From Allobosea sp. CRIB-10 (lineage in GTDB: Bacteria > Pseudomonadota > Alphaproteobacteria > Rhizobiales > Beijerinckiaceae), in the NCBI RefSeq assembly GCF_900112185.1, contig NZ_FOKP01000002.1, forward strand, positions 124,001 to 188,000: a stretch of DNA of 64,000 bases. The letters are read 5' to 3'. A program made the translations under genes and the position numbers. Below, piece by piece: positions 1 through 64,000 of this stretch (within the stretch, counting starts at the first letter, position 1; the number at the start of each line of letters is the position of its first letter). Under the pieces are notes generated by a model. It was not told the origin of the DNA. It did no database searches and saw only the letters and a list, made by a program, of their open reading frames with translations.

Positions 1-776
1 CCCGAGCGCAATTCCTCCTCGATCAGGAAGCGTGGCACGATCGCGACGCCGAGCCCAGCTACCGCGGCCTGCGCCACCATGGCGAACTGCTCGAAGCGCG
101 GACCCATCAGCGCCCGCTCCGGCGGCAGGCCCTGCTGCTCCAGCCAGTTGGCCCAGGCGCGCGGCCGGGTCGATTGCTGCAGCAAGGGCTGGCGCAGCAG
201 GTCGGCGGCCTCCTTGATACCGGACCGCGCCACCAGCGCCGGCGCTGCGACCGGCACGACCTCCTCACCCATAAGGCGGTGCAGCCGCGCGCCGGGCCAG
301 ACCGGATGGCCGAAATGGATGGCGGCGTCGGCTTCGTCGTGGGCGAAGTCGAAAGGCACGAGCTTGGTCGAGAAATTGATGGTAACGCCGGGATGCGCCT
401 CGGTGAAGCGCGGCAAACGCGGGATCAGCCAGCGCGTGCCGAAGGTCGGCAGGATGGCGAGATGGAGCAGGCCGGCGCCGCCCCGGAAGGCCATGGCGGA
501 GAGCGTCGCGGCGGCCAGGCGTGAAAGCCCGTCGCGCACCTCGGCCGCGTAGGCGCCGCCGGCCGGCGTCAGGCTGACGCGCTTCTTCACGCGCTCGAAC
601 AGCTTCAGGCCGAGATTCTGCTCCAGCAGCGCGATCTGGCGACTGACGGCGCCTTGCGTCAGGTTCAGCTCCTCGGCGGCCCGGGTGAAACTGCCATGTC
701 GCGCCGCCGCCTCGAAGGCGGCGAGCGCCGAGAGCGAGGGCACCGAGAGGCGGCCGGGAACGATTTCGGCGGTCAT
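1..776 (-). CDS. LysR-family transcriptional regulator (C-terminus cut by window edge)
   Basis: DNA-binding regulator. About 258 residues are visible and the gene continues beyond the left edge. The N-terminus has a classic LysR winged helix-turn-helix (about residues 15-65, including FTRAAEELNLTQGAVSRQI), followed by the effector-binding domain. The start is the ATG at 776-774; a frame beginning here gives the usual spacing to the HTH. It is divergent from the ALDH7 gene at 1031, with a palindromic repeat between them, so it probably controls the lysine-degradation genes to its right. That role is inferred from position and from LysR control of glutaryl-CoA dehydrogenase genes in other proteobacteria. 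The effector is unknown. Confidence 0.9.
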   Translation of the reverse strand, partial: MTAEIVPGRLSVPSLSALAAFEAAARHGSFTRAAEELNLTQGAVSRQIALLEQNLGLKLFERVKKRVSLTPAGGAYAAEVRDGLSRLAAATLSAMAFRGGAGLLHLAILPTFGTRWLIPRLPRFTEAHPGVTINFSTKLVPFDFAHDEADAAIHFGHPVWPGARLHRLMGEEVVPVAAPALVARSGIKEAADLLRQPLLQQSTRPRAWANWLEQQGLPPERALMGPRFEQFAMVAQAAVAGLGVAIVPRFLIEEELRS

Positions 777-878
777 GATCTCAACTCATCAAGTCGTGAG
801 AACATATCGATTGCGGAGAGCGGCTGGAAGAGGGCATTGTGCGGTCGAATGCCGGGCTGCAGCTCGCAGCCCAATACG

Positions 879-1001
879 AGCCCTCATCCTGAGGAGCCGC
901 GTAGCGGCGTCTCGACGGATGCTCCAGACTGCATCACTGCAGTCGATTGGAGCATCCTTCGAGACGCGCTTCCTTTGGAAGCGCTCCTCGTAATGAGGGC
1001 T
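879..1001. repeat. Dispersed palindromic repeat, family D (copy 1)
   Basis: A 123-bp nested palindrome in the regulator-ALDH7 gap. The outer arms are AGCCCTCAT and ATGAGGGCT, a middle pair is CGTCTCGA/TCGAGACG, and the inner arms are GGATGCTCCA (917-926) and TGGAGCATCC (948-957). The left arm (CATCCTGAGGAGCCGC, then AGCGGCGTCTCGA) recurs almost unchanged, inverted, at 50478-50579. An in-frame ATG at 947 lies inside this repeat and is not the ALDH7 start. Confidence 0.8.
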
Positions 1002-1030
1002 GTGGTTCGCTGGCGATCAGGATCAACACC

Positions 1031-2551
1031 ATGACGACCTCCCTTCCGAAAGACGCCCTCGCTTTGCTGAAGCGCCTCGGCGTGCCTGAGAGCGCCTATG
1101 CCGGCGCCGGCCTCAGCGCCCGTTCGCCGATCACCGGCGAAACGGTCGCGACGCTGCGCGAGACTTCGCCGGCCGAGGCCGAGGCCGCGATCGGCCGGGC
1201 CCAGTCGGCCTTTCTCGCCTGGCGCAAGGTGCCGGCGCCGCGGCGCGGCGAGTTCGTCCGCCTGCTCGGCGAGGAATTGCGCACGCACAAGGCCGATCTC
1301 GGCCTGCTGGTGACGCTGGAAGCCGGCAAGGTCACCTCCGAGGGCCTCGGCGAGGTCCAGGAAATGATCGACATCTGCGACTTCGCCGTCGGCCTGTCGC
1401 GCCAGCTTTACGGCCTGACCATCGCGACCGAGCGCCCGAACCATCGCATGATGGAGACCTGGCATCCGCTCGGCGTCTGCGGCGTGATCTCGGCCTTCAA
1501 CTTCCCGGTCGCGGTCTGGTCGTGGAATGCGGCGCTCGCCTTCGTCTGCGGCGACAGTGTCGTCTGGAAGCCGTCGGAGAAGACCCCGCTGACAGCGCTC
1601 GCCGTGCAGGCGATCACTCTCAAGGCGATGAAGCGCTTCGGCCCCGAAGCCCCCATCGGCCTGTCGGAAATCCTGATCGGCGGCCGCGAGCTCGGCGACA
1701 TCCTGGTGCAGGACCATCGCGTCCCCGTCGTCTCCGCCACCGGCTCGACCCGGATGGGCAAGGAGGTCGGCCAGAAGCTCGCCGCCCGCTTCGCCCGCGC
1801 CATCCTCGAGCTCGGCGGCAACAATGCCGCGATCGTCGCGCCCTCGGCCGATCTCGATCTCGCTCTGCGCGGCATCGCCTTCGCGGCGATGGGCACTGCC
1901 GGCCAGCGCTGCACCACGCTGCGCCGCCTGATCGTGCATGAGAGCGTCTACGACCAGCTCGTGCCGAAACTCGCCAAGGTCTACGGCTCAGTGAAGATCG
2001 GCGACCCCCGCGAGGCCGGCGTGCTGGTCGGCCCGCTGGTCGACGAGGCCGCCTATCAGGGCATGCAGAAGGCGCTGTCCGAAGCCAAGGCCGAGGGCGG
2101 CAAGGTCCATGGCGGCGAAAAGGTCGATGTCGGCTCCGGCGGCTTCTATGTCCGCCCCGCCCTGGTCGAGATGCCCAGCCAGTGCGGCCCGGTCGAGCGC
2201 GAGACCTTCGCGCCGATCCTCTATGTGATGAAGTACAAGTCGATCGACGAAGCGATCGCCATTCAGAACGCGGTCGGCGCCGGCCTGTCCTCCTCGATCT
2301 TCACGCTGAACATGCGCGAGGCCGAGCTGTTCGTCTCCGACGAGGGCTCGGATTGCGGCATCGCCAACGTCAATATCGGCCCCTCCGGCGCCGAAATCGG
2401 CGGCGCCTTCGGTGGCGAGAAGGAAACGGGTGGTGGCCGCGAGGCCGGCTCGGACGCCTGGAAGGCCTATATGCGCCGCGCCACCAATACGCTGAACTAC
2501 GGCACCACGCTGCCGCTGGCGCAGGGCGTCAGCTTCGACGTGGATGCGTGA
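1031..2551 (+). CDS. amaB: Aldehyde dehydrogenase family 7, probable L-2-aminoadipate semialdehyde dehydrogenase
   Basis: A 506-residue cytosolic NAD(P)-dependent dehydrogenase. Family members oxidise 2-aminoadipate 6-semialdehyde to 2-aminoadipate in lysine catabolism. Visible active-site residues are Asn157 (FNFPV), Lys180 (VVWKPSEK), Glu260 (LELGG) and the nucleophile Cys294 (GQRC). The C-terminal stretch [20 protein letters not shown]-like is typical of the ALDH7/AmaB branch. The ATG at 1031 is preferred over the in-frame ATG at 947, which lies in a repeat. The next genes encode glutaryl-CoA dehydrogenase and a CoA-transferase, which fits a pathway from lysine through 2-aminoadipate and glutarate to crotonyl-CoA. 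The pathway is inferred, as upstream enzymes are not in the window. Confidence 0.88.
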
Positions 2552-2560
2552 TCGATAAGC

Positions 2561-2652
2561 CGTCATTCTCGGGCGAAGCGCAGCGCAGACCCGAGAATCT
2601 CAGAACCAGCCAGCTGGTTTCCGAGATGGTCGGGTCAAGCCCGACCATGACG
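2561..2652. repeat. Dispersed palindromic repeat, family A (copy 1)
   Basis: A composite of two hairpins, TCTCGGG...CCCGAGA and ATGGTCGGG-TCAAG-CCCGACCAT, bounded by CGTCAT and ATGACG. The first 41 bases match 24485-24525 with a single mismatch (my alignment). It lies between ALDH7 and gcdH, 24 bp before the gcdH start, and could form structure in the shared mRNA. Confidence 0.85.
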
Positions 2653-2676
2653 ATCCAAACAGCAGGGAGACGAACC

Positions 2677-3894
2677 ATGGCCGAGGCCGCGCGCAAGACC
2701 GCCCATAGCCACAAGCTGGCGGAGTTCAACTGGGAAGACCCATTCCTGATCGACGAGCAGCTCTCTGAGGATGAGCGGCTGATCCGTGACACCGCGCGCC
2801 AATACGCGCAGGAGAAACTGCAGCCGCGCGTCGCCGAGGCTTATCTCGAGGAGAAGACCGAGCGCGGCATCTTCAACGAAATGGGCGAGCTCGGCCTGCT
2901 CGGCGTCACCGTCCCGGAAGAGTATGGCTGCGCCGGCGCCAACTACGTCTCCTACGGGCTCGTCGCCCGCGAGGTCGAGCGCGTCGACTCCGGCTATCGC
3001 TCGATGATGTCGGTGCAGTCGTCGCTGGTGATGTACCCGATCTACGCCTATGGCGACGAGAACCAGCGCAAGAAGTACCTGCCCAAGCTCGGCTCGGGCG
3101 AATGGGTCGGCTGCTTCGGCCTGACCGAGCCGGATGCCGGCTCCGATCCCGCGGGCATGAAGACCCGCGCCGAGAAGGTCGCCGACGGCTACAAGCTGAC
3201 CGGCTCCAAGATGTGGATCTCGAACTCGCCGATCGCGGACGTCTTCGTCATCTGGGCGAAGTCGGCCGCGCATGACAACCAGATCCGCGGCTTCATCCTC
3301 GAAAAGGGCATGAAGGGCCTCTCCGCCCCGAAGGTCGGCGGCAAGCTTTCCTTGCGCGCCTCGATCACCGGCGAAGTCGTCATGGACGGCGTGATCGTGC
3401 CGGAAGAGAACCTGCTGCCGAACGTCTCGGGCCTCAAGGGTCCGTTCGGCTGCCTCAACCGCGCCCGCTACGGCATCTCCTGGGGCGCGATGGGCGCCGC
3501 CGAGGACTGCTTCCACCGCGCCCGCCAATACGGGCTCGACCGCAAGCAGTTCAACAAGCCACTGGCCCAGACGCAGCTCTTCCAGAAGAAGCTCGCCGAC
3601 ATGGTCACCGAGATCACCCTCGGCCTGCAGGGCTCGCTGCGCGTCGGCCGCCTGCTCGACGAAGGCAAGATGGCGCCGGAGATGATCTCCCTGGTCAAGC
3701 GCAACAATTGCGGCAAGGCGCTCGACATCGCCCGCCAGGCCCGCGACATGCATGGCGGCAACGGCATCTCGATCGAGTACCATGTCATGCGCCATGCGGC
3801 GAACCTCGAGACGGTCAACACCTATGAGGGCACGCATGACGTCCACGCGCTGATTTTGGGCCGGGCCGTCACCGGGCTGCAGGCGTTCTTCTGA
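2677..3894 (+). CDS. gcdH: Glutaryl-CoA dehydrogenase (acyl-CoA dehydrogenase family)
   Basis: A 405-residue FAD enzyme that oxidatively decarboxylates glutaryl-CoA to crotonyl-CoA. The whole chain reads as the acyl-CoA dehydrogenase fold, with the FAD/substrate segment [12 protein letters not shown] and the C-terminal block [20 protein letters not shown], whose Glu (about 384) is the expected catalytic base. The start ATG at 2677 follows AGGGAGACGAACC and gives the usual family length. A longer in-frame reading from 2182 runs through ALDH7 coding sequence and the repeat and is not used. It lies between an ALDH7 gene and a class III CoA-transferase gene, consistent with glutarate activation and oxidation. 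Cofactor-linked electron acceptor genes are not nearby. Confidence 0.93.
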
Positions 3895-3902
3895 GCCCTG
3901 CC

Positions 3903-3983
3903 CGTCATGGCCGGGCTTGACCCGGCCATCTCTCCCCGAACCAGACTCCCGAAGAGATGGTCGGCTCAAGGCCGACCATGACG
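3903..3983. repeat. Dispersed palindromic repeat, family A-like
   Basis: Two hairpins with 5-nt loops, ATGGCCGGG-CTTGA-CCCGGCCAT and ATGGTCGGC-TCAAG-GCCGACCAT, bounded by CGTCAT and ATGACG. Same architecture as 2561-2652 and 10053-10150. It sits 14 bp before the CoA-transferase start. Confidence 0.82.
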
Positions 3984-3997
3984 ACGTGGATCAGTCG

Positions 3998-5182
3998 ATG
4001 TCCAATGCCCCTCCCCTCGCCGGCCTGCGCGTCCTCGAACTGGCGCGCATCCTTGCCGGGCCCTGGATCGGCCAGTTGCTCGCCGATCTCGGCGCCGATG
4101 TCGTCAAGGTCGAGGCGCCCGAGGGCGACGACACTCGCAAATGGGGGCCGCCCTTCGTCGAGGGCATGGGCGAGGAGCATCTCTCGGCCGCCTATTTCCA
4201 CTCGGCCAATCGCGGCAAGCGCTCGATCACGGCCGATTTTCGCACGGAGGAAGGCCAGGCGCTGGTGCATCGCCTCGCCGCCCATGCCGACGTCGTGATC
4301 GAGAACTTCAAGGTCGGCGGCCTCGTCAAATACGGACTCGACGCCGCCTCGATGCGCAAGGCCTATCCGCGCCTGATCTACTGCTCGGTCACCGGCTTCG
4401 GCCAGGACGGGCCCTATGCGCCGCGCGCCGGCTACGACTTCCTGGTCCAGGGCATGGGCGGGCCGATGTCGGTCACCGGCGAGCCCCAGGGCGCGCCGAT
4501 GAAGGCGGGCTATGCCGTCGCCGACATCTATACCGGCCTCTACGCCACCACCGGCATCCTCGCTGCGCTGCGCCGGCGCGATGCGACCGGCGAAGGTGCC
4601 GTCCTCGACATGGCGCTGCTCGATGCGCAGGTCGCCGTGCTCGGCAACCAGGCGATGAACTATCTGACCTCCGGCAAGGCGCCGCAGCGCCTCGGCAATG
4701 CTCATCCCAACATCGTGCCCTACGACGTCTTCCCGGTGGCGGACGGGCACATCATCATCGCCACCGGCAATGACGGGCAGTGGCGCAAGCTCTGCGAGGC
4801 GGTCGGCGATGCCGGCTTCGCCAGCGAGCCCGACTACATTGACAACCGTTCGCGCGTCGCCAACCGCGTCGCCCTGACCGCGCGGCTCAACGCGCTGACA
4901 AGCCGCTTCGCCAAGCTCGACCTGCTCTCCAAGCTGGAGGCGGTCGGCGTGCCGGCCGGCCCGATCAACACGATCGAGGAGGTCTTCGCCGACCCGCAGG
5001 TGAAGGCGCGCGGCGTGCGCGTCGACCTGAAGAACCCGGCGGCCAGGGCCGGCTCGACACCGACCGTCGCCTCGCCGATCGTACTCGACGGTGTCAGGCA
5101 GGTGGCCAGCCGACCGAGCCCGCGCCTCGGCGAGCATGCCGAAGAGATCCTGAACGACCCGGCCTGGGGCGGAGGCGGCTGA
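3998..5182 (+). CDS. CaiB/BaiF (class III) CoA-transferase, possibly succinyl-CoA:glutarate CoA-transferase
   Basis: A 394-residue enzyme that moves CoA between acyl acids. The N-terminus LAGLRVLELARILAGPWIGQLLADLGADVVKVE is the family hallmark. The catalytic Asp is likely Asp176 in AVADIYTGLYA. The start is the ATG at 3998; the longer reading from 3917 passes through the palindromic repeat. It is co-directional with gcdH, 103 bp downstream, so glutarate is the most likely CoA acceptor. This is inference from context; class III transferases also act on carnitine, oxalate or formate, and sequence alone does not settle the substrate. The gene converges on a toxin gene 9 bp beyond its stop. Confidence 0.88.
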   Translation: MSNAPPLAGLRVLELARILAGPWIGQLLADLGADVVKVEAPEGDDTRKWGPPFVEGMGEEHLSAAYFHSANRGKRSITADFRTEEGQALVHRLAAHADVVIENFKVGGLVKYGLDAASMRKAYPRLIYCSVTGFGQDGPYAPRAGYDFLVQGMGGPMSVTGEPQGAPMKAGYAVADIYTGLYATTGILAALRRRDATGEGAVLDMALLDAQVAVLGNQAMNYLTSGKAPQRLGNAHPNIVPYDVFPVADGHIIIATGNDGQWRKLCEAVGDAGFASEPDYIDNRSRVANRVALTARLNALTSRFAKLDLLSKLEAVGVPAGPINTIEEVFADPQVKARGVRVDLKNPAARAGSTPTVASPIVLDGVRQVASRPSPRLGEHAEEILNDPAWGGGG

Positions 5183-5191
5183 ATGGCCGAT

Positions 5192-5578
5192 TCACCAGAG
5201 GCGGCGGGCACCGAGGGTGTCGAAGGCGGCGTCGGACGCGACGAGAAGCAGTCCCTCGGTAATCGCCTGCGCCGCCAGCAAACGATCGAACGGATCGCGA
5301 TGGTCACCGGGTATGGAGCCCGCCAGGCGAGCGTGCATGTTCAGAACCGGAAGCGACTGAAATCCATCCGCTTCGAGCGCCTCATCGAACGTCGCGAGGA
5401 CATTCTCAACCCCGGGCAGCTTCCCGACCCGATGCTTTGTCGCGATCTCCATCGCCGAGATCGGACTGACATAGACCAAATGATTGCGATCGGTGATCGC
5501 ATCCATGACTGGCCTGCTCAATGTCCGGCCTCCGAGCCAGAACCACAGCAAGGTCGAGGTATCGAGCAGCAGCCTCAA
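5192..5578 (-). CDS. vapC: PIN-domain ribonuclease toxin, VapC type
   Basis: A 128-residue probable RNase toxin. The acidic PIN residues are visible: Asp6 (LLLDTSTLLWF), Glu44 (SAMEIATK), Asp95/Asp98 (GDHRDPFDRLLAAQA) and Asp116 (VASDAAF). It is translated from a TTG at 5578-5576 that overlaps the antitoxin stop codon by the tetranucleotide TTGA, implying translational coupling. The partner antitoxin is just upstream. VapC toxins usually cleave initiator tRNA or rRNA; the target here cannot be told. The pair lies between the lysine-degradation genes and a ThDP enzyme. Confidence 0.9.
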   Translation of the reverse strand: MRLLLDTSTLLWFWLGGRTLSRPVMDAITDRNHLVYVSPISAMEIATKHRVGKLPGVENVLATFDEALEADGFQSLPVLNMHARLAGSIPGDHRDPFDRLLAAQAITEGLLLVASDAAFDTLGARRLW

Positions 5579-5817
5579 TCGCCATGGCCCTCCCAGAGCC
5601 GCAATTCCTCTTCCGGAAGCGGCTCGAAAAACTCCGGCCCGATATCGAACTGGCCCTTGAAGCGCCCCGGCTTGCGCTCCGGCCGCGCCGTCTCGATCGG
5701 CACCAGCCGCGCCACCGGCTTGTCGCGGCGCGAGATCACGACCTCGCCGCCCTTCTCGACTTGCTCGATCAGGCGCGAGAGGTTCGTCTTGGCTTCATGG
5801 ATGGTGACGCGCGTCAT
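5575..5817 (-). CDS. Phd/YefM-type antitoxin
   Basis: An 80-residue protein with the Phd/YefM N-terminal DNA-binding fold (MTRVTIHEAKTNLSRLIEQV, then GGEVVISRRDKPVARLVP) and an acidic, proline-containing C-terminal tail (EFFEPLPEEELRLWEG) expected to wrap the toxin. The start is the ATG at 5817; an upstream in-frame start at 5844 would add nine residues outside the conserved domain. Its stop overlaps the vapC start. It likely neutralises VapC and represses its own promoter, as family members do. The small inverted repeat at 5846-5853 may be the operator. Confidence 0.88.
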   Translation of the reverse strand: MTRVTIHEAKTNLSRLIEQVEKGGEVVISRRDKPVARLVPIETARPERKPGRFKGQFDIGPEFFEPLPEEELRLWEGHGD

Positions 5818-5845
5818 CGCCGTCTCCTCACTCAACCTGACCAAC

Positions 5846-5853
5846 TTAGCTAA
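5846..5853. promoter_or_regulatory. Possible antitoxin operator (TTAGCTAA palindrome)
   Basis: TTAGCTAA lies 29 bp upstream of the antitoxin ATG in a 53-bp divergent gap shared with the ThDP-enzyme gene. The sequence is a perfect 8-bp palindrome in an otherwise GC-rich stretch. Its use as an autoregulatory operator is inference. Confidence 0.35.
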
Positions 5854-5870
5854 CTAGGACGGATGTTTCA

Positions 5871-7544
5871 ATGACCGGACCTCGCACAGGCGGGCAGATC
5901 CTCGTCGACCAACTCCTGATCCATGGCGCGACCGACGCGTTCTGCGTGCCGGGCGAGAGCTATCTCGCCGTGCTCGACGCCCTGCACGACGCCGACATGA
6001 AGGTCACCATCTGCCGGGCCGAGGGTGGCGCGGCGATGATGGCGGAGGCCGCCGGCAAGCTCACCGGCAAGCCCGGCATCTGCTTCGTGACGCGCGGCCC
6101 AGGCGCGACCAATGCCTCGCCCGGCATCCACATCGCCGACCAGGACTCGACGCCGATGATCCTGTTCGTCGGCCAGATCGAGCGCGGCATGCGCGAGCGC
6201 GAGGCCTTCCAGGAGCTCGACTACCGCGCCGTCTTCGGCACGATGACCAAATGGGCGACCGAGATCGACGATGCCGCCCGCATCCCCGAGATCATCAGCC
6301 GCGCCTTCCATGTCGCCACCGCCGGCCGGCCCGGGCCGGTGGTGATCGCGCTGCCCGAGGATGTGCTGACCGATCTCGCCGGCGTGCCGGACGCAGCGCC
6401 CTACCAGGTCACCGAGACGCACCCCTCCCTGCTGCAGACGATCGACCTGCAGAAACGGCTCTGGGCGGCGAAGGCACCGATCGCCATCCTCGGCGGCTCG
6501 CGCTGGGACCCGCAGGCGATCGCACGCTTCCAGCGCTTCGCCGAGCGCTTCGACCTGCCGGTCGCGGTCTCGTTCCGCCGGCAAATGGTCTTCCCGGCCG
6601 ATCATCCGAACTTCGCCGGGGATCTCGGCATCGGCCCCAACCCGAAACTGCTGAAGCGCATCCAGGACAGCGACCTCGTGCTCCTGGTCGGCGGGCGGCT
6701 CTCGGAAATGCCGAGCCAGTCCTATACCTTGTTCGGCATCCCCAATCCCGGCCGGCCGCTGGTGCATGTCCATCCCGATGCCGAAGAGCTCGGCCGCGTC
6801 TATCGGCCGGAGCTGGCGATCAACGCCTCGCCGCCCGCCTTCTGCGCCGCGCTCGAGACGGTGCATCCGCCGCAGGTGATCCCGTGGGCCGGTGCGGCCG
6901 CCGAGGCGCATGACGCCTATCTCGCTTGGAGCGAGCAGCCGGCGCCGGTGCCCGGAAAATTCCATCCCGGCGAGATGGTGACCTGGCTGCGCCGCAACAT
7001 CCCGGCCGACGCGATCCTGTGCAACGGCGCCGGCAATTACGCGACCTGGGTGCATCGCTTCCATCGCTTCACCAGGTTCGCGACGCAGCTCGCGCCGACC
7101 TCGGGCTCGATGGGTTACGGGGTGCCGGCAGCGATCGGCGCCAAGCGGATCTTCCCTGACCGGACGGTAATCGCCTTTGCCGGCGATGGCTGCTTCCTGA
7201 TGAACGGCCAGGATTTCGCGACGGCGGTGCAATACGAGCTGCCGGTGATCGTCATCGTCGTCGACAACGGCATGTACGGCACGATCCGCATGCACCAGGA
7301 GAAGCACTATCCCGGCCGGGTCTCGGCGACGACGCTGAAGAACCCCGACTTCTCCGCCTATGCAAGAGCCTTCGGCGGCCATGGCGAGCGCGTCGAGACC
7401 ACCGAGGAGTTCGCTCCGGCCTTCGAGCGGGCACTGAGCAGCGGCAAGCCGGCTATCATCCACTGCCTGCTCGACCCCGAGGCGATCACCCCGGCAAAAT
7501 CGCTGTCGACCATCCGCGCCGAGGCAATCGCCGCGCAAGGCTGA
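5871..7544 (+). CDS. Thiamine-diphosphate-dependent enzyme, acetolactate synthase-like
   Basis: A 557-residue ThDP enzyme with the three-domain layout of acetolactate synthase and related decarboxylases. The N-terminal pyrimidine-binding domain carries the catalytic Glu51 (CRAEGGAAMMAEA). The C-terminal domain has the GDG...N cofactor motif (FAGDGCFLMNGQ near 437 to VVDNGMYG near 464). No ilvN-like small subunit is adjacent, so it is unlikely to be the anabolic acetolactate synthase. The substrate is unknown; a catabolic carboligase or 2-oxoacid decarboxylase is plausible. It is divergent from the toxin-antitoxin pair and followed by a terminator-like hairpin. Confidence 0.85.
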   Translation: MTGPRTGGQILVDQLLIHGATDAFCVPGESYLAVLDALHDADMKVTICRAEGGAAMMAEAAGKLTGKPGICFVTRGPGATNASPGIHIADQDSTPMILFVGQIERGMREREAFQELDYRAVFGTMTKWATEIDDAARIPEIISRAFHVATAGRPGPVVIALPEDVLTDLAGVPDAAPYQVTETHPSLLQTIDLQKRLWAAKAPIAILGGSRWDPQAIARFQRFAERFDLPVAVSFRRQMVFPADHPNFAGDLGIGPNPKLLKRIQDSDLVLLVGGRLSEMPSQSYTLFGIPNPGRPLVHVHPDAEELGRVYRPELAINASPPAFCAALETVHPPQVIPWAGAAAEAHDAYLAWSEQPAPVPGKFHPGEMVTWLRRNIPADAILCNGAGNYATWVHRFHRFTRFATQLAPTSGSMGYGVPAAIGAKRIFPDRTVIAFAGDGCFLMNGQDFATAVQYELPVIVIVVDNGMYGTIRMHQEKHYPGRVSATTLKNPDFSAYARAFGGHGERVETTEEFAPAFERALSSGKPAIIHCLLDPEAITPAKSLSTIRAEAIAAQG

Positions 7545-7562
7545 GAGCCTACTGAACTTTCC

Positions 7563-7592
7563 CGCCCGTTCCTCGTTTGTGAGGAGCGGGCG
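7563..7592 (+). terminator. Terminator-like hairpin after the ThDP enzyme
   Basis: The arms CGCCCGTTCCTC (7563-7574) and GAGGAGCGGGCG (7581-7592) form a 12-bp stem with one G-U pair and a 6-nt loop, 18 bp after the stop. There is only a weak T-run downstream, so termination efficiency is uncertain. Confidence 0.55.
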
Positions 7593-7667
7593 CCTGATCT
7601 TGTCGATTGCGGCGCTGATACGAACAAGCGCGACGCAACCGGCGACGCAGGAGCGGGAGGTTCGACT

Positions 7668-8183
7668 ATGACACGACGGATGGTCCTGGCGATCGCCGTG
7701 ACCGGCAGCCTCGGCCTCGCCATGACGCCGCAGGCGCAGGCTGCCGGTTTCCTCGACGACCTGACACGGGTGATCTTCGGCAATCCGAGCCCACCGGCCA
7801 TGATCGGCATTCCGGACGGACCGGCACTCAGGCCAAGGCCAAGCAAGCCTCGGCCCGCCAGCACCAAACCGGCGGAGCCCACGGTCAAGCTCGACCCGGC
7901 CAGCGACGCCTACTGGTATCTGCGCGATCCCACACTGCGGAAGGGCGACATCGTCGTCACCCGCAGCGGCGTCGTCGTCTTCGATGGCCAACGCTCATCG
8001 GGCCATGAGACGAGCGATTTCACCGCGCTGGAAGGCACCAAGCGGCTGACGAAGGCTCAGCAGCAGACACTGGAAGCCGCCGCCGCGCGCGGACGGGCCT
8101 ATTTCACGCCCTCCATCACCGCGCCAGTCGTCCCAGTGCTGGCGACGAAGACGGACGTCAACGCGGCTGCCCTGGCTCAGTAA
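7668..8183 (+). CDS. Small exported hypothetical protein
   Basis: A 171-residue protein of unknown function. An N-terminal signal peptide is clear: MTRRM, a hydrophobic run LAIAVTGSLGLAM, then a probable cleavage site after AQAA near residue 26. A proline-rich linker follows (about 40-70, RPRPSKPRPASTKPAEPT), then a globular part with GDIVVTRSGVVVFDG. A good start context (GGAGG, 7662 region) supports the ATG at 7668. It should be periplasmic. Its last 7 bp overlap the end of the convergent dehydrogenase gene on the other strand. No domain was recognised. Confidence 0.7.
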   Translation: MTRRMVLAIAVTGSLGLAMTPQAQAAGFLDDLTRVIFGNPSPPAMIGIPDGPALRPRPSKPRPASTKPAEPTVKLDPASDAYWYLRDPTLRKGDIVVTRSGVVVFDGQRSSGHETSDFTALEGTKRLTKAQQQTLEAAAARGRAYFTPSITAPVVPVLATKTDVNAAALAQ

Positions 8184-8893
8184 GTCGCACGGCCACCCGA
8201 GAGATCGAAGACGGCGCCGGTCGAGAAGCTGCATTTGTCGCTGGCGAGCCAGGCGACCAGCTCCGCCAGTTCCTCGACCGTGCCGAGCCGCTTCAGCGGG
8301 CTCTTGCCGATCATGGTCGCGACCGTCTCGGCGCTCATCTGCTGCAGCAATTCCGTCTCGATCGCAGCCGGCGCCACGGCATTGACCAGGACGCCGGTGC
8401 CAGCGAGCTCCTTGCCATGGGCCTTGGTCAGCGCGATCACGCCAGCTTTTGCAGCGCTATAGGCCGAGAGCGTCGGCGTGCCCTCCTTGCCGGCGAGCGA
8501 GGCGATGTTGACGATGCGGCCATGGCCGCGCAGCACCATCGTAGCCGCCACCGCGCGCGAGCTGAGGAAGGTGCCGGTCAGGTTGACCGCCTGAATCGTC
8601 TGCCATTGCGCCAATGGCGTATCGGCTACCGTGGTCGAAGGGCCGGTCAAGCCGGCATTGTTGACGAGAACCGCGATCGGGCCATGCTCGCGCTCGGTGC
8701 GCTCAAGCGCGGCAGCGACCTGCGCCTCGTCGGTGACATCGCAGGCGACGAAGGCGTGACCGCCCTCGCCTTCCCTGAGATCCCAGACGACGGGGAGGAA
8801 GCCGTCCTGCGCCAAGCGCTCGCAGACGGCGCGGCCGATGCCCTTGGCGCCGCCGGTGACGACGGCGACCTTCTCCGAAGCCACAGAACTCAC
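8177..8893 (-). CDS. Short-chain dehydrogenase/reductase (SDR)
   Basis: A 238-residue NAD(P)-dependent classical SDR. Visible motifs are the cofactor-binding TGGAKGIG (13-20), NNAG (78-81), Asn104, Ser132 and the catalytic YSAAK (Tyr145, Lys149). The size is typical. It overlaps the transaldolase gene start-to-stop by 4 bp and probably shares its transcript. With transaldolase and the carbohydrate importer upstream, it likely oxidises an imported sugar or polyol, but the substrate is not readable from sequence. The 3' end overlaps a convergent gene by 7 bp. Confidence 0.88.
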
Positions 8894-9897
8894 GCGGCCT
8901 TGGCCTCGTCGAGCTTGGCGGCGACGAGCTTGCGCAGGCTGCGCAGATCCTTGACGAAGCCGCGAATGCCCTCGGCAAGCTTCTCGGTCGCCATCGCGTC
9001 CTCGTTCATGGCGAAGCGGAAGGCCTTCTCGTCGAGCGTGATCTTCTTTGCGCCGTCAGGGGACGCGACTTGCGGCGATGCGGCCGGTGAGAGCCTGCGC
9101 GGCAGATCGCCGGTGGCCGCGGCCAGTTCATCGAGCAGTCCGGGGCCGATCGTCAGCCGGTCGCAGCCGGCCAGCGCCTCGATCTCGCCGGTGTTGCGGA
9201 AGGAGGCTCCCATGACCACGGTCTTGATCCCGAACGCCTTGTAGTAGGCGTAGATGCTCTTCACCGAGACGACGCCCGGATCGGTCTCGGCGGTGTAGGG
9301 ACCGCCGCCCGCCTTCACATGCCAGTCGAGGATGCGGCCGACGAAAGGCGAGATGAGGAAGGCCTTGGCATCGGCCGCCGCGACCGCCTGCGGCAGGGCG
9401 AAGAGCAGGGTCAGATTGCAGTCGATGCCTTCGGCCTGCAGGACGCGCGCCGCCTGGATGCCTTCCCAGGTCGAGGCGATCTTGATCAGGATGCGCTCGC
9501 GCCCGACGCCGCGCTCCTTATAGGCGGCGATGATGTCACGCGCCTTGGCGATCGTCGCTTCCGTGTCGAAGGAGAGATCGGCATCAACCTCGGTCGAGAC
9601 CCGGCCGGGAACGATCTTGGTCAGCTCGGTGCCGAAGGTGACGGCGAGCCGGTCGCAGACCGCCTCGACCGCACTAGGCCCACCGTGACGCTTGCCCCAG
9701 GAGATCGCCTCCTCGACGAGCGATGCATAGGCCGGCGTCTCCACCGCCTTGAGCAGCAGGGTCGGATTGGTGGTGCAGTCGACGGGCTTGAGGCGACGCA
9801 CGGCCTCGATGTCGCCGGTGTCGGCGACGACGGTGGTCATGGCGCGGAGCTGGTCAAGCTTTGAGGCGGTCATCACGTCATCCGTAAGAGTTGTCAT
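8890..9897 (-). CDS. tal: Transaldolase
   Basis: A 335-residue enzyme of the non-oxidative pentose phosphate pathway that transfers a dihydroxyacetone unit between sugar phosphates. The Schiff-base lysine is Lys139 in [12 protein letters not shown]. The segments [12 protein letters not shown] and [11 protein letters not shown] are also family signatures. The ATG at 9897 is chosen, with a weak GGGA ribosome site; an ATG at 9873 is a realistic alternative. It is followed with a 4-bp overlap by the SDR gene. It is co-directional with the carbohydrate importer 323 bp upstream, so pentose-phosphate metabolism of the imported sugar is likely. Confidence 0.94.
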
Positions 9898-10220
9898 CGG
9901 TCCCGCCAACAATATGAAGCCTGCCGGCCGTCATTGCGAGCTTTTGTGAACTGAACCGTGCCGTCATCCGGGCCTCGCCGTCGGGTCCGACCTTCGGTCG
10001 GCCCAAGGACAGCCTCCGCGAAGAGCCCGGAGTCCATGAACACCGCCCTTTCCGTCATGGTCGGGCTTGTCCCGACCATCCACGCCTTCGCTCCACTGAT
10101 CGCATGCGGTGTTCAAGACGTGGATGCTCGCCACAAGGGCGAGCATGACGAGTTGGAGCAGCGTCGTGGTCATGGGTTCCGGGCTCGACCCTGCGGCCGC
10201 CCTTGAAAGACAGCAAGCCG
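9898..10220. other. 323-bp gap between transaldolase and permease genes, filled with repeats
   Basis: No credible gene is present. Most of the gap is family-A-type palindromic repeat. A partial element starts with CGTCAT at about 9962, and a full one lies at 10053-10150. I see no clear promoter for the transaldolase-SDR pair, so whether they are co-transcribed with the importer is open. Confidence 0.6.
10053..10150. repeat. Dispersed palindromic repeat, family A-like
   Basis: Two hairpins with 5-nt loops: ATGGTCGGG-CTTGT-CCCGACCAT (10057-10079) and ATGCTCGCC-ACAAG-GGCGAGCAT (10124-10146). They are bounded by CGTCAT and ATGACG, with CCACG and CGTGG in between. The layout is the same as at 3903-3983. 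Confidence 0.82.
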
Positions 10221-11057
10221 TCAGCTCTTCACCGCGCCCGAGGTCAGGCCGGTGACCATGTTCTTGCGGAAGCCGTAATAGATCACCGCCGGAGGGATGG
10301 CGTAGATCAGGCCGGCCGTCATCAGCAGATTCCAGGGCGCGTCGTCGGCCGAGAGGAAGAGCCCGAGGCCGACGGCGAGCGGCACTGCCCTTTCGCTGGA
10401 GAGCAGCAGGAAGGCATAGAGATACTCGTTCCAGGCGAGCAGCAGCGCATAGATGCCGATCACCACCATGGAAGGCTTCATCAGCGGCAGATAGACCAGC
10501 CGGAAGAGCTGCAGCGAGTTGGCGCCGTCCATGATCGCGGCCTCGTCGAGCTCCTTGGGAAGCTTGTCCGAAGCCTGCTTCAGCACCCAGATCGCATAGG
10601 GCGAGGCCAGCGCCACCATGGCCAGGATCAGCGCGATGCGGGTGTTGAGCAAGCCGAAGGTGCCCATCGCCTTGTACATGGGGATGGCGAGGAACGCGGC
10701 CGGGATCAGATAGGTCGCCAGGGCGAAATTCATGATCGAGCGGCCGCCCGGCGCCTTCAGCCGCGAGATCGCGAAGGCGGCGCAGGTCGCGATGAACAAG
10801 GTGAGCAGCCCGGTCGCGATCGCGATCATGAAGCTGTTGAACAGCTGCAGCCAGAAATTGTTGAGGTAATAGTGCTGCTGGTTGAAGACGATCTGGAAGT
10901 TCTGCAGCGTCGGCTTCTCCGGCCAGAGCTTGCCGGCGAGCATCGATTCCTGCGTCGAGATCGACAGCACGAAGAGGTGGTAGATCGGCAGCAGCGTCCA
11001 GATCAGCACGGGGATGGCGATCAGGATCAGCTTGCCCTCGTCGAGAACCTTTTTCAT
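10221..11057 (-). CDS. Carbohydrate ABC transporter permease (MalG-like)
   Basis: A 278-residue inner-membrane permease. The sequence shows about six hydrophobic segments and the cytoplasmic coupling loop DEAAIMDGANSLQLFRLVYLPL, where the ATPase docks. The ATG at 11057 overlaps the upstream permease stop by one base (TGATG), so the two are translationally coupled. Upstream in-frame codons run through the partner gene and are excluded. It belongs with the permease at 11057-11944 and the binding protein at 12051-13430. No ATPase gene lies in this cluster, so an ATPase encoded elsewhere is probably shared. Confidence 0.93.
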   Translation of the reverse strand: MKKVLDEGKLILIAIPVLIWTLLPIYHLFVLSISTQESMLAGKLWPEKPTLQNFQIVFNQQHYYLNNFWLQLFNSFMIAIATGLLTLFIATCAAFAISRLKAPGGRSIMNFALATYLIPAAFLAIPMYKAMGTFGLLNTRIALILAMVALASPYAIWVLKQASDKLPKELDEAAIMDGANSLQLFRLVYLPLMKPSMVVIGIYALLLAWNEYLYAFLLLSSERAVPLAVGLGLFLSADDAPWNLLMTAGLIYAIPPAVIYYGFRKNMVTGLTSGAVKS

Positions 11058-11944
11058 CACTCGGCTCCCTTCGAGAGACGCTTCACCATGAACCAGACCA
11101 TGGGCAGGATCAGCGGCATCGCGCAGATGATCGAGGCGATGCCGAGGTCGAGGTTGTTGTTGCGCATGTAGCGGATGCCGAGCGTCGCCAAGACGTGGTT
11201 GAGATCGCCCGGGCCGCCGCCGGTGAGCAGGTAGACGCTGTTGAAGTCGCCCAGCGTCCAGATCATCGAGAGCAGCGTCGAGGTGACGTAGAGCGTCGCC
11301 AGCGAGGGCCAGGTGATGAAGCGGAACTGCTGCCATCTGTTGGCGCCGTCGACGCTGGCCGCCTCGTAGAGATCCTGCGCGATGGCGAGCCGGCCGGTGA
11401 CGAGGATCAGCGTCCAGAACGGTAGCGACTTCCAGATATGGACGAGGATCGAGGAGGCGAAGGCGAGCGTCGGATCGGTCAGCCAGCCCGGGCCCTCAAT
11501 GATGCCGAACCACTGGAAGAGCTGCTGGTTGATCATACCGTTCTCGGGGTTCAGCATGACCCGGAAGGACAGGATGGTCGGGATCGACGGCACCGCCCAG
11601 GGCAGGATGAACAACACCAGCATGAAGCGGATCCAGGCGCGCTGCTGGACGAAAAAACCCGACAGGAACAGCGCGATCAGGAACTTCAGGTTCACCGCGA
11701 TGAACAGGAAGACGACGGTGTTGACCACCGTGCGTACGAAGATCGGGTCGGCGAAAAGCGCCTTGTAGGACTGCCAGTTGAGGCCGAGCCAGAGGCCATA
11801 GGCGACGGGATAGACCACCATCACTGCGAAGACGACAAGATAAGGCGCGAGCATGAGCACGCCCCAGAGCACGCGGTCGCGGGCCTGTCCCGAGGTCGCC
11901 TGGCTTGAAACGGTTGCGGGGGGCGCCATCGCTGCCGTGGTCAT
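11057..11944 (-). CDS. Carbohydrate ABC transporter permease (MalF-like)
   Basis: A 295-residue inner-membrane permease, partner of the MalG-like protein. It has six hydrophobic stretches, starting at about residue 28 (WGVLMLAPYLVVFAVMVVYP), and the coupling loop YEAASVDGANRWQQFRFITWPS. The N-terminal 25 residues are a cytoplasmic, Ala/Thr-rich leader. The start ATG at 11944 follows GGGAGAACGACACG on the minus strand. A hairpin pair sits in the 106-bp gap between the binding-protein gene and this one. The substrate is unknown, probably a sugar or polyol. Confidence 0.93.
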   Translation of the reverse strand: MTTAAMAPPATVSSQATSGQARDRVLWGVLMLAPYLVVFAVMVVYPVAYGLWLGLNWQSYKALFADPIFVRTVVNTVVFLFIAVNLKFLIALFLSGFFVQQRAWIRFMLVLFILPWAVPSIPTILSFRVMLNPENGMINQQLFQWFGIIEGPGWLTDPTLAFASSILVHIWKSLPFWTLILVTGRLAIAQDLYEAASVDGANRWQQFRFITWPSLATLYVTSTLLSMIWTLGDFNSVYLLTGGGPGDLNHVLATLGIRYMRNNNLDLGIASIICAMPLILPMVWFMVKRLSKGAE

Positions 11945-11965
11945 CGTGTCGTTCTCCCTCAGATG

Positions 11966-12022
11966 GGCCCCGTCGCCGGAGACGGGCCGGCACCCCGCGG
12001 CGAGGTCGCGCCGCGGGGTGCC
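11966..12022 (-). promoter_or_regulatory. Intercistronic hairpins between binding-protein and permease genes
   Basis: The main hairpin is a perfect 14-bp stem, GGCACCCCGCGGCG (11989-12002) and CGCCGCGGGGTGCC (12009-12022), with a 6-nt loop. A second, weaker stem at 11966-11988 has one bulged base. Such structures after binding-protein genes often protect the upstream message or cause partial termination, giving more binding protein than permease. That role is inferred here; no T-run follows. Confidence 0.65.
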
Positions 12023-12050
12023 GTATTTGTCGGCTAGGGCTATGCCGGCG

Positions 12051-13430
12051 TCAGCCGGCGATCTGCTTGATGCGGGCGATCATCTCGTCGACAGCCTGCT
12101 CCGGCGAGACCTTGTCGACCAGCACGCGGTTGACCGCCTTGGCCCAGACGTTCTCGGCGTTCACCGTGGTGAACTTGTAGTTGTAGACGAACTGGAACGG
12201 CGTGGTGCCGTCCGTGTACTGCTTGTGGACGATCTTGCGGTGCGGATCGGCGCCGGTCCAGAACTCGGCCTTGGCGGCCTCGACCGTGGTCGGGAACCAG
12301 CGGCCGACCGAGCCCTCGACGAAGGGACGCAGGTTCTCGTCCTTCATCATGAAGGCCATGAATTCCTTGCCGCGCTTCTTGTTCTTGCCGTCGGCGAAGA
12401 CGACGGCGGTCTTGACCGCGGCGAGGTTGGTCATCGGCGAGCCGTCCGGCTTGTTCGGGAACTCGGCCGTGCGGATGTTGTCGTAATAGTTCTTCTTGGC
12501 CTGGTCGCGCTGTTCCTGCGTCAGGGCCTGGTTGTTCATGTCGTCGAGATGCTTGGCCGCGATCGAGATCGTGGCGTTGTGGGTCAGGATCGTCGTGCGG
12601 TTGTGGAAGGCGACGTTGTTGTCGGGGTCGAGCCAGTTCACCGAGGAGGGCGGCGTGCAGCCGCGCTGGGAGATGTTGGCGTAGTCCTTCACCGCCTTGA
12701 CCATCGCCGCCTTGTTGGCCGGCTGGTCGAGCACGATCTTGCCGTCCTCGTCGACGATCTTGGCGTTGTGCGCGTTGGCGAAGGTCAGGAAGCTGTAGAA
12801 GGTGTCGGAAGCGGCGACGCCGAGCGGATGACCGACGGCGTAGATGCGCTTGCCCTTGGCCCGCGCCGCGCCCTGGACCTTGTCGCACCAGAAGTCCCAG
12901 TAGCCGTCCCAGCCCTTCGGGATGTCGCTTTCCTTGAAGCCGGCCTCTTCCAGCATGTCCTTCCAGTAGGTGATGTGCATCATCTGCTGCTGGACCGGGA
13001 AGGCGTAATAGGCCTTCTTCTTGGTCTTGTCGTTCATCAGGAAGGTCGTCGCCAGCGCCTGCGGCTGGATCTGCGCCTTGATCGGCTCCAGCACGTCGGT
13101 GACGTCCTCGAGCTTGCCCTCGAAGGCCCACTGGCCGGTGGTGCGGAAATCATAGGTGGTGCAGAAGCCGACATCCGGCGGCGTGCCGGCCTGGACGGCG
13201 CCGACCGACTTGGTGACGCAGTCCTCGGTGGCGTAGAGGGAGAGATCGACCTTGACGCCCGTCGCCTTCTGGAACTTGTCTACGACGGAGAGAAGCGCGT
13301 CGTCTTCGCCCTTGTAGAAGCCCTTGGTGAACCAGACGGTCACCGTCTCCTGGGCGAGCGCCGCTCCGGACCAGCCGGCGGCGATGGCGGCCAAGGCTGC
13401 GCCGGCAGCCAGAGAGCGCACGGATTTCAT
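12051..13430 (-). CDS. Carbohydrate ABC transporter substrate-binding protein
   Basis: A 459-residue periplasmic binding protein of the family-1 extracellular solute-binding type. The signal peptide is residues 1-26 (MKSVRSLAAGAALAAIAAGW, cleavage after ALA). The mature protein begins QETVTVWFTKGFYKGEDDAL, and the fold segments AGTPPDVGF and the C-terminal helical part are typical. The ATG at 13430 follows GGAGGTTACC. It is first in the minus-strand importer operon, ahead of two permeases and, further on, transaldolase and an SDR. Sugar specificity cannot be assigned. The 299-bp upstream region contains possible operators. Confidence 0.92.
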   Translation of the reverse strand: MKSVRSLAAGAALAAIAAGWSGAALAQETVTVWFTKGFYKGEDDALLSVVDKFQKATGVKVDLSLYATEDCVTKSVGAVQAGTPPDVGFCTTYDFRTTGQWAFEGKLEDVTDVLEPIKAQIQPQALATTFLMNDKTKKKAYYAFPVQQQMMHITYWKDMLEEAGFKESDIPKGWDGYWDFWCDKVQGAARAKGKRIYAVGHPLGVAASDTFYSFLTFANAHNAKIVDEDGKIVLDQPANKAAMVKAVKDYANISQRGCTPPSSVNWLDPDNNVAFHNRTTILTHNATISIAAKHLDDMNNQALTQEQRDQAKKNYYDNIRTAEFPNKPDGSPMTNLAAVKTAVVFADGKNKKRGKEFMAFMMKDENLRPFVEGSVGRWFPTTVEAAKAEFWTGADPHRKIVHKQYTDGTTPFQFVYNYKFTTVNAENVWAKAVNRVLVDKVSPEQAVDEMIARIKQIAG

Positions 13431-13729
13431 GGTAACCTCCCATTTCAAACGTTTAGATTGGGCTTTTTTGCCGCCTCCTCATAAACACTAGTCGATGAGC
13501 CATGCAACTCACAAGCGGCTGGGTTGCACGATTTTCATGCGACGCTCGGCGCCACGCTACCGCCATCCCTCCGCTGGAACCTGCATGAATCGGCTTTGAC
13601 GGCGCAGCCCGGTCGCGTCAAAGAGGACAATGTCACGGATGTGTCATGAGCGCAGCTTACCCCGCGCCGCACGATCCACATCCTGACGTTCGCGCGATCT
13701 CGCCGCGCGGCAGACCAGCGGAGTTTTCA
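13431..13729. promoter_or_regulatory. Divergent promoter region between two ABC transporter operons
   Basis: This 299-bp gap has no gene. It contains AAACGTTT (13447-13454), a LacI-family-like core 17 bp from the sugar-binding-protein start. It also holds TGCAAC/GTTGCA half-sites at 13503-13508 and 13523-13528, and an 8-bp inverted repeat CTTTGACG/CGTCAAAG (13594-13601, 13616-13623) upstream of the iron-type binding protein. All are candidate operators only; no regulator gene is adjacent. Confidence 0.4.
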
Positions 13730-14716
13730 ATGCGCGCTCTCGCGACCACCGCCGTCCTTGCGCTCGGCCTGGCCTTCCCGGCTCTCAATGCCGCCGGAGC
13801 CGTCGAAGGCAAGCTGGTGCTCTACACCAGCCAGCCCAACACCGACGCCCAGCAGACGATCGACGCCTTCAAGGCGAAGTATCCCAAGGTCGAGATCAGC
13901 TTCGTCCGCGACGGCACGCCGCGCGTGATGGCCAAGCTGCGGGCCGAGATCGAGGCCGGCGCACCGCAGGCCGACGTCCTGCTGATCGCCGATGCCGTGA
14001 CCATGGAAGGCCTGAAGAAGGAAGGCCGCCTGCTCGCCCATGAGAAGGCCGACGTGTCGGCCTTCCCCGCGGGCGTCCATGACCCCGCCAAGATGTGGTT
14101 CGCGACCAAGCTGATCACCACCGGCATCGTCTACAACACCAAGGCGACGCTGAAGCCGGAGAGCTGGCTCGACCTCGCCAAGCCGGAGGCGAAGGGCCAG
14201 CTCGCCATGCCGAGCCCGCTGAATTCGGGCGCGGCGATGATCCACACGATCACGCTGACCGGCAACCTGCCGGGCGGCTGGAGCTTCTACGAGAACCTGC
14301 AGAGGAACGGCGCGCTCGCCGCCGGCGCCAATGGCGACATCCTGCGCCAGGTCGCCACCGGCGAGAAGCTCTACGGCATGATCGTTGACTTCATGCCGAT
14401 CCGCGAGAAGGCCAAGGGCGCCCCGGTCGAGTTCGTCTTCCCGAAGGAAGGCGTCTCGGCGGTGAGCGAGCCGGTCGCGATCCTGAAGAGCAGCAAGAAC
14501 CCGGAAGCCGCCAAGGCCCTGGTCGATTTCCTGATCTCGAAGGACGGCCAGGAGCTGGCGCTGAGGCAGGGCTATGTCTCGGCCCATCCGGACGTCGCCC
14601 TGCCGGCCGGCTATCCGGCCCGCGGCGCGATCAAGCTGATGCCGTTCGACGCCGCCAAGGCGCTGGCCGACGAGCCGGCCGCCCGCAAGCGCTTCAGCGC
14701 GATCTTCGAAGGCTGA
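13730..14716 (+). CDS. ABC transporter substrate-binding protein, Fe(III)-type (FbpA/AfuA-like)
   Basis: A 328-residue periplasmic binding protein. The signal peptide is residues 1-24 (MRALATTAVLALGLAFPALN, then AAGA). The mature start VEGKLVLYTSQPNTDAQQTIDAF and PEAAKALVDFLISKDGQ are typical of the iron(III)/thiamine/2-aminoethylphosphonate binding-protein group. The ATG at 13730 is chosen because it begins the signal peptide; the frame opens earlier at 13646. It is followed after 34 bp by a fused permease. Iron is the likeliest ligand, but phosphonate or spermidine binding is not excluded. No ATPase gene follows. Confidence 0.87.
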   Translation: MRALATTAVLALGLAFPALNAAGAVEGKLVLYTSQPNTDAQQTIDAFKAKYPKVEISFVRDGTPRVMAKLRAEIEAGAPQADVLLIADAVTMEGLKKEGRLLAHEKADVSAFPAGVHDPAKMWFATKLITTGIVYNTKATLKPESWLDLAKPEAKGQLAMPSPLNSGAAMIHTITLTGNLPGGWSFYENLQRNGALAAGANGDILRQVATGEKLYGMIVDFMPIREKAKGAPVEFVFPKEGVSAVSEPVAILKSSKNPEAAKALVDFLISKDGQELALRQGYVSAHPDVALPAGYPARGAIKLMPFDAAKALADEPAARKRFSAIFEG

Positions 14717-14750
14717 GCCCGGACACAATCCGGTCCCAGGCACCGACACG

Positions 14751-16496
14751 ATGACGCTCGCAGCCCCCGCTGAGCTAAGGCAGACCGGCATCCGCCCGGT
14801 TCTGCCTGGGCTAACCTTGCCATCCGGCCTTGGCCTGCCGGCGCTGGTACTGCTCTGCGCGACCCTGTTCGGTGCCCTGCCCTTCCTGCGCCTGCTCGCC
14901 GCCGCCTTCGCGCCGGGCTGGCAGTTCGCCCCCGAAGGCGCGCTGGCCGAGATCACCAGCCGCGCCGCGTTCAACGCAACCCTGCACACCTTCGAGACGG
15001 CGGGTCTGTCGGCGCTCGGCGCGCTGCTGATCGGCGGCACGGCGGCGATCCTGCTCGCCGTCACCGACGTCCGCGGCAAGCGCCCGCTCGCTTTCGCGCT
15101 GGTCTTCTCCATGATGGTCGCGCCGCAGGTGGCGGCGCTAGCTTTCCTGAGCCTCACCGCGCCGAATTCGGCCCTGCTCGGCATGCTCGGGCTGGCGCCC
15201 GCACCCGGCACGCCAAATCCCCTGCTCGGGCGCGGCGGCATCATCCTGGTGATGGCGCTGCATCATGCGCCACTTGTCGCGATCACGCTCTGGACCGGCC
15301 TGCGCAGCGTGCCGCAGGCGCTGGTCGAGGCGGCGCAGATGGAAGGCGCGGCGCCCGCCACCATCGTCGGGCGCATCCTCCTGCCGGTGCTGCGGCCGCA
15401 GATCATCGCGGCGGCGCTGCTCGCCTTCGTCGCCGGCATCGGCAATTTCGGCATCCCGGCTTTGCTCGGCCTCCCCGTGAACTACCTCACTTTGCCGACA
15501 CTGATCTATCGCCGGCTGTCGAGCTTCGGCCCGGCCGGCCTGCCGGACGCGGCGGCGCTCTCGCTCCTGGTCGCGCTCGTCGCCGGCCTCGGCATCGCCG
15601 CCGGGCTGATGGCGACGCGCCGCGGCGGCGGCAAGGTCGAGATAGAGCGGCCACTGCAGCCGTTCTGGCAGCTCGGCGCCGCACGGCCGCTCATTGCCGC
15701 CGGGCTCTGGCTGCTGATCGCCGTGAAGCTCGGCCTGCCGCTGCTGGCGCTGCTCGGCGAAGCGCTCACGCCGGCGCTCGGCGTCGCGCTCACCTGGCAG
15801 AACCTGACCTTCAACAAGTTCGCCGAAGTGCTGCTGCGGCAGGACGTCACGGTGCGCGCCTTCCGCAACTCCTTCCTGTTCGCAGGTTCGGCGGCGCTGC
15901 TGCTGGCCCTGCTCTCGATCGCCTTCGCCTATGGGCTGGAGCGGCGCATGGGCAAGCTCCGGCGCGTGGTCGAGGTGGTGATCGAACTACCCTATGCGCT
16001 GCCCGGAGTGGTGCTCGCCATCGCCTGCATCCTGATGTTCCTGAAGCCGCTGCCGCTGCTCGGCGTCAGCATCTACGCCACGCCCTTCATCATCCTCTTC
16101 GCCTATATGGCCCGCTTCCTGCCGTTGGCGCTGAAGGCGCCGCTCGCGGCAATGGCGCAGATCGAGGCCCATCACGAGGAAGCCGCCAGGCTGGACGGCG
16201 TCACACTCTGGCAGATGCTGCGCTTCATCGTCGCCCCGATCCTGGCGCCGGCCGCGGCCGTCAGCGGGCTGATGGTCTTCCTGGTCGCCTTCAACGAGCT
16301 CACCGTCTCGGCCCTGCTCTGGTCCTCCGGCACCGAGACGCTCGGCGTCGTGCTGTTCAGCCTGAAGGAGGCCGGGCTTGCCGGCGAAGCCGCGGCGGTG
16401 GCGATCAGCGCCTGCGCGGTGATCCTTGCGGTGATGCTCGGGCTCGACGCGCTCGGCCGCAAGCTGCCGGCCAATATCCTGCCCTGGCGGATCTGA
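14751..16496 (+). CDS. Fused two-domain ABC transporter permease (FbpB/ThiP type)
   Basis: A 581-residue inner-membrane permease with duplicated permease halves and about twelve hydrophobic segments. Two ATPase-coupling loops are visible: EAAQMEGAAPATIVGRILLP (near 195) and EAARLDGVTLWQMLRFIVAP (near 475). This duplicated form is characteristic of iron(III) and thiamine importers. It pairs with the preceding binding protein. The expected third gene, an ATPase, is absent: the next gene is a diguanylate-cyclase-like response regulator. The transporter must borrow an ATPase or be incomplete. Confidence 0.9.
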   Translation: MTLAAPAELRQTGIRPVLPGLTLPSGLGLPALVLLCATLFGALPFLRLLAAAFAPGWQFAPEGALAEITSRAAFNATLHTFETAGLSALGALLIGGTAAILLAVTDVRGKRPLAFALVFSMMVAPQVAALAFLSLTAPNSALLGMLGLAPAPGTPNPLLGRGGIILVMALHHAPLVAITLWTGLRSVPQALVEAAQMEGAAPATIVGRILLPVLRPQIIAAALLAFVAGIGNFGIPALLGLPVNYLTLPTLIYRRLSSFGPAGLPDAAALSLLVALVAGLGIAAGLMATRRGGGKVEIERPLQPFWQLGAARPLIAAGLWLLIAVKLGLPLLALLGEALTPALGVALTWQNLTFNKFAEVLLRQDVTVRAFRNSFLFAGSAALLLALLSIAFAYGLERRMGKLRRVVEVVIELPYALPGVVLAIACILMFLKPLPLLGVSIYATPFIILFAYMARFLPLALKAPLAAMAQIEAHHEEAARLDGVTLWQMLRFIVAPILAPAAAVSGLMVFLVAFNELTVSALLWSSGTETLGVVLFSLKEAGLAGEAAAVAISACAVILAVMLGLDALGRKLPANILPWRI

Positions 16497-16517
16497 GCGG
16501 CGACATCGCTCGAAGGC

Positions 16518-16536
16518 CGATAGGAGCCCCCTATCG
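16518..16536. terminator. Small hairpin after the fused permease
   Basis: CGATAGG (16518-16524) and CCTATCG (16530-16536) form a 7-bp stem with a 5-nt loop, 22 bp after the permease stop. No T-run follows, so it is a weak terminator candidate. Confidence 0.35.
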
Positions 16537-16557
16537 CGGCGATCCAGACCGACATAG

Positions 16558-16572
16558 TTAAGCCCAATTTAA
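16558..16572. promoter_or_regulatory. CtrA box upstream of REC-REC-GGDEF gene
   Basis: TTAA-GCCCAAT-TTAA is an exact match to the CtrA consensus TTAA-N7-TTAA, followed by C. It lies 107 bp before the chosen start of the diguanylate cyclase gene and 62 bp after the permease stop. CtrA is the cell-cycle master regulator of alphaproteobacteria; binding here is inferred from the motif. Confidence 0.65.
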
Positions 16573-16679
16573 CGTTACGGCAGGATGGTCTGCCGCATGG
16601 AGTTCGCCCTTCCTTCGCGAAGCAGAGCTTGCAACCCGCCGCATACCTCGCCGGCGCCGATCAGGGACTTGTGAGTTCA

Positions 16680-17984
16680 ATGGCCTATCGCGCAAACGGA
16701 CGCCGCCAGAGCGAACCGATCGTCAAAGAGCTCAAGGTCCTCCTCGTCGAGGATTCGCGCACCTACGCGTTGGCCTTGTCGCGCCGCCTCGAAGCCGAGC
16801 TGCGCCTGCCCATCGTCGTCTGCCAGTCGCTCAACGAACTGCATGAGGTCGTCACCGAGAACCGCGCCGCCTACACCATGGCGGTGGTCGACCTGAACCT
16901 GCCCGACGCCCCGCGGGGAGAAGCGATCGACTTCACCGTCCAGCGCGGCATCCCGACCATCGTCCACACCGCGAGCTACGATCTCGAGACGCGCAACCGG
17001 ATTATGGAGCGCGACGTCATCGACTATGTCCCCAAGGACAGCGCCTTCACGCTCGAGACGGTGGTCGCCACCGCCAGGCGCGCGCTGGCCAACCGGCAGA
17101 CCCGTATCCTGATCGTCGACGATACCGCAGCGACCCGCAAGCTGCTCGCCCATATGCTGAAGGTCCAGCAATACCAGGTGATCGAGGTCGGCTCGGGAGA
17201 CGAAGCGCTGTCGGTTCTCGAAGACAATCCCGATATCCGGCTGGTCGTGAGCGACTATTACATGCCGGCGATGGACGGCTACGAGCTGACGCGGCGCCTG
17301 CGCCGGCAATTTGCCTCGAACCGGCTGCGGGTCATCGGCGTCTCGTCCTCCAATGACCGCATGGTCTCGGTCGGGTTCCTCAAGGCGGGCGCGAACGACT
17401 TCATCTCGATGCCCTTCATCCCGGAAGAGCTGCAATGCCGAATCGCCAGCAATGTCGAGACGCTGGAGCAGATCGAGCTTTTGCATAACCTCGCTTCGCG
17501 CGATGCTTTGACCGGTCTGTTCAATCGCCGCCATTTCTTCGAGAGCGCCGGCAGGCTGATCGAGGAAGCCCAGGCGACGAACCTGACGAGTGCTGTCGCC
17601 ATCCTCGACATCGACGACTTCAAACAGCTGAACGACAGCCACGGCCATGATTTCGGTGACCAGGCGCTGGCGAAGGTGGCGCGTTACCTGGCCCAATCGG
17701 TCGAGGGCAGCGGCCATCTGCTGGCGCGGATCGGCGGCGAGGAATTCGCGATCCTGTTCCCGGGCCTGAACGCCAAGGCGGCCCTGCGCCTGAGCGATCA
17801 TATTCGGCTCGACCTCTCACACGAGACGCTTGATGTCGACGACCGGCAGATCACGCTGACGGTCTCGATCGGGGTCGCGGAGATCGGCGGACAGGGCAGT
17901 CTGGATCACTACCTCGTCGCGGCCGATCGCGCGCTCTATACAGCCAAGCACGAAGGCCGCAACTGCGTGCGCGTCGCGCCGTAA
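16680..17984 (+). CDS. PleD-like response regulator with two REC domains and a GGDEF domain
   Basis: A 434-residue probable diguanylate cyclase producing c-di-GMP. REC1 spans about 18-135 with phospho-acceptor Asp71 (VVDLNLPD) and the conserved Lys119. REC2 spans about 142-260 with Asp192 (VSDYYMP), but the usual Lys-Pro is replaced (SMPF). The GGDEF domain has an intact GGEEF (352-356). The inhibitory RxxD motif five residues before GGEEF is missing (GSGH). The ATG at 16680 is preferred; GTG or TTG starts up to 51 bp upstream are possible. A CtrA box lies upstream, fitting cell-cycle control as for PleD. It converges on a LysR gene. Confidence 0.9.
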   Translation: MAYRANGRRQSEPIVKELKVLLVEDSRTYALALSRRLEAELRLPIVVCQSLNELHEVVTENRAAYTMAVVDLNLPDAPRGEAIDFTVQRGIPTIVHTASYDLETRNRIMERDVIDYVPKDSAFTLETVVATARRALANRQTRILIVDDTAATRKLLAHMLKVQQYQVIEVGSGDEALSVLEDNPDIRLVVSDYYMPAMDGYELTRRLRRQFASNRLRVIGVSSSNDRMVSVGFLKAGANDFISMPFIPEELQCRIASNVETLEQIELLHNLASRDALTGLFNRRHFFESAGRLIEEAQATNLTSAVAILDIDDFKQLNDSHGHDFGDQALAKVARYLAQSVEGSGHLLARIGGEEFAILFPGLNAKAALRLSDHIRLDLSHETLDVDDRQITLTVSIGVAEIGGQGSLDHYLVAADRALYTAKHEGRNCVRVAP

Positions 17985-17997
17985 ACGCGAGCCGATC

Positions 17998-18930
17998 TCA
18001 ACCTGCCGCGGCGAGGCGCTGGCCCACCGCCTGCTCGCCCATCAGCAAGGCGCGGTTGGCCTTCGACTCGCGCACGATGAAGTCGACAACCGCCCGCACG
18101 CGGGCGACGTCCTTCAGATCGGCATGGACGAGCAGCCAGAACGAGCGGGTGATCGAGACGCTCTCGGGCAGCACGGGCACGAGACGCGGTTCGTCGACCG
18201 CCATGAAATGGTGGATCACACCTATGCCGGCACCGGCCGCGACCGCATTCATCTGCGCCAGCACGCTCGAGCTCTGGATCTGGGCGCGCAGGCCCTTGGC
18301 GACCTCGTCGAGATAATCGAGCTCGGGCGTGAAGATCAGGTCGTCGATATAGCCGACGACGCGATGGGCGAAGAGATCCTCGGCCGCAGTGATCTTCGGC
18401 ATGGCGTCGAGATAGTCCTGCGAGGCGTAGAGGCCGAGCCGATAGTCGCAGAGCTTGCGGGCGACGACCTTGCCCTCCTTGGGCGGGGCGAGCGTGATCG
18501 CGACATCGGCCTCGCGCTTCGACAGCGAGAGCAGGCGCGGCATGGCGATGAGCTGGAGCTCCAGCCCGGGATAGGCTTTCGCAAAGCCCGCGAAGCGCGG
18601 CGCAATGAAACTCGCGCCGAAGCCGTCGGGCGCGCCGATCCTGACGGTACCGGAGAGCGCCATGTCGGCGCCGCCGATCTCGCTCTGGATCGCCAGCGCC
18701 TCGGTCTCCATGCTCTCGGCCTTGGCCAGAAGCTGCTCGCCATGGCCGGTCAGCGCATAGCCCTGCGGGCGGCGCTCGAACAGCTTGGCCTTGAGCGATT
18801 CCTCCAGCGAGGTGATGCGTCGCGAGACGGTGGCATGATCCGCCCCCAGCCTGCGAGCAGCCGCAGTGAGCCGACCGGAACGGGCGACGGCGAGAAAGAA
18901 GCGCAGGTCGTCCCAGTCGAACCGTTCCAT
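17998..18930 (-). CDS. LysR-family transcriptional regulator, likely of the mmsA operon
   Basis: A 310-residue regulator. The HTH is near residues 18-40 (GRLTAAARRLGADHATVSRRI), followed by a substrate-binding domain of usual length. The start is the ATG at 18930 behind GGAGGAG; an earlier in-frame codon at 18960 adds ten residues and lacks a ribosome site. It is divergent from mmsA with a 121-bp gap, the classic LysR arrangement, so it probably activates valine degradation. The effector is not known. The MERFDWDDLRFFLAVARSG opening is common in one large alphaproteobacterial LysR subgroup. Confidence 0.92.
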   Translation of the reverse strand: MERFDWDDLRFFLAVARSGRLTAAARRLGADHATVSRRITSLEESLKAKLFERRPQGYALTGHGEQLLAKAESMETEALAIQSEIGGADMALSGTVRIGAPDGFGASFIAPRFAGFAKAYPGLELQLIAMPRLLSLSKREADVAITLAPPKEGKVVARKLCDYRLGLYASQDYLDAMPKITAAEDLFAHRVVGYIDDLIFTPELDYLDEVAKGLRAQIQSSSVLAQMNAVAAGAGIGVIHHFMAVDEPRLVPVLPESVSITRSFWLLVHADLKDVARVRAVVDFIVRESKANRALLMGEQAVGQRLAAAG

Positions 18931-19051
18931 GCCGCTCCTCCCGTATCTGTGTTTTTGCACGACGTCGGCTGATATCCGCCTATAGCCGTGCGCAAACGAT
19001 AATGATAGAGGTAGCTCAAATCAACGTCACGCGACTTTAGGGGAGGACGCC

Positions 19052-20548
19052 ATGCGTCAGATCGGTCACTTCATCGGCGGCAAGCACGTCGCCGGCACCT
19101 CGGGCCGCACGGCTGACGTCTACCAGCCGATGGACGGCTCGGTGATCGGCAAGGTGGCGCTTGCCTCGCAACAGGAAATGCGCGCCGCGGTCGAGAACGC
19201 GCTGGAAGCCCAGCCGAAATGGGCGGCGGTCAATCCGCAGCGCCGCGCCCGCGTGCTGATGAAGTTCCTCGACCTGATCGCGCAGAACAATGACGAGCTC
19301 GCCGAGCTGCTCGCCCGCGAGCACGGCAAGACCATTCCCGACGCCAAGGGCGACATCCAGCGCGGCGTCGAGGTCGTCGAGTTCTCGCTCGGCGTGCCCA
19401 ACCTGATGAAGGGCGAGTTCACCGACGGCGCCGGCCCCGGCATCGACATCTATTCGCTGCGCCAGCCGCTCGGCGTCGTCGCCGGCATCACCCCGTTCAA
19501 CTTCCCGGCGATGATCCCGCTCTGGAAGCTCGGCCCCGCCATCGCCTGCGGCAACGCCTTCATCCTGAAGCCGTCCGAGCGCGATCCCGGCGTGCCGATG
19601 CGCCTCGCCGAGCTGTTCGTCGAAGCCGGCGGCCCTCCCGGCATCCTCAACGTCGTCAACGGTGACAAGGAGGCGGTCGACGCCATCCTCGACGATCATG
19701 ACATCAAGGCCGTCGGCTTCGTCGGCTCGACCCCGATCGCCGAGTACATCTACGCCCGCGGCTGCGCCAACGGTAAGCGCGTGCAGTGCTTCGGCGGCGC
19801 CAAGAACCACATGATCATCATGCCCGACGCCGACATGGACCAGGCGGTCGACGCGCTGATCGGCGCCGGCTACGGCTCTGCCGGCGAGCGCTGCATGGCG
19901 ATCTCGGTTGCGGTCCCGGTCGGCAAGGCCACCGCCGACGAGCTGGTCAAGCGCCTGATTCCCCGCGTCGAGAGCCTGAAGATCGGCCCCTCGACCGACA
20001 CCTCGGCCGATTACGGCCCGGTCGTCACCAAGGCGGCGATGGAGAAGATCAAGTCCTATGTCGACATCGGCATTCAGGAAGGCGCCAAGCTCGTCGTCGA
20101 CGGCCGCGACTTCAAGATGCAGGGCTACGAGAACGGCTTCTATGTCGGCGGCTGCCTGTTCGACAACGTCACCAAGGACATGCGCATCTACAAGGAGGAG
20201 ATCTTCGGACCCGTCCTCTCCGTGCTGCGCACCGAGAGCTATGACGAGGCGCTGAAGCTGACCAACGACCACGAATACGGCAACGGCACCGCGATCTATA
20301 CCCGCGACGGCGACGCTGCCCGCGACTTCGCCTCGAAGGTCCAGGTCGGCATGGTCGGCATCAACGTGCCGATCCCGGTTCCGCTGGCCTATTACACCTT
20401 CGGCGGCTGGAAGCGCTCGGCCTTCGGCGATCTCAACCAGCACGGCCCGGACTCGATCCGCTTCTACACCAAGACCAAGACGGTGACGGCCCGCTGGCCC
20501 TCGGGCATCAAGGACGGCGCCAGCTTCGTCATCCCGACGATGGGTTGA
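19052..20548 (+). CDS. mmsA: Methylmalonate-semialdehyde dehydrogenase (acylating)
   Basis: A 498-residue CoA-dependent aldehyde dehydrogenase that converts methylmalonate semialdehyde to propionyl-CoA in valine (and myo-inositol) degradation. The catalytic Cys is near 281 (GERCMAISV) and the substrate pocket FNFPAMIP is visible. It lacks the general-base Glu in the usual ELGG site (CFGGAKNH instead), which is characteristic of MmsA. The start ATG at 19052 follows GGGGAGGACGCC. It leads an operon with an acyl-CoA dehydrogenase and mmsB, interrupted by a toxin-antitoxin pair. A LysR gene is divergent. Confidence 0.95.
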   Translation: MRQIGHFIGGKHVAGTSGRTADVYQPMDGSVIGKVALASQQEMRAAVENALEAQPKWAAVNPQRRARVLMKFLDLIAQNNDELAELLAREHGKTIPDAKGDIQRGVEVVEFSLGVPNLMKGEFTDGAGPGIDIYSLRQPLGVVAGITPFNFPAMIPLWKLGPAIACGNAFILKPSERDPGVPMRLAELFVEAGGPPGILNVVNGDKEAVDAILDDHDIKAVGFVGSTPIAEYIYARGCANGKRVQCFGGAKNHMIIMPDADMDQAVDALIGAGYGSAGERCMAISVAVPVGKATADELVKRLIPRVESLKIGPSTDTSADYGPVVTKAAMEKIKSYVDIGIQEGAKLVVDGRDFKMQGYENGFYVGGCLFDNVTKDMRIYKEEIFGPVLSVLRTESYDEALKLTNDHEYGNGTAIYTRDGDAARDFASKVQVGMVGINVPIPVPLAYYTFGGWKRSAFGDLNQHGPDSIRFYTKTKTVTARWPSGIKDGASFVIPTMG

Positions 20549-20557
20549 GGTCACCAT

Positions 20558-20591
20558 CCAGTAGTGCTATCATTTTTGATAGCACTACTGG
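20558..20591. promoter_or_regulatory. Perfect 15-bp inverted repeat, probable toxin-antitoxin operator
   Basis: CCAGTAGTGCTATCA (20558-20572) and its exact complement TGATAGCACTACTGG (20577-20591) flank TTTT. The repeat is AT-richer than its surroundings, starts 9 bp after the mmsA stop, and ends against the antitoxin ribosome site (GGAGG). The position fits autorepression by the FitA-like antitoxin. The stem could also act as an mRNA hairpin. Confidence 0.75.
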
Positions 20592-20601
20592 AGGCAATCT
20601 G

Positions 20602-20826
20602 ATGGGACAGGTGCTGGTTCGAAGCATCGAGGACGACACCATCGAGAGCTACCGCATCAAGGCCAAGCTCAACGGACATTCGCTCGAGCAGGAACTGCGC
20701 AACCTGATCGAAGCGAACAAGACCTTGACGCCGGAGCAACGGGTGCAACTGTCGCGACAACTTCGCGCCCGGACGAAGCCGTCACCGGCTCTGACCATGG
20801 ATAAGATCCGCGAAGGGCTAGAATGA
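20602..20826 (+). CDS. fitA: FitA-like ribbon-helix-helix antitoxin
   Basis: A 74-residue DNA-binding antitoxin. The N-terminus GQVLVRSIEDDTIESYRIKA, then NGHSLEQELRNLIE, fits the ribbon-helix-helix fold of FitA/plasmid-stability proteins; the C-terminal tail should bind the toxin. The start ATG at 20602 is placed after GGAGGCAATCTG; an earlier in-frame codon lies within the operator palindrome. Its stop overlaps the toxin start (ATGA). It sits between mmsA and the acyl-CoA dehydrogenase gene and probably represses from the 20558-20591 palindrome. Confidence 0.88.
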   Translation: MGQVLVRSIEDDTIESYRIKAKLNGHSLEQELRNLIEANKTLTPEQRVQLSRQLRARTKPSPALTMDKIREGLE

Positions 20827-21248
20827 CAGGCATGGCCGTGGTCGATGCCAGCGTGGCGATGAAGTGGTTCATCGATGAGGAAGACGTGGACAAGGCGGAG
20901 CTTCTGCTGAGATCACGCGAACTCATCGCGCCAGCCATCATCCTCAGCGAGGTCGGCAACGGCTTGTGGAGCAAACGCGGTACCAGCAACATCGATCGCG
21001 ATCTGGGCCGGGACCTCATCGGCGAGCTCCCGCAACTGCTGAAAGAGATCGTGCCAATCGAGGGCCTCATGAGAGACGCGACGCAATTCGCCTTCGATCT
21101 GGACCGTCCGATCTATGACTGCATCTATCTCGCACTTGCGATTCAAAGGCGGCTACCGCTGGTGACCGCCGACAAGCGTTTCATCGGCAAGCTCGACGGA
21201 CAAGACTTCGCCATCCCCGTGATCGCCCTGCCCCGGTACCAGCCATGA
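20823..21248 (+). CDS. fitB: PIN-domain ribonuclease toxin, FitB/VapC type
   Basis: A 141-residue PIN protein with the acidic set Asp8 ([11 protein letters not shown]), Glu43 ([10 protein letters not shown]), Asp99 ([10 protein letters not shown]) and Asp117 (VTADKRF). It is expected to cut RNA when free of FitA. The start overlaps the antitoxin stop by ATGA. Its own stop overlaps the start of the acyl-CoA dehydrogenase gene, also by ATGA, so translation of a metabolic gene is apparently coupled to toxin translation. That is an unusual arrangement; whether there is a separate promoter for the downstream gene is unknown. Confidence 0.9.
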
Positions 21249-22399
21249 CCGCCTTTTCCCTCACCGAAGACCAGATCGCGATCCGCGACATGGCCCAGGG
21301 TTTCGCAGCCGAGACCCTGGCGCCGCACGCCGTGCGCTGGGACGAGGAGAAGCATTTCCCGGTCGAGGAGATGCGCCAGGCGGCCGCGCTCGGCATGGGC
21401 GGCATCTACATCCGCGACGATGTCGGCGGTTCCGGCCTGTCGCGCCTCGACGCTGCGGTGATCTTCGAGGCACTCTCGACGGGCTGCCCGACGGTCGCCG
21501 CCTATATCTCGATCCACAACATGTGCGCCTGGATGATCGACCGCTACGGGTCGGACGAGCAGCGCCACAAGTTCCTGCCGAAGCTCTGCAGCATGGAGCA
21601 TCTGGCGAGCTATTGCCTGACCGAGCCGGGCGCCGGCTCGGACGCCGCCGCGCTGAAGACGAAGGCCGTGCTCGACGGCGATCATTATGTGCTCGACGGC
21701 CAGAAGCAGTTCATCTCCGGCGCCGGCGTCTCCGACGTCTATGTCGTGATGGTCCGCACCGGCGAGGCCGGCCCGTCCGGTATCTCGACTATCGTCGTCG
21801 AGAAGGGCACGCCCGGCCTCTCCTTCGGCGCCAACGAGAAAAAGATGGGCTGGAACGCCCAGCCGACGCGCGCCGTGATCTTCGAGAATTGCCGCGTGCC
21901 GGTCGCCAACCGGATCGGCCCGGAAGGCATCGGCTTCAAGATTGCCATGGCCGGGCTCGACGGCGGCCGGCTCAATATCGGCGCCTGCTCGATCGGCGGC
22001 GCGCAGGGCGCCCTCGACAAGGCGCTGAGCTATGCCCAGGAGCGCAAGGCCTTCGGCTCGCGCATTGCCGATTTCCAGGCGCTGCAGTTCAAGCTCGCCG
22101 ACATGGCGATCGAACTGGAGGCGGCCCGCACCTTCCTCTGGCGCGCTGCGGCGGCGCTCGACCAGAAGACGCCGGATGCGAGCAAGCTCTGCGCCATGGC
22201 CAAGCGCGTCGCCACCGACACCGGCTTCGAGGTCGCCAACCAGGCGCTGCAGATCCATGGCGGCTATGGCTATCTCGCCGATTACGGCATCGAGAAGATC
22301 GTCCGCGACCTCCGGGTCCACCAGATCCTGGAGGGGACCAACGAGGTGATGCGGATGATCGTGGCGCGCTCGCTGGTCGGGCGGGCGAAGGGAAACTAG
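21245..22399 (+). CDS. Acyl-CoA dehydrogenase, probable isobutyryl-CoA dehydrogenase
   Basis: A 384-residue FAD enzyme. The motifs [14 protein letters not shown] (FAD/substrate) and [17 protein letters not shown], with Glu363 as probable catalytic base, place it in the short/branched-chain acyl-CoA dehydrogenases. Between mmsA and mmsB, isobutyryl-CoA is the natural substrate, in the second step of valine degradation. The start ATG overlaps the FitB stop by 4 bp. The gene's ribosome site would lie in the toxin's last codons (TACCAGCC), which is poor, supporting translational coupling. A palindromic repeat separates it from mmsB. Confidence 0.9.
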
Positions 22400-22407
22400 C
22401 GAACACA

Positions 22408-22503
22408 GGTCATCCCGGGCGGACGTAAGTCCGACCCGGGATCCATTCCGGAACGGTTCAGGCATGGATCCCGGCTCTCCGCTTCGTTGTGGCCGGGATG
22501 ACC
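22408..22503. repeat. Dispersed palindromic repeat, family B
   Basis: A nested palindrome bounded by GGTCATCCCGG and CCGGGATGACC, with internal arms GGATCCATT and GCATGGATCC and an internal GTCCGACCC/GGGCGGAC pair. It lies between the acyl-CoA dehydrogenase and mmsB genes, within the operon. Confidence 0.78.
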
Positions 22504-22534
22504 ACCCGAGAATACAGGCAGGGAGAGAACGACC

Positions 22535-23422
22535 ATGAGCACCATCGCCTTCATCGGGCTCGGCAATATGGGTGGGCCGATGGCCGGCAACCTGGTCAAG
22601 GCCGGGCACAAGGTCTCCGCCTTCGACCTGTCGCAGGCTTCGAAGGACGCCGCCGCCGCGCTCGGCGTCGGCATCGCCGCCTCGGCGAAGGAGGCCGTCG
22701 CAGAGGCCAAGATCGTCGTCACCATGCTGCCGGCCGGCAAGCATGTGCTGGGGGTCTGGGCCGACATCCTGCCGGCGGTAAAGCCGGGCACGCTGCTGAT
22801 CGATTCCTCGACGATCGACGTCGAGAGCGCCCGCAAGGCGCACGCGCTCGCGGCCGAGCGCGGCTGCCTCTCGCTCGATGCGCCGGTCTCGGGCGGCGTC
22901 GGCGGCGCCCAGGGCGCGACGCTGACCTTCATGGTCGGCGGCAGCGCGGACGCCTTCAAGCGCGGTGAGCCGATCCTGTCGGCGATGGGCAAGAAGGTCG
23001 TGCATTGCGGCGACGCCGGCAACGGCCAGGCGGCCAAGATCTGCAACAACATGATCCTCGGCATCTCGATGATCGGCGTCTCCGAAGCCTTCGTGCTGGC
23101 CGAGAAGCTTGGCCTGTCGCATCAGGCGCTGTTCGATGTCGCCTCGACCTCGTCGGGCCAGTGCTGGTCGCTGACGACCTATTGCCCGGTACCGGGCCCG
23201 GTGCCGACCTCGCCCGCCAACAACGACTACAAGCCCGGCTTCGCCTCGGCGCTGATGCTGAAGGACCTGAAGCTGGCGCAGGAGGCGGCGCAGGCCGCCG
23301 GCGCCTCGACCCCGCTCGGCTCGGCAGCGGCACAGGTCTACGGGCTGCACAATGCCTGGGGCGAAGGCGGCACCGACTTCTCCGGCATCATCCATCTGCT
23401 CCGCGGGCGCGGGAAGGAGTGA
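22535..23422 (+). CDS. mmsB: 3-hydroxyisobutyrate dehydrogenase
   Basis: A 295-residue NAD-dependent dehydrogenase oxidising 3-hydroxyisobutyrate to methylmalonate semialdehyde, the substrate of MmsA. The Rossmann motif FIGLGNMGGPMAGNL is at residues 5-19, the substrate-binding DAPVSGGVGGAQGATL near 112-127, and the catalytic Lys in GNGQAAKICNNM near 168. The ATG at 22535 follows GGGAGAGAACGACC. It is third of the metabolic genes in the valine operon, separated from its neighbour by a family-B repeat. Confidence 0.95.
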   Translation: MSTIAFIGLGNMGGPMAGNLVKAGHKVSAFDLSQASKDAAAALGVGIAASAKEAVAEAKIVVTMLPAGKHVLGVWADILPAVKPGTLLIDSSTIDVESARKAHALAAERGCLSLDAPVSGGVGGAQGATLTFMVGGSADAFKRGEPILSAMGKKVVHCGDAGNGQAAKICNNMILGISMIGVSEAFVLAEKLGLSHQALFDVASTSSGQCWSLTTYCPVPGPVPTSPANNDYKPGFASALMLKDLKLAQEAAQAAGASTPLGSAAAQVYGLHNAWGEGGTDFSGIIHLLRGRGKE

Positions 23423-23516
23423 GCAGGCGGCTCCGCTGCCGGCGAACGTTCGCATACGTATAATTCTGCGTTCGACCCCGTTCCGGTCGGATCGAAAGCG
23501 GAGTAGGACGGGAGGC

Positions 23517-24473
23517 ATGAACGACGCCTCCCGCCGCACCGAACGCTCAGCCCAGACCGGTTTCGCCACCAGCTCGCTCGACCGACGCGCCGATCTGCGC
23601 GACCGGCCCGACGAGGTCGCCGCGCTGCGAGCCCGCAGCGATGCACGCTTCACCATCGTCGCCGGCGAGACGCCGATCCTGTTGCGGACCGGCGCCGAAA
23701 CGCAGACGGTCTGGTTCGACGCGCGCAGCGCCGATGGGCTCGGCGAGACACAAGAAGAGGTTTTCCTCGGACTCGATCCAGAGGGCGCACCGCGCTTCGG
23801 CCGCCTGATCGACCGGGATCTGCTCGACGGGCTGCGCGAACAGGCCGTGCTCGTCGTCACGGACCTGCGCAGCGTTGCGCTGAAGCGGCTGGTGCCGAAG
23901 GACGAACTCGGCCCGCTCGGCGAGGCCAAGGCCCTGCTCGACTGGCATGCGCGCCATCGCTGCTGCGCCCAATGCGGCGCGCCGACCAAACTGGCATCGG
24001 CCGGCTGGAAGCGGCAATGCGAGGCCTGCGGCGCCCAGCATTTCCCACGCACCGACCCGGTCGTGATCATGCTGGCGGTGCGCGGCGACAACTGCCTGCT
24101 GGCGCGCCAGGCGCGCTTTGCGCCCGGCATGTATTCCTGCATCGCCGGCTTCGTCGAGCCGGGCGAGACCTTCGAGGACGCGGTCCGCCGCGAGACCTGG
24201 GAGGAAGCGGGGCTGCGCACCGGGACGGTGCGCTATATCGCCTCGCAGCCCTGGCCTTTCCCGGGATCGCTGATGATCGGCTGCATCGCCGAGGCGCTGA
24301 ACGACGACATCGTGCTGGATGGCACCGAGCTGGAAGCCGGCCGCTGGTTCAGCCGCGCGGAGGCGCTGCAGATGCTGGAGGGCAAGCATCCCGACAATCT
24401 GTTCTGCCCGCCGCACATGGCGATCGCCAACACGATCCTGAAGGCCTGGGCGGTGGACGGCGAGGAGCCCTGA
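23517..24473 (+). CDS. nudC: NAD+ diphosphatase, Nudix family
   Basis: A 318-residue NudC. It hydrolyses NAD(H) to NMN(H) and AMP, and in other bacteria also removes NAD caps from RNA. A four-Cys zinc site is visible (CAQCG...CEACG, near 148-170) and then the Nudix box GFVEPGETFEDAVRRETWEE, about 212-231. The start ATG at 23517 is preceded by GGGAGGC and gives the standard length; earlier in-frame codons overlap mmsB. TATAAT at 23459-23464 may be a -10 element. A family-A repeat follows the gene. Confidence 0.94.
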   Translation: MNDASRRTERSAQTGFATSSLDRRADLRDRPDEVAALRARSDARFTIVAGETPILLRTGAETQTVWFDARSADGLGETQEEVFLGLDPEGAPRFGRLIDRDLLDGLREQAVLVVTDLRSVALKRLVPKDELGPLGEAKALLDWHARHRCCAQCGAPTKLASAGWKRQCEACGAQHFPRTDPVVIMLAVRGDNCLLARQARFAPGMYSCIAGFVEPGETFEDAVRRETWEEAGLRTGTVRYIASQPWPFPGSLMIGCIAEALNDDIVLDGTELEAGRWFSRAEALQMLEGKHPDNLFCPPHMAIANTILKAWAVDGEEP

Positions 24474-24484
24474 TCTTACGGGTG

Positions 24485-24592
24485 CGTCATTCTCGGGCGA
24501 AGCGAAGCGCAGACCCGAGAATCTCCTGACTAGAAAGCGCTGATCGACGCCCCTTCCGGCCTGCAATGCTCGGGCCAAGCCCGAGCATGACG
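24485..24592. repeat. Dispersed palindromic repeat, family A (copy 2)
   Basis: It starts CGTCATTCTCGGGCGAAGCG and contains TCTCGGG/CCCGAGA and ATGCTCGGG-CCAAG-CCCGAGCAT hairpins, ending ATGACG. The first 41 bases differ from 2561-2601 at one position. It lies in the convergent gap between nudC and pheA. Confidence 0.88.
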
Positions 24593-24596
24593 GATC

Positions 24597-25451
24597 TCAC
24601 TCCCCCGGCTCGGGGAAGCTGTCGCGGAATTCGTGGGCGGGGTAGACGCCCAAAATCTTCAGCTCCTTGGAGAAGAAGGCGAGCTCGTCGAGCGCCCGCT
24701 TCAGCGCCGGGTCATCGGGGTGGCCCTCGACGTCGCTGTAGAACATCGTCGCGGAGAAATGGCCGTCGACCATGTAGCTTTCCAGCTTGGTCATGTTGAT
24801 GCCGTTGGTGGCGAAGCCGCCGAGCGCCTTGTAGAGCGCCGCCGGCAGGTTGCGGACCTGGAAGATCAGCGTCGTCACCGTCTTGCCCGAACCCGGGCGG
24901 GCGAATTCCGGATATTTCGAGAGCACGACGAAGCGCGTGGTGTTGTGCTTCTCGTCCTCGATGTCCTCCATCAGGATCTTGAGGCCGTAGACCTCGGCGG
25001 CGATGTGCGGCGCGATCGCGGCGCGCGTCGGATCCCCGGCCTCGGCGACCTGGCGAGCGGAACCGGCGGTGTCGGCCGCGACCTCGGCCTTGAGGCCGAG
25101 CTTGCGGATGATCTTGCGGCACTGCCCGAGCGCATGGATGTGGCTCTGCACCGTCTGCAGCGTCGCCAGCGTCGCCCCCTCGACCGCCATCAGATGGAAG
25201 CGGATCGGCAGGAAATGCTCGCCGATGATGTGCAGGCCGGAGCGCGGCAGCAAATGATGGATGTCGGCAACGCGACCCGCGATCGAGTTGTCGATCGGGA
25301 TCATGCCATAGCGCGCGGCACCGTCCGAGACCGCGGCGAGCGCGTCCTCAAAGGTCCGGCAGGGCAAAAGCTCGCAATCCGGGAAGACCTGGAGGGCGGC
25401 CTGCGAGGAAAAGGCTCCGGGCTCACCCTGATAGGAAACGACGACTGACAT
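24597..25451 (-). CDS. pheA: Prephenate dehydratase (with ACT domain)
   Basis: A 284-residue enzyme that decarboxylates and dehydrates prephenate to phenylpyruvate in phenylalanine synthesis. The catalytic domain (1-180) opens VSYQGEPGAFSSQAAL and has the substrate motif NTTRF (about 170). The C-terminal ACT domain contains ESYMVDGHFSATMFY and is expected to mediate feedback by phenylalanine. There is no chorismate mutase domain. It is 9 bp downstream of kdsB on the same strand, probably one operon. Confidence 0.95.
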   Translation of the reverse strand: MSVVVSYQGEPGAFSSQAALQVFPDCELLPCRTFEDALAAVSDGAARYGMIPIDNSIAGRVADIHHLLPRSGLHIIGEHFLPIRFHLMAVEGATLATLQTVQSHIHALGQCRKIIRKLGLKAEVAADTAGSARQVAEAGDPTRAAIAPHIAAEVYGLKILMEDIEDEKHNTTRFVVLSKYPEFARPGSGKTVTTLIFQVRNLPAALYKALGGFATNGINMTKLESYMVDGHFSATMFYSDVEGHPDDPALKRALDELAFFSKELKILGVYPAHEFRDSFPEPGE

Positions 25452-25460
25452 TTTGGATCT

Positions 25461-26204
25461 TCAGGCTCCGGCACTAGAAGTCAGGAACGCGCGGGCGCGG
25501 TCCAGATCGGGCGGCGTGTCGACGCCGCGCGGGACGTGATCGATGATCATCGCGTCGATGCGCATGCCATCCTCCAGCGCCCGCAACTGCTCGAGCTTCT
25601 CGCGCAGTTCGAGCGGCGACTGCGGCAGCGAGACGAAACGGTCGAGCGCCCGGCGGCGATAGGCATAGAGGCCGACATGGTGATAGAGCGGGCCGTCGCC
25701 ATAAGGCGCGGTCGCGCGGGTAAAATAGAGCGCCCGCATCCGGCGCGGGGAAATCTCGCTGCCGATCAGCTTGACCACGCTCGGCGCGGTCCTCTCTTCC
25801 TCGTCGGTGATCTCGCCGGCCAACGTCGCGATGTCGACAGCCGGATCGGTGAGCGGCTCGACCGCAGCCGCGATCGCGGTCGGCGCCAGAGTGGGGAAGT
25901 CGCCCTGGACGTTGACGATGATGTCGTGCTCGCCCTTGGGATCGATGATGTCGGCGGCCTCCTTGATCCGGTCGGAGCCGGTCTGGTGCGCGGGGCTGGT
26001 CATCACCGCGCGGCCGCCGGCCTGCTCGATCGCGGCCAGGATGCGCTCGTCATCGGTCGCGACCACGACATCGCCGACACGCGCTTCGATGGCGCGGCGC
26101 CAGACGCGGACAATCATCGGCTCGCCCAGGATGTCGGCCATCGGCTTGCCCGGCAGGCGCGTCGCCTGCATGCGGGCCGGGATCAGGATCAGCGGATTGG
26201 GCAT
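25461..26204 (-). CDS. kdsB: 3-deoxy-manno-octulosonate cytidylyltransferase
   Basis: A 247-residue enzyme that activates Kdo as CMP-Kdo for lipopolysaccharide inner-core assembly. The nucleotide-binding N-terminus [20 protein letters not shown] and the segments VVATDDERI and INVQGDFPT-like ([10 protein letters not shown]) are diagnostic. The ATG at 26204 begins directly at the family N-terminus ([11 protein letters not shown]); an extra 13 residues from 26243 look spurious. It is upstream of pheA and divergent from the cytochrome c gene across a 174-bp gap. Confidence 0.95.
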
Positions 26205-26378
26205 TGGCTCAAGGAAAGCTCGCAGGGCGGCAAAAGGTCTCAAAGCGGTGCGTGCTTATACGAGTTGCAATGCAGCGCGCAAAGCGGTTAAGCAGCGCAG
26301 ACGTGCCGGCTCCCGCAAGGGTCCGGCCGCAGCGCTGTCTTGCTTCGCCGACGGGCGGGCCGGGGGTTGTGAGAGACG

Positions 26379-26924
26379 ATGAACATCGAACTGAACAAGA
26401 TCGCTGGCGCGGGTCTGTCGACCCTGCTCGTGGTGATGGCTCTGAACATGACCGCCGGCATCGTCTTCGCCCCGAAGAAACCTGCCGTGCCGGGCTACGA
26501 CCTTCCGAGCCTCGAGCCAGCGGCGGCCGGTGGTGCCGGCGCTCCCGCAGCAGCGGCCGACGAGCCGATCGCGGTGCGCCTCGCCAAGGCCGATCCGGCC
26601 AAGGGCGAGAAGGCCGTCGGCGCCTGCAAGGCCTGCCACACCTTCGAGAAGGGCGGCGCCAACAAGGTCGGCCCGCATCTCTATGACGTCTACGACCGCA
26701 ACAAGGGATCGGTCGCCGGCTTCGGCTATTCCGCCGCGATGAAGGGCAAGGCCAGCGAAGCCTGGACCGCCGAGAATCTCGACGGCTTCCTGAAGAATCC
26801 GAAGGCCTATCTGCCCGGAACGACCATGGCCTTCGCCGGCCTCGGCAAAGCCGACCAGCGCGCCGACGTCGTAGCCTATCTGAACACGCTGGCCGACGCG
26901 CCCAAGCCCCTGCCGAAGCCCTGA
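26379..26924 (+). CDS. cycM: Membrane-anchored cytochrome c (CycM-like)
   Basis: A 181-residue class I cytochrome c. An uncleaved N-terminal membrane anchor spans about 10-30 (AGLSTLLVVMALNMTAGIVF), followed by a flexible Ala/Pro/Gly-rich linker (45-62) and a haem domain. Haem attachment is Cys83-Lys-Ala-Cys86-His87, with axial Met150 (LPGTTM). Family members carry electrons from the bc1 complex to terminal oxidases at the periplasmic face. It is divergent from kdsB and followed by a clear terminator. Confidence 0.93.
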   Translation: MNIELNKIAGAGLSTLLVVMALNMTAGIVFAPKKPAVPGYDLPSLEPAAAGGAGAPAAAADEPIAVRLAKADPAKGEKAVGACKACHTFEKGGANKVGPHLYDVYDRNKGSVAGFGYSAAMKGKASEAWTAENLDGFLKNPKAYLPGTTMAFAGLGKADQRADVVAYLNTLADAPKPLPKP

Positions 26925-26959
26925 GCCTGCAGCGGCTTTCGCAGTAACGTGACCGCGCG

Positions 26960-26985
26960 AGCCGGGCCAAAAGCCCGGCTTTTGC
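26960..26985 (+). terminator. Rho-independent terminator after the cytochrome c gene
   Basis: AGCCGGGC (26960-26967) and GCCCGGCT (26973-26980) form an 8-bp GC-rich stem with a CAAAA loop, followed by TTTGCTTGTTT. It lies 35 bp after the stop. Confidence 0.85.
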
Positions 26986-27089
26986 TTGTTTGCGCCATGC
27001 AATTGCCGTCACGATGACGGCGAATGTGCGCGGCACTGGCTTTGGTCGGGAGCAACGACATAATCGGATGACGAATCAAGGGGTCTCGC

Positions 27090-28958
27090 ATGGCGATCCG
27101 GATCAACCGCCGCAGGCTGCTCGAAGCTGGTGGCGCGCTCGCAGGCGCAGCCGCACTGCCGGGCTCGCTCACGACGGCGCTGGCGCAGGAGAATGAGGTC
27201 CATGGCCTCTCGACCTTCGGCGAGCTGGCGCTGCCGCCGGACTTCCCGCATTTCGCCTATGTGAACCCGAAAGCGCCGAAAGGCGGCTCGATCACCATCC
27301 AGATCAAGCGCGCCGGCGGCAATCAGAGCTTCGACACCTTCAACACGCTCAACACCTATGTGCTGCAGGGCGATGGCGCGGCCGGCATGGACGCCTGCTT
27401 CGACAGCCTGATGGCAGGCTCCGGCGATGAGCCGGGCTCGCTTTACGGCCTGCTCGCGAAGAGCGTTGCAGTTTCCCCGGACAAGCTGACCTATCGCTTC
27501 CGCCTGCAACCGGAGGCGAAATTCCACGACGGTTCGCACGTCACTGCCGGCGATGCCGCCTTCTCGTTCAACCTGCTGAAGAGCAAGGGCCACCCGACCT
27601 ATCGGCTGATCCTCGGCGAGATGGAATCGGCAGTCGCCGAGCGCGACGATATCCTCGTGGTCAAGCTCTCGCCCAAGCGCAGCCGCGACCTGCATCTCGT
27701 CGTCGCCGGCCTGCCGGTGTTCTCGGAGAAGTTCTGGTCGACGCGCAATTTCGAGGCTTCGACATTGGAGCCGCCGCTCGGCTCGGGCGCCTACAAGGTC
27801 GGCAAGTTCGAGCAGGGCCGCTTCATCGAGTTCGACCGGGTGCCGGATTACTGGGCCAAGGACCTGCCGGTGAATGTCGGCCAGAACAATTTCGACCGCG
27901 TGCGCTGGGAGTATTTCCGCGACCGGCAAGTAGCGTTCGAGGCCTTCAAGAGCGGCGTGATCACCTTCCAGGAGGAGTTCACCTCGCGCATCTGGGCGAC
28001 CGGCTACGACTTCCCCGCCATCCATGAAGGCAAGGTCAAGAAGGAAGCCCTGCCGAAGACCGAGCCGATCGGCTCACAGGGCTGGATCTACAATCTGCGC
28101 CGCGAGAAATTCGCCGATCCGCGCATTCGCGAGGCGCTCGGCCTCGCCTTCGACTTCGAATGGACCAACAAGAACATCATGTTCTCGTCCTTCTCGCGGG
28201 CGACCTCCTATTTCGAGAATTCGGATTCGAAGGCAGTCGGAAAACCCTCGCCGGAAGAGCTCGCGCTGCTGGAACCGTTCCGCGGCAAGGTGCCGGACGA
28301 GGTTTTCGGCGAGCCTTATCTGCCGCCGGTCAGCGATGGCTCCGGCAGCGACCGCGCCCTGCTGCGCCGCGCCGACGAGATGCTGCGCGCTGCCGGCTGC
28401 AAGCGCGACGGCAATGTGCTGAAGCTGCCGAACGGCCAGCCCTTCGAGATCGAATTCCTCGACTCGACACCGTCGCTGCAGCCGCACACCCAGCCCTTCC
28501 AGGCCAATCTCAAGCGGCTCGGCATCAACGCGACCTCGCGCATCGTCGACGGGGCGCAGTACCAGCGCCGGCTCGACGAGTTCGACTTCGACGTGATCAG
28601 CCGGGCGATGAGCGGCAGCGCCATCCCGAGCGACACGATGCGCGTGGTCTACGGCTCGGAAGCGGCCAAAACCCGCGGCTCGCGCAATGTCGGGGGAATC
28701 GCCGACCCGGCGATCGACGCGATGATCGACAAAGTCGGCCAGGCCAAGAGCTATGCCGAGGTGGTGGTGGCGGCAAAATGCCTCGACCGGCTGCTGCGAG
28801 CCGGGCGCTACTGGATCCCGATGTGGTGGAACGCCAGCGAATGGCTGGCCTATTGGGACATGTATGAGCGCCCACAGACTAAGCCGAAATTCGGCTCCGG
28901 CGCGCCGGGCACATGGTGGTACGATCCCGAGAAGGCCAAGCGAATCGGGAAGGCCTAG
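27090..28958 (+). CDS. yejA: ABC transporter substrate-binding protein, family 5 (YejA-like)
   Basis: A 622-residue periplasmic binding protein for peptide-like ligands. The N-terminus NRRRLLEAGGALAGAAALPG resembles a Tat signal (twin Arg, Leu-Leu), with cleavage after ALA near residue 33. The mature chain has YVNPKAPKGGSITI and LTYRFRLQPEAKFHDGSHVTAGD, typical of family 5. It precedes yejB, yejE and yejF genes, but a HepT/MntA pair lies between. Yej systems import microcin C and other peptides; the ligand here is unknown. The start ATG at 27090 follows AAGGGGTCTCGC. Confidence 0.92.
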   Translation: MAIRINRRRLLEAGGALAGAAALPGSLTTALAQENEVHGLSTFGELALPPDFPHFAYVNPKAPKGGSITIQIKRAGGNQSFDTFNTLNTYVLQGDGAAGMDACFDSLMAGSGDEPGSLYGLLAKSVAVSPDKLTYRFRLQPEAKFHDGSHVTAGDAAFSFNLLKSKGHPTYRLILGEMESAVAERDDILVVKLSPKRSRDLHLVVAGLPVFSEKFWSTRNFEASTLEPPLGSGAYKVGKFEQGRFIEFDRVPDYWAKDLPVNVGQNNFDRVRWEYFRDRQVAFEAFKSGVITFQEEFTSRIWATGYDFPAIHEGKVKKEALPKTEPIGSQGWIYNLRREKFADPRIREALGLAFDFEWTNKNIMFSSFSRATSYFENSDSKAVGKPSPEELALLEPFRGKVPDEVFGEPYLPPVSDGSGSDRALLRRADEMLRAAGCKRDGNVLKLPNGQPFEIEFLDSTPSLQPHTQPFQANLKRLGINATSRIVDGAQYQRRLDEFDFDVISRAMSGSAIPSDTMRVVYGSEAAKTRGSRNVGGIADPAIDAMIDKVGQAKSYAEVVVAAKCLDRLLRAGRYWIPMWWNASEWLAYWDMYERPQTKPKFGSGAPGTWWYDPEKAKRIGKA

Positions 28959-29007
28959 TCGATCAAGGAGCGTGACGCTTAGACGCCGAAGCGGGTAAGA
29001 AGCTGAC

Positions 29008-29298
29008 ATGAAGCCATCGACCGCCCTTGCTATGAACCGCGATGCGGTGCGTGAGGCGATGGGCCGTTTCCGGGCCAGCAATCCGCGCGTCTTCGGCTCC
29101 GTCCTGCACGGCACGGATCGACAAGGCAGCGATCTCGACATTCTGATCGACCCTCTGCCTGGAACAACCCTGTTCGATATCGGCGGTCTGCAGGTCGCGC
29201 TGGAAGAATTGCTCGGTGTCAGCGTCGATATATTGACCGCCGAAGATCTGCCCCCCAGCTTCCGCAGTCATGTGCTGGCGGAGGCGCAGCCGGTATGA
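29008..29298 (+). CDS. mntA: MntA-like minimal nucleotidyltransferase antitoxin
   Basis: A 96-residue nucleotidyltransferase. The polymerase-beta-type signature is FGSVLHGTDRQGSDLDIL, with Gly30-Ser31 and metal-binding Asp42/Asp44. Family members inactivate the HepT toxin by AMPylating its tyrosine. It begins 49 bp after yejA; the ATG at 29032 is an alternative start. Its stop overlaps the hepT start by ATGA. It is the first gene of a toxin-antitoxin pair inserted in the yej operon. Confidence 0.9.
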   Translation: MKPSTALAMNRDAVREAMGRFRASNPRVFGSVLHGTDRQGSDLDILIDPLPGTTLFDIGGLQVALEELLGVSVDILTAEDLPPSFRSHVLAEAQPV

Positions 29299-29660
29299 AC
29301 GACCGCCAGAGACTGACCGATTATCTGCGACACATGGCCGACGCAGCACGTAAGACGGAAAGCTATATCGAAGGCATGGAGAAAGCTGATTTCCTGGCCG
29401 ACGAGCGCACGCAGCAAGCCGTCATCCTCAATCTTGTGATCATTGGCGAGGCAGCAACTAGGCTGTTGCAAAGCCATGCCGACTTCCTCGGCCGCTACCC
29501 CGATGTGCCCTGGAAGAGCATGAAAGGGATGCGCAATCGTATCGCGCACGGCTATTTCGATATCAATCTTGGCATTGTCTGGGAGACTGCACGAACAGCC
29601 CTTCCCGAATTGCTCGCTCGTCTGCCAGCGGTCATTCTGGCAGCGGAGGCGGAGTCATGA
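29295..29660 (+). CDS. hepT: HepT-like HEPN-domain ribonuclease toxin
   Basis: A 121-residue all-helical HEPN protein. The RNase motif Arg80-x4-His85-x-Tyr87 (RNRIAHGY) is intact, including the tyrosine that MntA partners modify. It is an RNA-cutting toxin by family. The start overlaps the mntA stop. The stop is 76 bp before yejB, with which it is co-directional. Because it is inside the transporter operon, toxin transcripts may come from the yejA promoter unless there is internal termination, which I cannot see. Confidence 0.92.
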
Positions 29661-29736
29661 CAATCACTCGCGACAAGCTGCGCGCTGCCTCGTCTGTGCC
29701 GCGCATTTTTCTCTCCCGACTCGAGCTTCGCCGCTC

Positions 29737-30828
29737 ATGCTGAACTACATCGCCCGGCGTCTGGCGCTGATGGTGCCAACCCTGTTCGGCATCCTGCTGA
29801 TTTCCTTCGTCATCGTGCAGTTCGCGCCGGGCGGGCCGGTCGAGCGGATCATCTCGCAGCTCAACAATCCCAATAGCGGCGCGGCCGAGCGCGTCGGCGG
29901 CGGCTCCGGCGGCGATGCAGGGGCACAGGCGATGGATTCAGGCTCGGCCTATCGCGGTGCGCAGGGGCTGGATCCCGCCTTCATCAAGGAGCTGGAGAAG
30001 CAGTTCGGCTTCGACAAGCCGGCGCATGAGCGCTTCCTCAAGATGCTGAAGGACTATGCCAGCTTCGATTTCGGCCGGAGCTATTTTCGCGATGCGCCGG
30101 TGCTGCAGCTGATCAAGGAGAAGCTGCCGGTCTCGATCACGCTCGGCCTGTGGATGACTCTGCTCTCCTATGCGATCTCGATCCCGCTCGGCATCCGCAA
30201 GGCGGTCAAGGACGGCTCGCGCTTCGATACCTGGACCAGCGCGGTCGTGATCATCGGCTACGCCATTCCGAGCTTCCTGTTCGCGATCCTCTTGATCGTG
30301 CTCTTCGCCGGCGGCTCATTCTGGCAGATCTTCCCCCTGCGCGGCCTGACCTCGGAGAACTGGGCGCAACTCAGCTTAGTGGGGAAGATCGGCGACTATC
30401 TCTGGCACATCGCCCTGCCGGTGCTGGCAATGGCGCTCGGCGCCTTCGCGACCTCGACGCTTTTGACCAAGAACTCCTTCCTCGACGAGATCCGGAAGCA
30501 ATATGTGCTGACGGCGCGGATGAAAGGCCTGTCGGAGCGCGGCGTGCTCTACGGCCATGTCTTCCGGAACGCCATGCTGATCGTGATCGCCGGCTTTCCC
30601 GGCGCCTTCGTGCATGCGCTCTTCGCGGGGTCGCTCTTGATCGAGACGATCTTCTCCCTCGACGGGCTCGGGCTCCTCTCCTTCGAGGCGATCGTCAATC
30701 GCGACTATCCCGTCGTCTTCGCCAACCTCTACATCTTCTCGCTGATCGGCCTCCTCGTGCACCTGATCACCGATTTGACCTATGCCTGGGTTGACCCGCG
30801 CATCGACTTCGAATCGCGGGAGGCCTGA
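29737..30828 (+). CDS. yejB: Peptide ABC transporter permease, YejB-like
   Basis: A 363-residue inner-membrane permease. It opens [20 protein letters not shown], a first membrane span typical of DppB-type permeases, and has an inserted Gly/Ser-rich periplasmic part (about 45-75, [18 protein letters not shown]) that is usual in YejB. The coupling loop [20 protein letters not shown] is present. The ATG at 29737 begins the family N-terminus; the frame is open from 29569 through hepT but that part is spurious. It ends 1 bp before the yejE GTG. Confidence 0.93.
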
Positions 30829-30829
30829 G

Positions 30830-32008
30830 GTGAGCGACACGCTTCTCGACGCCCCTCCGCCAGTCCTGCGCACGACTGCGCCCGCCGCTGCGCCGCCGCA
30901 GATGAAACAGGGCTGGCTCAAGCTCTCGCCGATCAACCGGCGCCGCCTCGACAGCTTCAAGGCCAACAAGCGCGGCTGGTGGTCGTTCTGGATCTTCCTG
31001 ACGCTTTTCGTGCTCTCGCTCTTCGCCGAGTTCATCGCCAACGACCGGCCGCTGATCGTCCGATACAAGGGCGAGACTCTGTTCCCGGTCGCGGTCAACT
31101 ATCCCGAGGAGAAGTTCGGCGGCTTCCTCGCCACGACCGACTATCGCGACCCGACCATCGCCAAGGAGATCGCGGCGAATGGCTGGGCGATCTGGCCGCC
31201 GATCCGCTATTCCTACCGCACGCACAATCTCGACCTGCCGGTGCCCGCCCCCGCCCCGCCGACCTGGATGCTCAAGGACGAGCAGTGCCGGCCCATCGCC
31301 GAGCGGACCGGCGGGATGACCTGCCGCGAACTGGAATGGAACTGGCTCGGCACCGACGACCAGGGCCGCGACGTCGTCGCGCGCCTGATCTACGGCTTCC
31401 GCATCTCCGTGCTGTTCGGGCTGATCCTCGCCTCGATCTCCTCGGTGATCGGCATCGCAGCCGGCGCCATCCAAGGCTATTTCGGCGGCTGGACCGACCT
31501 GATCTTCCAGCGTGTCATCGAGATCTGGACCTCGATTCCCGCGCTCTATTTGCTGATCATCGTCGCGGCGATCATCACGCCCGGCTTCTTCGTGCTGCTC
31601 GGCATCCTCCTGCTGTTCTCATGGGTGGCGCTGGTCGGCGTCGTCCGCGCCGAGTTCCTGCGGGCACGCAATTTCGAATACGTGAGAGCAGCCCGCGCGC
31701 TCGGCCTCTCCAACCGGGCGATCATGGTCAAGCACCTGCTCCCCAACGCCATGGTGGCGACGCTGACCTTCCTGCCCTTCATCCTCAACGGCTCGATCAC
31801 GACGCTGACCTCGCTCGACTTCCTCGGCTTCGGCCTGCCGCCCGGCTCGCCCTCGCTCGGCGAATTGCTGGCGCAGGGCAAGGCGAACCTGCAGGCGCCC
31901 TGGCTCGGCCTCTCCGGCTTCGCCGTGATCGCACTGATGCTGTCGTTGCTGATCTTCATCGGCGAAGCCGTGCGCGACGCCTTCGACCCACGGAAGACCT
32001 TCGCGTGA
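30830..32008 (+). CDS. yejE: Peptide ABC transporter permease, YejE-like
   Basis: A 392-residue inner-membrane permease. After a cytoplasmic leader it has [20 protein letters not shown] at the first span, a large periplasmic loop (about 65-165) typical of YejE, and the core [20 protein letters not shown]. The coupling loop is [20 protein letters not shown]. It starts with GTG at 30830, just after the yejB stop, behind GGGAGGCCTGA. The stop overlaps the yejF start by 4 bp (GTGA). It acts with YejB and YejF in a peptide importer. Confidence 0.93.
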
Positions 32009-33633
32009 GCGCCCCCCTCCTCTCCGTCCAAGACCTCTCCGTCGCCTTCCGCCAGGGCGGGCAGGAGACGCTCGCGGTCGACAAGGTCTCGTTCGAGATC
32101 GCCAAGGGCGAGACGCTGGCGCTGGTCGGCGAATCCGGCTCAGGCAAATCGGTCTCGGCGCTGTCGATCCTGAAGCTGCTGAACTACCCGGCGGCGCATC
32201 ACCCCTCAGGCAAAGTGCTGTTCAACGGGCAGGACCTGATCGGCGCCGACGAGGACGCGATGCGCAAGGTCCGCGGCAACGACATCACCATGGTGTTCCA
32301 GGAGCCGATGACCTCGCTCAACCCGCTGCACACCATCGCGCGGCAGATCGGCGAGATCCTCGAACTGCACAAGGGCCTGCGCGGCGAGAAGGCCCGCGCC
32401 CGCACGCTCGAGCTGCTCACGCTGGTCGGCATCCGGGATGCGGCAAGCCGGCTCGACGCCTATCCGCACCAGCTCTCCGGCGGTCAACGCCAGCGTGTGA
32501 TGATCGCGATGGCGCTCGCCAACGAGCCCGACCTCCTGATCGCCGACGAGCCGACCACCGCGCTCGACGTCACCGTGCAGGCGCAGATCCTGACGCTGCT
32601 GAAGGAGCTGCAGGCGCGACTCGGCATGGCGATCCTCTTCATCACCCACGACCTCGGCATCGTCCGGCGCATCGCCGACCGTGTCTGCGTGATGCTGAAG
32701 GGCAAGATCGTCGAGCAGGGCCCCGTCGCCGAAATCTTCGGCAATCCCCAGCACGCCTATACCCAGCGCCTGCTCGCGGCCGAACCGAAGGGCCGGCCGG
32801 AGCCGGTGCCGGAGGGCGCGCCGATCCTGCTGGAGGCCGGACCGGTCAAGGTCTGGTTCCCGATCAAGACCGGGCTGCTGCGCCGCACCACCAGCCATGT
32901 GAAGGCCGTCGACGGCATCTCCGTGAAGGTCCGCGAGGGCGAGACCCTCGGCATCGTCGGCGAATCCGGCTCGGGGAAAACCACGCTCGGCCTCGCCATC
33001 CTCCGGCTGATCGCCTCGGAGGGGCCGATCGTCTTCCTCGGCGACCGCATCGACGGGCTGAAGAGCAAGGCCGTCAGGCCCAAGCGCAAGGACCTGCAGG
33101 TCGTCTTCCAGGACCCCTATGGCTCGCTCTCGCCGCGCATGTCGGTCGCCGACATCGTCGCCGAAGGCTTGAGCGTCCAGCAGAAGGGGCTGAGCTATCA
33201 GCGCCAGCGCGAGATCGTGGCGCAGGCGCTCGCCGATGTGGGCTTGGATCCTGCGACGATGGACCGCTATCCGCACGAATTCTCCGGCGGCCAGCGCCAG
33301 CGCATCGCGATCGCCCGCGCCATGGCGCTCGATCCGAAATTCGTTGTACTCGACGAGCCGACCTCGGCGCTCGACATGTCCGTCCAGGCGCAGATCGTCG
33401 AGCTGCTGCGCGGGCTGCAGGCCAGGCGCAAGCTCGGCTATCTCTTCATCAGCCACGACCTCAAGGTGGTCAGGGCGCTGTCGCACCGGGTGGTGGTGAT
33501 GCAGAACGGCAAGGTGGTCGAGGAAGGGCCGGCGGAAGAGATCTTCCAGCGCCCGCGCGAGGCCTATACGCAGGCGCTGCTCGCCGCCGCCCTCAACCTC
33601 GAGCCGGCGAACAGCGCCGCGGTGCGCGACTGA
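32005..33633 (+). CDS. yejF: Peptide ABC transporter ATPase with two nucleotide-binding domains, YejF-like
   Basis: A 542-residue cytoplasmic ATPase with duplicated domains. Each half has a Walker A (GESGSGKS near 41-48; GESGSGKT near 320-327), an ABC signature ([18 protein letters not shown]) and a Walker B ([16 protein letters not shown]). It powers the Yej importer. The GTG at 32005 overlaps the yejE stop and gives the expected start [14 protein letters not shown]; the frame is open far upstream but only in yejE coding sequence. The stop shares a base with the deoB start (TGATG). Confidence 0.94.
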
Positions 33634-34850
33634 TGGCGCGCGCCATCCTGATCGTGCTCGATTCCGTCGGCTGCGGCGGCGCCGAGGATGCGGCCGCCTA
33701 TGGCGACGAGGGCGCCGATACGCTCGGCCATATCGCGCTGGCCTGCGCCGAGGGGCGCGGCGACCGCGATGGCCTGCGCAGCGGGGCTCTCCATATTCCC
33801 AACCTCGCACGGCTCGGACTCAGCCATGCCTGCGAGGCTTCGACCGGCAGGCCTCTCGCCGGCATGCCGCGGCCAGAGGCTCCGCAGGGTCGTTACGGCT
33901 ACGGCGTCGAGATCAGCCAGGGCAAGGACACCCCATCCGGCCATTGGGAGATCGCCGGCTGCCCGGTGCCGTTCAAATGGGGCTATTTCACCGCGCTGGA
34001 GAACACGTTCCCGCCGGACCTCGTCGAAGCGATCATCCGCGAGGGCGCCCTGCCCGGCATCCTCGGCAACAAGCACGCCTCGGGCACGGCAATCATCGAC
34101 GAACTCGCCGAAGAGCACATCAGGACCGGCAAGCCGATCTGCTACACCTCGGTCGACTCTGTGCTGCAGATCGCGGCGCATGAGGAGCATTTCGGCCTGG
34201 AGCGGCTTTACAGCCTCTGCAGGAAGGCCCGTGTCCTGGTCGATCCACTCAGGATCGGCCGCGTCATCGCCCGGCCCTTCGTCGGCACCAAAGAGACCGG
34301 CTGCACCCGCACCGGCAACCGCAAGGATTTCGCCATCCCGCCGCCGGACGAGACGATTCTCGACCGGCTCACGGCGCAGGCGAGGCCCGTCATCACCGTC
34401 GGCAAGATCGGCGACATCTTCGCCCACCGCAACACCGGCGAGGAGATCAAGCCCTTCGGCAACGCCGCCATGTTCGCGGCCGCACTGGAAGCGTTCGAAC
34501 GACTCCCCGACGGTGGCTTCTGCTTCGTCAACCTCGTCGATTTCGACACCGAATACGGCCATCGCCGCGATATTCCGGGCTATGCGGCAGCGCTGGAAGC
34601 CTTTGATCGCGACTTGCCGAAGCTGGAAGCCCTGCTGAAGCCCGGGGACCTCGCCGTCATCACCGCCGACCACGGCAACGACCCGAGCTGGCCCGGCTCC
34701 GACCATACGCGCGAGCATGTGCCGATCCTGGCCTTCGGGCCAAGTGTGGCGGCCGGAGCGATCGGGCGCCGCGAAAGCTTCGCCGACATCGCGGCGACGC
34801 TTGGCGAGTGGCTGAAGATTGGCGCGATCGGTCCCGGACGCGCCTGGTAA
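33633..34850 (+). CDS. deoB: Phosphopentomutase
   Basis: A 405-residue enzyme interconverting ribose 1-phosphate and ribose 5-phosphate in nucleoside salvage. It is an alkaline phosphatase-superfamily metalloenzyme: [20 protein letters not shown] holds the first metal ligand, the nucleophile loop is [14 protein letters not shown], and [20 protein letters not shown] holds the C-terminal ligands. The start codon shares one base with the yejF stop, so the gene is coupled to the transporter operon. A functional link, if any, is unclear. It converges on the transducer gene. Confidence 0.95.
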
Positions 34851-34882
34851 TCAGGGCTTTCGTTTCATCGCATTTTTTTCGT

Positions 34883-34914
34883 GCGAACCGGTACCCACTT
34901 CGCTCGACAATGCT
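34883..34914. repeat. Remnant of a family-E dispersed element
   Basis: GCGAACCGGTACCCACTT, followed by CGCTCGACAATGCT, resembles one arm of the widespread alphaproteobacterial element seen more completely at 39998-40047. Only one arm is present. It fills the 64-bp convergent gap between deoB and the transducer gene. Confidence 0.4.
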
Positions 34915-36372
34915 TCAAGCTGCGGCGACCCGTTCGCAGAACTCGGCGACCTCGCGGCGGATGCGCTGGGCCTGCGTCGCCAGATCGTTGGACGAGCTCT
35001 GCAGACTGCCGGCGGCGGCGTATGTGCGCTCCGTCACCGCTTCGAAGCTCTGCAGGGTCTGGGCACTGCGACTGGCGCCATCGGAGGAGATCTGGACCTC
35101 TCTGGCGATCTCGGCCGTAGCGCGATCCTGCTCGCCGACGGCATAGGCGATCGCGACCGAGACGGTCTCGACCTCCCCGATCGCGTCGACGATCTCGCGG
35201 ATCGATTTGAGCGAGCGCTGCGAGGCGGTCTGGATCGCTTCGATCGAGCGCGCGACTTCCGCGGTCGCAGTAGCCGTCTGCGCCGAGAGCGTCTTCACCT
35301 CGCTGGCGACGACGGCGAAGCCCTTGCCCATGGCACCGGCGCGCGCCGCCTCGATCGTCGCATTGAGTGCCAGCATGCTGGTCTGTGCAGCGATCCCGCG
35401 GATGATCTCGACCACAGCCCCCACGCTTTCGCCGGTGTGCGCCAGAGCTTCGATCTCGGTGCTGGCGGCACGGGCAAGCCTCGCAGCCGATTGCGAGCTG
35501 CCGGCCGATTGCGTGACGTTGCGACCGATCTCGGCGATCGAGGAGGCCAGCTCCTGACTGGCCGCTGCGGTCTGCTCGATGCTGGTCGTCATCTCGGTCG
35601 AGCTGCGCGAGATGAGCGTCATCTGCTGTCGGGCACGGTCGGAAGCGCCGGTCAAGCCACGGGCATCGACCTGCATCGCTTCAGAAGCCTTGTCGAGCAC
35701 CGCCATGGCGCCGTCCATCTCGTCGCGGAAATGCTCGACCATGGCGCGCAGGCGCTGGGCGCGTGCCTCGGCATCGTCAGCGAGCGCCCGCTCGCGTTCG
35801 CCCGTCAGCCGCTCACGCTCGGCGACCTCTTCGGCGCGACGCAGATTGGCCTCGGTCTGCGCGAAGATACGGGCGGTCATCACCGCGATCACCGCAAGGA
35901 AGGCCGTCTCGACCACGACGATGACGGCGTGCAGCAGGACCCGCAGCAGGTTGCCGCCCTGATAGAACACGGCGGCGGGCAGGACGAACTGCAGCACCAG
36001 ATGGTGCGCCGCCGTGAGGGCGGCGCCCAGGATGATCGGCCTCCAGTCGCAGAAGCCGGCGAGCAGCGCCAACACGGCGAAATAATACATATGCATGTCG
36101 GGCTGCCAGGGATGCCCGGAGAAGACCGCGACCAGGATCGAGACCTGGCCGATCAGCGCGACCGCTATTGCGCACTGCGCCGTCAGGGTCGCGCCCGTGC
36201 TGCGATAGGCGATCAGCGCCACGAGCGCGAGCATCAACGCGCCGAGCCCTGGCACCAGTCCGTCGCCGGCCTGAGCCAGCGATGCCAGCGCGAGCAGCGG
36301 GATGTGGAGAAAGGCTAGACCGATCAGGCAGCGAGCGACCAGGTCGCGAAGGCCGGGCAAAGTCAGAGTCAT
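34915..36372 (-). CDS. Membrane-bound methyl-accepting chemotaxis-type transducer
   Basis: A 485-residue signal transducer. The N-terminal 185 residues are strongly hydrophobic, with about six membrane segments and no large periplasmic sensor. A coiled-coil (about 190-230, EERERLTGERERALADDAEA region) leads to a cytoplasmic MCP signalling domain with the conserved hairpin tip AAQTSMLALNATIEAARAGA. No HAMP domain is evident. The ATG at 36372 overlaps the stop of the small membrane protein gene by ATGA. What it senses is unknown; a bilayer- or quinone-embedded signal is possible given the multi-span sensor. Confidence 0.88.
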   Translation of the reverse strand: MTLTLPGLRDLVARCLIGLAFLHIPLLALASLAQAGDGLVPGLGALMLALVALIAYRSTGATLTAQCAIAVALIGQVSILVAVFSGHPWQPDMHMYYFAVLALLAGFCDWRPIILGAALTAAHHLVLQFVLPAAVFYQGGNLLRVLLHAVIVVVETAFLAVIAVMTARIFAQTEANLRRAEEVAERERLTGERERALADDAEARAQRLRAMVEHFRDEMDGAMAVLDKASEAMQVDARGLTGASDRARQQMTLISRSSTEMTTSIEQTAAASQELASSIAEIGRNVTQSAGSSQSAARLARAASTEIEALAHTGESVGAVVEIIRGIAAQTSMLALNATIEAARAGAMGKGFAVVASEVKTLSAQTATATAEVARSIEAIQTASQRSLKSIREIVDAIGEVETVSVAIAYAVGEQDRATAEIAREVQISSDGASRSAQTLQSFEAVTERTYAAAGSLQSSSNDLATQAQRIRREVAEFCERVAAA

Positions 36373-36731
36373 AGGCTGCTCGTTTCGGCCTCTGATGAGA
36401 TGACGCAACCGGCGAGTCCGTCGAGGCGCAGCATCAGCAGCGCGCCGACCGGTCTCGCTGATGTCTCCGGCGCAAGCACGACGATAAAAGGAACCGCGCC
36501 TTGCCGCAGAATCCTGGCGCCGGTCGCCAGGCTGCGTGCCACCGCCTCATCCCCGGAGACCCAGGGCGGGAAGATGGCAGCCAATGGCACTGAAGAGCTG
36601 GTGACGGGCCCGGGAAGACTGGCTAAGGCCAAGAGGCCGGAGCAAAGCGCCAGACCCGTGATCATGCCGATATCGCGCCACTGCTGAAGTCGTCGAGAAC
36701 GGGGAACAGCCGGTATCGCGGCGTAACTCAT
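36369..36731 (-). CDS. Small membrane protein of unknown function, coupled to the MCP gene
   Basis: A 120-residue protein with one clear hydrophobic segment near residues 23-45 (MITGLALCSGLLALASLPGP) and a soluble C-terminal part containing AIFPPWVSGDEAVARSLATG and FIVVLAPE. The ATG at 36731 is preferred over 36752. Its stop overlaps the transducer start, so the two are translationally coupled and likely work together. I do not recognise a domain. Its upstream gap carries a CtrA box shared with the divergent tadE gene. Confidence 0.7.
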   Translation of the reverse strand: MSYAAIPAVPRSRRLQQWRDIGMITGLALCSGLLALASLPGPVTSSSVPLAAIFPPWVSGDEAVARSLATGARILRQGAVPFIVVLAPETSARPVGALLMLRLDGLAGCVISSEAETSSL

Positions 36732-36797
36732 CTTCGGCCCGGCTCTCAGCATGGCTAACGTAACGTTGCCTTCAACGATGTTCCTGAGCTGCGGGTA

Positions 36798-36812
36798 TTA
36801 AATTTCTCTTAA
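36798..36812. promoter_or_regulatory. CtrA box between transducer operon and tad genes
   Basis: TTAA-ATTTCTC-TTAA exactly matches TTAA-N7-TTAA. It lies in the 189-bp divergent gap, 67 bp from the start of the small membrane protein gene and 108 bp from tadE. The rest of the gap is AT-rich (for example ATGAAAAAATACAACTTTTA at 36841-36860). In Caulobacter, Tad pilus genes belong to the CtrA regulon, so control of tadE-tadG is plausible. This is inference from the motif. Confidence 0.65.
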
Positions 36813-36920
36813 TCGCGGATTCATTCCGTAAACGTGCGTACATGAAAAAATACAACTTTTACGAATATTAAACCGAGCAGCTTTACGCCTATTGGTTGTA
36901 TCCAAGAGGAGGGATGCGCC

Positions 36921-37349
36921 ATGCGGTTGCTCGTTCCTGGTTTTAGACGCGATCAGTCGGCCAGCACGGCGGTCGAGTTCGCCTTCGTCGCGCCGATCCT
37001 GTTGCTGCTTCTGTTCGGCATCATCGGATACGGGCACGCTTTCGGCGTGTATCACGGCGTGCAGCAACTGGCTGCTGAAGCGGCCCGCGCCTCCGTAGCC
37101 GGGCTCGATGACGCCGAACGCGAGCGGCTCGCACGCGCTTTCGTCACGCGCAGCATCGGTTCCTACGCTTTTCTCCAACCGGACAAGCTGACCGTTCGCA
37201 CGACGTCCCTGGGCGCGCCGTCGCCGAGCTTCGAGGTCGCGATCACCTACGACTATTCGGACAGCGCCTTCAACCGGCTGGCCTCGATCATTGCGCTGCC
37301 GCTCCCGGTCGTCGAGCGCCGCGCCGTCGTCCAGCGCGGCGGCTACTGA
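36921..37349 (+). CDS. tadE: TadE-like pseudopilin
   Basis: A 142-residue minor pilin-like protein of the Flp/Tad system. The N-terminus has the TadE signature: a charged leader, then QSASTAVEFAFVAPILLLLLFGIIGYGHAF, where the conserved Glu follows the prepilin-type region and a single membrane span covers about 19-40. The C-terminal part is periplasmic. A CtrA box lies upstream and a TadG-like gene follows after 33 bp. The core tad assembly genes are not in the window, so this is an accessory locus. Confidence 0.88.
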   Translation: MRLLVPGFRRDQSASTAVEFAFVAPILLLLLFGIIGYGHAFGVYHGVQQLAAEAARASVAGLDDAERERLARAFVTRSIGSYAFLQPDKLTVRTTSLGAPSPSFEVAITYDYSDSAFNRLASIIALPLPVVERRAVVQRGGY

Positions 37350-37382
37350 CCCGATCCGATATCGGCCGACAAGGGGGCCCTC

Positions 37383-39053
37383 ATGATCCGTTCGTTCCGG
37401 AGATTCCTCGCCGACCGTCGCGGCATCTCGACCATCGTCTTTGCAGGCTCGTCCCTGGTCCTCTTCGGCTTCGGCACCATGGCGATCGATGTCGGGAGCT
37501 TCTTCTACCAGAAGCGCCGGCAGCAGACCGCGACCGATCTTGCGGCACTCGCCGCCGCGGCCGACCTTGAGCGCGCGACGAATGCAGCCCGGTCGAGCGC
37601 CGGCCGCAACGGCTTTTCGACCAACACCATCGAGACGGTGCAGACCGGCACCTATACGCCCGATGCGCGCCTGGCACCCGATGCGCGCTTCCGGCAGGGT
37701 TCGGGATCGTCGGCCAACGCCGCCCGGGTCGAGATGCGGGCGACCACGCCGATGATCCTCGGCCGTGTCCTGGCTCCCAGCCTGGGCGGCGAGGTCGCCA
37801 TCGTGACCCGAGCCACCGCCGCGCAGGACGCGCAGGCTGCCTTCGCCATCGGCTCACGGCTGGCCCGCGTCGAGGGCGGCGCCCTCAACGGTCTGCTCGG
37901 CGGCCTGCTCGGCACGAGCCTGTCGCTCTCGGTGATGGATTACGAAGGGTTGGCGCGCGCGCGGATCGACCTGTTCGGCTTCGCGCGACAGCTCGCAACG
38001 CGCGCGGCGATCTCGGCACTGACCTTCGATGACGTCATCCGCGCCAGCATCCGCATCGGGGACGTGATCCTGGCGGCCCAGGACGCCGCACGCGACCAAG
38101 GCGCCGGCAGCGACGCGATCGCGGCACTGGGACGCCTGGCTGGAGCCGTCGCCGGCTCGGCGCAGCGCATCAACCTGCAAAGTCTCGTCTCGTTCGGCAG
38201 CCATGGCGGCCGTCGGCTGAACGAAGAGGTGCCGCTCAAGGCATCGCTGTCGGCGCTCGATCTCGTCTCGGCCGCTGCCCAGATCGCCAATGGCTCGCGT
38301 CAGCTCGATCTCAGCCTCGCCGTCAATGTGCCCGGCCTCGCTTCAGTGTCGCTCAAGCTGGGCATCGGCGAGCGGCCGGTCGGCACCAGCCTCGTCCGCG
38401 TCGACCGCGCCGGAGCAAGCGTCCACACCGCCCAGACGCGCCTGCTGCTGACGTTGACCCTAGTCGGCAGCGGCCAGGCCTCGCTAGTCAAGCTGCCGCT
38501 CTATCTGGAGCTCGCCTCCGCGACTGCCCGTCTGACCTCGGTCTCCTGCGGGGCCGGCGACATCACCAGCTCCCGAGTGACGCTCGGCGTGACCCCGGCC
38601 GTCGTGGATGCCTGGATCGGGCAGGTCTCCAATGCCGAGTTCAACAATTTCAGCACGCGGCCGAATCCGCCGCCTGCAACCGTGCTCGACCTGCTCGGCC
38701 TCGCCAAGGTGACGGCCCGGGCGCATGTCACGATCAGCAACACCAGCGAGACCCCGGTCAGCTTCAGCTATGCGGAGATCCAGCGGGCCGACAAGAAGAC
38801 GACCTCGACGCAGAACTTCGTCGCGAGCCTGTTGTCGCGACTGGTGGGGGATCTCGACCTGCGCGTCGAACTGCTTGGGCTGGGCCTTCCCATACCCGGC
38901 CTGGACGGCGCCGTCTCCGGCGTCATCGCCGGCGCCGCGGCACCGCTCGACCAGGTGCTGACGAGCCTGCTCAACACCCTCGGGGTCGGGCTGGGGCAGG
39001 CCGACAGCTGGGTCAGCGGCGTACGCTGCGGCGGGGCCGTGCTGATCCAGTAG
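37383..39053 (+). CDS. tadG: TadG-like pilus assembly protein
   Basis: A 556-residue protein with an N-terminal membrane span (about 18-40, TIVFAGSSLVLFGFGTMAI) in the TadG context DVGSFFYQKRRQQTATDLAALAAAADL. The rest is a long periplasmic region rich in Ala, Leu, Ser and Val, with repeated amphipathic segments and only two or three cysteines. I see no von Willebrand A metal site (DxSxS), unlike some TadG proteins. The start ATG at 37383 follows AAGGGGGCCCTC. It likely works with TadE at the envelope. The stop is 3 bp from the convergent phosphatase gene. Confidence 0.83.
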   Translation: MIRSFRRFLADRRGISTIVFAGSSLVLFGFGTMAIDVGSFFYQKRRQQTATDLAALAAAADLERATNAARSSAGRNGFSTNTIETVQTGTYTPDARLAPDARFRQGSGSSANAARVEMRATTPMILGRVLAPSLGGEVAIVTRATAAQDAQAAFAIGSRLARVEGGALNGLLGGLLGTSLSLSVMDYEGLARARIDLFGFARQLATRAAISALTFDDVIRASIRIGDVILAAQDAARDQGAGSDAIAALGRLAGAVAGSAQRINLQSLVSFGSHGGRRLNEEVPLKASLSALDLVSAAAQIANGSRQLDLSLAVNVPGLASVSLKLGIGERPVGTSLVRVDRAGASVHTAQTRLLLTLTLVGSGQASLVKLPLYLELASATARLTSVSCGAGDITSSRVTLGVTPAVVDAWIGQVSNAEFNNFSTRPNPPPATVLDLLGLAKVTARAHVTISNTSETPVSFSYAEIQRADKKTTSTQNFVASLLSRLVGDLDLRVELLGLGLPIPGLDGAVSGVIAGAAAPLDQVLTSLLNTLGVGLGQADSWVSGVRCGGAVLIQ

Positions 39054-39056
39054 GGG

Positions 39057-39506
39057 TCAGGACCTCAGCCGTGTCTTGATCCGCTGCATCAGGCCGTCGC
39101 GGACGGCGCGATAGGCATCGAGCACCTGCTCGCGCGAGCCCTGGATGATGGTCGGGTCCGGTGTCGGCCAATACTCGACCTCGGCGGCGACGGTGCGGGT
39201 GAGTTCGAGCGCCTTGTGGTGTGCCTCCGGCGAAAGCGAGACGATCAGGTCGAAGTTGAGCCCTTCCCACTCCTCCAGCTCCTCGACCGTCTTCGGCTTG
39301 TGCTTGTGCGCGTCGATGCCGATCTCGTCGAGGACCGACAGCGCGAAGGGATCGAGCTCGCCCTTGCGCTTGCCGGCGGCGGACTGGACATAGATCGACT
39401 TGCCGAAGAAGTGCTTGGCCAGCGCCTCGGCCATGGGCGAACGCACCGCATTGTAGGCGCACATGAACAGCACGCTCTGGAGCTTGCGCGATACGGGCGA
39501 CTCCAA
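39057..39506 (-). CDS. Low-molecular-weight phosphatase / ArsC-like protein
   Basis: A 149-residue protein of the low-molecular-weight tyrosine phosphatase fold. The P-loop is CAYNAVRS (C-x5-R-S, Cys16) and the general-acid loop is PTPDPT, so it looks catalytically competent. It could be a protein tyrosine phosphatase or an arsenate reductase relative. The frame starts with a TTG at 39506, behind GGAAGGG located in the end of the upstream UPF0262 gene; the 4-bp gap suggests coupling. It is the last gene of the murA-hisD block here. The biological substrate is not known. Confidence 0.85.
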   Translation of the reverse strand: MESPVSRKLQSVLFMCAYNAVRSPMAEALAKHFFGKSIYVQSAAGKRKGELDPFALSVLDEIGIDAHKHKPKTVEELEEWEGLNFDLIVSLSPEAHHKALELTRTVAAEVEYWPTPDPTIIQGSREQVLDAYRAVRDGLMQRIKTRLRS

Positions 39507-39510
39507 GCGC

Positions 39511-39984
39511 TCAGCCCTTCCAGTGCAGCGCGTAGATCAAGGTGAAGAGGCGGCGGGCGGTCTCGTTGTCGATCTCGACCTTGTTCGCCAGCCGCTCGAC
39601 CAGGAGAACTGCGGCCTCGTCGTGCAGGCCGCGGCGGCCCATGTCGATCGCCTCGATCTGCGCCGGCGTGGCGGTGCGGATGGCGGCGTAGTAGCTGTCG
39701 CAGACCAGCTCATAGTCCTTGATGATGCGCTTGAGGGGCGTCAGCGAGAGATGGTGCGTGACGATGGGGGCACCGTCGGCACTCTTCACCTCGAAGGCGA
39801 GCCGCCGCTCGACCAAAGCAAGATGGACGGCATAGGGTCCGCCGTCAAAATCCGGCAGGGCGAAGTGGTTGCGCTCGATCAGGTCGTAGATCGCGACGGC
39901 GCGCTCATGCTCCTGGTCGGCGCTGCCGCGCCCGAGCGAGGCCTCGTCGAGCGTGACGGCGACCAGATGGTTGCGTTCCGACAT
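39511..39984 (-). CDS. UPF0262 family protein
   Basis: A 157-residue cytoplasmic protein belonging to an uncharacterised, alphaproteobacteria-restricted family. Recognisable parts are LVAVTLDEASLGRGSADQEH at the start, LKRIIKDYELVCDSYY in the middle and DNETARRLFTLIYALHWKG at the end. The ATG at 39984 follows GGAGGGC. It lies between hisD and the low-molecular-weight phosphatase gene, an order kept in many Hyphomicrobiales. Function unknown. A palindromic repeat precedes it. Confidence 0.9.
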   Translation of the reverse strand: MSERNHLVAVTLDEASLGRGSADQEHERAVAIYDLIERNHFALPDFDGGPYAVHLALVERRLAFEVKSADGAPIVTHHLSLTPLKRIIKDYELVCDSYYAAIRTATPAQIEAIDMGRRGLHDEAAVLLVERLANKVEIDNETARRLFTLIYALHWKG

Positions 39985-39997
39985 GTGCCCTCCGCCA

Positions 39998-40047
39998 GAG
40001 CATGTTCCGCAAAAAGTGGGCACCACTTTTGCGATCGGAACATGCTC
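39998..40047. repeat. Dispersed palindromic element, family E
   Basis: GAGCATGTTCCG, then CAAAAAGTGG, pairs with CCACTTTTG and CGGAACATGCTC around GCA; the right arm has three extra bases. It is a known type of intergenic palindrome in this order. It lies 14 bp upstream of the UPF0262 start, so it would be in that gene's 5' leader. Confidence 0.8.
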
Positions 40048-40075
40048 AACTTTTTGATTTTGCGCGAATTCTTTT

Positions 40076-40099
40076 CGATTGACCGATACCGGTCAATCG
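40076..40099. repeat. 10-bp perfect inverted repeat between hisD and UPF0262
   Basis: CGATTGACCG (40076-40085) and CGGTCAATCG (40090-40099) flank ATAC. It sits 45 bp downstream of the hisD stop on the minus strand and next to the family-E element. It may be a processing or attenuation hairpin or a protein-binding site. Confidence 0.5.
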
Positions 40100-40143
40100 G
40101 AAAGCGCGCCAGCAGATGTCGGCGCAGAATCGCCGCCTCGACG

Positions 40144-41436
40144 TCAGCCGTTGAGTCGGATCGTCACGGAACGCGCATGCGCCTGCAAGCCCTCGGCTTC
40201 AGCGAGCTCCGTCGCGGCGCCGGCAAGCGCCCGCAACGACTCGGAATCGCATTTCAGCAGCGAGGTGCGCTTCATGAAATCGGGGACGCCGAGCCCGGAG
40301 GAGAAACGGGCCGAGCGGGCAGTCGGCAGGACGTGGTTCGAGCCGCCGACATAGTCGCCGATCGCCTCGGGCGTGTGCCCGCCGAGGAAGATCGCGCCGG
40401 CATTGCGGATGCGCGCCGCCAGCCCCTCGGCATCGGCCGCGATGATCTCGAGATGCTCCGGCGCCAGCCGATCGACCAGCGGGATCGCCTGATCGAGCGC
40501 CTCGACGAGGATGACCGCGCCGAACTCGCGCCAGCTTGCCCCGGCGATCTCGGCGCGCGGCAAGGTCTTGAGCTGGCCTTCGACCGCGCGCTCGACCGCA
40601 TCGGCGAGCGCGGCGTCGTCGGTGATCAGGATCGACTGGGCGGCGGTGTCATGCTCGGCCTGGGCGAGCAGGTCGGCGGCGATCCAGTCGGGATTGGCGC
40701 CCGCATCGGCCAGGACCAGCACCTCGGAGGGGCCGGCGATCATGTCGATGCCGACCGTGCCGAAGACACGGCGCTTGGCGGCGGCGACATAGGCGTTGCC
40801 GGGGCCGACGATCTTGGCGACCGGCGCGATCGTCTGCGTGCCATGGGCCAGCGCGGCGACGGCCTGCGCCCCGCCGACCTTGTAGATCTCGTCGATGCCG
40901 GCGAGCTTCGCCGCGGCGAGCACCAGCGGATTGCCCTCGCCACGCGGCGTCGGCGCGACCATGACGAGGCGATCCACGCCGGCGACCTTGGCCGGCACCG
41001 CATTCATCAGCACCGAAGAGGGATAACTCGCCGTGCCGCCGGGCACATAGAGCCCGACCGCCTCGACCGCGCTCCAGCGCCAGCCGCTCTCGACACCCAG
41101 CGCATCGCGCGACCAGGAATCGGCCGGCTTCTGGCGCAGGTGATAAGCCTCGATCCGCGCGCGCGCCGTCTCGAGCGCGGCGAGCTGCTCGCGCGTGCAG
41201 GCGGCTACCGCCGCCTCTATCTCGCGGTCGGTGACACGAAGCGTCTGCGGTGTCAGTGCGAGCTTGTCGAAGCGCTCCGTGTAATCGATCAGCGCGGCAT
41301 CGCCGCGGGCGCGGACATCGGCGATGATCGCGGCGGCAACCTGGTCGACGTCCTCGGAGACCTCGCGCTTCATCGCGAGCAGAGCGGAAAACTTCCGCTC
41401 GAAACCGGCGTCGCGTGCGTCAAGCCTGATCGGCAT
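40144..41436 (-). CDS. hisD: Histidinol dehydrogenase
   Basis: A 430-residue zinc enzyme performing the last two steps of histidine synthesis (histidinol to histidine). The signature [34 protein letters not shown] is intact, with the Glu and His pair used in catalysis in RLAPEHLEI and the metal-binding GGSNHVLPT. The ATG at 41436 begins the family N-terminus [12 protein letters not shown]; upstream in-frame residues overlap the DUF2948 gene. It lies between DUF2948 and UPF0262 genes rather than in a his operon, as is usual in alphaproteobacteria. Confidence 0.96.
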
Positions 41437-41462
41437 GGCAAATATCCTGACCGGAAGAGGGT

Positions 41463-41906
41463 TCAGCCGGCGTCCGGGTGAGCGGGCGTCGCCACGGCCT
41501 CCCAGATCGGACCGAGATCCTTCATCTGCGCCTCGATGCATTCGACATCGAGGCGGATGGCGGCGCCATCCGAGAAATGCAGGGTCACTTGCCCCGCCGG
41601 ATCGTCGCTTTGCCCGGAGAAGGTGACGGCGAGCAGGCTGAGCACGGCGTCGCCCGCCGCGACCTTGGTGCTGCGCGCCGCCGTGACGCGCTCGAAATGC
41701 AGGGCAGAGAGCCGGCGGCGCTTCTGGCCTTGCGCCGCGCCTTCCCAGTCGAAGCGGCGCAGTGCCAGAGCGAAGCGCTTCTCGGAGGGCAGATAGGCGA
41801 TGTCGCCGCGCTTCAGGACGGCGTCCTGCAGATGCGCCGAGATCACCGACAGATCGTCGGCGTCCAGGGCGATCAGCTTCAGCGGGTCGGCGGCGGGATC
41901 GGACAT
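41463..41906 (-). CDS. DUF2948 family protein
   Basis: A 147-residue cytoplasmic protein of an uncharacterised alphaproteobacterial family. Recognisable segments are LKLIALDADDLSVISAHLQD, the central FALALRRFDWE and the C-terminal IRLDVECIEAQMKDLGPIW. It lies between murA and hisD on the same strand, with gaps of 31 and 26 bp, so the three are probably one transcript. No catalytic motif is apparent and the function is unknown. It is intact and of normal length. Confidence 0.9.
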   Translation of the reverse strand: MSDPAADPLKLIALDADDLSVISAHLQDAVLKRGDIAYLPSEKRFALALRRFDWEGAAQGQKRRRLSALHFERVTAARSTKVAAGDAVLSLLAVTFSGQSDDPAGQVTLHFSDGAAIRLDVECIEAQMKDLGPIWEAVATPAHPDAG

Positions 41907-41937
41907 GCGCCTTATCTGGCGGGGGCAGTGCCTTGCG

Positions 41938-43227
41938 TCAACCGCTGATGCGCTCGACCTGCGCGCCGCAACGGCCGAGCTTGGCCTCCAGCGCCTCGAA
42001 ACCGCGGTCGAGATGGTAGACGCGGTTGATCATCGTCTCGCCCTCGGCGACGAGGCCGCCGATGACCAGCGAGACCGAGGCGCGCAGATCGGTCGCCATC
42101 ACCGGCGCGCCGGTGAGCTTCTCGACGCCGTCGACATAGGCGGCATCGCCGTCGAGCCGGATCTTGGCGCCGAGCCGGGCGAGCTCCTGCACATGCATGA
42201 AGCGGTTCTCGAAAATGGTCTCGCGGATGCGCGAGGTGCCCTTGGCCCTGGTCATCAGCGCCATCAACTGGGCCTGGAGATCGGTCGGAAAGCCCGGGAA
42301 CGGATCGGTGGTGACGTCGACCGGCTCCAGCGCCGCGCCGTTGCGGCGGACGCGGACGCCCTCATTGGTCTCGGTGACCTCGACCCCGGCCTGGCTGATC
42401 ACGTCCAGCGCCGCCTGCAGCAGGTCGGCGCGGGCGCCTTCGAGCAGCACGTCGCCGCCGGTCATCGCCACCGCCATGGCATAGGTGCCGGTCTCGATCC
42501 GGTCCGGCAGGACGGCATGGTGCGCCCCGCCGAGGCGCGAGACGCCGCGGATGGTGATGGTGGAGGTGCCGGCGCCTTCGATCTTGGCGCCCATCTTCTC
42601 CAGGCAGGCGGCGAGGTCGACCACCTCAGGCTCGCGCGCAGCGTTCTCGATCACCGTGGTGCCGTCGGCGAGGACAGCGGCCATCAGCGCGGTATGGGTG
42701 CCGCCGACCGTGACCTTCGGGAAGACGATCTCGGCGCCCTTCAGCCCCTTCGGCGCGCGGGCCAGCGCATAGCCGCCCTCGATGGTGATGGTGGCGCCGA
42801 GGCGCTCCAGCGCCATCAGCAGGAGATCGACCGGGCGGGTGCCGATGGCGCAGCCGCCGGGCAGCGAGACCTTGGCCTCGCCCATGCGGGCCAGGATCGG
42901 CGCGATCACCCAGAAGCTCGCGCGCATGGTCGAGACCAGCTCGTAAGGCGCGCAGGTGTCGACGATCTGGCGGGCGGTCAGCGCCACCGTCTGTCCGGTC
43001 TCGGCGCTCTGGCCGATGCGCTTGCCGGCGACCGAGCGGTCGACGCCGTGATTGGAGAGGATGCGCGAGAGCGCGCTGACATCGGAGAGGCGCGGGACGT
43101 TGGTGAGCGTCAGCGTCTCGTCGGTGAGGAGGCTGGCGATCATCAGCGGCAGTGCCGCGTTCTTCGCGCCTGAGATCGGGATCACGCCATTGAGGCGCTG
43201 GCCGCCGGTGATGCGGATACGGTCCAT
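41938..43227 (-). CDS. murA: UDP-N-acetylglucosamine 1-carboxyvinyltransferase
   Basis: A 429-residue essential enzyme that transfers enolpyruvate from PEP to UDP-GlcNAc, the first committed step of peptidoglycan synthesis. Key regions are the N-terminal [20 protein letters not shown] and the active-site loop [14 protein letters not shown]. In that loop the usual Cys is followed by Ala, and the Cys (fosfomycin target in other MurA) is retained. The ATG at 43227 starts the family N-terminus MDRIRITGG; the longer frame is spurious. It leads the murA - DUF2948 - hisD - UPF0262 - phosphatase block. Confidence 0.96.
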
Positions 43228-43279
43228 CGGGCTCGTCCTGCAGGACGGCCGGCAGAAAGGCCGGCCGGAAAAGGGGGGA

Positions 43280-43441
43280 TCAGGACCGGGGAGTGTCGGC
43301 CTGGGTGGGCGGTAGCGTGTCCTCGGCCGTCGTTTCCGAGGCACGCCTGGCCCTTGCCTGCGCCTTGCGGCGCTTCAGATTTTCGCGGAGGGCGGCGGCG
43401 AGGCGCGCCCTTCTCTCATCTTCGGCTTCGGTCTGGCGGCT
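43280..43441 (-). CDS. Small basic protein upstream of murA
   Basis: About 53 residues. The core [20 protein letters not shown] is a charged amphipathic helix, followed by an acidic, Thr/Pro-rich tail. Small proteins of this kind are common in Hyphomicrobiales, but I cannot name a function. The start is uncertain: a TTG at 43441 (giving [11 protein letters not shown]) has a weak GAG site, and a TTG at 43471 is the other option; no ATG is available. It is 52 bp upstream of murA on the same strand. Confidence 0.5.
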
Positions 43442-43951
43442 CAAAGCGTCAGCTCGTCGAAATGTCCGCAACCCTGAGGCGGCGGCGTTGGTTCATGGTT
43501 AGCCGCTCAACCCGGCCCGGACAAGACCGGGGCGACGGCACGACATTCCTTGCACGATCGATTGCGGCACAACTGCGGCGCGGCCGGTCTCCGGATGGAA
43601 CAGCCCTGCCCCAAGGCGGCCAGCAGCCGCGCCAGCCCACACGACCGACTTATCGCGCCGCTCCGGCCGAGACGGGCTGCAAGGCTCTGCCGCGATTGGT
43701 AAAATTTTTATTATCTCGGCAACCCTGACCGACGAGTGATATGCTGGCACGCCCATTGCGTGCATAGACGGCAACGATAGCGGCGACAGCAGGACAACCG
43801 ATGGCTGCGTTCTCAGACCATGAGCCGACTTAGGCATTAACGGACAAAGTTTAACGAAATTAACCATTTCCGGCAGTTTGCGTTTACAGATTATTAACTT
43901 TCTCTACCCTCGGCGGCGTCGAGGGGTGCGAGACGAGGCGGAGACGAGACG
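43442..43951. other. 510-bp intergenic region with AT-rich promoter zone for the RpfF-like gene
   Basis: No convincing gene or RNA was seen; open frames here have no ribosome site and atypical composition. The right third is strikingly AT-rich for this window: TTAA occurs at 43837, 43851, 43860 and 43894. TTTAC-N6-TTAAC at 43883-43898 is one mismatch from a CtrA site. A run AAAATTTTTATTAT lies at about 43702. On the minus strand, ATGAACCAACGC at about 43497 opens a 15-codon frame ending 8 nt before the small basic gene's TTG. Confidence 0.5.
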
Positions 43952-44914
43952 ATGTTTCAGAGCTATGCACCGACGGCGGGTGGCCAGACCGCTGCCGAGC
44001 TCGCCGATGGAGAGGTGATCGAGGCGATCCGCCATCACGCCGGCTTCCTGCCGGAGGTTCAGCTCGCCTATGAGGAGGAGCTGCGTCTGCTCTGGGTCAC
44101 CATCAAGCCGGAGCTGAAGCCGGTCTTCACGCTGCAGCTGCTCGAGAGTCTCGGCAAGGTGCAGCAGGCGATCATCGACCTCTGGGGAGCGCCCGAGCAG
44201 TACCACAGCGCGCCGGTGCGCTTCCTCGCCTTCCGCGGCACGGGGCCGTTCTTCACCCTCGGCGGCGATCTCGACTTCTACCTCGATTGTCTCGCCAAGA
44301 ACGATCGTCCGGCCCTGGCTGAGTATGCCCGGCTCTCGGTCGAGGACGCCTTGCGCAATGCCAGCGGCCTCAACGGCATGGCCGTCACCCTGTCGACGAT
44401 CCACGCCAAGGCGATCGGCGGCGGCATCGACGCGCCGCGCTCATGCAACATCATGATCGCCGAGGAACAGGCCTCGTTCGTCTACCCCGAGATCAAGTTC
44501 AACCATTTCCCGATCACGGCCGTCGGGCTGCTGTCGCGCCGCATGGGTCCGCGCGCCGCCGAGCACATGCTGCAATCCGGCGAGGAGATGAGCGCCGCCG
44601 AGTTCCTGGCCGCGGGCGGGCTGGAAGCGGTCGTTCCGACCGGCACCGGCGAGGACTGGATCCGCAAATACGCGTCCGACTCGCTGCCGATCCACGCAGC
44701 CCGCACCGCCCTGTTCTCGGCCTTCAACCGCCGCGCCGGCAATCTGCGCGAGGAGCTCGACTATCTCGGCCAGCTCTGGACCGACTGCATGCTGCGCCTG
44801 CACCCGAGCGCGATCTCGAAGCTGCAGCGCATCGCCCAGACCCAGGACCGCATGCTGGCGCGCGTGTACCAGCGCAGCCCCGAAGAGGCCTTCGCCAGTG
44901 CCGGCGCGGCCTGA
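43952..44914 (+). CDS. RpfF-like crotonase, putative diffusible signal factor synthase with Glu-to-Asp substitution
   Basis: A 320-residue enoyl-CoA hydratase-fold protein. The segments FFTLGGDLDFYLDCLAKND and ARLSVEDALRN align with RpfF, the enzyme that makes cis-2-unsaturated fatty acid signals (DSF). In Xanthomonas RpfF the catalytic residues are Glu141 (GGGFEAALSC) and Glu161 (PEVLF), 20 apart. Here the equivalents are Asp160 (GGGIDAPRSC) and Glu180 (PEIKF), also 20 apart. So one acid is shortened to Asp. Activity may be altered or lost; other crotonase functions are possible. The next gene is a GGDEF-EAL protein, which fits DSF/c-di-GMP signalling. Confidence 0.75.
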   Translation: MFQSYAPTAGGQTAAELADGEVIEAIRHHAGFLPEVQLAYEEELRLLWVTIKPELKPVFTLQLLESLGKVQQAIIDLWGAPEQYHSAPVRFLAFRGTGPFFTLGGDLDFYLDCLAKNDRPALAEYARLSVEDALRNASGLNGMAVTLSTIHAKAIGGGIDAPRSCNIMIAEEQASFVYPEIKFNHFPITAVGLLSRRMGPRAAEHMLQSGEEMSAAEFLAAGGLEAVVPTGTGEDWIRKYASDSLPIHAARTALFSAFNRRAGNLREELDYLGQLWTDCMLRLHPSAISKLQRIAQTQDRMLARVYQRSPEEAFASAGAA

Positions 44915-44928
44915 ATGAACCGTCAAAT

Positions 44929-44968
44929 GGAGTCGCACGATCGGCATTCGCGCCGATCGTGCGACTCC
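44929..44968 (+). terminator. Perfect 17-bp hairpin after the RpfF-like gene
   Basis: GGAGTCGCACGATCGGC (44929-44945) is exactly complementary to GCCGATCGTGCGACTCC (44952-44968), with loop ATTCGC, 14 bp after the stop. No T-run follows, so it may be a mRNA-stabilising hairpin or a binding site rather than a terminator. Confidence 0.65.
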
Positions 44969-45082
44969 GCCGTGTAACTCTCATGAAACTTTTACCTTTC
45001 CCTCTTATAGCCGTTAGGTGATGCGGCACAGGATGGGCTCGTTCACCCGCCTCTCCCGAGACCGTCAAAAAGGCAGGAGTGG

Positions 45083-47443
45083 ATGGCGGGAGTGCCGAAC
45101 CGGTTGCATAGCGCCAGCGCCGACAGAGCGATCGCAGAGCAGCCGGCCGGACACGAAGGCCGGAGCGCGGTTGATCTCGCCGATTATCGCCTGCTCGTCT
45201 CTTCCCTGTTCTCCTCGCCCGGCTCGATCATCCCGGGCGGGATCGCCGGCATCCTGACGCCTTTCCTGTGCTGGGTCGCGACCCGGGCCGAGCTGTTCAT
45301 GGTTCTGACGATCTGCGTCGCGCTCGTCGTCGTCATGCGGATCATCACGGTCGTCCGGTATCGCAGGCTCGACCATTCCGAGGATACACTCGCCCAGACC
45401 GAGCGCTGGGACCGCGAATATTTCTTCGGCGCCACCGTGTTCAGCGCGGTGCTCGGTTTCAGCTGCTATGCGGCGCTGGCCTGGACGGACGATGCCGCCG
45501 CCCACATCACCTCGGTCTCGTCGACGATCGCGCTCGCCTCCGGCTATGTCGCGCGCAATGCCGGGCGGCCGAAATTCGTCGCCGTTCAGCTTCTGACCTT
45601 CTGCGTGCCGATGGCGATCGGCCTGATCCAGGCGCACAACCCCTATTACCAGTATATCGGCTATTTTGCCTTCCTCTATGTCGTCGCCAACATCGCGATC
45701 ACCAACTCGCTGCATCGCAACCTGCTGGCGTTGAGCGACGCCACCAAGCAATCCAAGGCGCTGGCGACGGCGCTGCGCTCGCAGAACCTGACGCTCGACG
45801 CCGCGCTCAACACGATGATCCACGGGCTGGCGATGTTCGACCGCAAGCTCGACCTCGCGGTCTCGAACGCGCCGCACGCCGCGCTCTACGGCATTCCGGA
45901 GACGCTTGCTTTGCCCGGCACGCCGATCAGCGCGATCGCGCGTTTCCTGGTCGAGCGGCAAGTGATGAACCCCGAGCAGGTGCGCGACATCAAGGCGGCC
46001 CTCGATGGTGTCCAGGCGACGCAGCAGGCGGCCGTCTACGAATTGCAGTCGCGCAACGGCCGGATGCTCGTCGTCACCATCGCGCCCGCGGCCGAAGGCG
46101 GCGTGCTGATGCTGACCGAGGACGCGACCGAGCGGAAGGCGACCGAAGCGCGGATCGAGCAGATGGCGCGCTTCGACGAACTGACCGGGCTCGCGAACCG
46201 CTTCGAGTTCAACACGCAGCTCGCCGACGCCTTCCGGCGGCAGGAGCGCACCGGCGAGACCTTCGCGCTGCTCTATATCGACCTAGACGGCTTCAAACAG
46301 GTCAACGACAATCTCGGTCACGACATCGGCGACCGCGTGCTGATCCAGACGGCGGCGCGCCTGAAGAGTGCGATCCGCCACAACGACCTGCTGGCGCGCT
46401 TCGGCGGCGACGAATTCGTGCTGATCCTGCCGGCGACCGATGTCGCGACGGTCCGGATGATCGCGCAGCGCATGATCGAGGCGATGGACCGCGCTTTCGA
46501 GCTCGAGACCAAGACCGTCTATGTCACCGCCAGCATCGGCATCGCGCTCGCGCCGACAGACGGCGCGACGCCGGCCGACCTGCTGCGCCATGCCGACACG
46601 GCGCTCTACAAGGCCAAGGGCGCCGGCCGCAACACCGCGACCTTCTTCGACCCGGCCATGGCCGAGGAGATGCTCGAACGCCACGAGATCGAGGTCGATC
46701 TGCGCCAGGCGACCACCGAAGGCGCGCTGGAACTGTACTACCAGCCGATCATCGACCTGCGCACGCAGGAGATCGTGACGCGCGAGGCGCTGATGCGCTG
46801 GCGCCACCCGACGCGCGGCATGGTGCCGCCCGGCGTCTTCATCCCGATCGCCGAGCAATCCGGCCTGATCGCCGGGATGGGCGACTGGGCCATCCGCCAG
46901 GCCTGCCGCGACGCGGCGAAATGGCCCGGCGGAATCGGCGTTTCCGTCAACATCTCGCCGCTGCAGTTCCGCGAGCCGGGGCGGATCGTCGAGACCGTCA
47001 AGAACGCGCTGCTGCTCGCCCATCTCGCGCCGGGCCGCCTGACGCTCGAAGTGACGGAATCGCTGCTGATCGAGGACAACAAGACGACGCTCGAGGTGAT
47101 CAACGAATTGCGCGCGATCGGCGTCAAGTTCGCACTCGACGATTTCGGGACGGGCTATTCCTCGCTCGCCTATCTCTCGACCTACCCGTTCTCGCAGGTG
47201 AAGATCGACCAGAGCTTCAGCCGCGACGTCAACAGCGACGAGGCCTCCAAAGCGGTGATCGAGGCGGTCTGCCAGCTCGCCCGGAGGCTGTCGATGAACG
47301 TCGTCGTCGAGGGAATCGAGACCGAGGCGCAGCGCATGGCGGTGCAACTCCTCGGCGCACAGCGGGCCCAGGGCTATCTGTTCGGCCGGCCGCAACCTGT
47401 GTCGGAGTTCAGCAAGGGCGACGAGCCGCGCAAGATCGCCTGA
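45083..47443 (+). CDS. Membrane-bound GGDEF-EAL protein
   Basis: A 786-residue protein with both c-di-GMP synthesis and degradation domains. The N-terminal 220 residues hold four or more membrane spans. A PAS-like domain (about 235-345, LDAALNTMIHGLAMFDRKLD) comes next. GGDEF is exact (441-445), and the inhibitory site RHND (432-435) precedes it by five residues. EAL is intact (568-570, EALMRW), with DDFGTGYSSL and the KID and EGIE motifs, so both activities look possible. It follows the RpfF-like gene after 168 bp on the same strand. The first in-frame ATG with a GGAG site is used. Confidence 0.93.
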   Translation: MAGVPNRLHSASADRAIAEQPAGHEGRSAVDLADYRLLVSSLFSSPGSIIPGGIAGILTPFLCWVATRAELFMVLTICVALVVVMRIITVVRYRRLDHSEDTLAQTERWDREYFFGATVFSAVLGFSCYAALAWTDDAAAHITSVSSTIALASGYVARNAGRPKFVAVQLLTFCVPMAIGLIQAHNPYYQYIGYFAFLYVVANIAITNSLHRNLLALSDATKQSKALATALRSQNLTLDAALNTMIHGLAMFDRKLDLAVSNAPHAALYGIPETLALPGTPISAIARFLVERQVMNPEQVRDIKAALDGVQATQQAAVYELQSRNGRMLVVTIAPAAEGGVLMLTEDATERKATEARIEQMARFDELTGLANRFEFNTQLADAFRRQERTGETFALLYIDLDGFKQVNDNLGHDIGDRVLIQTAARLKSAIRHNDLLARFGGDEFVLILPATDVATVRMIAQRMIEAMDRAFELETKTVYVTASIGIALAPTDGATPADLLRHADTALYKAKGAGRNTATFFDPAMAEEMLERHEIEVDLRQATTEGALELYYQPIIDLRTQEIVTREALMRWRHPTRGMVPPGVFIPIAEQSGLIAGMGDWAIRQACRDAAKWPGGIGVSVNISPLQFREPGRIVETVKNALLLAHLAPGRLTLEVTESLLIEDNKTTLEVINELRAIGVKFALDDFGTGYSSLAYLSTYPFSQVKIDQSFSRDVNSDEASKAVIEAVCQLARRLSMNVVVEGIETEAQRMAVQLLGAQRAQGYLFGRPQPVSEFSKGDEPRKIA

Positions 47444-47559
47444 GGGCGAACTCCCTCTTGTCGGCCTCGGCTCCTTCCAGCCTACTATCGTCTCAGCGAA
47501 CTTGATTCCGCCGCAACGGCAACGCATCTGCACGAGCGAGACAGCCACGGAGATGCGGC

Positions 47560-49005
47560 GTGAGCGAAACCGCCAGCCCAGCAGCCAGCAAGGAGCCGCT
47601 GACGCCGGATATCTGCGTCATCGGCGATGGCCCGGGTGGGCTCGCGGTCGCGACCGCCGCCGCGCTGTTCGGCGTCCGCACGGTGCTGATCAGGCAAGGC
47701 GGCGGCGCCTATCCGCTGAATGAAGGCGCGCGCGGCCAGGCCTTGCGTGCCGTCGCCGCTCAGGCGCGACTGATCGCCGGCGCCGCGGCCTTCGGCACCG
47801 TACCGGATACGAGCCAGATCGATTTCGGGCGCGTGCGAGCTCATCTCGACCAGGTTGCGGCTCGCTCGGCCGTGAACGACTCGGATGAGCGCTTGGCGGC
47901 CCTGGGTGTCCTCGTGCTCAAGGGCGATGCGCGTTTCCAGAACCGCCATCAGATCGTCGTCGGCGAGACGGTGATCAAGGCGCGACGCTTCGTCGTCGCG
48001 ACCGGATCATTGCCGACGATGCCTGACATTCCGGGCCTCGCCGACCTGCCCTGCCTGACCGAGGACGGCATCTTCGAGCTGGCGAAACGGCCGGAGCGAC
48101 TGATTGTGCTCGGAGGCACGGCAACGGCAGTCGAACTGGCGCAGGCGATGCGTGCACTCGGCTGCGAGGTCGCACTGATCGCGCGGGAAGGCCTCTTGCC
48201 CGACGAGGACCCGGAAGCGGTCGGGGTGCTCCGGCGCAGCCTGCTCGGCGAAGGCGTGACCTTGCATGAAGGCCGGCCGATCCTGCGCGCCGAGAGCCAT
48301 CGGCAGCGGCCTCGCCTCGTGCTCGACGGCGAGATCAGGATCGACGGCACGCATCTCCTGGTCGCGAATGGGCGCCGGCCGAATGTTTCAGGCCTCGAGC
48401 TCGATCTCGCCGGGGTCCGCAGCGACGAGGCCGGCATCATCGTCGACGCCTCGCTGCGCAGCGCCAATCGCAGCATCTACGCCATCGGCGCATGCGCCGG
48501 CGGCGCGGCCGCCGGACCGGCATCGAGCCATGCCGCTCAGCATCAGGCCGGGCTGGTGCTGCGCAACGCCCTGTTCCGCCAGCCGGTCCGCTTCAGGCGC
48601 GAGCTGGTGCCGCGCACCGTCCATGCCAGTCCAGAACTGGCATGCGTCGGCCTGAACGAGGCGCAGGCGCGCGCGCAAAGCGAGATCCGGGTGCTGCGCT
48701 TTCCCTATGCCGAGAGCGCACGTGCCCAGGCCGAGCGGCAGAGCGAAGGGCTGATCAAGCTGATGACTGACCGCAAGGGCGGCATCCTCGGCGTCGTCAT
48801 CGCCGGGGCTCAGGCGGCCGAACTGATCGTGCCCTGGGGTCTTTCCGTGCAGAAGCGGATGAATGTCAGGGAGATGGCCGGGCTGATCGCGCCATTCCAG
48901 AGCCTGTCGGAGCTGTCGCAGAAAGCGGCGCTCTCGTTCCAGGCGCCGCTCGCGGCCAAGCCCGGCATTCGCCGCCTCATCGGCTTCCTGCGCCGTTTCG
49001 GATAG
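47560..49005 (+). CDS. Pyridine nucleotide-disulphide oxidoreductase-like flavoprotein without redox-active cysteines
   Basis: A 481-residue protein with the fold of lipoamide dehydrogenase and mercuric reductase. The FAD motif VIGDGPGGLAVATAAA (20-35), the NAD motif VLGGTATAVELAQAM (about 182-196) and the second FAD motif SIYAIGACAGG are present. The region that should hold the C-x4-C disulphide reads RQGGGAYPLNEGARGQAL and has no cysteine. The C-terminal His-x4-Glu catalytic pair is also missing (IAPFQSLSELSQK). It starts with GTG at 47560, after GGAGATGCG. It likely lacks disulphide chemistry and may be a redox sensor or oxidase. A sensor kinase gene follows after 11 bp. Confidence 0.85.
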   Translation: MSETASPAASKEPLTPDICVIGDGPGGLAVATAAALFGVRTVLIRQGGGAYPLNEGARGQALRAVAAQARLIAGAAAFGTVPDTSQIDFGRVRAHLDQVAARSAVNDSDERLAALGVLVLKGDARFQNRHQIVVGETVIKARRFVVATGSLPTMPDIPGLADLPCLTEDGIFELAKRPERLIVLGGTATAVELAQAMRALGCEVALIAREGLLPDEDPEAVGVLRRSLLGEGVTLHEGRPILRAESHRQRPRLVLDGEIRIDGTHLLVANGRRPNVSGLELDLAGVRSDEAGIIVDASLRSANRSIYAIGACAGGAAAGPASSHAAQHQAGLVLRNALFRQPVRFRRELVPRTVHASPELACVGLNEAQARAQSEIRVLRFPYAESARAQAERQSEGLIKLMTDRKGGILGVVIAGAQAAELIVPWGLSVQKRMNVREMAGLIAPFQSLSELSQKAALSFQAPLAAKPGIRRLIGFLRRFG

Positions 49006-49016
49006 ACTGGCTGTCG

Positions 49017-50471
49017 ATGTCAGTGAGACGGTTCGATCCCAATACCCTGTCGATCAGCGTCGCGCGCGGACCGACCCAGCTCGGCCTGTCGGCGAAGCTC
49101 CTGGTCCTGACCATCCTGTTCGTGATGCTGGCCGAGGTGCTGATCTACCTGCCCTCGGTCGCGAACTTCCGGCGCAACTGGTTGAACGATCGCCTTGCAG
49201 CGGCGCAGATCGCCGTGCTGGTCCTCGAGGGCTCGCCGGCCGAGGGCTTGCCGGAAGGCAGCGAGGAGCGGCTGCTGGCCGGCGTCGGCGCCTCGGCCAT
49301 CGCCGCGCGCGTCGGCGGCGCGCGCCGCCTGCTCAGCCTCGATTCGATGCCGCACGAGGTCGCCAGGACCGTAGACCTGCGCGATCAGAGCTGGATGCAG
49401 TCGATCGTCGAATCGGTGGCGACTTTGGTCAGCCCCTCGCATGAGATGCCGATCCGCGTCGTCGGGCAGGCGGTCGGCGCCGCCGACTTCGTCGAGATCG
49501 TCATCGACGAACGGCCGCTGCGCCGCGCCATGCTGAAATTCTCGGTCAACCTGACGCTGGTCACGCTGGTCATTTCGATCCTGACGGCGGGGCTGGTCTA
49601 TCTCTCGCTGAACTGGCTGATCGTGCAGCCGATCCGGCACCTCGCCGCCAATGTGATGGAATTCGAGCACGATCCGGAGAATCCGCGCCGGATCATCGAA
49701 CCGACGCAGCGCGTCGACGAGATCGGCGAGGCGCAGCGCGCACTGGCGCGCATGCAGGCGACGCTGGCCGACGACCTCAGAGCCAAGAAGCACCTCGCAG
49801 AGCTTGGCCTCGCCGTCAGCAAGATCAACCACGACCTGCGCAACATGCTGGCCGCGGCTCAATTGATGTCCGATCGTTTGACCGAGACACGCGATCCAAA
49901 GATCCGGCGCTTCGCGCCGCGCCTGATCGCGACGCTGGGACGCGCCATCGATTTCTGCCAGGCGACGCTGGCCTATGGCCGGGCAGCCGAGGCGACGCCA
50001 TCCTTGCGCGACGTAGCGCTGCGCCAGCTCGTCGCCGAGCAGGCCGAGTTGCTCGGCCTCGGCGAGAACGGCGCGATTCATTTCGCCAACGAGGTGCCGG
50101 CCGAGGTCATCGCTCCCTGCGATCCCGACCAGATGGCGCGCGTGCTCTCCAATCTGATGCGCAATGCGATCCAGGCGCTCGACGGCCTCAGCGAGGCCGG
50201 CGAACGGATGCCGATGCTCAGAATCAGCGCCGGCCGGCGCCATGAGGAGATCGTCCTGCGTATCGCCGACAACGGTCCGGGCGTGCCGCCGCGCGCGCGC
50301 GAGAACCTGTTCCAGGCCTTTCGTGGCTCGGTCAATCCCGGCGGCACCGGCCTCGGACTTGCCATCGCCGCCGAGCTGGTGCGCCTGCATGGCGGGATGA
50401 TCGCGCTCGAACCGTCCGAGGTCGGCGCGGTGTTCACGGTGTCGCTGCCGGCGCAGCGCATGGCGGCGTAA
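49017..50471 (+). CDS. Membrane sensor histidine kinase
   Basis: A 484-residue two-span kinase. Membrane segments are about 26-47 and 176-199, enclosing a periplasmic domain of about 125 residues. A HAMP-like linker (200-255) leads to the dimerisation helix with phospho-His272 (SKINHDLRNML). The ATPase domain has the N box (NLMRNAIQAL), G1 (DNGPGVP) and G2 (GGTGLGLAIA). No response regulator gene is adjacent. It is only 11 bp after the flavoprotein gene, so the two are probably co-expressed and may act together. A dispersed repeat follows the stop. Confidence 0.92.
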   Translation: MSVRRFDPNTLSISVARGPTQLGLSAKLLVLTILFVMLAEVLIYLPSVANFRRNWLNDRLAAAQIAVLVLEGSPAEGLPEGSEERLLAGVGASAIAARVGGARRLLSLDSMPHEVARTVDLRDQSWMQSIVESVATLVSPSHEMPIRVVGQAVGAADFVEIVIDERPLRRAMLKFSVNLTLVTLVISILTAGLVYLSLNWLIVQPIRHLAANVMEFEHDPENPRRIIEPTQRVDEIGEAQRALARMQATLADDLRAKKHLAELGLAVSKINHDLRNMLAAAQLMSDRLTETRDPKIRRFAPRLIATLGRAIDFCQATLAYGRAAEATPSLRDVALRQLVAEQAELLGLGENGAIHFANEVPAEVIAPCDPDQMARVLSNLMRNAIQALDGLSEAGERMPMLRISAGRRHEEIVLRIADNGPGVPPRARENLFQAFRGSVNPGGTGLGLAIAAELVRLHGGMIALEPSEVGAVFTVSLPAQRMAA

Positions 50472-50477
50472 CGTCTC

Positions 50478-50579
50478 ACAGCCCTCAGCCTGCGTCTCGA
50501 AGGAGGCTCCAGATGGTTCCGGAGACTCCACGAACATCGTTCGAGACGCCGCTTTGCGGCTCCTCAGGATGCGGGCTGT
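50478..50579. repeat. Dispersed palindromic repeat, family D (copy 2, inverted)
   Basis: A reverse-complement relative of 879-1001. TCGAGACGCCGCT, then GCGGCTCCTCAGGATG, matches the complement of the left arm there with few changes. The outer ends are ACAGCCCTCAG and GCGGGCTGT. It lies in the convergent gap between the kinase and the S24 repressor gene. Confidence 0.8.
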
Positions 50580-50598
50580 TGATGGTCGGGCCGATACT

Positions 50599-51225
50599 CT
50601 ACTGGCTCGCCCAGATCACCCGCGCCATGAAGGCGATCTCGGACAGCGCCAGCACCCGATCGGCATGCTCGGGATTGAGTGAGGCGAGCTCGACCGTCTT
50701 GGCCGTCTGGCGCCTGAGCTGCTTGGCCAGCACCTCCCCCTCGACTGTCTTGACCACGACGCGATCGCCGCGGCGGATCGCAGCGCCGGGCGAGACGATG
50801 ATGGTGTCGCCGTCGCGATAGAGCGGCAGCATCGAATCACCGGCGATCTCGAGCGCATAGGCCTTCTCGTCCTGCAGGCCGGGAAAGGCCACCTCGTCCC
50901 AGCCGGAGCCGGCCGGGAAGCCGCCATCGTCGAAGAAGCCGCCGGAGCCCGCCTGGGCGAAGCCGATCACCGGAATCGTGTGCGCCGGCGGTGCGCCGCG
51001 GCGGACGACGTTCATGAACTCGTCGAAGGAGGCGCCCGTCGCAGAGAGGATCTTGGCGATCGATTCGGTCGAGGGCCAGCGTTCGCGCCCGTCAGTGCCG
51101 ACGCGCTTGGAGCGGTTGAAGGTGGTGGCGTCGAGCCCGGCCTTGCGCGCCAGACCCGACGGCGTCAGGCCATAGCGCTGGGCGAGCGTGTCGATCGCGC
51201 TCCAGATCTGATCATGGGACAGCAT
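50599..51225 (-). CDS. Helix-turn-helix repressor with S24 (LexA/CI-type) peptidase domain
   Basis: A 208-residue regulator. An XRE-like HTH spans about 15-45 (YGLTPSGLARKAGLDATTFNRSK). The S24 domain has Ser131 (EIAGDSMLPLYRDGD) and Lys168 (VLAKQL), spaced 37 as in LexA, and an Ala-Gly pair at 92-93 that could be the self-cleavage site. It may therefore respond to RecA or to another stress by autocleavage. The ATG at 51225 begins the HTH; an earlier frame to 51312 runs through the palindromic upstream region. It is not next to phage genes and looks like a resident regulator. Confidence 0.88.
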   Translation of the reverse strand: MLSHDQIWSAIDTLAQRYGLTPSGLARKAGLDATTFNRSKRVGTDGRERWPSTESIAKILSATGASFDEFMNVVRRGAPPAHTIPVIGFAQAGSGGFFDDGGFPAGSGWDEVAFPGLQDEKAYALEIAGDSMLPLYRDGDTIIVSPGAAIRRGDRVVVKTVEGEVLAKQLRRQTAKTVELASLNPEHADRVLALSEIAFMARVIWASQ

Positions 51226-51269
51226 CGCGGGGAGGCCTCGATCCTGGTGGTGCCGACAGGGCGCAAAGC

Positions 51270-51300
51270 GGGGATAGAAATAGGAAATATCCCCTATTCG
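51270..51300. promoter_or_regulatory. Palindromic region upstream of the S24 repressor gene
   Basis: GGGGATA (51270-51276) and TATCCCC (51288-51294) are inverted with an 11-nt spacer, and AATAGG/CCTATT overlap inside. It lies 45-70 bp upstream of the repressor start in an AT-richer stretch. The location fits an autoregulatory operator; unproven. Confidence 0.5.
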
Positions 51301-51455
51301 ATAAGAATTCAATCTGTTTCATACGTGCCCCATCCCGAGTCGTCCCGGCCGGAGCGCAGGGAGACCCGGAAGGACCATGACCGCAGCCAAACAGAAAATC
51401 GGGGACCGGCCCGGTGCGGCACGCTTTCCCCTTTTGCCGACGCCCGTCAGGCGAT

Positions 51456-51824
51456 ATGTCCGGCGCCATGCCGCTCGTCTACAAGATCTGTCCTGAAGCG
51501 CTCTGGCGCGAAGCCGAGGCCAACGGCCTCTTCCAGGGAGCGCCGGTCGACCTCGCCGACGGCTTCATCCATTTCTCGACCGGCGCGCAGGTCCGCGAGA
51601 CCGCTGCTCGGCATTTCGCCGGCCAGGATGGGCTGCTGCTGATCGCCATCGACGATGCAGCCCTCGGCGAGGCCCTGCGCTACGAGCCGTCGCGCGGCGG
51701 GACGCTGTTTCCGCATCTCTACGCCACGCTCGACCCGAAGCAGGCGCGCTGGATCGCGCCGCTGCCGCTGGCCGAGAACGGCCATGTCTTTCCAGAGGAT
51801 ATCTTGCCGGAGGATGTCGCGTGA
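51456..51824 (+). CDS. DUF952 family protein
   Basis: A 122-residue cytoplasmic protein of an uncharacterised family. Recognisable parts are [20 protein letters not shown] and [16 protein letters not shown]. An alternative start at 51468 would give MPLVYKI, closer to typical family N-termini, but only 51456 has a hint of a ribosome site (CAGG). Its stop overlaps the pyrD GTG by 4 bp, so the two are translationally coupled, an order often seen in alphaproteobacteria. Function unknown. Confidence 0.87.
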
Positions 51825-52909
51825 TCGGAGCGCTGTTCGGCCTGGCCCGGCCCCTGATCCACAAGCTCGACGCCGAGCAGGCCCACCGGCTGACGATCGC
51901 GGCGCTGGCCGCCGCGCCCCCGCTGCGGCCGGCGGCCGATGCGCCCTCGCTGGCGGTCGAGGCCTTCGGCCTGCGCTTTGCCAATCCGGTCGGCCTCGCC
52001 GCCGGCTTCGACAAGAATGCCGAGGCGGTCGACGGCGCGCTCGGGCTCGGCTTCGGCTTCGTCGAGATCGGCGGAGTGACGCCGCTGCCGCAGCCGGGCA
52101 ATCCGCGCCCGCGTGTCTTCCGCCTGCCGGAAGACGAGGCGGTGATCAATCGCTACGGCCTCAACAGCGAGGGCATGGAGGCGGTCGCGGCGCGGCTGGC
52201 CGCCCGCCGTAAGAAGGGCGGCATCGTCGGCGTCAACCTCGGCGCCAACAAGGACTCGGCCGACCGCAGCGCCGATTATGCGGTGCTGGCGGGAAGGCTC
52301 GCCCCGCTCGCCGATTTCCTCACCGTCAACGTCTCCTCGCCGAACACGCCGGGCTTGCGTGACCTGCAGGCCGAGAGCGCTCTCGACGACCTGATCGCGC
52401 GCACCCTCGCCGCCCGCGACGAGGCTTCCGCCGGGGCTAAGCCGACGCCGGTGCTGATCAAGATCGCGCCGGACCTCACCATGCCCGAGCTCGATGGGAT
52501 GATTTCGGTCGCGCGGCGTCGCAAGGTCGACGGCATGATCGTCTCGAACACGACGATCGCACGACCCGACAGCCTGCGCAGCGCGAGCAGAGCCGAGACC
52601 GGCGGCCTCTCGGGCAAGCCGCTCTTTACGGCCTCGACGCGTATCCTCGCCGAGACCTTCCTGCGGGTGGAGCGCCAATTCCCGCTGATCGGCGTCGGCG
52701 GCATCGATTCGGCGCAAACCGCCTTTGCCAAGATCCTGGCCGGGGCGAGCCTGGTGCAGTTCTATTCGGCGATGGTGTTCAAGGGCCCGGGGCTGGTCGG
52801 CGAGGTCAAGCGCGGCCTCGACATGCAGGTGCGCAAGGCCGGGCTGCCGCGCCTCGACGCGCTGATCGGACGTGACGCCGAGGCGATCGCACGCGGGCAG
52901 ATTGGCTGA
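51821..52909 (+). CDS. pyrD: Dihydroorotate dehydrogenase (quinone), class 2
   Basis: A 362-residue FMN enzyme that oxidises dihydroorotate to orotate in pyrimidine synthesis, passing electrons to membrane quinone. The class 2 N-terminal extension (about 1-45, [16 protein letters not shown]) for membrane association is present. The FMN and active-site segments are [35 protein letters not shown] (with the catalytic Ser near 172) and [17 protein letters not shown]. The GTG at 51821 overlaps the DUF952 stop (GTGA). No other pyr genes are adjacent. Confidence 0.96.
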
Positions 52910-52965
52910 CCGCAGCTTCGGCCGCCTCCGCTATGAGGCGACCGCGCGAGATCGGCGCGCAAGAC

Positions 52966-53562
52966 TCAGTTTCGATCAGACTGCGCCGGACGCAGCATCG
53001 GCGTCAGGACCGGCGACGAGCCGTGCTGGATGGTTCCGAGTATTTCGAACCCGTGCCGTTGATAGAGCGGGATATTCCGCGGGTTCGACGATTCCAGATA
53101 GGCCGCGACGCCGTCGCGGTCGCAGCGTGCGAGCGCATGGGTCATGAGCGCGTTTCCGATTCCCTGCCCCTGCCGTGCTGGATCGGCGCCGATCAGCGGC
53201 AGATACCAATGCGGCACCTCCGGATGATAGCGCGCCATCGAATCGAACACCGCTTCGACATCGGGCAGGATCGCCGGATCGGCGTTTGTCGTGATCAGGC
53301 GATCGAGCGCCTCGATATCCGGCTCCACGCCGGGCGGAAGCCACAGCGCAGCACCGCCGAGATCATCGCTGACATAGGCGCTGTCGCTGTCATAGGAAGC
53401 GGCGCCGAATGCGCGGATCAGATCGGGCATGACAGCGAGATAGGTCTGCGCCTCCCTCAATGACCAGCGGGCCATCGGATCAGTCGCAAAAGCAAGGCCG
53501 ATGACCGCGGAAACGGCGCTTTCCTCGCTACGGGTTGCGGAACGGACAGCGATGGACGTCAT
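52966..53562 (-). CDS. GNAT-family acetyltransferase
   Basis: A 198-residue predicted acetyl-CoA-dependent N-acetyltransferase. The acetyl-CoA motif is visible as GADPARQGQGIGNALMTHAL (about 125-144), preceded by the beta4 strand HWYLPLIGA. The C-terminal half contains NIPLYQRHGFEILGTI, typical of motif B. The start is the ATG at 53562; a longer frame to 53613 adds unlikely residues. The acceptor substrate is unknown. It is an isolated gene, convergent with pyrD. Confidence 0.88.
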   Translation of the reverse strand: MTSIAVRSATRSEESAVSAVIGLAFATDPMARWSLREAQTYLAVMPDLIRAFGAASYDSDSAYVSDDLGGAALWLPPGVEPDIEALDRLITTNADPAILPDVEAVFDSMARYHPEVPHWYLPLIGADPARQGQGIGNALMTHALARCDRDGVAAYLESSNPRNIPLYQRHGFEILGTIQHGSSPVLTPMLRPAQSDRN

Positions 53563-53707
53563 GGGATGGTCCGTGGTTGCGATCAGCTCGCACGGATATG
53601 GGGTCGCTGGCACGCCGGCGCCATGACAGCGCGCGCCTGGCCGCTCAGCACCGAGCCGTCGGGAAACCGGCGAAGGGTCGAAAGCCGACTCCGTTCCTCG
53701 CCCATCC

Positions 53708-53980
53708 CTATCGCTTCGAGGCGAACAAGCGGCTGATCAGCCAGAGCGGCACGACGATCAGAGCGCCGGCGAGCGCCCAGCCGCCGACCTCGCGGACCGC
53801 GTCGAAGCCCATATCGGTGAGCGAGCGGACGAAGCGCAGCGCCGAGTCGAAGAGGCCGCGCGGCGACAGGCCGAGAAAGGCCATGGCCGCGCCGACCAGC
53901 AGCGAGATGAAGAACAGGCGCACGAGGACGCTGAGGACGGAACCGCCCAGGAAGCGCTCGGTGCCACCGCCATTGGCCAT
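53708..53980 (-). CDS. Small membrane protein (DUF6460-like)
   Basis: A 90-residue protein with two hydrophobic segments (about 15-36, SVLVRLFFISLLVGAAMAFL, and 66-86, WALAGALIVVPLWLISRLF) joined by an amphipathic middle (SALRFVRSLTDMGFDAVREV). It begins MANGGGTERFLGGS at the ATG at 53980, behind GGGGATTTCC. This resembles small membrane proteins called DUF6460 in Hyphomicrobiales; the assignment is from memory of the pattern. Function unknown. Confidence 0.7.
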   Translation of the reverse strand: MANGGGTERFLGGSVLSVLVRLFFISLLVGAAMAFLGLSPRGLFDSALRFVRSLTDMGFDAVREVGGWALAGALIVVPLWLISRLFASKR

Positions 53981-54083
53981 GGAAATCCCCTTCGGATCGA
54001 CAACGGGACAAAACCCGCTCGCGGTTGAACCTGCGCTGAACGCCGCCGTCAATCAGTAAACGCCAAGTGTCATCAGCCTCGCC

Positions 54084-54189
54084 CGTCATTCAGGCCGCAG
54101 CGAAGCGGAGCGCCGGAATCCATCGTAGGGGGCTGAACTCTACGATGGATTCCGGAGCTGCGCGGCTGCGCCGCTTGTCCGGAATGACG
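54084..54189. repeat. Dispersed palindromic repeat, family C
   Basis: Bounded by CGTCATT and AATGACG. Inner arms CCGGAATCCATCGTA (54113-54127) and TACGATGGATTCCGG (54141-54155) are perfectly complementary over 15 bp with a 13-nt loop. Flanking segments GCAGCGAAGCGGAGCG and TGCGCGGCTGCGCCGC form side stems. It lies just downstream of the response regulator gene (minus strand). Confidence 0.82.
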
Positions 54190-54209
54190 GCTCACCTAGC
54201 CGCAAGAAC

Positions 54210-54890
54210 TCAGCTCGTCGCCGAGGCGCCCTGCGCTGCCCAGCCGGCGCCGGCGATCTTGGCGGCGGCGATCACGGCCTGGGTGCGGCTGTCGACATTG
54301 AGCTTGGTCAGGATCGCCGAGACATGCGCCTTGACCGTCGCTTCGGAGACGCCGAGCTCATAGGCGATCTGCTTGTTGAGCAGCCCCTCCGACAGCATCA
54401 TCAGCACGCGCACCTGCTGCGGCGTCAGCGTGGCGAGACGCCGGACCATGTCGGCGGTCTCATGGTCGACCGGGGCGGTGAGATCGACGCCCGGCGGGGT
54501 CCAGACGCCGCCATCGAGCACGGCCTGGATCGCCTCGCCCATCTGCGCGACCTCGGCGGTCTTGGGCAGGAAGCCGAGCGCGCCGAACTCGATGCAGCGG
54601 CGGATCACGGCCGGATCGTCATTGGCCGAGACGACGATGACCGGGATCTCCGGATAGGAGGCGCGCAGGAAGAGCAGGCCGGAAAAACCCTGCACGCCCG
54701 GCATGGACAGATCGAGCAGGATCAGATCGGTGTCGGCGGTCTCAACCAGGGCTTGGCCGAGCGCCTCGAGCGAGCCGACCTCGCTGACCTCCGAGCCAGA
54801 GAGCGCATGAGAGACCGCCTGGCGCAGCGCGCCGCGAAAGAGCGGATGATCGTCGGCGATCACGATCCGGGTCGACGGCTGGCGACTCAT
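54210..54890 (-). CDS. LuxR/NarL-type response regulator
   Basis: A 226-residue two-component regulator. The receiver domain has Asp60 as acceptor (LILLDLSMPG), acidic pocket Asp13-Asp14 and Lys near 110 (FLPKTAEV). The C-terminal LuxR HTH is LNKQIAYELGVSEATVKAHV. The ATG at 54890 starts the family N-terminus (MSRQPSTRIVIADDHPL); earlier in-frame codons at 54908 and 54977 are less likely. It is divergent from a DUF4212/symporter pair across 294 bp, so it may control that acetate/lactate-type uptake system. The partner kinase is not adjacent. Confidence 0.9.
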   Translation of the reverse strand: MSRQPSTRIVIADDHPLFRGALRQAVSHALSGSEVSEVGSLEALGQALVETADTDLILLDLSMPGVQGFSGLLFLRASYPEIPVIVVSANDDPAVIRRCIEFGALGFLPKTAEVAQMGEAIQAVLDGGVWTPPGVDLTAPVDHETADMVRRLATLTPQQVRVLMMLSEGLLNKQIAYELGVSEATVKAHVSAILTKLNVDSRTQAVIAAAKIAGAGWAAQGASATS

Positions 54891-55184
54891 TGCAGGCGTT
54901 CCTCGCATCCTTGCGGTCAGTTTGACCTCGCATGTGCGTGATCTCAAGCACAACCACCTTCGGCGGCGGATATTCAACGCGGTCCTCCGGCGGGATCGCG
55001 TGCGCCAACTGCCGGCAAGCTATCGAGGGCTTCTATAGTCCTACGCCTTAAGTCGGCATTCTTTCAGCCAGTGCGCTGCATTAACCTAGGAGCGGGCAGC
55101 TGGGGCAGCGGGCGCGATTCGCGACAAAATCCGGCAGTCGCTATAATATAATATAACAAAAATAGCCATGGAGGGAGATTTATC
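54891..55184. promoter_or_regulatory. Divergent promoter region between response regulator and symporter genes
   Basis: A 294-bp gap without genes. The right end is very AT-rich (CTATAATATAATATAACA at 55141-55158), with a TATAAT-like -10 at 55142-55147. A strong ribosome site GGAGGGA (55170-55176) serves the DUF4212 gene. No repeat element was found. Confidence 0.5.
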
Positions 55185-55442
55185 ATGAATTCACCCGACG
55201 AGAGCAAGCACTGGGATAAAACCAGCCGCCTCATGATCACCATGATGAGTATCTGGTTCTTCTTCGGCTTCGTGATCCATATGTTCGTCAATCAGCTGAA
55301 TACAATAAAAATATTTGGATTTCCGTTCGGATACTACATGGCAGCCCAAGGCTCCCTGATCGTATTCGTCGCGATGCTGTTCTGGTTCGCCAAAGCCCAG
55401 GACAAGATCGACCGCGAATCCGGCTTCGCCGAAGACGAGTGA
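55185..55442 (+). CDS. DUF4212 small subunit of a sodium/solute symporter
   Basis: An 85-residue membrane protein with two hydrophobic segments (about 15-36, LMITMMSIWFFFGFVIHMFV, and 46-68, FGYYMAAQGSLIVFVAMLF). The family is always paired with a large symporter subunit, here starting 14 bp downstream. Codon use in the middle (CTGAATACAATAAAAATATT at 55298-55317) is AT-rich compared with the neighbours. The start ATG at 55185 has the strong site GGAGGGA. It probably helps acetate, lactate or pyruvate uptake. Confidence 0.92.
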   Translation: MNSPDESKHWDKTSRLMITMMSIWFFFGFVIHMFVNQLNTIKIFGFPFGYYMAAQGSLIVFVAMLFWFAKAQDKIDRESGFAEDE

Positions 55443-55455
55443 GGGGAAACCGGTC

Positions 55456-57441
55456 ATGACAGCGCAAGCAACATCCCGAGGCGGGGACTTCACCTCGAAC
55501 CTCGGCCGCATCTACGGCATCTACACCGGCGGCTTTGCCGCCTTCATCATTCTGGTCGCGATTCTGGAGAGGGCCGGCGTCCCGAACCAGATCCTCGGCT
55601 ACATGTTCGTCGGCTTCACGGTCCTGGTCTATGCCTTCATCGGCATCGTCTCGCGGACCGTTCAGGTGTCCGAATATTATGTCGCGGGCCGCAAGGTCCC
55701 CGCCTTCTACAACGGCATGGCGACCGGCGCCGACTGGATGTCGGGCGCCTCGTTCGTCGGCATGGCGGGCTCGCTCTTCCTGCTTGGCTATGACGGGCTC
55801 GCCTTCGTGCTCGGCTGGACCGGCGGCTATGTGCTCGTCGCCGTGCTGGTCGCGCCGTTCCTGCGCAAGTTCGGCGCCTATACCGTCCCCGACTTCCTGG
55901 CTGCGCGCTATGGCGGCAACACCGCCCGCATGCTCGGCGTCATGGTCCTGCTCGCCTGCTCCTTCACCTATGTGGTGGCGCAGATCTTCGCGACCGGCCT
56001 GATCGCCCAGCGCTTCCTCGGCATGGACTTCGTCGTCGCGGTCTATGTCGGCCTGCTCGGCATCCTGGTCTGCTCGATGCTCGGTGGCATGCGCGCCGTC
56101 ACCTGGACACAGGTCGCGCAGTACATCGTGCTGATCGTCGCCTATCTCGTGCCGGTGGTGATCCTCTCGGCGAAGAAGTTCGGCCTGCCGATCCCGCAGC
56201 TGACCTATGGCTCGGCCATCGCCGAGATCACAGCGCTGGAGCAGAGCTTCGTTGCCAAGGGCCTGGCGACCGAAGCCGTCATGGCGGCCAAGGCGCACAC
56301 CACGCCGTTCAACAGCTATTCTCCGGCCAACTACTTCGCGCTGATCCTCTGCCTGATGGTCGGCACCGCCTCGCTGCCGCATGTGCTGATGCGCTACTTC
56401 ACCACGCCGTCGGTGCGCGATGCGCGCATGTCGGTGGCCTGGTCGCTGCTGTTCATCTTCCTGCTCTACTTCACGGCGCCGGCCTATGCGGCGTTCTCGA
56501 AGCTCGAGGTCTATTCGACCCTGATCGGCAAGAACGTCGCCGACATGCCTGCCTGGGTGTTCACCTATGGCAAGCTCGGCCTGGTGACGATCTGCGGCAA
56601 GGCCGCCGACAGCGTCGCCACCATCACCGCCGCCTGTCAGGCCCTGCCCGGCCACGCCGGCGTGCTGCGCCTCCAGGACTTCGGCATCAACACCGACGTG
56701 GTGGTGCTGTCCACGCCGGAGATCGCCGGCCTGCCCTATGTCATCGCCGGACTCGTCGCCGCCGGTGGCCTCGCCGCCGCTCTCTCGACCGCCGACGGGC
56801 TCCTGCTCGCCATCGCCAACGCGCTCTCGCACGACATCTACTACAAGATGATCGACAAGAACGCGCCGACGGCACGCCGGCTCATCGTCTCTCGCGTCCT
56901 GCTCGTTGTGGTGGCGGTCGCCGCGGCCTGGACGGCCTCCAAGCGGCCGGCCGACATCCTGGCGATGGTCTCCTGGGCATTCTCACTGGCCGCCGCGGGG
57001 CTTTTCCCGGCGCTGGTGCTGGGCATCTGGGACAAGCGGACCAACCGTGCCGGCGCGATCGCCGGCATCATCGCCGGCTTCGGCCTCTGCCTGTTCTACC
57101 TCGTCGTCACCCGCTACTTCCCGGGTCATGGCGCCGCCTATTTCGGGATGAGCTCGCTGCTCAATCCCGTCACCGGCGCGCCGCTCGTCGATGTCGCCAA
57201 GGCGCTGGCCGCGCCGAACGGCATGGAGACCTGGGTGGCGGGCACGCATCCGCTAGCCTCGAAGGTCGGCTGGTTCAACATGAACAACATCTCGTCGGCG
57301 ATCTTCGGCCTGCCGGTCGGGTTCATCGTGATGTTCGCAGTGTCGCGCCTGACCGCGGCGCCGTCGCAGGAGTTGCAGGACTTCGTCGACAACTGCCGGC
57401 GCCCGCGCGGCGGCACGATCATGGAAGAGAAGACCACCTGA
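55456..57441 (+). CDS. Sodium/solute symporter large subunit (acetate/organic acid type)
   Basis: A 661-residue inner-membrane protein of the sodium/solute symporter family, with 13 or more hydrophobic spans. Typical elements are YYVAGRKVPAFYNGMATGADWMSGASFVG near 75-103, the SLPHVLMRYFTTPSVRDAR region and GLAAALSTADGLLLAIANAL. It forms a two-gene unit with the DUF4212 subunit. Relatives take up acetate or other short organic acids; the exact substrate is inferred. It is followed by a strong terminator-like stem. The divergent response regulator is a likely controller. Confidence 0.92.
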   Translation: MTAQATSRGGDFTSNLGRIYGIYTGGFAAFIILVAILERAGVPNQILGYMFVGFTVLVYAFIGIVSRTVQVSEYYVAGRKVPAFYNGMATGADWMSGASFVGMAGSLFLLGYDGLAFVLGWTGGYVLVAVLVAPFLRKFGAYTVPDFLAARYGGNTARMLGVMVLLACSFTYVVAQIFATGLIAQRFLGMDFVVAVYVGLLGILVCSMLGGMRAVTWTQVAQYIVLIVAYLVPVVILSAKKFGLPIPQLTYGSAIAEITALEQSFVAKGLATEAVMAAKAHTTPFNSYSPANYFALILCLMVGTASLPHVLMRYFTTPSVRDARMSVAWSLLFIFLLYFTAPAYAAFSKLEVYSTLIGKNVADMPAWVFTYGKLGLVTICGKAADSVATITAACQALPGHAGVLRLQDFGINTDVVVLSTPEIAGLPYVIAGLVAAGGLAAALSTADGLLLAIANALSHDIYYKMIDKNAPTARRLIVSRVLLVVVAVAAAWTASKRPADILAMVSWAFSLAAAGLFPALVLGIWDKRTNRAGAIAGIIAGFGLCLFYLVVTRYFPGHGAAYFGMSSLLNPVTGAPLVDVAKALAAPNGMETWVAGTHPLASKVGWFNMNNISSAIFGLPVGFIVMFAVSRLTAAPSQELQDFVDNCRRPRGGTIMEEKTT

Positions 57442-57468
57442 CCGCGATCGGATCGCTCATCGCTCGCG

Positions 57469-57500
57469 AGGGGGCGGGACCTTGTCCCGCCCCCTTCTTG
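57469..57500 (+). terminator. Terminator-like hairpin after the symporter
   Basis: AGGGGGCGGGAC (57469-57480) and GTCCCGCCCCCT (57484-57495) form a perfect 12-bp stem with a CTT loop, 28 bp after the stop, then TCTTG. A very stable GC stem with a short T-run. Confidence 0.75.
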
Positions 57501-57511
57501 TCCACATCGCC

Positions 57512-57557
57512 AGAGCGGGATGCGAAAAAATGGCGACGGTTCCTCGCATCCTGCTCT
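57512..57557. repeat. Dispersed palindromic element, family E-like
   Basis: AGAGCGGGATGCGA (57512-57525) pairs with TCGCATCCTGCTCT (57544-57557) with one mismatch. A third copy of the arm, GCATCCCGCTCT, follows at 57579-57590. It lies between the symporter terminator and the YggT gene. Confidence 0.75.
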
Positions 57558-57618
57558 AACTCTGTGTGAGAGGCGGCATCCCGCTCTCATCGCATCGATC
57601 TGCCTCGGAGTATCGCGC

Positions 57619-57930
57619 GTGGCCCAGGAAGCCGGCTTCTGGCTGTTCCATCTCCCGAATATGCTTCTGGCGGCGATGATCTACACGCTGATCGGCCGCT
57701 ACATCCTGTCGCTCTTCTTTCCGCCCGACAGCGACAAGGTGATCTGGACCGTGTTTCGTCAGGTCACCGATCCCATCCTCGACGCCGTCCGCGTGATCAC
57801 GCCGGCCATCGTGCCGGCACCGCTGGTCAACATCTTCGCCGTCGTCTGGCTGCTGCTGGCGCGGATCGCCTTCTATTTCCTGATCCGATCGCTCGGCCTC
57901 CTGCCGACGGTCACCGGAGCAGCCTCATGA
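57619..57930 (+). CDS. YggT-family membrane protein
   Basis: A 103-residue protein with two membrane segments (about 12-36, LPNMLLAAMIYTLIGRYILSLFF, and 65-90, ALVNIFAVVWLLLARIAFYFLI) around a DPILDAVRVITPAIVP loop, the YggT hallmark. The GTG at 57619 has a CGGAG site; a longer frame to 57520 lies in the repeat. Its stop overlaps the next small membrane gene by ATGA. YggT proteins are widespread but their role is not settled. Confidence 0.82.
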   Translation: MAQEAGFWLFHLPNMLLAAMIYTLIGRYILSLFFPPDSDKVIWTVFRQVTDPILDAVRVITPAIVPAPLVNIFAVVWLLLARIAFYFLIRSLGLLPTVTGAAS

Positions 57931-58268
57931 CGGACGATCGCGAAAAGCTTATTCGCCAGGACGGGCTGCTGATCGGCATCGCCGGCGCCTCCCTCCTGTC
58001 GGGCATGCACTTCTCTCCTTTCTTCGATCCGGCTTTCGTGCTGGTGAAGTTCCTGGTGGCACCGGCGTTCTTCATCTCCTCGCCGCTGCTGCTGTTCTAC
58101 TTCACCTCGCTGCTCGTCTCGGTGGCCTGCCTGATCGTGGCGGGTGTCCCGGCAGCGCTCTATGAGCGCGCCAAGCATCCGGGCACCAGCAGCGGCACCT
58201 CGCTCGGCATCTGGCTCGCCGGTTTGCTCGTGCTTGCCGCTCCGGTCTTCTTCGGCATGGCCGGATAG
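57927..58268 (+). CDS. Hypothetical small membrane protein
   Basis: A 113-residue protein coupled to the YggT gene by a 4-bp overlap. There are about three hydrophobic stretches (GLLIGIAGASLLSGMHF, FFISSPLLLFYFTSLLVSVACL and IWLAGLLVLAAPVFF). It opens MTDDREKLIRQDGL. A conserved partner of YggT in the same transcript is likely. No domain is recognised. Confidence 0.65.
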   Translation: MTDDREKLIRQDGLLIGIAGASLLSGMHFSPFFDPAFVLVKFLVAPAFFISSPLLLFYFTSLLVSVACLIVAGVPAALYERAKHPGTSSGTSLGIWLAGLLVLAAPVFFGMAG

Positions 58269-58341
58269 TCACGAAAGGGTGATTTCGAAGCGGCGCGGCA
58301 CTGGTCCAATCTGGACCTATGCTGCAATGCGGAAGAGCGCC

Positions 58342-58725
58342 ATGCCGCCCGACCTGATACGCCGGCTGCGGCTTTGTGCCGAGATCTCGACCGCGCGGGC
58401 CTGCGGTTTCTCCGGGCTGGCGACGCTCTGCCTGATGGTCGGTCTGTCGAGCAGCGTCGCGACCACCCTCAAGGCCGGCGGCTATTCGGCTCTGCTCGTC
58501 GCCTGCGTGCTGTTGATGATGGCCCAGCGGGCCCGGAGCCGGCCGTTCAAGCGCACCGAGATCTGGCTGATGCTGGACGATAGCGAACGTCCGCCGGAGG
58601 CGCTGGCCCAGCAGCTTCTCGGGGAGGTCCGCCGCGCCACTTTCCTGCGCTTTGCCGCCTATCACGCGCTCGCGGCGGCGGTGATGCTGGCCAGCGCCTT
58701 CCTGGCGACCGCAAGCCGCTTCTGA
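58342..58725 (+). CDS. Hypothetical membrane protein
   Basis: A 127-residue protein. Two hydrophobic segments (about 22-55, FSGLATLCLMVGLSSSVATT and ALLVACVLLMM) and a third at the C-terminus (AAAVMLASAFLAT). The central part RPFKRTEIWLMLDDSERPPE is soluble. The ATG at 58342 has a GGAAGAG site; ATG 58327 is also possible. It is 73 bp after the previous gene and faces the convergent ligase gene 1 bp from its end. Function unknown. Confidence 0.6.
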   Translation: MPPDLIRRLRLCAEISTARACGFSGLATLCLMVGLSSSVATTLKAGGYSALLVACVLLMMAQRARSRPFKRTEIWLMLDDSERPPEALAQQLLGEVRRATFLRFAAYHALAAAVMLASAFLATASRF

Positions 58726-58726
58726 G

Positions 58727-60364
58727 TCACGGCCCCGCCGGCAGCAGCGCCTCCAGCGTCTCGATCCGATCGGCCTCGCCCGGCGGCTTGTCCCAGCGGA
58801 TGCGGTTGATCCGGGGAAAGCGCATGGCGATGCCGGATTTGTGCCGCGTCGAGCGCTGCAATCCCTCGAACGCCACCTCGAAGACGAGGCCGCTCGTGAC
58901 CGTATGCGTCACCTCGCGCACCGGGCCGAAGCGGTTCAGCGTGTTCTTGCGGACATAGCGGTCGATCTCGATGAGTTCCTCGTCGGTGAAGCCGAAATAG
59001 GCTTTTCCCACCGGAACGAGCTCGTCTGCGCCCCCTTCCCCGACCCGCCAGACGCCGAAGGTGTAGTCGGAATAGAAGGATGAGCGCTTGCCGTGGCCAC
59101 GCTGGGCATACATCAGCACGCAGTCGACCAGCCGGGCATCGCGCTTCCATTTGTACCAGTAGCCCTTCGGGCGGCCGGGCAGATATGGCGAGTCGAGCCG
59201 CTTGATCATGCAGCCCTCGACTGCCTCCGCATCGGCACCAGCGCCGGCAGAAGCCGGATCGGAGCGGGCCTCGGTCAGCGCTTCCCAGCTCGCGAAGGTA
59301 ATGCGCGGCGAGAGATCGAAGCGGGCACTGTCAAGCCTACCGAGAAAGGCCTCCAGCCTCGCGCGTCGCTCCGTATAGGGATGTGCGCGCAGATCATCGT
59401 CGGCCTCTGCCAGAAGGTCGTAGGCGCGGATATGCGCCGGGAATTCGGCCAGCATCTTCGGCGTCACCTGCTTGCGGTTGAGCCGCTGCTGCAGCGTGTT
59501 GAAGCTCTGGACCACGCCGTCGCGCATCACCAGCAATTCGCCGTCGATCGCGCCGTCCTGCGTCAACGCTTCGGTGAGGTCGGGAAAGGCGCCGCCGATC
59601 TCCTCGCCGGTGCGGGAATAGAGCCGGACGGTACGGCTGCCGTCGGCGCGCGTGCCGGCAACGGCCTGGACGCGGATGCCGTCCCATTTCCACTCGGCGG
59701 CGAACTCATTCGCCGCAAGCTTGTCGAAATCGCCGTCCTCGATCGCATGCGAGAGCATCACCGGACGGAACGGCGCCGGATCGGTCGCCTCAGGCCGGGG
59801 CGCCCTGCCCTCCAGCCAGGCGAAGAGCGCGGTGTAGGGCGGCTCCAGCCCGTGCCAGACCTGCTCGACCTCGTCGGCCGGAATGCCGCCGAGGCTGGCA
59901 GCGGCCGTCTTGGCGAGGCGGGCGGAGACGCCGATGCGGAGCGATCCGGTGATCAGCTTGAGCAGGGCCCAGCGGCCGGTCTCGTCGAGCGCATCGAGCC
60001 AGGAGGCGATCAGGCGCGGCATCTCGGTCTTGCCGGAGTTGCGCAGACCGGCGACGACATCTGGCAGATGCGGCACATCGTTCGCGCCATGACGGGCCGG
60101 CCACATCAGCGCGACCGTCTCGGAGAGGTCGCCGACATAATCGTAGGAGAGCGCGAACAGCACCGGGTCGGTCCGCTCGGCGATCAGGGCCCGGATCAGG
60201 CCGGGCTTGGCGTTCTGGAAGACCAGCCCGCCGGTCATCGCCGCCAGCGCATAGCCGCGATCGGGATCGGGCGTGGTACGCAGGTAATCGGCGATCAGCG
60301 CGAGCTTGCCGTTGCGGCGCGGCTCATAGGCGAGGCGGTCGAGCAGCCAGGCGAAGCGGTTCAT
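58727..60364 (-). CDS. Ligase-associated ATP-dependent DNA ligase (damage-response type)
   Basis: A 545-residue ATP-dependent DNA ligase. The nucleotidyl-lysine is Lys226 in EWKWDGIR (motif I). Later motifs are visible: SRTGEEIGGAF (III region), DGELLVM (IIIa/IV), EGCMIKRLDSPY (IV) and YWYKWKRD (V). The N-terminal helical DNA-binding domain (1-200) is present. The ATG at 60364 overlaps the exonuclease stop by 4 bp. Known relatives work with the exonuclease and DEXH helicase in resistance to crosslinking agents, in the ligase-associated DNA damage response set. Confidence 0.93.
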   Translation of the reverse strand: MNRFAWLLDRLAYEPRRNGKLALIADYLRTTPDPDRGYALAAMTGGLVFQNAKPGLIRALIAERTDPVLFALSYDYVGDLSETVALMWPARHGANDVPHLPDVVAGLRNSGKTEMPRLIASWLDALDETGRWALLKLITGSLRIGVSARLAKTAAASLGGIPADEVEQVWHGLEPPYTALFAWLEGRAPRPEATDPAPFRPVMLSHAIEDGDFDKLAANEFAAEWKWDGIRVQAVAGTRADGSRTVRLYSRTGEEIGGAFPDLTEALTQDGAIDGELLVMRDGVVQSFNTLQQRLNRKQVTPKMLAEFPAHIRAYDLLAEADDDLRAHPYTERRARLEAFLGRLDSARFDLSPRITFASWEALTEARSDPASAGAGADAEAVEGCMIKRLDSPYLPGRPKGYWYKWKRDARLVDCVLMYAQRGHGKRSSFYSDYTFGVWRVGEGGADELVPVGKAYFGFTDEELIEIDRYVRKNTLNRFGPVREVTHTVTSGLVFEVAFEGLQRSTRHKSGIAMRFPRINRIRWDKPPGEADRIETLEALLPAGP

Positions 60365-61416
60365 GGCGACGCCTCCGCCGGCCTGGCGTCGGGCTCGGCC
60401 TCGCCCTCGTCGCCATAGCCGACGAGATGCAGCGGCATGCCCTTGAGGCCGACCGTGCCGCACCAATGCGCCAGCGCCTCGGCCTCGCCATGGGTGATCC
60501 AGATCTCGTTCGCCTGGACCTCGCGGATCGTCGCCTGGAGATCGTCCCAATCGGCATGGTCGGAGATGATCAGCGGCAGCTCGACGCCCTTCTGGCGCGC
60601 CCGCGCCCTGACCCGCATCCAGCCCGAGGCGAAGGCGGTGACCGGATCGGGAAAGCGTCGCGACCAGAGGTCCTGGATCGCGCTCGGCGGGCAGATGACG
60701 ATCTCGCCGGCAAATGCCTTGCGTCCCTCGCCCTTGCGCCCGCCAGGCTCGATCTTGCGGATCTCCCCGAGCGGGATGCCCTGCGCCTGGTAGAACTCGG
60801 TGATCTTCTCGACCGCGCCGTGGATGAAGATCGGCCGCTCGTAGCCGGCCTCGCGGATCAGCGCCATCAATCGCTGCGCCTTCCCCAGCGAATAGGCGCC
60901 GACGATATGGGTGCGATCAGGAAAGAGCCGGACGGAATCGAGCAGCTTGGCCGCCTCGGCATGGGCCGGCGGATGGCGGAAGACCGGCAGGCCGAAGGTC
61001 GCCTCGGTGATGAAGACGTCGCAGGGCACGGGCTCGAAGGGCGCGCAGGTCGGATCGCGCTCGCGCTTGTAGTCGCCGGAGACGACGATGCGCAGGCCCT
61101 TGTGCTCGACCACGATCTGGGCCGAGCCGAGAACATGGCCGGCGGGAACGAAGCGGAAGTCGACGGAACCGATGTGCACGGTCTCGCCGGGAGCGGCCAC
61201 CTGCTGGGTGTCAGCGAAAGCCTCGCCATAGCGCAACGCCATGATCGCCAGAGTCTCGGATGTCGCCAGCACGGCGCTATGGCCGGCACGGGCGTGATCG
61301 GAATGGCCATGGGTGATCAGCGCGCGCGCCACCGGGCGGACCGGATCGATGTAGATGTCGGCCGGCGGGCAATAGAGCCCGGCCGGGGTCGGCGTCAGCA
61401 GATCGGAAGGCTTCAT
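60361..61416 (-). CDS. Ligase-associated metallo-beta-lactamase-fold DNA exonuclease
   Basis: A 351-residue SNM1-like nuclease. The metal site THGHSDHARAGH has His36, His38, Asp40 and His41, and later ligands lie in GHVLGSAQ and SGDYKRERDP. A beta-CASP-like part follows (IFIHGAVEKITEF). The ATG at 61416 begins the family N-terminus; the longer frame to 61713 is the reverse of the methyltransferase gene. Its stop overlaps the ligase start by ATGA, so the two are translationally coupled. It probably trims damaged DNA ends before ligation. Confidence 0.92.
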   Translation of the reverse strand: MKPSDLLTPTPAGLYCPPADIYIDPVRPVARALITHGHSDHARAGHSAVLATSETLAIMALRYGEAFADTQQVAAPGETVHIGSVDFRFVPAGHVLGSAQIVVEHKGLRIVVSGDYKRERDPTCAPFEPVPCDVFITEATFGLPVFRHPPAHAEAAKLLDSVRLFPDRTHIVGAYSLGKAQRLMALIREAGYERPIFIHGAVEKITEFYQAQGIPLGEIRKIEPGGRKGEGRKAFAGEIVICPPSAIQDLWSRRFPDPVTAFASGWMRVRARARQKGVELPLIISDHADWDDLQATIREVQANEIWITHGEAEALAHWCGTVGLKGMPLHLVGYGDEGEAEPDARPAEASP

Positions 61417-61455
61417 CGTCTGGCCAGTGTCATCTGCCTTCGTTAAACCCGCAGC

Positions 61456-62412
61456 ATGATCGAAAAGGGCAGCAGCGTGTACTCCGCCAGTTCCGGGGAT
61501 GAGCGCCTCGACCGTCGCTATGCCTGGGCCGAGGCGGCCCTGAAGGATGGCGACCCGCAGGCGGCGATCGACATCCTCGATCAAACGCTCGCCGAGAACT
61601 ACGGTTTCACTGCCGCCTGGCATCTCTATGGGCTGGCCCAGGAAGCGCTCGGGCACAATGAGGAGGCCGCGACCGCCTGGCGGCAATGCCTCGACCTCGA
61701 CCCGAACGACCATGTCGGCGCCAAGCTCGACCTCGCCCGCATCGGCGCGCTGCCGGCCGAGCAGGCGACCTCGGAGAATTTTTCAGGCGCGCTGTTCGAC
61801 GGCTATGCCGAGCGCTTCGACAGCCATCTCGTCGGCACGCTGCGGTACCGGGCGCCAGTGCTACTGAAGGAGGCGCTCCTGCGCCATTGTACCCAAACCG
61901 GCCGCCCCTTCCAGTTCGCGACGGTCCTTGATCTCGGCTGCGGTACAGGATTGATGGGTGAGGCGATCCGGGCGGAGACGGACTTCCTCGCCGGCTGCGA
62001 TCTCTCGCCGCGGATGATCGCCAAGGCGCGCGACAAGCTGCGCGGCGATGGCGGCCCGCTCTACGACAAGCTCGCCACCGCCGGTCTCACTGCTTTCCTT
62101 TCGAGCCGGCCCGACGCCTCGGCCGATCTTGTCATCGCCGCCGACGTCTTCGTCTATCTCGGCGACCTTGCCCCCTCCTTCCATCAGAGCGCGCGCGTGC
62201 TCAAAGCGGGCGGGCTCCTCGCATTCACCGTGCAAAGCCATGGTGGCGAAGGCATCACCGTCGGCCAGGACCGGCGCTTCGCCCATGCCGAAGCCTGGGT
62301 CAGGGAGGCGCTCGTCGAGACGGGGCTGAACCCCGCACTGGTCGAACCGCAGAGCACGCGGATCGATCGTGGTCAGCCGGTGCCGGGGTTGATCGTGGTA
62401 GCGGAGCACTGA
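61456..62412 (+). CDS. TPR-containing class I SAM-dependent methyltransferase
   Basis: A 318-residue protein. The N-terminal 80 residues form one or two TPR-like repeats (YAWAEAALKDGDPQAAIDIL; AWRQCLDLDPNDHVGAKLDL). The C-terminal methyltransferase has motif I VLDLGCGTGLMGEAI (about 156-170), then FLAGCDLSPRMIAKAR and LVIAADVFVYLGDL. It is divergent from the exonuclease gene with only 39 bp between starts, and lies upstream of the repair helicase. The target is unknown. It splits the repair cassette and may share a promoter region with it. Confidence 0.85.
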   Translation: MIEKGSSVYSASSGDERLDRRYAWAEAALKDGDPQAAIDILDQTLAENYGFTAAWHLYGLAQEALGHNEEAATAWRQCLDLDPNDHVGAKLDLARIGALPAEQATSENFSGALFDGYAERFDSHLVGTLRYRAPVLLKEALLRHCTQTGRPFQFATVLDLGCGTGLMGEAIRAETDFLAGCDLSPRMIAKARDKLRGDGGPLYDKLATAGLTAFLSSRPDASADLVIAADVFVYLGDLAPSFHQSARVLKAGGLLAFTVQSHGGEGITVGQDRRFAHAEAWVREALVETGLNPALVEPQSTRIDRGQPVPGLIVVAEH

Positions 62413-62438
62413 GGCGCAAGCGCAGGAACCACGACGCA

Positions 62439-62466
62439 GAACCCCTCTCCTTCCAGGGGAGGGTTC
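62439..62466 (+). terminator. Hairpin after the methyltransferase gene
   Basis: GAACCCCTCTCC (62439-62450) and GGGGAGGGTTC (62456-62466) form an imperfect stem (one mismatch, wobble pairs) with a 5-nt loop, 26 bp after the stop. A short run of T follows later. It may limit read-through into the helicase. Confidence 0.45.
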
Positions 62467-62501
62467 CCCGAGCCCTTGCTTCTATTGTGCGGTCGACGCC
62501 C

Positions 62502-62516
62502 GTTCCCTTTTCGTTC
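62502..62516 (+). promoter_or_regulatory. LexA (SOS) box upstream of the repair helicase
   Basis: GTTC-CCTTTTC-GTTC exactly matches the alphaproteobacterial LexA consensus GTTC-N7-GTTC. It ends 24 bp before the helicase ATG. By chance roughly one such 15-mer could occur in a window this size (my estimate), but its position in front of a DNA-repair gene makes SOS control likely. Inference, untested. Confidence 0.7.
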
Positions 62517-62540
62517 GACAAGGCCTATCTCTGTCGCTCG

Positions 62541-64000
62541 ATGGATGCGCCCTCGCCTCTCCCACCGGCCTTCTCCGCCTGGTTCGCCAGCCGCGGCTGG
62601 AGCGTGCGGGCGCATCAGCTTGCCTTGCTGGAAGAGGCCCGGGCCGGGCGCTCTACCCTGCTGGTCGCGCCGACCGGGGCCGGCAAGACGCTCGCCGGCT
62701 TCCTGCCTTCGCTGCTCGAACTGACCCAGCGCGGCGGCGAACGCGACGGCCTGCACACGCTCTATGTCTCGCCGCTGAAGGCGCTCGCGGTCGACATCGC
62801 CCGCAATCTGGAAACGCCGATACGGGAAATGGGGCTCGCCGTGAAGGTCGAGACCCGCACCGGCGATACCTCGCCGGCCAAGCGCGCCCGCCAGATCGAG
62901 CGCCCGCCCGACATCCTGCTCACCACGCCGGAACAGCTCGCTCTCCTGGTCTCGCACCGCGACGCCAAGCCGTTCTTCGCGAACCTGCGCCGCGTCGTGC
63001 TCGACGAGTTGCACGCGCTCGTCACCTCCAAGCGCGGCGACCTGCTCTCGCTCGATCTCGCCCGTTTGCGCACGCTGGCGCCTGAAATGAGCGCGGTCGG
63101 CCTCTCGGCGACGGTGCGCGAACCGGCCGACCTCCAAGCCTATCTCGGCGGCGCGGGCACGCCATCCGGCCTCGTCACCGTCAAGGGCGGGGCGCAGGCA
63201 CAGATCGGGATCATGCACACCAAGCGGCGGCTGCCACTGGCGGGGCATGTCACCGCTCATGCCGTCGACGACATCTACGCCGCGATCCAAGCCCACAAGC
63301 TGACGCTGGTCTTCGTCAACACCCGCATGCAGGCCGAGTTCATGTTCCAGGCGCTGTGGAGCGTGAACGAGGAGACGCTGCCGATCGCGCTGCATCACGG
63401 CTCGCTCGATGTCGGCCAGCGCCGCAAGGTCGAGGCGGCGATGGCGGCGGGCAAGCTCAAGGCCGTCGTCTGCACCGCGACGCTTGATCTCGGGATCGAC
63501 TGGGGCGATGTCGACCTCGTCATCAATGTCGGCGCGCCCAAGGGCGCGAGCCGCCTGATGCAGCGCATCGGCCGCTCCAACCACCGCATGGACGAGCCCT
63601 CGCAGGCGTTACTGGTGCCATCGAACCGGTTCGAGCTGCTCGAATGCCGCGCCGCACTCGATGCGGTGGCAGAGGCAGCGCAGGACACCCCGCCGCCGCG
63701 GACCGGGGCGCTCGACGTGCTCGCCCAGCATGTCCTTGGGGTCGCCTGCTCCGACGGTTTCGAGCCCAATGCGCTCTATGAGGAGGTCCTGACCGCCTCG
63801 CCCTATGCCGACCTCGATCGCGCCGATTTCGACGCCGTAGTCGATTTCGTCGCGACCGGCGGCTATGCGCTGAAGAGCTATGAACGCTTCGCCAAGCTCC
63901 GGCGCAGCAAGGACGACATCTACCGCGCCAGTAATGCCCGCGTAATCCAGCAATACCGGATGAATGTCGGCACCATCGTCGAATCGACCATGCTCAAGGT
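62541..64000 (+). CDS. Ligase-associated DEXH-box DNA helicase (C-terminus beyond the window)
   Basis: About 486 residues are visible; the gene runs off the right edge. It is an Lhr-like superfamily 2 helicase. Walker A is APTGAGKT (43-50), motif II is DELH (near 154), SATVRE is motif III, and the second RecA domain has ALHHGSLDVGQRRKVE and RLMQRIGRSNHR (motif VI). The ATG at 62541 precedes the family start PPAFSAWFASRGW. A LexA box is just upstream. It belongs to the cassette with the ligase and exonuclease genes; a metallophosphoesterase gene may follow outside the window. Confidence 0.93.
   Translation, partial: MDAPSPLPPAFSAWFASRGWSVRAHQLALLEEARAGRSTLLVAPTGAGKTLAGFLPSLLELTQRGGERDGLHTLYVSPLKALAVDIARNLETPIREMGLAVKVETRTGDTSPAKRARQIERPPDILLTTPEQLALLVSHRDAKPFFANLRRVVLDELHALVTSKRGDLLSLDLARLRTLAPEMSAVGLSATVREPADLQAYLGGAGTPSGLVTVKGGAQAQIGIMHTKRRLPLAGHVTAHAVDDIYAAIQAHKLTLVFVNTRMQAEFMFQALWSVNEETLPIALHHGSLDVGQRRKVEAAMAAGKLKAVVCTATLDLGIDWGDVDLVINVGAPKGASRLMQRIGRSNHRMDEPSQALLVPSNRFELLECRAALDAVAEAAQDTPPPRTGALDVLAQHVLGVACSDGFEPNALYEEVLTASPYADLDRADFDAVVDFVATGGYALKSYERFAKLRRSKDDIYRASNARVIQQYRMNVGTIVESTMLK

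Follow-up and report, generated by a model that had tools for sequence, protein, structure and literature searches.

Accounts of DSF perception deal mainly with two kinds of receptor, RpfC and RpfR (review PMC4504480). In the RpfF/RpfC/RpfG system of Xanthomonas, RpfC is a hybrid histidine kinase with a membrane input region, encoded convergently with rpfF. In the RpfF/RpfR system of Burkholderia and Cronobacter, a BDSF synthase is paired with a PAS-GGDEF-EAL receptor. RpfR is described as soluble, with an N-terminal RpfF-interaction (FI) domain and a gene convergent with rpfF (PMC6361424, PMC4504480), and the RpfF–RpfR pair acts through c-di-GMP (PMC6361424). Here, we analyzed a 64,000-nucleotide stretch of DNA from Allobosea sp. 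CRIB-10 (the window; contig NZ_FOKP01000002.1, positions 124,001 to 188,000), in which a sequence-only reading had proposed an RpfF-like crotonase with one altered catalytic residue next to a GGDEF-EAL protein. Our sequence comparisons suggest that, in Bosea and its soil- and plant-dwelling relatives, an RpfF-relative enzyme that is almost always encoded beside a membrane c-di-GMP protein may form a signaling pair with it.

The Window Crotonase Is an RpfF Homolog

Both open reading frames were found where the sequence-only reading had placed them (Table 1). In phmmer alignments of the crotonase with four PDB RpfF chains, D160 is matched with the Glu of GGGFEA and E180 with that of PE. The spacing of 20 residues is thus as had been claimed, with Asp160 rather than Glu at the first of the two positions that are catalytic glutamates in RpfF. 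The claimed RpfF-specific shape was also borne out. Specifically, Foldseek searches with the AlphaFold model (pLDDT 81.5) returned only RpfF/DfsA structures at ranks 1 to 12, and VIA-align, in which being missing from the list carries no weight as evidence, gave five RpfF entries with Z scores of 29.1 to 31.4 compared to 25.9 for the next crotonase. The two closest structures were 5fus and 6dgn.

Table 1. Features of the crotonase/GGDEF-EAL locus (positions in the window)
Feature	Position	Strand	Basis or remark
RpfF-like crotonase gene, Asp-type, 320 aa	43952..44914	+	ORF; PDB RpfF relatives by sequence and fold; tree
Asp160 codon GAC	44429..44431	+	Place of RpfF's first catalytic Glu; phmmer alignment
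Glu180 codon GAG	44489..44491	+	Place of RpfF's second catalytic Glu; phmmer alignment
HFPIT loop, residues 185-189	44504..44518	+	His185; no glycine after FP; one residue shorter than in RpfF
Perfect 17-bp inverted repeat, 6-nt loop	44929..44968	+	Directly 3' of crotonase stop codon; read from sequence
Membrane-PAS-GGDEF-EAL protein, 786 aa	45083..47443	+	ORF, Pfam, AlphaFold helices, motifs
Uncharacterized membrane domain, six predicted helices, residues 31-244	45173..45814	+	Last helix extends as long helix
PAS_7 domain, residues 242-355	45806..46147	+	Pfam
GGDEF domain	46169..46633	+	Pfam PAS_7/GGDEF/EAL matches; motif
RxxD I-site (residue 432)	46376-46387	+	Motif in GGDEF domain
EAL domain, catalytic motifs intact	46697..47392	+	Pfam; motifs

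A phylogenetic tree, the check that the sequence-only reading had proposed, separated 138 RpfF-like rows, the window protein among them, from five generic crotonases of the same genome with support of 100; most rows came from Asp-type profile searches, the outgroup is small and the tree search was quick. All 26 Asp-type rows fall into one clade (SH-aLRT 100), whose stem is long, at 1.55 changes per column. The window protein scored 99 bits against the NCBIfam RpfF equivalog NF053515 (cut-off 550). L217, a control near-identical to 7zq7, scored 579.6 bits, but four Glu-type alphaproteobacterial relatives reached only 95 to 237 bits, indicating that this model is narrow. The best curated family was NCBIfam PRK08788 (NF006452), a crotonase/enoyl-CoA hydratase family protein whose name states no function; the window protein scored 166.7 bits, below the cut-off of 177, and five other Asp-type proteins scored 194.2, 204.3, 184.1, 172.7 and 185.5 bits, four of them above it. 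Pfam ECH_1 places the protein in the crotonase superfamily. The window's own genome contains no second RpfF-like gene, its six other crotonase matches (E ≤1e-5) reaching 6e-10 or weaker. These data confirm that the window crotonase is an RpfF homolog, which we file as RpfF-like and not as RpfF.

Asp160 and the Active Site of Asp-Type Proteins

Asp-type loci were assigned by a profile score >300 bits. Position 160 is Asp in all 63 such loci (codons GAC in 43, GAT in 20). As Glu is one third-position change away, this argues that Asp is fixed beyond chance. The Glu180 equivalent is Glu in the same 63 loci, and the first catalytic position is Glu in 112/112 Glu-type rows. The glycine after FP, present in 112/112 Glu-type rows, is a gap in 26/26 Asp-type rows; His185 is found in all 26, where 79% of Glu-type rows have Leu, and several further, mostly fixed positions differ between the two types. 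In the alignment, Asp160 is thus part of a fixed package with the missing loop glycine and the invariant His185. Asp-type and Glu-type proteins alike conserve LGGDL and GGG, the motifs that make up the oxyanion hole of crotonases. Across 40 Bosea loci, the difference is 0.397 at four-fold degenerate sites and 0.127 at first plus second codon positions, indicating that the crotonase gene is under purifying selection.

In the enoyl-CoA hydratase mechanism as outlined in PMC13126182, Glu144 activates water and Glu164 protonates C2, and in isomerases the loop at Gly172 can bear a catalytic Glu. By this comparison, both Asp160 and the loop may bear on the chemistry, and the fact that Asp comes along with the loss of a glycine and the gain of an invariant His makes changed enzyme chemistry likelier. 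A Glu-to-Asp change can, on the other hand, be conservative, which speaks against altered chemistry. The loop deletion and His185, like the shared membrane domain described below, go beyond the sequence-only reading.

The Partners Share a Six-Helix Membrane Domain

The adjoining protein has the active motifs and I-site attributed to it previously (GGDEF, RxxD, EALMRW, N623, EVTE, DDFGTGY, KID and EGIE), together with the corresponding Pfam domains, and contains no Pfam kinase domain. Its N-terminal domain comprises AlphaFold-predicted helices 46 to 67, 70 to 95, 103 to 134, 138 to 158, 163 to 183 and 187 to 244, with hydropathy >1.3 in all except 138 to 158. This domain is present in 63/63 Asp-type partners and is common to partners across the RpfF-like tree. 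No Pfam family scored above cut-off in any of the seven membrane-domain sequences searched (best E 0.0057). A relationship to the RpfC input region was unsupported (hhalign probability 0.4%, E 0.09), and Foldseek on the whole partner, dominated by GGDEF and EAL structures, was uninformative for this domain. The PAS domain was rejected as a shared fatty-acid sensor of the RpfR kind, as it is missing from 5/63 Asp-type partners (L117, L118, L119, L121 and L122), which have shorter ORFs and no match to the window's PAS. Judging from these sequences, the element common to the partners is the six-helix membrane domain and not the PAS domain. The RxxD I-site is found in 50/63 Asp-type partners and is missing from 13/63, and two Methylocystis-type partners have AGDEF for GGDEF; cyclase activity and feedback are therefore probably not uniform among partners.

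The Crotonase and c-di-GMP Genes Are Linked

Of the 63 Asp-type loci retrieved from genomes, about 56 of them distinct, all 63 have a c-di-GMP neighbor. One copy found later is an exception, an Asp-type gene on a plasmid of Bosea sp. ANAM02 with no GGDEF-EAL within 9 kb. This copy still keeps Asp160, Glu180 and the shared glycines. Conversely, no crotonase adjoined three members of the Asp-type partner clade. Where paired, Asp-type crotonase and partner lie on the same strand in either gene order, also outside Bosea. Because the entire neighborhood is syntenic in Bosea, only the non-Bosea loci test linkage, and in these the pair persists in the absence of the genes that flank it in Bosea, also with its order reversed. 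In the family-wide sample, the membrane domain of the partner was encoded no more than 3.5 kb away from 17/17 Asp-type and 15/39 Glu-type crotonases, and 32 adjacent crotonase/membrane-domain pairs were seen versus about 0.09 expected by chance. Crotonase and partner pair distances correlate across 34 loci (r = 0.83; 0/2000 permutations as high), a value that also reflects shared organism history. These findings support a conserved and specific link between the crotonase and the c-di-GMP protein. Neither result that the sequence-only reading had set against its proposal, a place among ordinary crotonases or an unconserved c-di-GMP neighborhood, was obtained.

With crude gene calling, no conserved third gene of the module recurred widely, and outside Bosea neighbor genes were shared mainly between near relatives. 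The intergenic hairpin was considered as a conserved element and rejected, similar copies occurring only in the closest Bosea-like loci (L008-L010 and L014).

The membrane domain also adjoins 19/84 fetched Glu-type RpfF relatives. Examples are plasmid proteins of Methylobacterium oryzae and Sphingomonas parapaucimobilis, whose membrane domains score 160 and 135 bits against the profile; their crotonases have the canonical Glu pair and an FPGMG loop, and crotonase and partner are convergent, unlike the same-strand Asp-type pairs. As a description of the literature, the earlier remark that named gammaproteobacteria and Burkholderia as the best-known hosts of DSF systems is fair, but RpfC-paired Glu-type loci proved common in the sampled alphaproteobacteria as well: an RpfC-like kinase lies within 1.5 kb at 34/70 fetched Glu-type alphaproteobacterial loci, compared to 0/63 Asp-type loci. 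The RpfC-like profile finds the neighbor of L217, and 3/3 members checked have HisKA, HATPase and receiver domains. No fetched locus combined the membrane domain with an RpfC-like kinase, and a search of the window's own genome for an RpfC-like input region, run without a positive control, gave no match.

Possible Roles of the Gene Pair

The comparisons show the family, the predicted fold, the altered residues, the pairing of the genes and their correlated divergence. From these we tentatively favor, at somewhat short of even confidence, a two-gene signaling module in which the crotonase acts on acyl thioesters with altered chemistry and its product controls the c-di-GMP activity of the partner. 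The crotonase would be a catalytically active RpfF-family enzyme that keeps LGGDL, GGG and the carboxylate pair Asp160/Glu180, while the shorter Asp, the missing loop glycine and His185 would have remodeled the site where it handles water and protons. Given such a rebuilt site, the fatty-acid product is probably other than, or additional to, the cis-2 acids of RpfF. It would probably be sensed inside the membrane by the six-helix domain and would then set the balance of GGDEF and EAL activities and, in a presumed direction, the c-di-GMP level.

Alternatively, the crotonase may have given up signal synthesis and, by binding either the partner or an acyl ligand, gate the GGDEF-EAL protein through contact. 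Such a role would be in keeping with the loss of both the first catalytic Glu and the loop Gly, with the partnerless crotonase found once and with the crotonase-less partners found three times. There are also precedents: Xylella RpfF E141A/E161A is reported to sense DSF yet cannot make it (PMC4958263; review PMC4504480), and direct binding of RpfF by RpfR and RpfC is indicated by PMC6361424 and the titles of 3m6m and 6dgn. A protein that only binds, however, would not require Asp160, Glu180 and the shared glycines to be invariant at 63/63 loci, and the partnerless plasmid copy has them as well; we regard this role as unlikely. We give slightly less credence to an ordinary DSF synthase in which Asp160 does the job of Glu and a cis-2-unsaturated fatty acid is sensed by the membrane partner, as in RpfF/RpfR. 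The RpfF fold and family, and the occurrence of the membrane GGDEF-EAL domain beside canonical-site Glu-type relatives, are consistent with it; against it stand the deleted glycine and other altered positions, the long clade stem and the low NF053515 score, although the four Glu-type relatives fail that cut-off too.

A metabolic enoyl-CoA hydratase lying beside a c-di-GMP gene by accident is largely refuted and very improbable. Membership of the crotonase superfamily would suit it, and Bosea synteny alone would hold any two neighbors together. Yet the tree splits the protein from the generic crotonases, RpfF structures match best by a clear margin, the pairing persists outside Bosea without its flanks and in reversed order, and adjacent pairs far outnumber the chance expectation.

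For alphaproteobacteria associated with soil and plants, the pairing defines a candidate third DSF-type route and, with it, a candidate sensor domain. The Asp-type clade can be viewed as a natural experiment on the signal-making parts of the RpfF site, in which two catalytic elements were altered jointly and have remained so. A product different from that of RpfF would be a new signal; an inactive crotonase would mean that synthesis was separated from sensing, like in the engineered Xylella mutant.

Comparison with Known Systems

Dienoyl-CoA isomerase has Asp at its first catalytic position and a third acidic catalytic residue. Asp160/Glu180 may parallel its Asp-Glu pair, but the third acid has no evident counterpart in the window crotonase, and the closest folds are RpfF, not isomerases. 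Catalysis by aspartate and glutamate side chains is named in the title of the isomerase study (Modis 1998, via PMC5834635). No report of an RpfF-like gene beside GGDEF-EAL in Bosea or other Hyphomicrobiales was among the literature matches listed, which is weak evidence of absence; the matched text of PMC10226988 concerns RpfB/FadD in Bradyrhizobium and not such a pair.

With RpfF/RpfC/RpfG, the locus shares the RpfF fold (3m6m, 3m6n), but no RpfC-like kinase lies within 1.5 kb of the 63 Asp-type loci and the partner does not fit RpfC. The likeness to RpfF/RpfR is closer, as an RpfF-fold crotonase likewise adjoins a PAS-GGDEF-EAL protein with active motifs. However, the window partner has at its N terminus six predicted helices, all but one clearly hydrophobic, in place of the FI domain of RpfR, the genes are co-oriented, the clade as a whole can do without the PAS domain, and the first catalytic Glu is an Asp. 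The pair thus looks like a third RpfF-linked layout besides RpfC/RpfG and RpfR. It is possible, if rather doubtful, that this layout is a distinct architecture, in which a remodeled RpfF-family enzyme makes a nonclassical (not cis-2) fatty-acid signal that a six-helix reader would detect inside the membrane and pass directly to a c-di-GMP cyclase/phosphodiesterase, with neither a phosphorelay nor a soluble receptor.

RpfF Homology of the Crotonase and Its Altered Active Site

The crotonase and the PAS-GGDEF-EAL protein beside it (hereafter the partner) are encoded by real ORFs on one strand, with 168 bases between them. By sequence, the best solved relatives of the crotonase are the RpfF structures 7zq7, 5fus, 6dgn and 3m6m (E values of 7e-23 to 2e-20), and the next structure follows at 7e-9. 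With the AlphaFold model (pLDDT 81.5), Foldseek ranks 1 to 12 were all RpfF/DfsA structures, and VIA-align placed 5fus on top (Z 31.4, rmsd 2.1, 267 residues aligned), followed by other RpfF entries (6dgn at 31.0, then 29.9, 29.8 and 29.1) and, as first non-RpfF entry, an ordinary enoyl-CoA hydratase (Z 25.9). In a tree of 143 rows, built by a quick search that drew a tool warning on long branches, the 138 RpfF-like rows, the PDB RpfFs among them, are separated with a support of 100 from five generic crotonases, all taken from one and the same genome. Thus, the tree and the structural matches uphold the RpfF homology proposed in the sequence-only reading. All 26 rows with Asp in place of the first catalytic Glu of RpfF (Asp-type, as opposed to Glu-type) form one clade (SH-aLRT 100), which has a long stem and lies near the base of the RpfF-like group with modest support there (83). 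The window protein scores 99 bits with the NCBIfam RpfF model, below its cut-off of 550, and 166.7 bits with PRK08788, whose cut-off of 177 is exceeded by four of five other Asp-type proteins. It is RpfF-like, and it lacks the Glu pair by which RpfF is defined.

Coordinates of the crotonase–partner pair and adjoining features in the window
Feature	Position	Strand	Remark
Crotonase	43952-44914	+	real ORF
Inverted repeat	44929-44968		directly 3′ of crotonase stop
PAS-GGDEF-EAL partner	45083-47443	+	real ORF
FAD-dependent disulfide oxidoreductase	47560-49005		downstream of pair

In Xylella RpfF, the catalytic pair is named E141/E161 in an excerpt of PMC4958263. Window residues D160 and E180 align opposite the first and second catalytic Glu, respectively, and the proposed Glu-to-Asp change 20 residues before the second Glu was therefore confirmed. 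The alignment comprised 26 rows of Asp-type, in which one contig is represented twice, and 112 of Glu-type, among them four PDB chains and five second copies. Position 160 is Asp in 26/26 of the former and Glu in 112/112 of the latter, and the glycine after FP is absent from every Asp-type row and present in every Glu-type row. Position 185 is His in all 26 Asp-type rows versus Leu in 79% of Glu-type rows, position 159 is Ile versus Phe (81%), and position 110 is Tyr versus Phe (94%); both types have the LGGDL and GGG motifs. Profile scores in the family sample (149 genomes) fall into two clearly separate groups: 17 matches score at least 378 bits, and the other 39 do not exceed 199. Across 63 Asp-type loci fetched from genomes, the Asp is conserved (GAC in 43, GAT in 20), and Glu180 is Glu throughout.

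The deleted glycine probably corresponds to Gly172 of rat enoyl-CoA hydratase, each lying eight residues past the second Glu. Because Asp160 and the lost loop glycine match hydratase/isomerase catalytic sites, the Asp-type clade appears to be altered at two places bearing on chemistry. According to part of PMC13126182, water activation in enoyl-CoA hydratase is the task of Glu144 and protonation of C2 that of Glu164, and in isomerases the Gly172 loop can carry the catalytic Glu; in an excerpt of a DspI study (PMC5834635), the Glu pair is likewise named among the features that distinguish hydratases from isomerases. We tentatively favor a new product for the Asp-type protein. That it makes no product is rather unlikely, and that it makes the usual one is more unlikely again.

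Pairing of Asp-Type Crotonases with a GGDEF-EAL Protein

The first relatives sample comprised 47 loci (31 named Bosea; the closest 92 to 97% identical), and in all 47 the crotonase has a homolog of the partner as its direct neighbor. Because the whole region is syntenic in Bosea, linkage is informatively tested by the non-Bosea loci, namely Methylocystis, Enterovirga, two Jiella and two MAGs with reversed gene order (L049 and L050, probably one lineage because their other neighbors are shared). The Bosea flanking genes were searched for in these loci and found in none. A GGDEF-EAL neighbor was present in 63/63 fetched Asp-type loci (at least seven being one contig fetched twice, hence ∼56 distinct), also outside Bosea, as was a same-strand GGDEF-EAL protein within 1.5 kb bearing the uncharacterized N-terminal domain of six predicted helices (the membrane domain). 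Gene order is reversed at L049/L050/L112, L116 and L120; at L054 the closest GGDEF-EAL protein is a different one, upstream, and the membrane-domain partner lies 482 bases downstream. The finding as a whole is real, and its support is stronger than the sequence-only reading could know.

Directly past the crotonase stop lies an inverted repeat whose 17-bp arms match perfectly around a 6-nt loop; no T run follows it, and it could limit or tune read-through to the GGDEF-EAL gene. The downstream oxidoreductase shows ∼44 to 56% identity in more distant Bosea loci; the histidine kinase and LexA-like gene beyond it show ∼73 to 94%, far above the oxidoreductase.

In the partner, the six predicted N-terminal helices, the sixth extending as a long helix, precede PAS_7, GGDEF and EAL domains; the active motifs and I-site read earlier were corroborated by domains and motifs. 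Five helices are clearly hydrophobic and helix 138–158 falls under the hydropathy threshold; the topology in the membrane is accordingly a predicted one. PAS was not detected in five Asp-type partners (L117, L118, L119, L121 and L122), and the RxxD I-site occurs in 50/63, the other 13 all being outside Bosea. AGDEF replaces GGDEF in two Methylocystis-type partners (L048 and L114), which suggests a cyclase weakened or lost and a phosphodiesterase kept.

Asp-type genes look confined in distribution. They occur in 17/149 family genomes (six genus groups); in the order sample (397 genomes), matches with E of 1e-66 or better came from three genomes of the window's genus only, and outside the family the two Jiella of the first relatives sample (Aurantimonadaceae by NCBI) are the only carriers encountered. 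In G656, a genome of the window's genus, the RpfF-like gene is of Glu-type only, in the RpfC layout. Plasmid pANAM02 (NZ_AP022849.1) of Bosea sp. ANAM02 encodes a 68% identical Asp-type protein retaining the Asp, Glu, His and shortened loop, and no GGDEF-EAL gene was found within 9 kb of it. This plasmid carries three RpfF-like crotonases in total (L256, L263, L265, L266); besides the Asp-type gene there is one whose neighbor encodes a membrane-domain protein, and one further RpfF-like gene. For a Glu-type RpfF relative on a Bosea sp. RAC05 plasmid (L259; NZ_CP016463.1), the annotation within 5 kb lists neither a c-di-GMP gene nor an RpfC-like one. In the phylum sample, 33/51 genomes with an RpfF-like match belong to one group (f215) of small genomes (1.2 to 3.0 Mb), many incomplete.

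The Membrane Domain and Alternative Layouts

The membrane domain matched no Pfam family above cut-off. Its profile gave 84 matches in the family sample, within 3.5 kb of which lay 17/17 Asp-type and 15/39 Glu-type crotonases, the chance expectation of adjacent pairs being ∼0.09. Among the top 30 matches by score, 29 adjoin a crotonase; the high rank of partners is partly circular because the profile was built from them, and adjacency is less affected than rank. One clade of the domain tree unites 26 Asp-type partners and three proteins without an adjacent crotonase (98/92). Crotonase and partner distances correlate (r of 0.83, 34 loci), as they do within the Asp-type (0.82, n = 17) and Glu-type (0.95, n = 17), with 0/2000 permutations as high in each case, a correlation partly due to shared organism history.

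Within 1.5 kb, 19 of the 84 fetched Glu-type loci have the membrane domain, 40 an RpfC-like kinase, always convergent with the crotonase, and 25 neither; both together were found in none of the fetched loci examined. At the Glu-type locus L163, a kinase of RpfC-like kind lies two genes off. HisKA, HATPase and receiver domains were present in 3/3 RpfC-like kinases checked, Hpt in two, and the RpfC-like profile matches the convergent neighbor of a crotonase near-identical to 7zq7 (L217). In an hhalign comparison, kinship of the membrane domain with the input region of RpfC was not supported. Glu-type alphaproteobacterial RpfF relatives (L123, L127, L152, L167, L168, L171 and others) often stand tail-to-tail with an RpfC-like hybrid kinase, beyond which, at the place of RpfG in Xanthomonas, lies a receiver-PAS-GGDEF-EAL or receiver-PAS-kinase protein (domains checked in one example each).

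Proposed Signaling and Comparison with Known Systems

By analogy with RpfF/RpfR, we infer that the crotonase would supply or sense an acyl signal, which the partner would turn into a c-di-GMP change. The membrane domain is the best candidate for a sensing or docking surface because, unlike PAS, it is common to all partners. For RpfF/RpfR, an excerpt of PMC6361424 describes that PAS binding of the signal switches on c-di-GMP breakdown and that the synthase is restrained by the FI domain of the receptor; an arrangement like that of RpfR, with a convergent GGDEF-EAL gene lacking the membrane domain, occurs in 4 of the 25 Glu-type loci with neither domain nor kinase. In RpfC, as part of PMC5391125 describes it, DSF is likewise perceived by a short stretch at the N-terminus beside the membrane helices, and this sensing domain is unrelated to the membrane domain of the partner.
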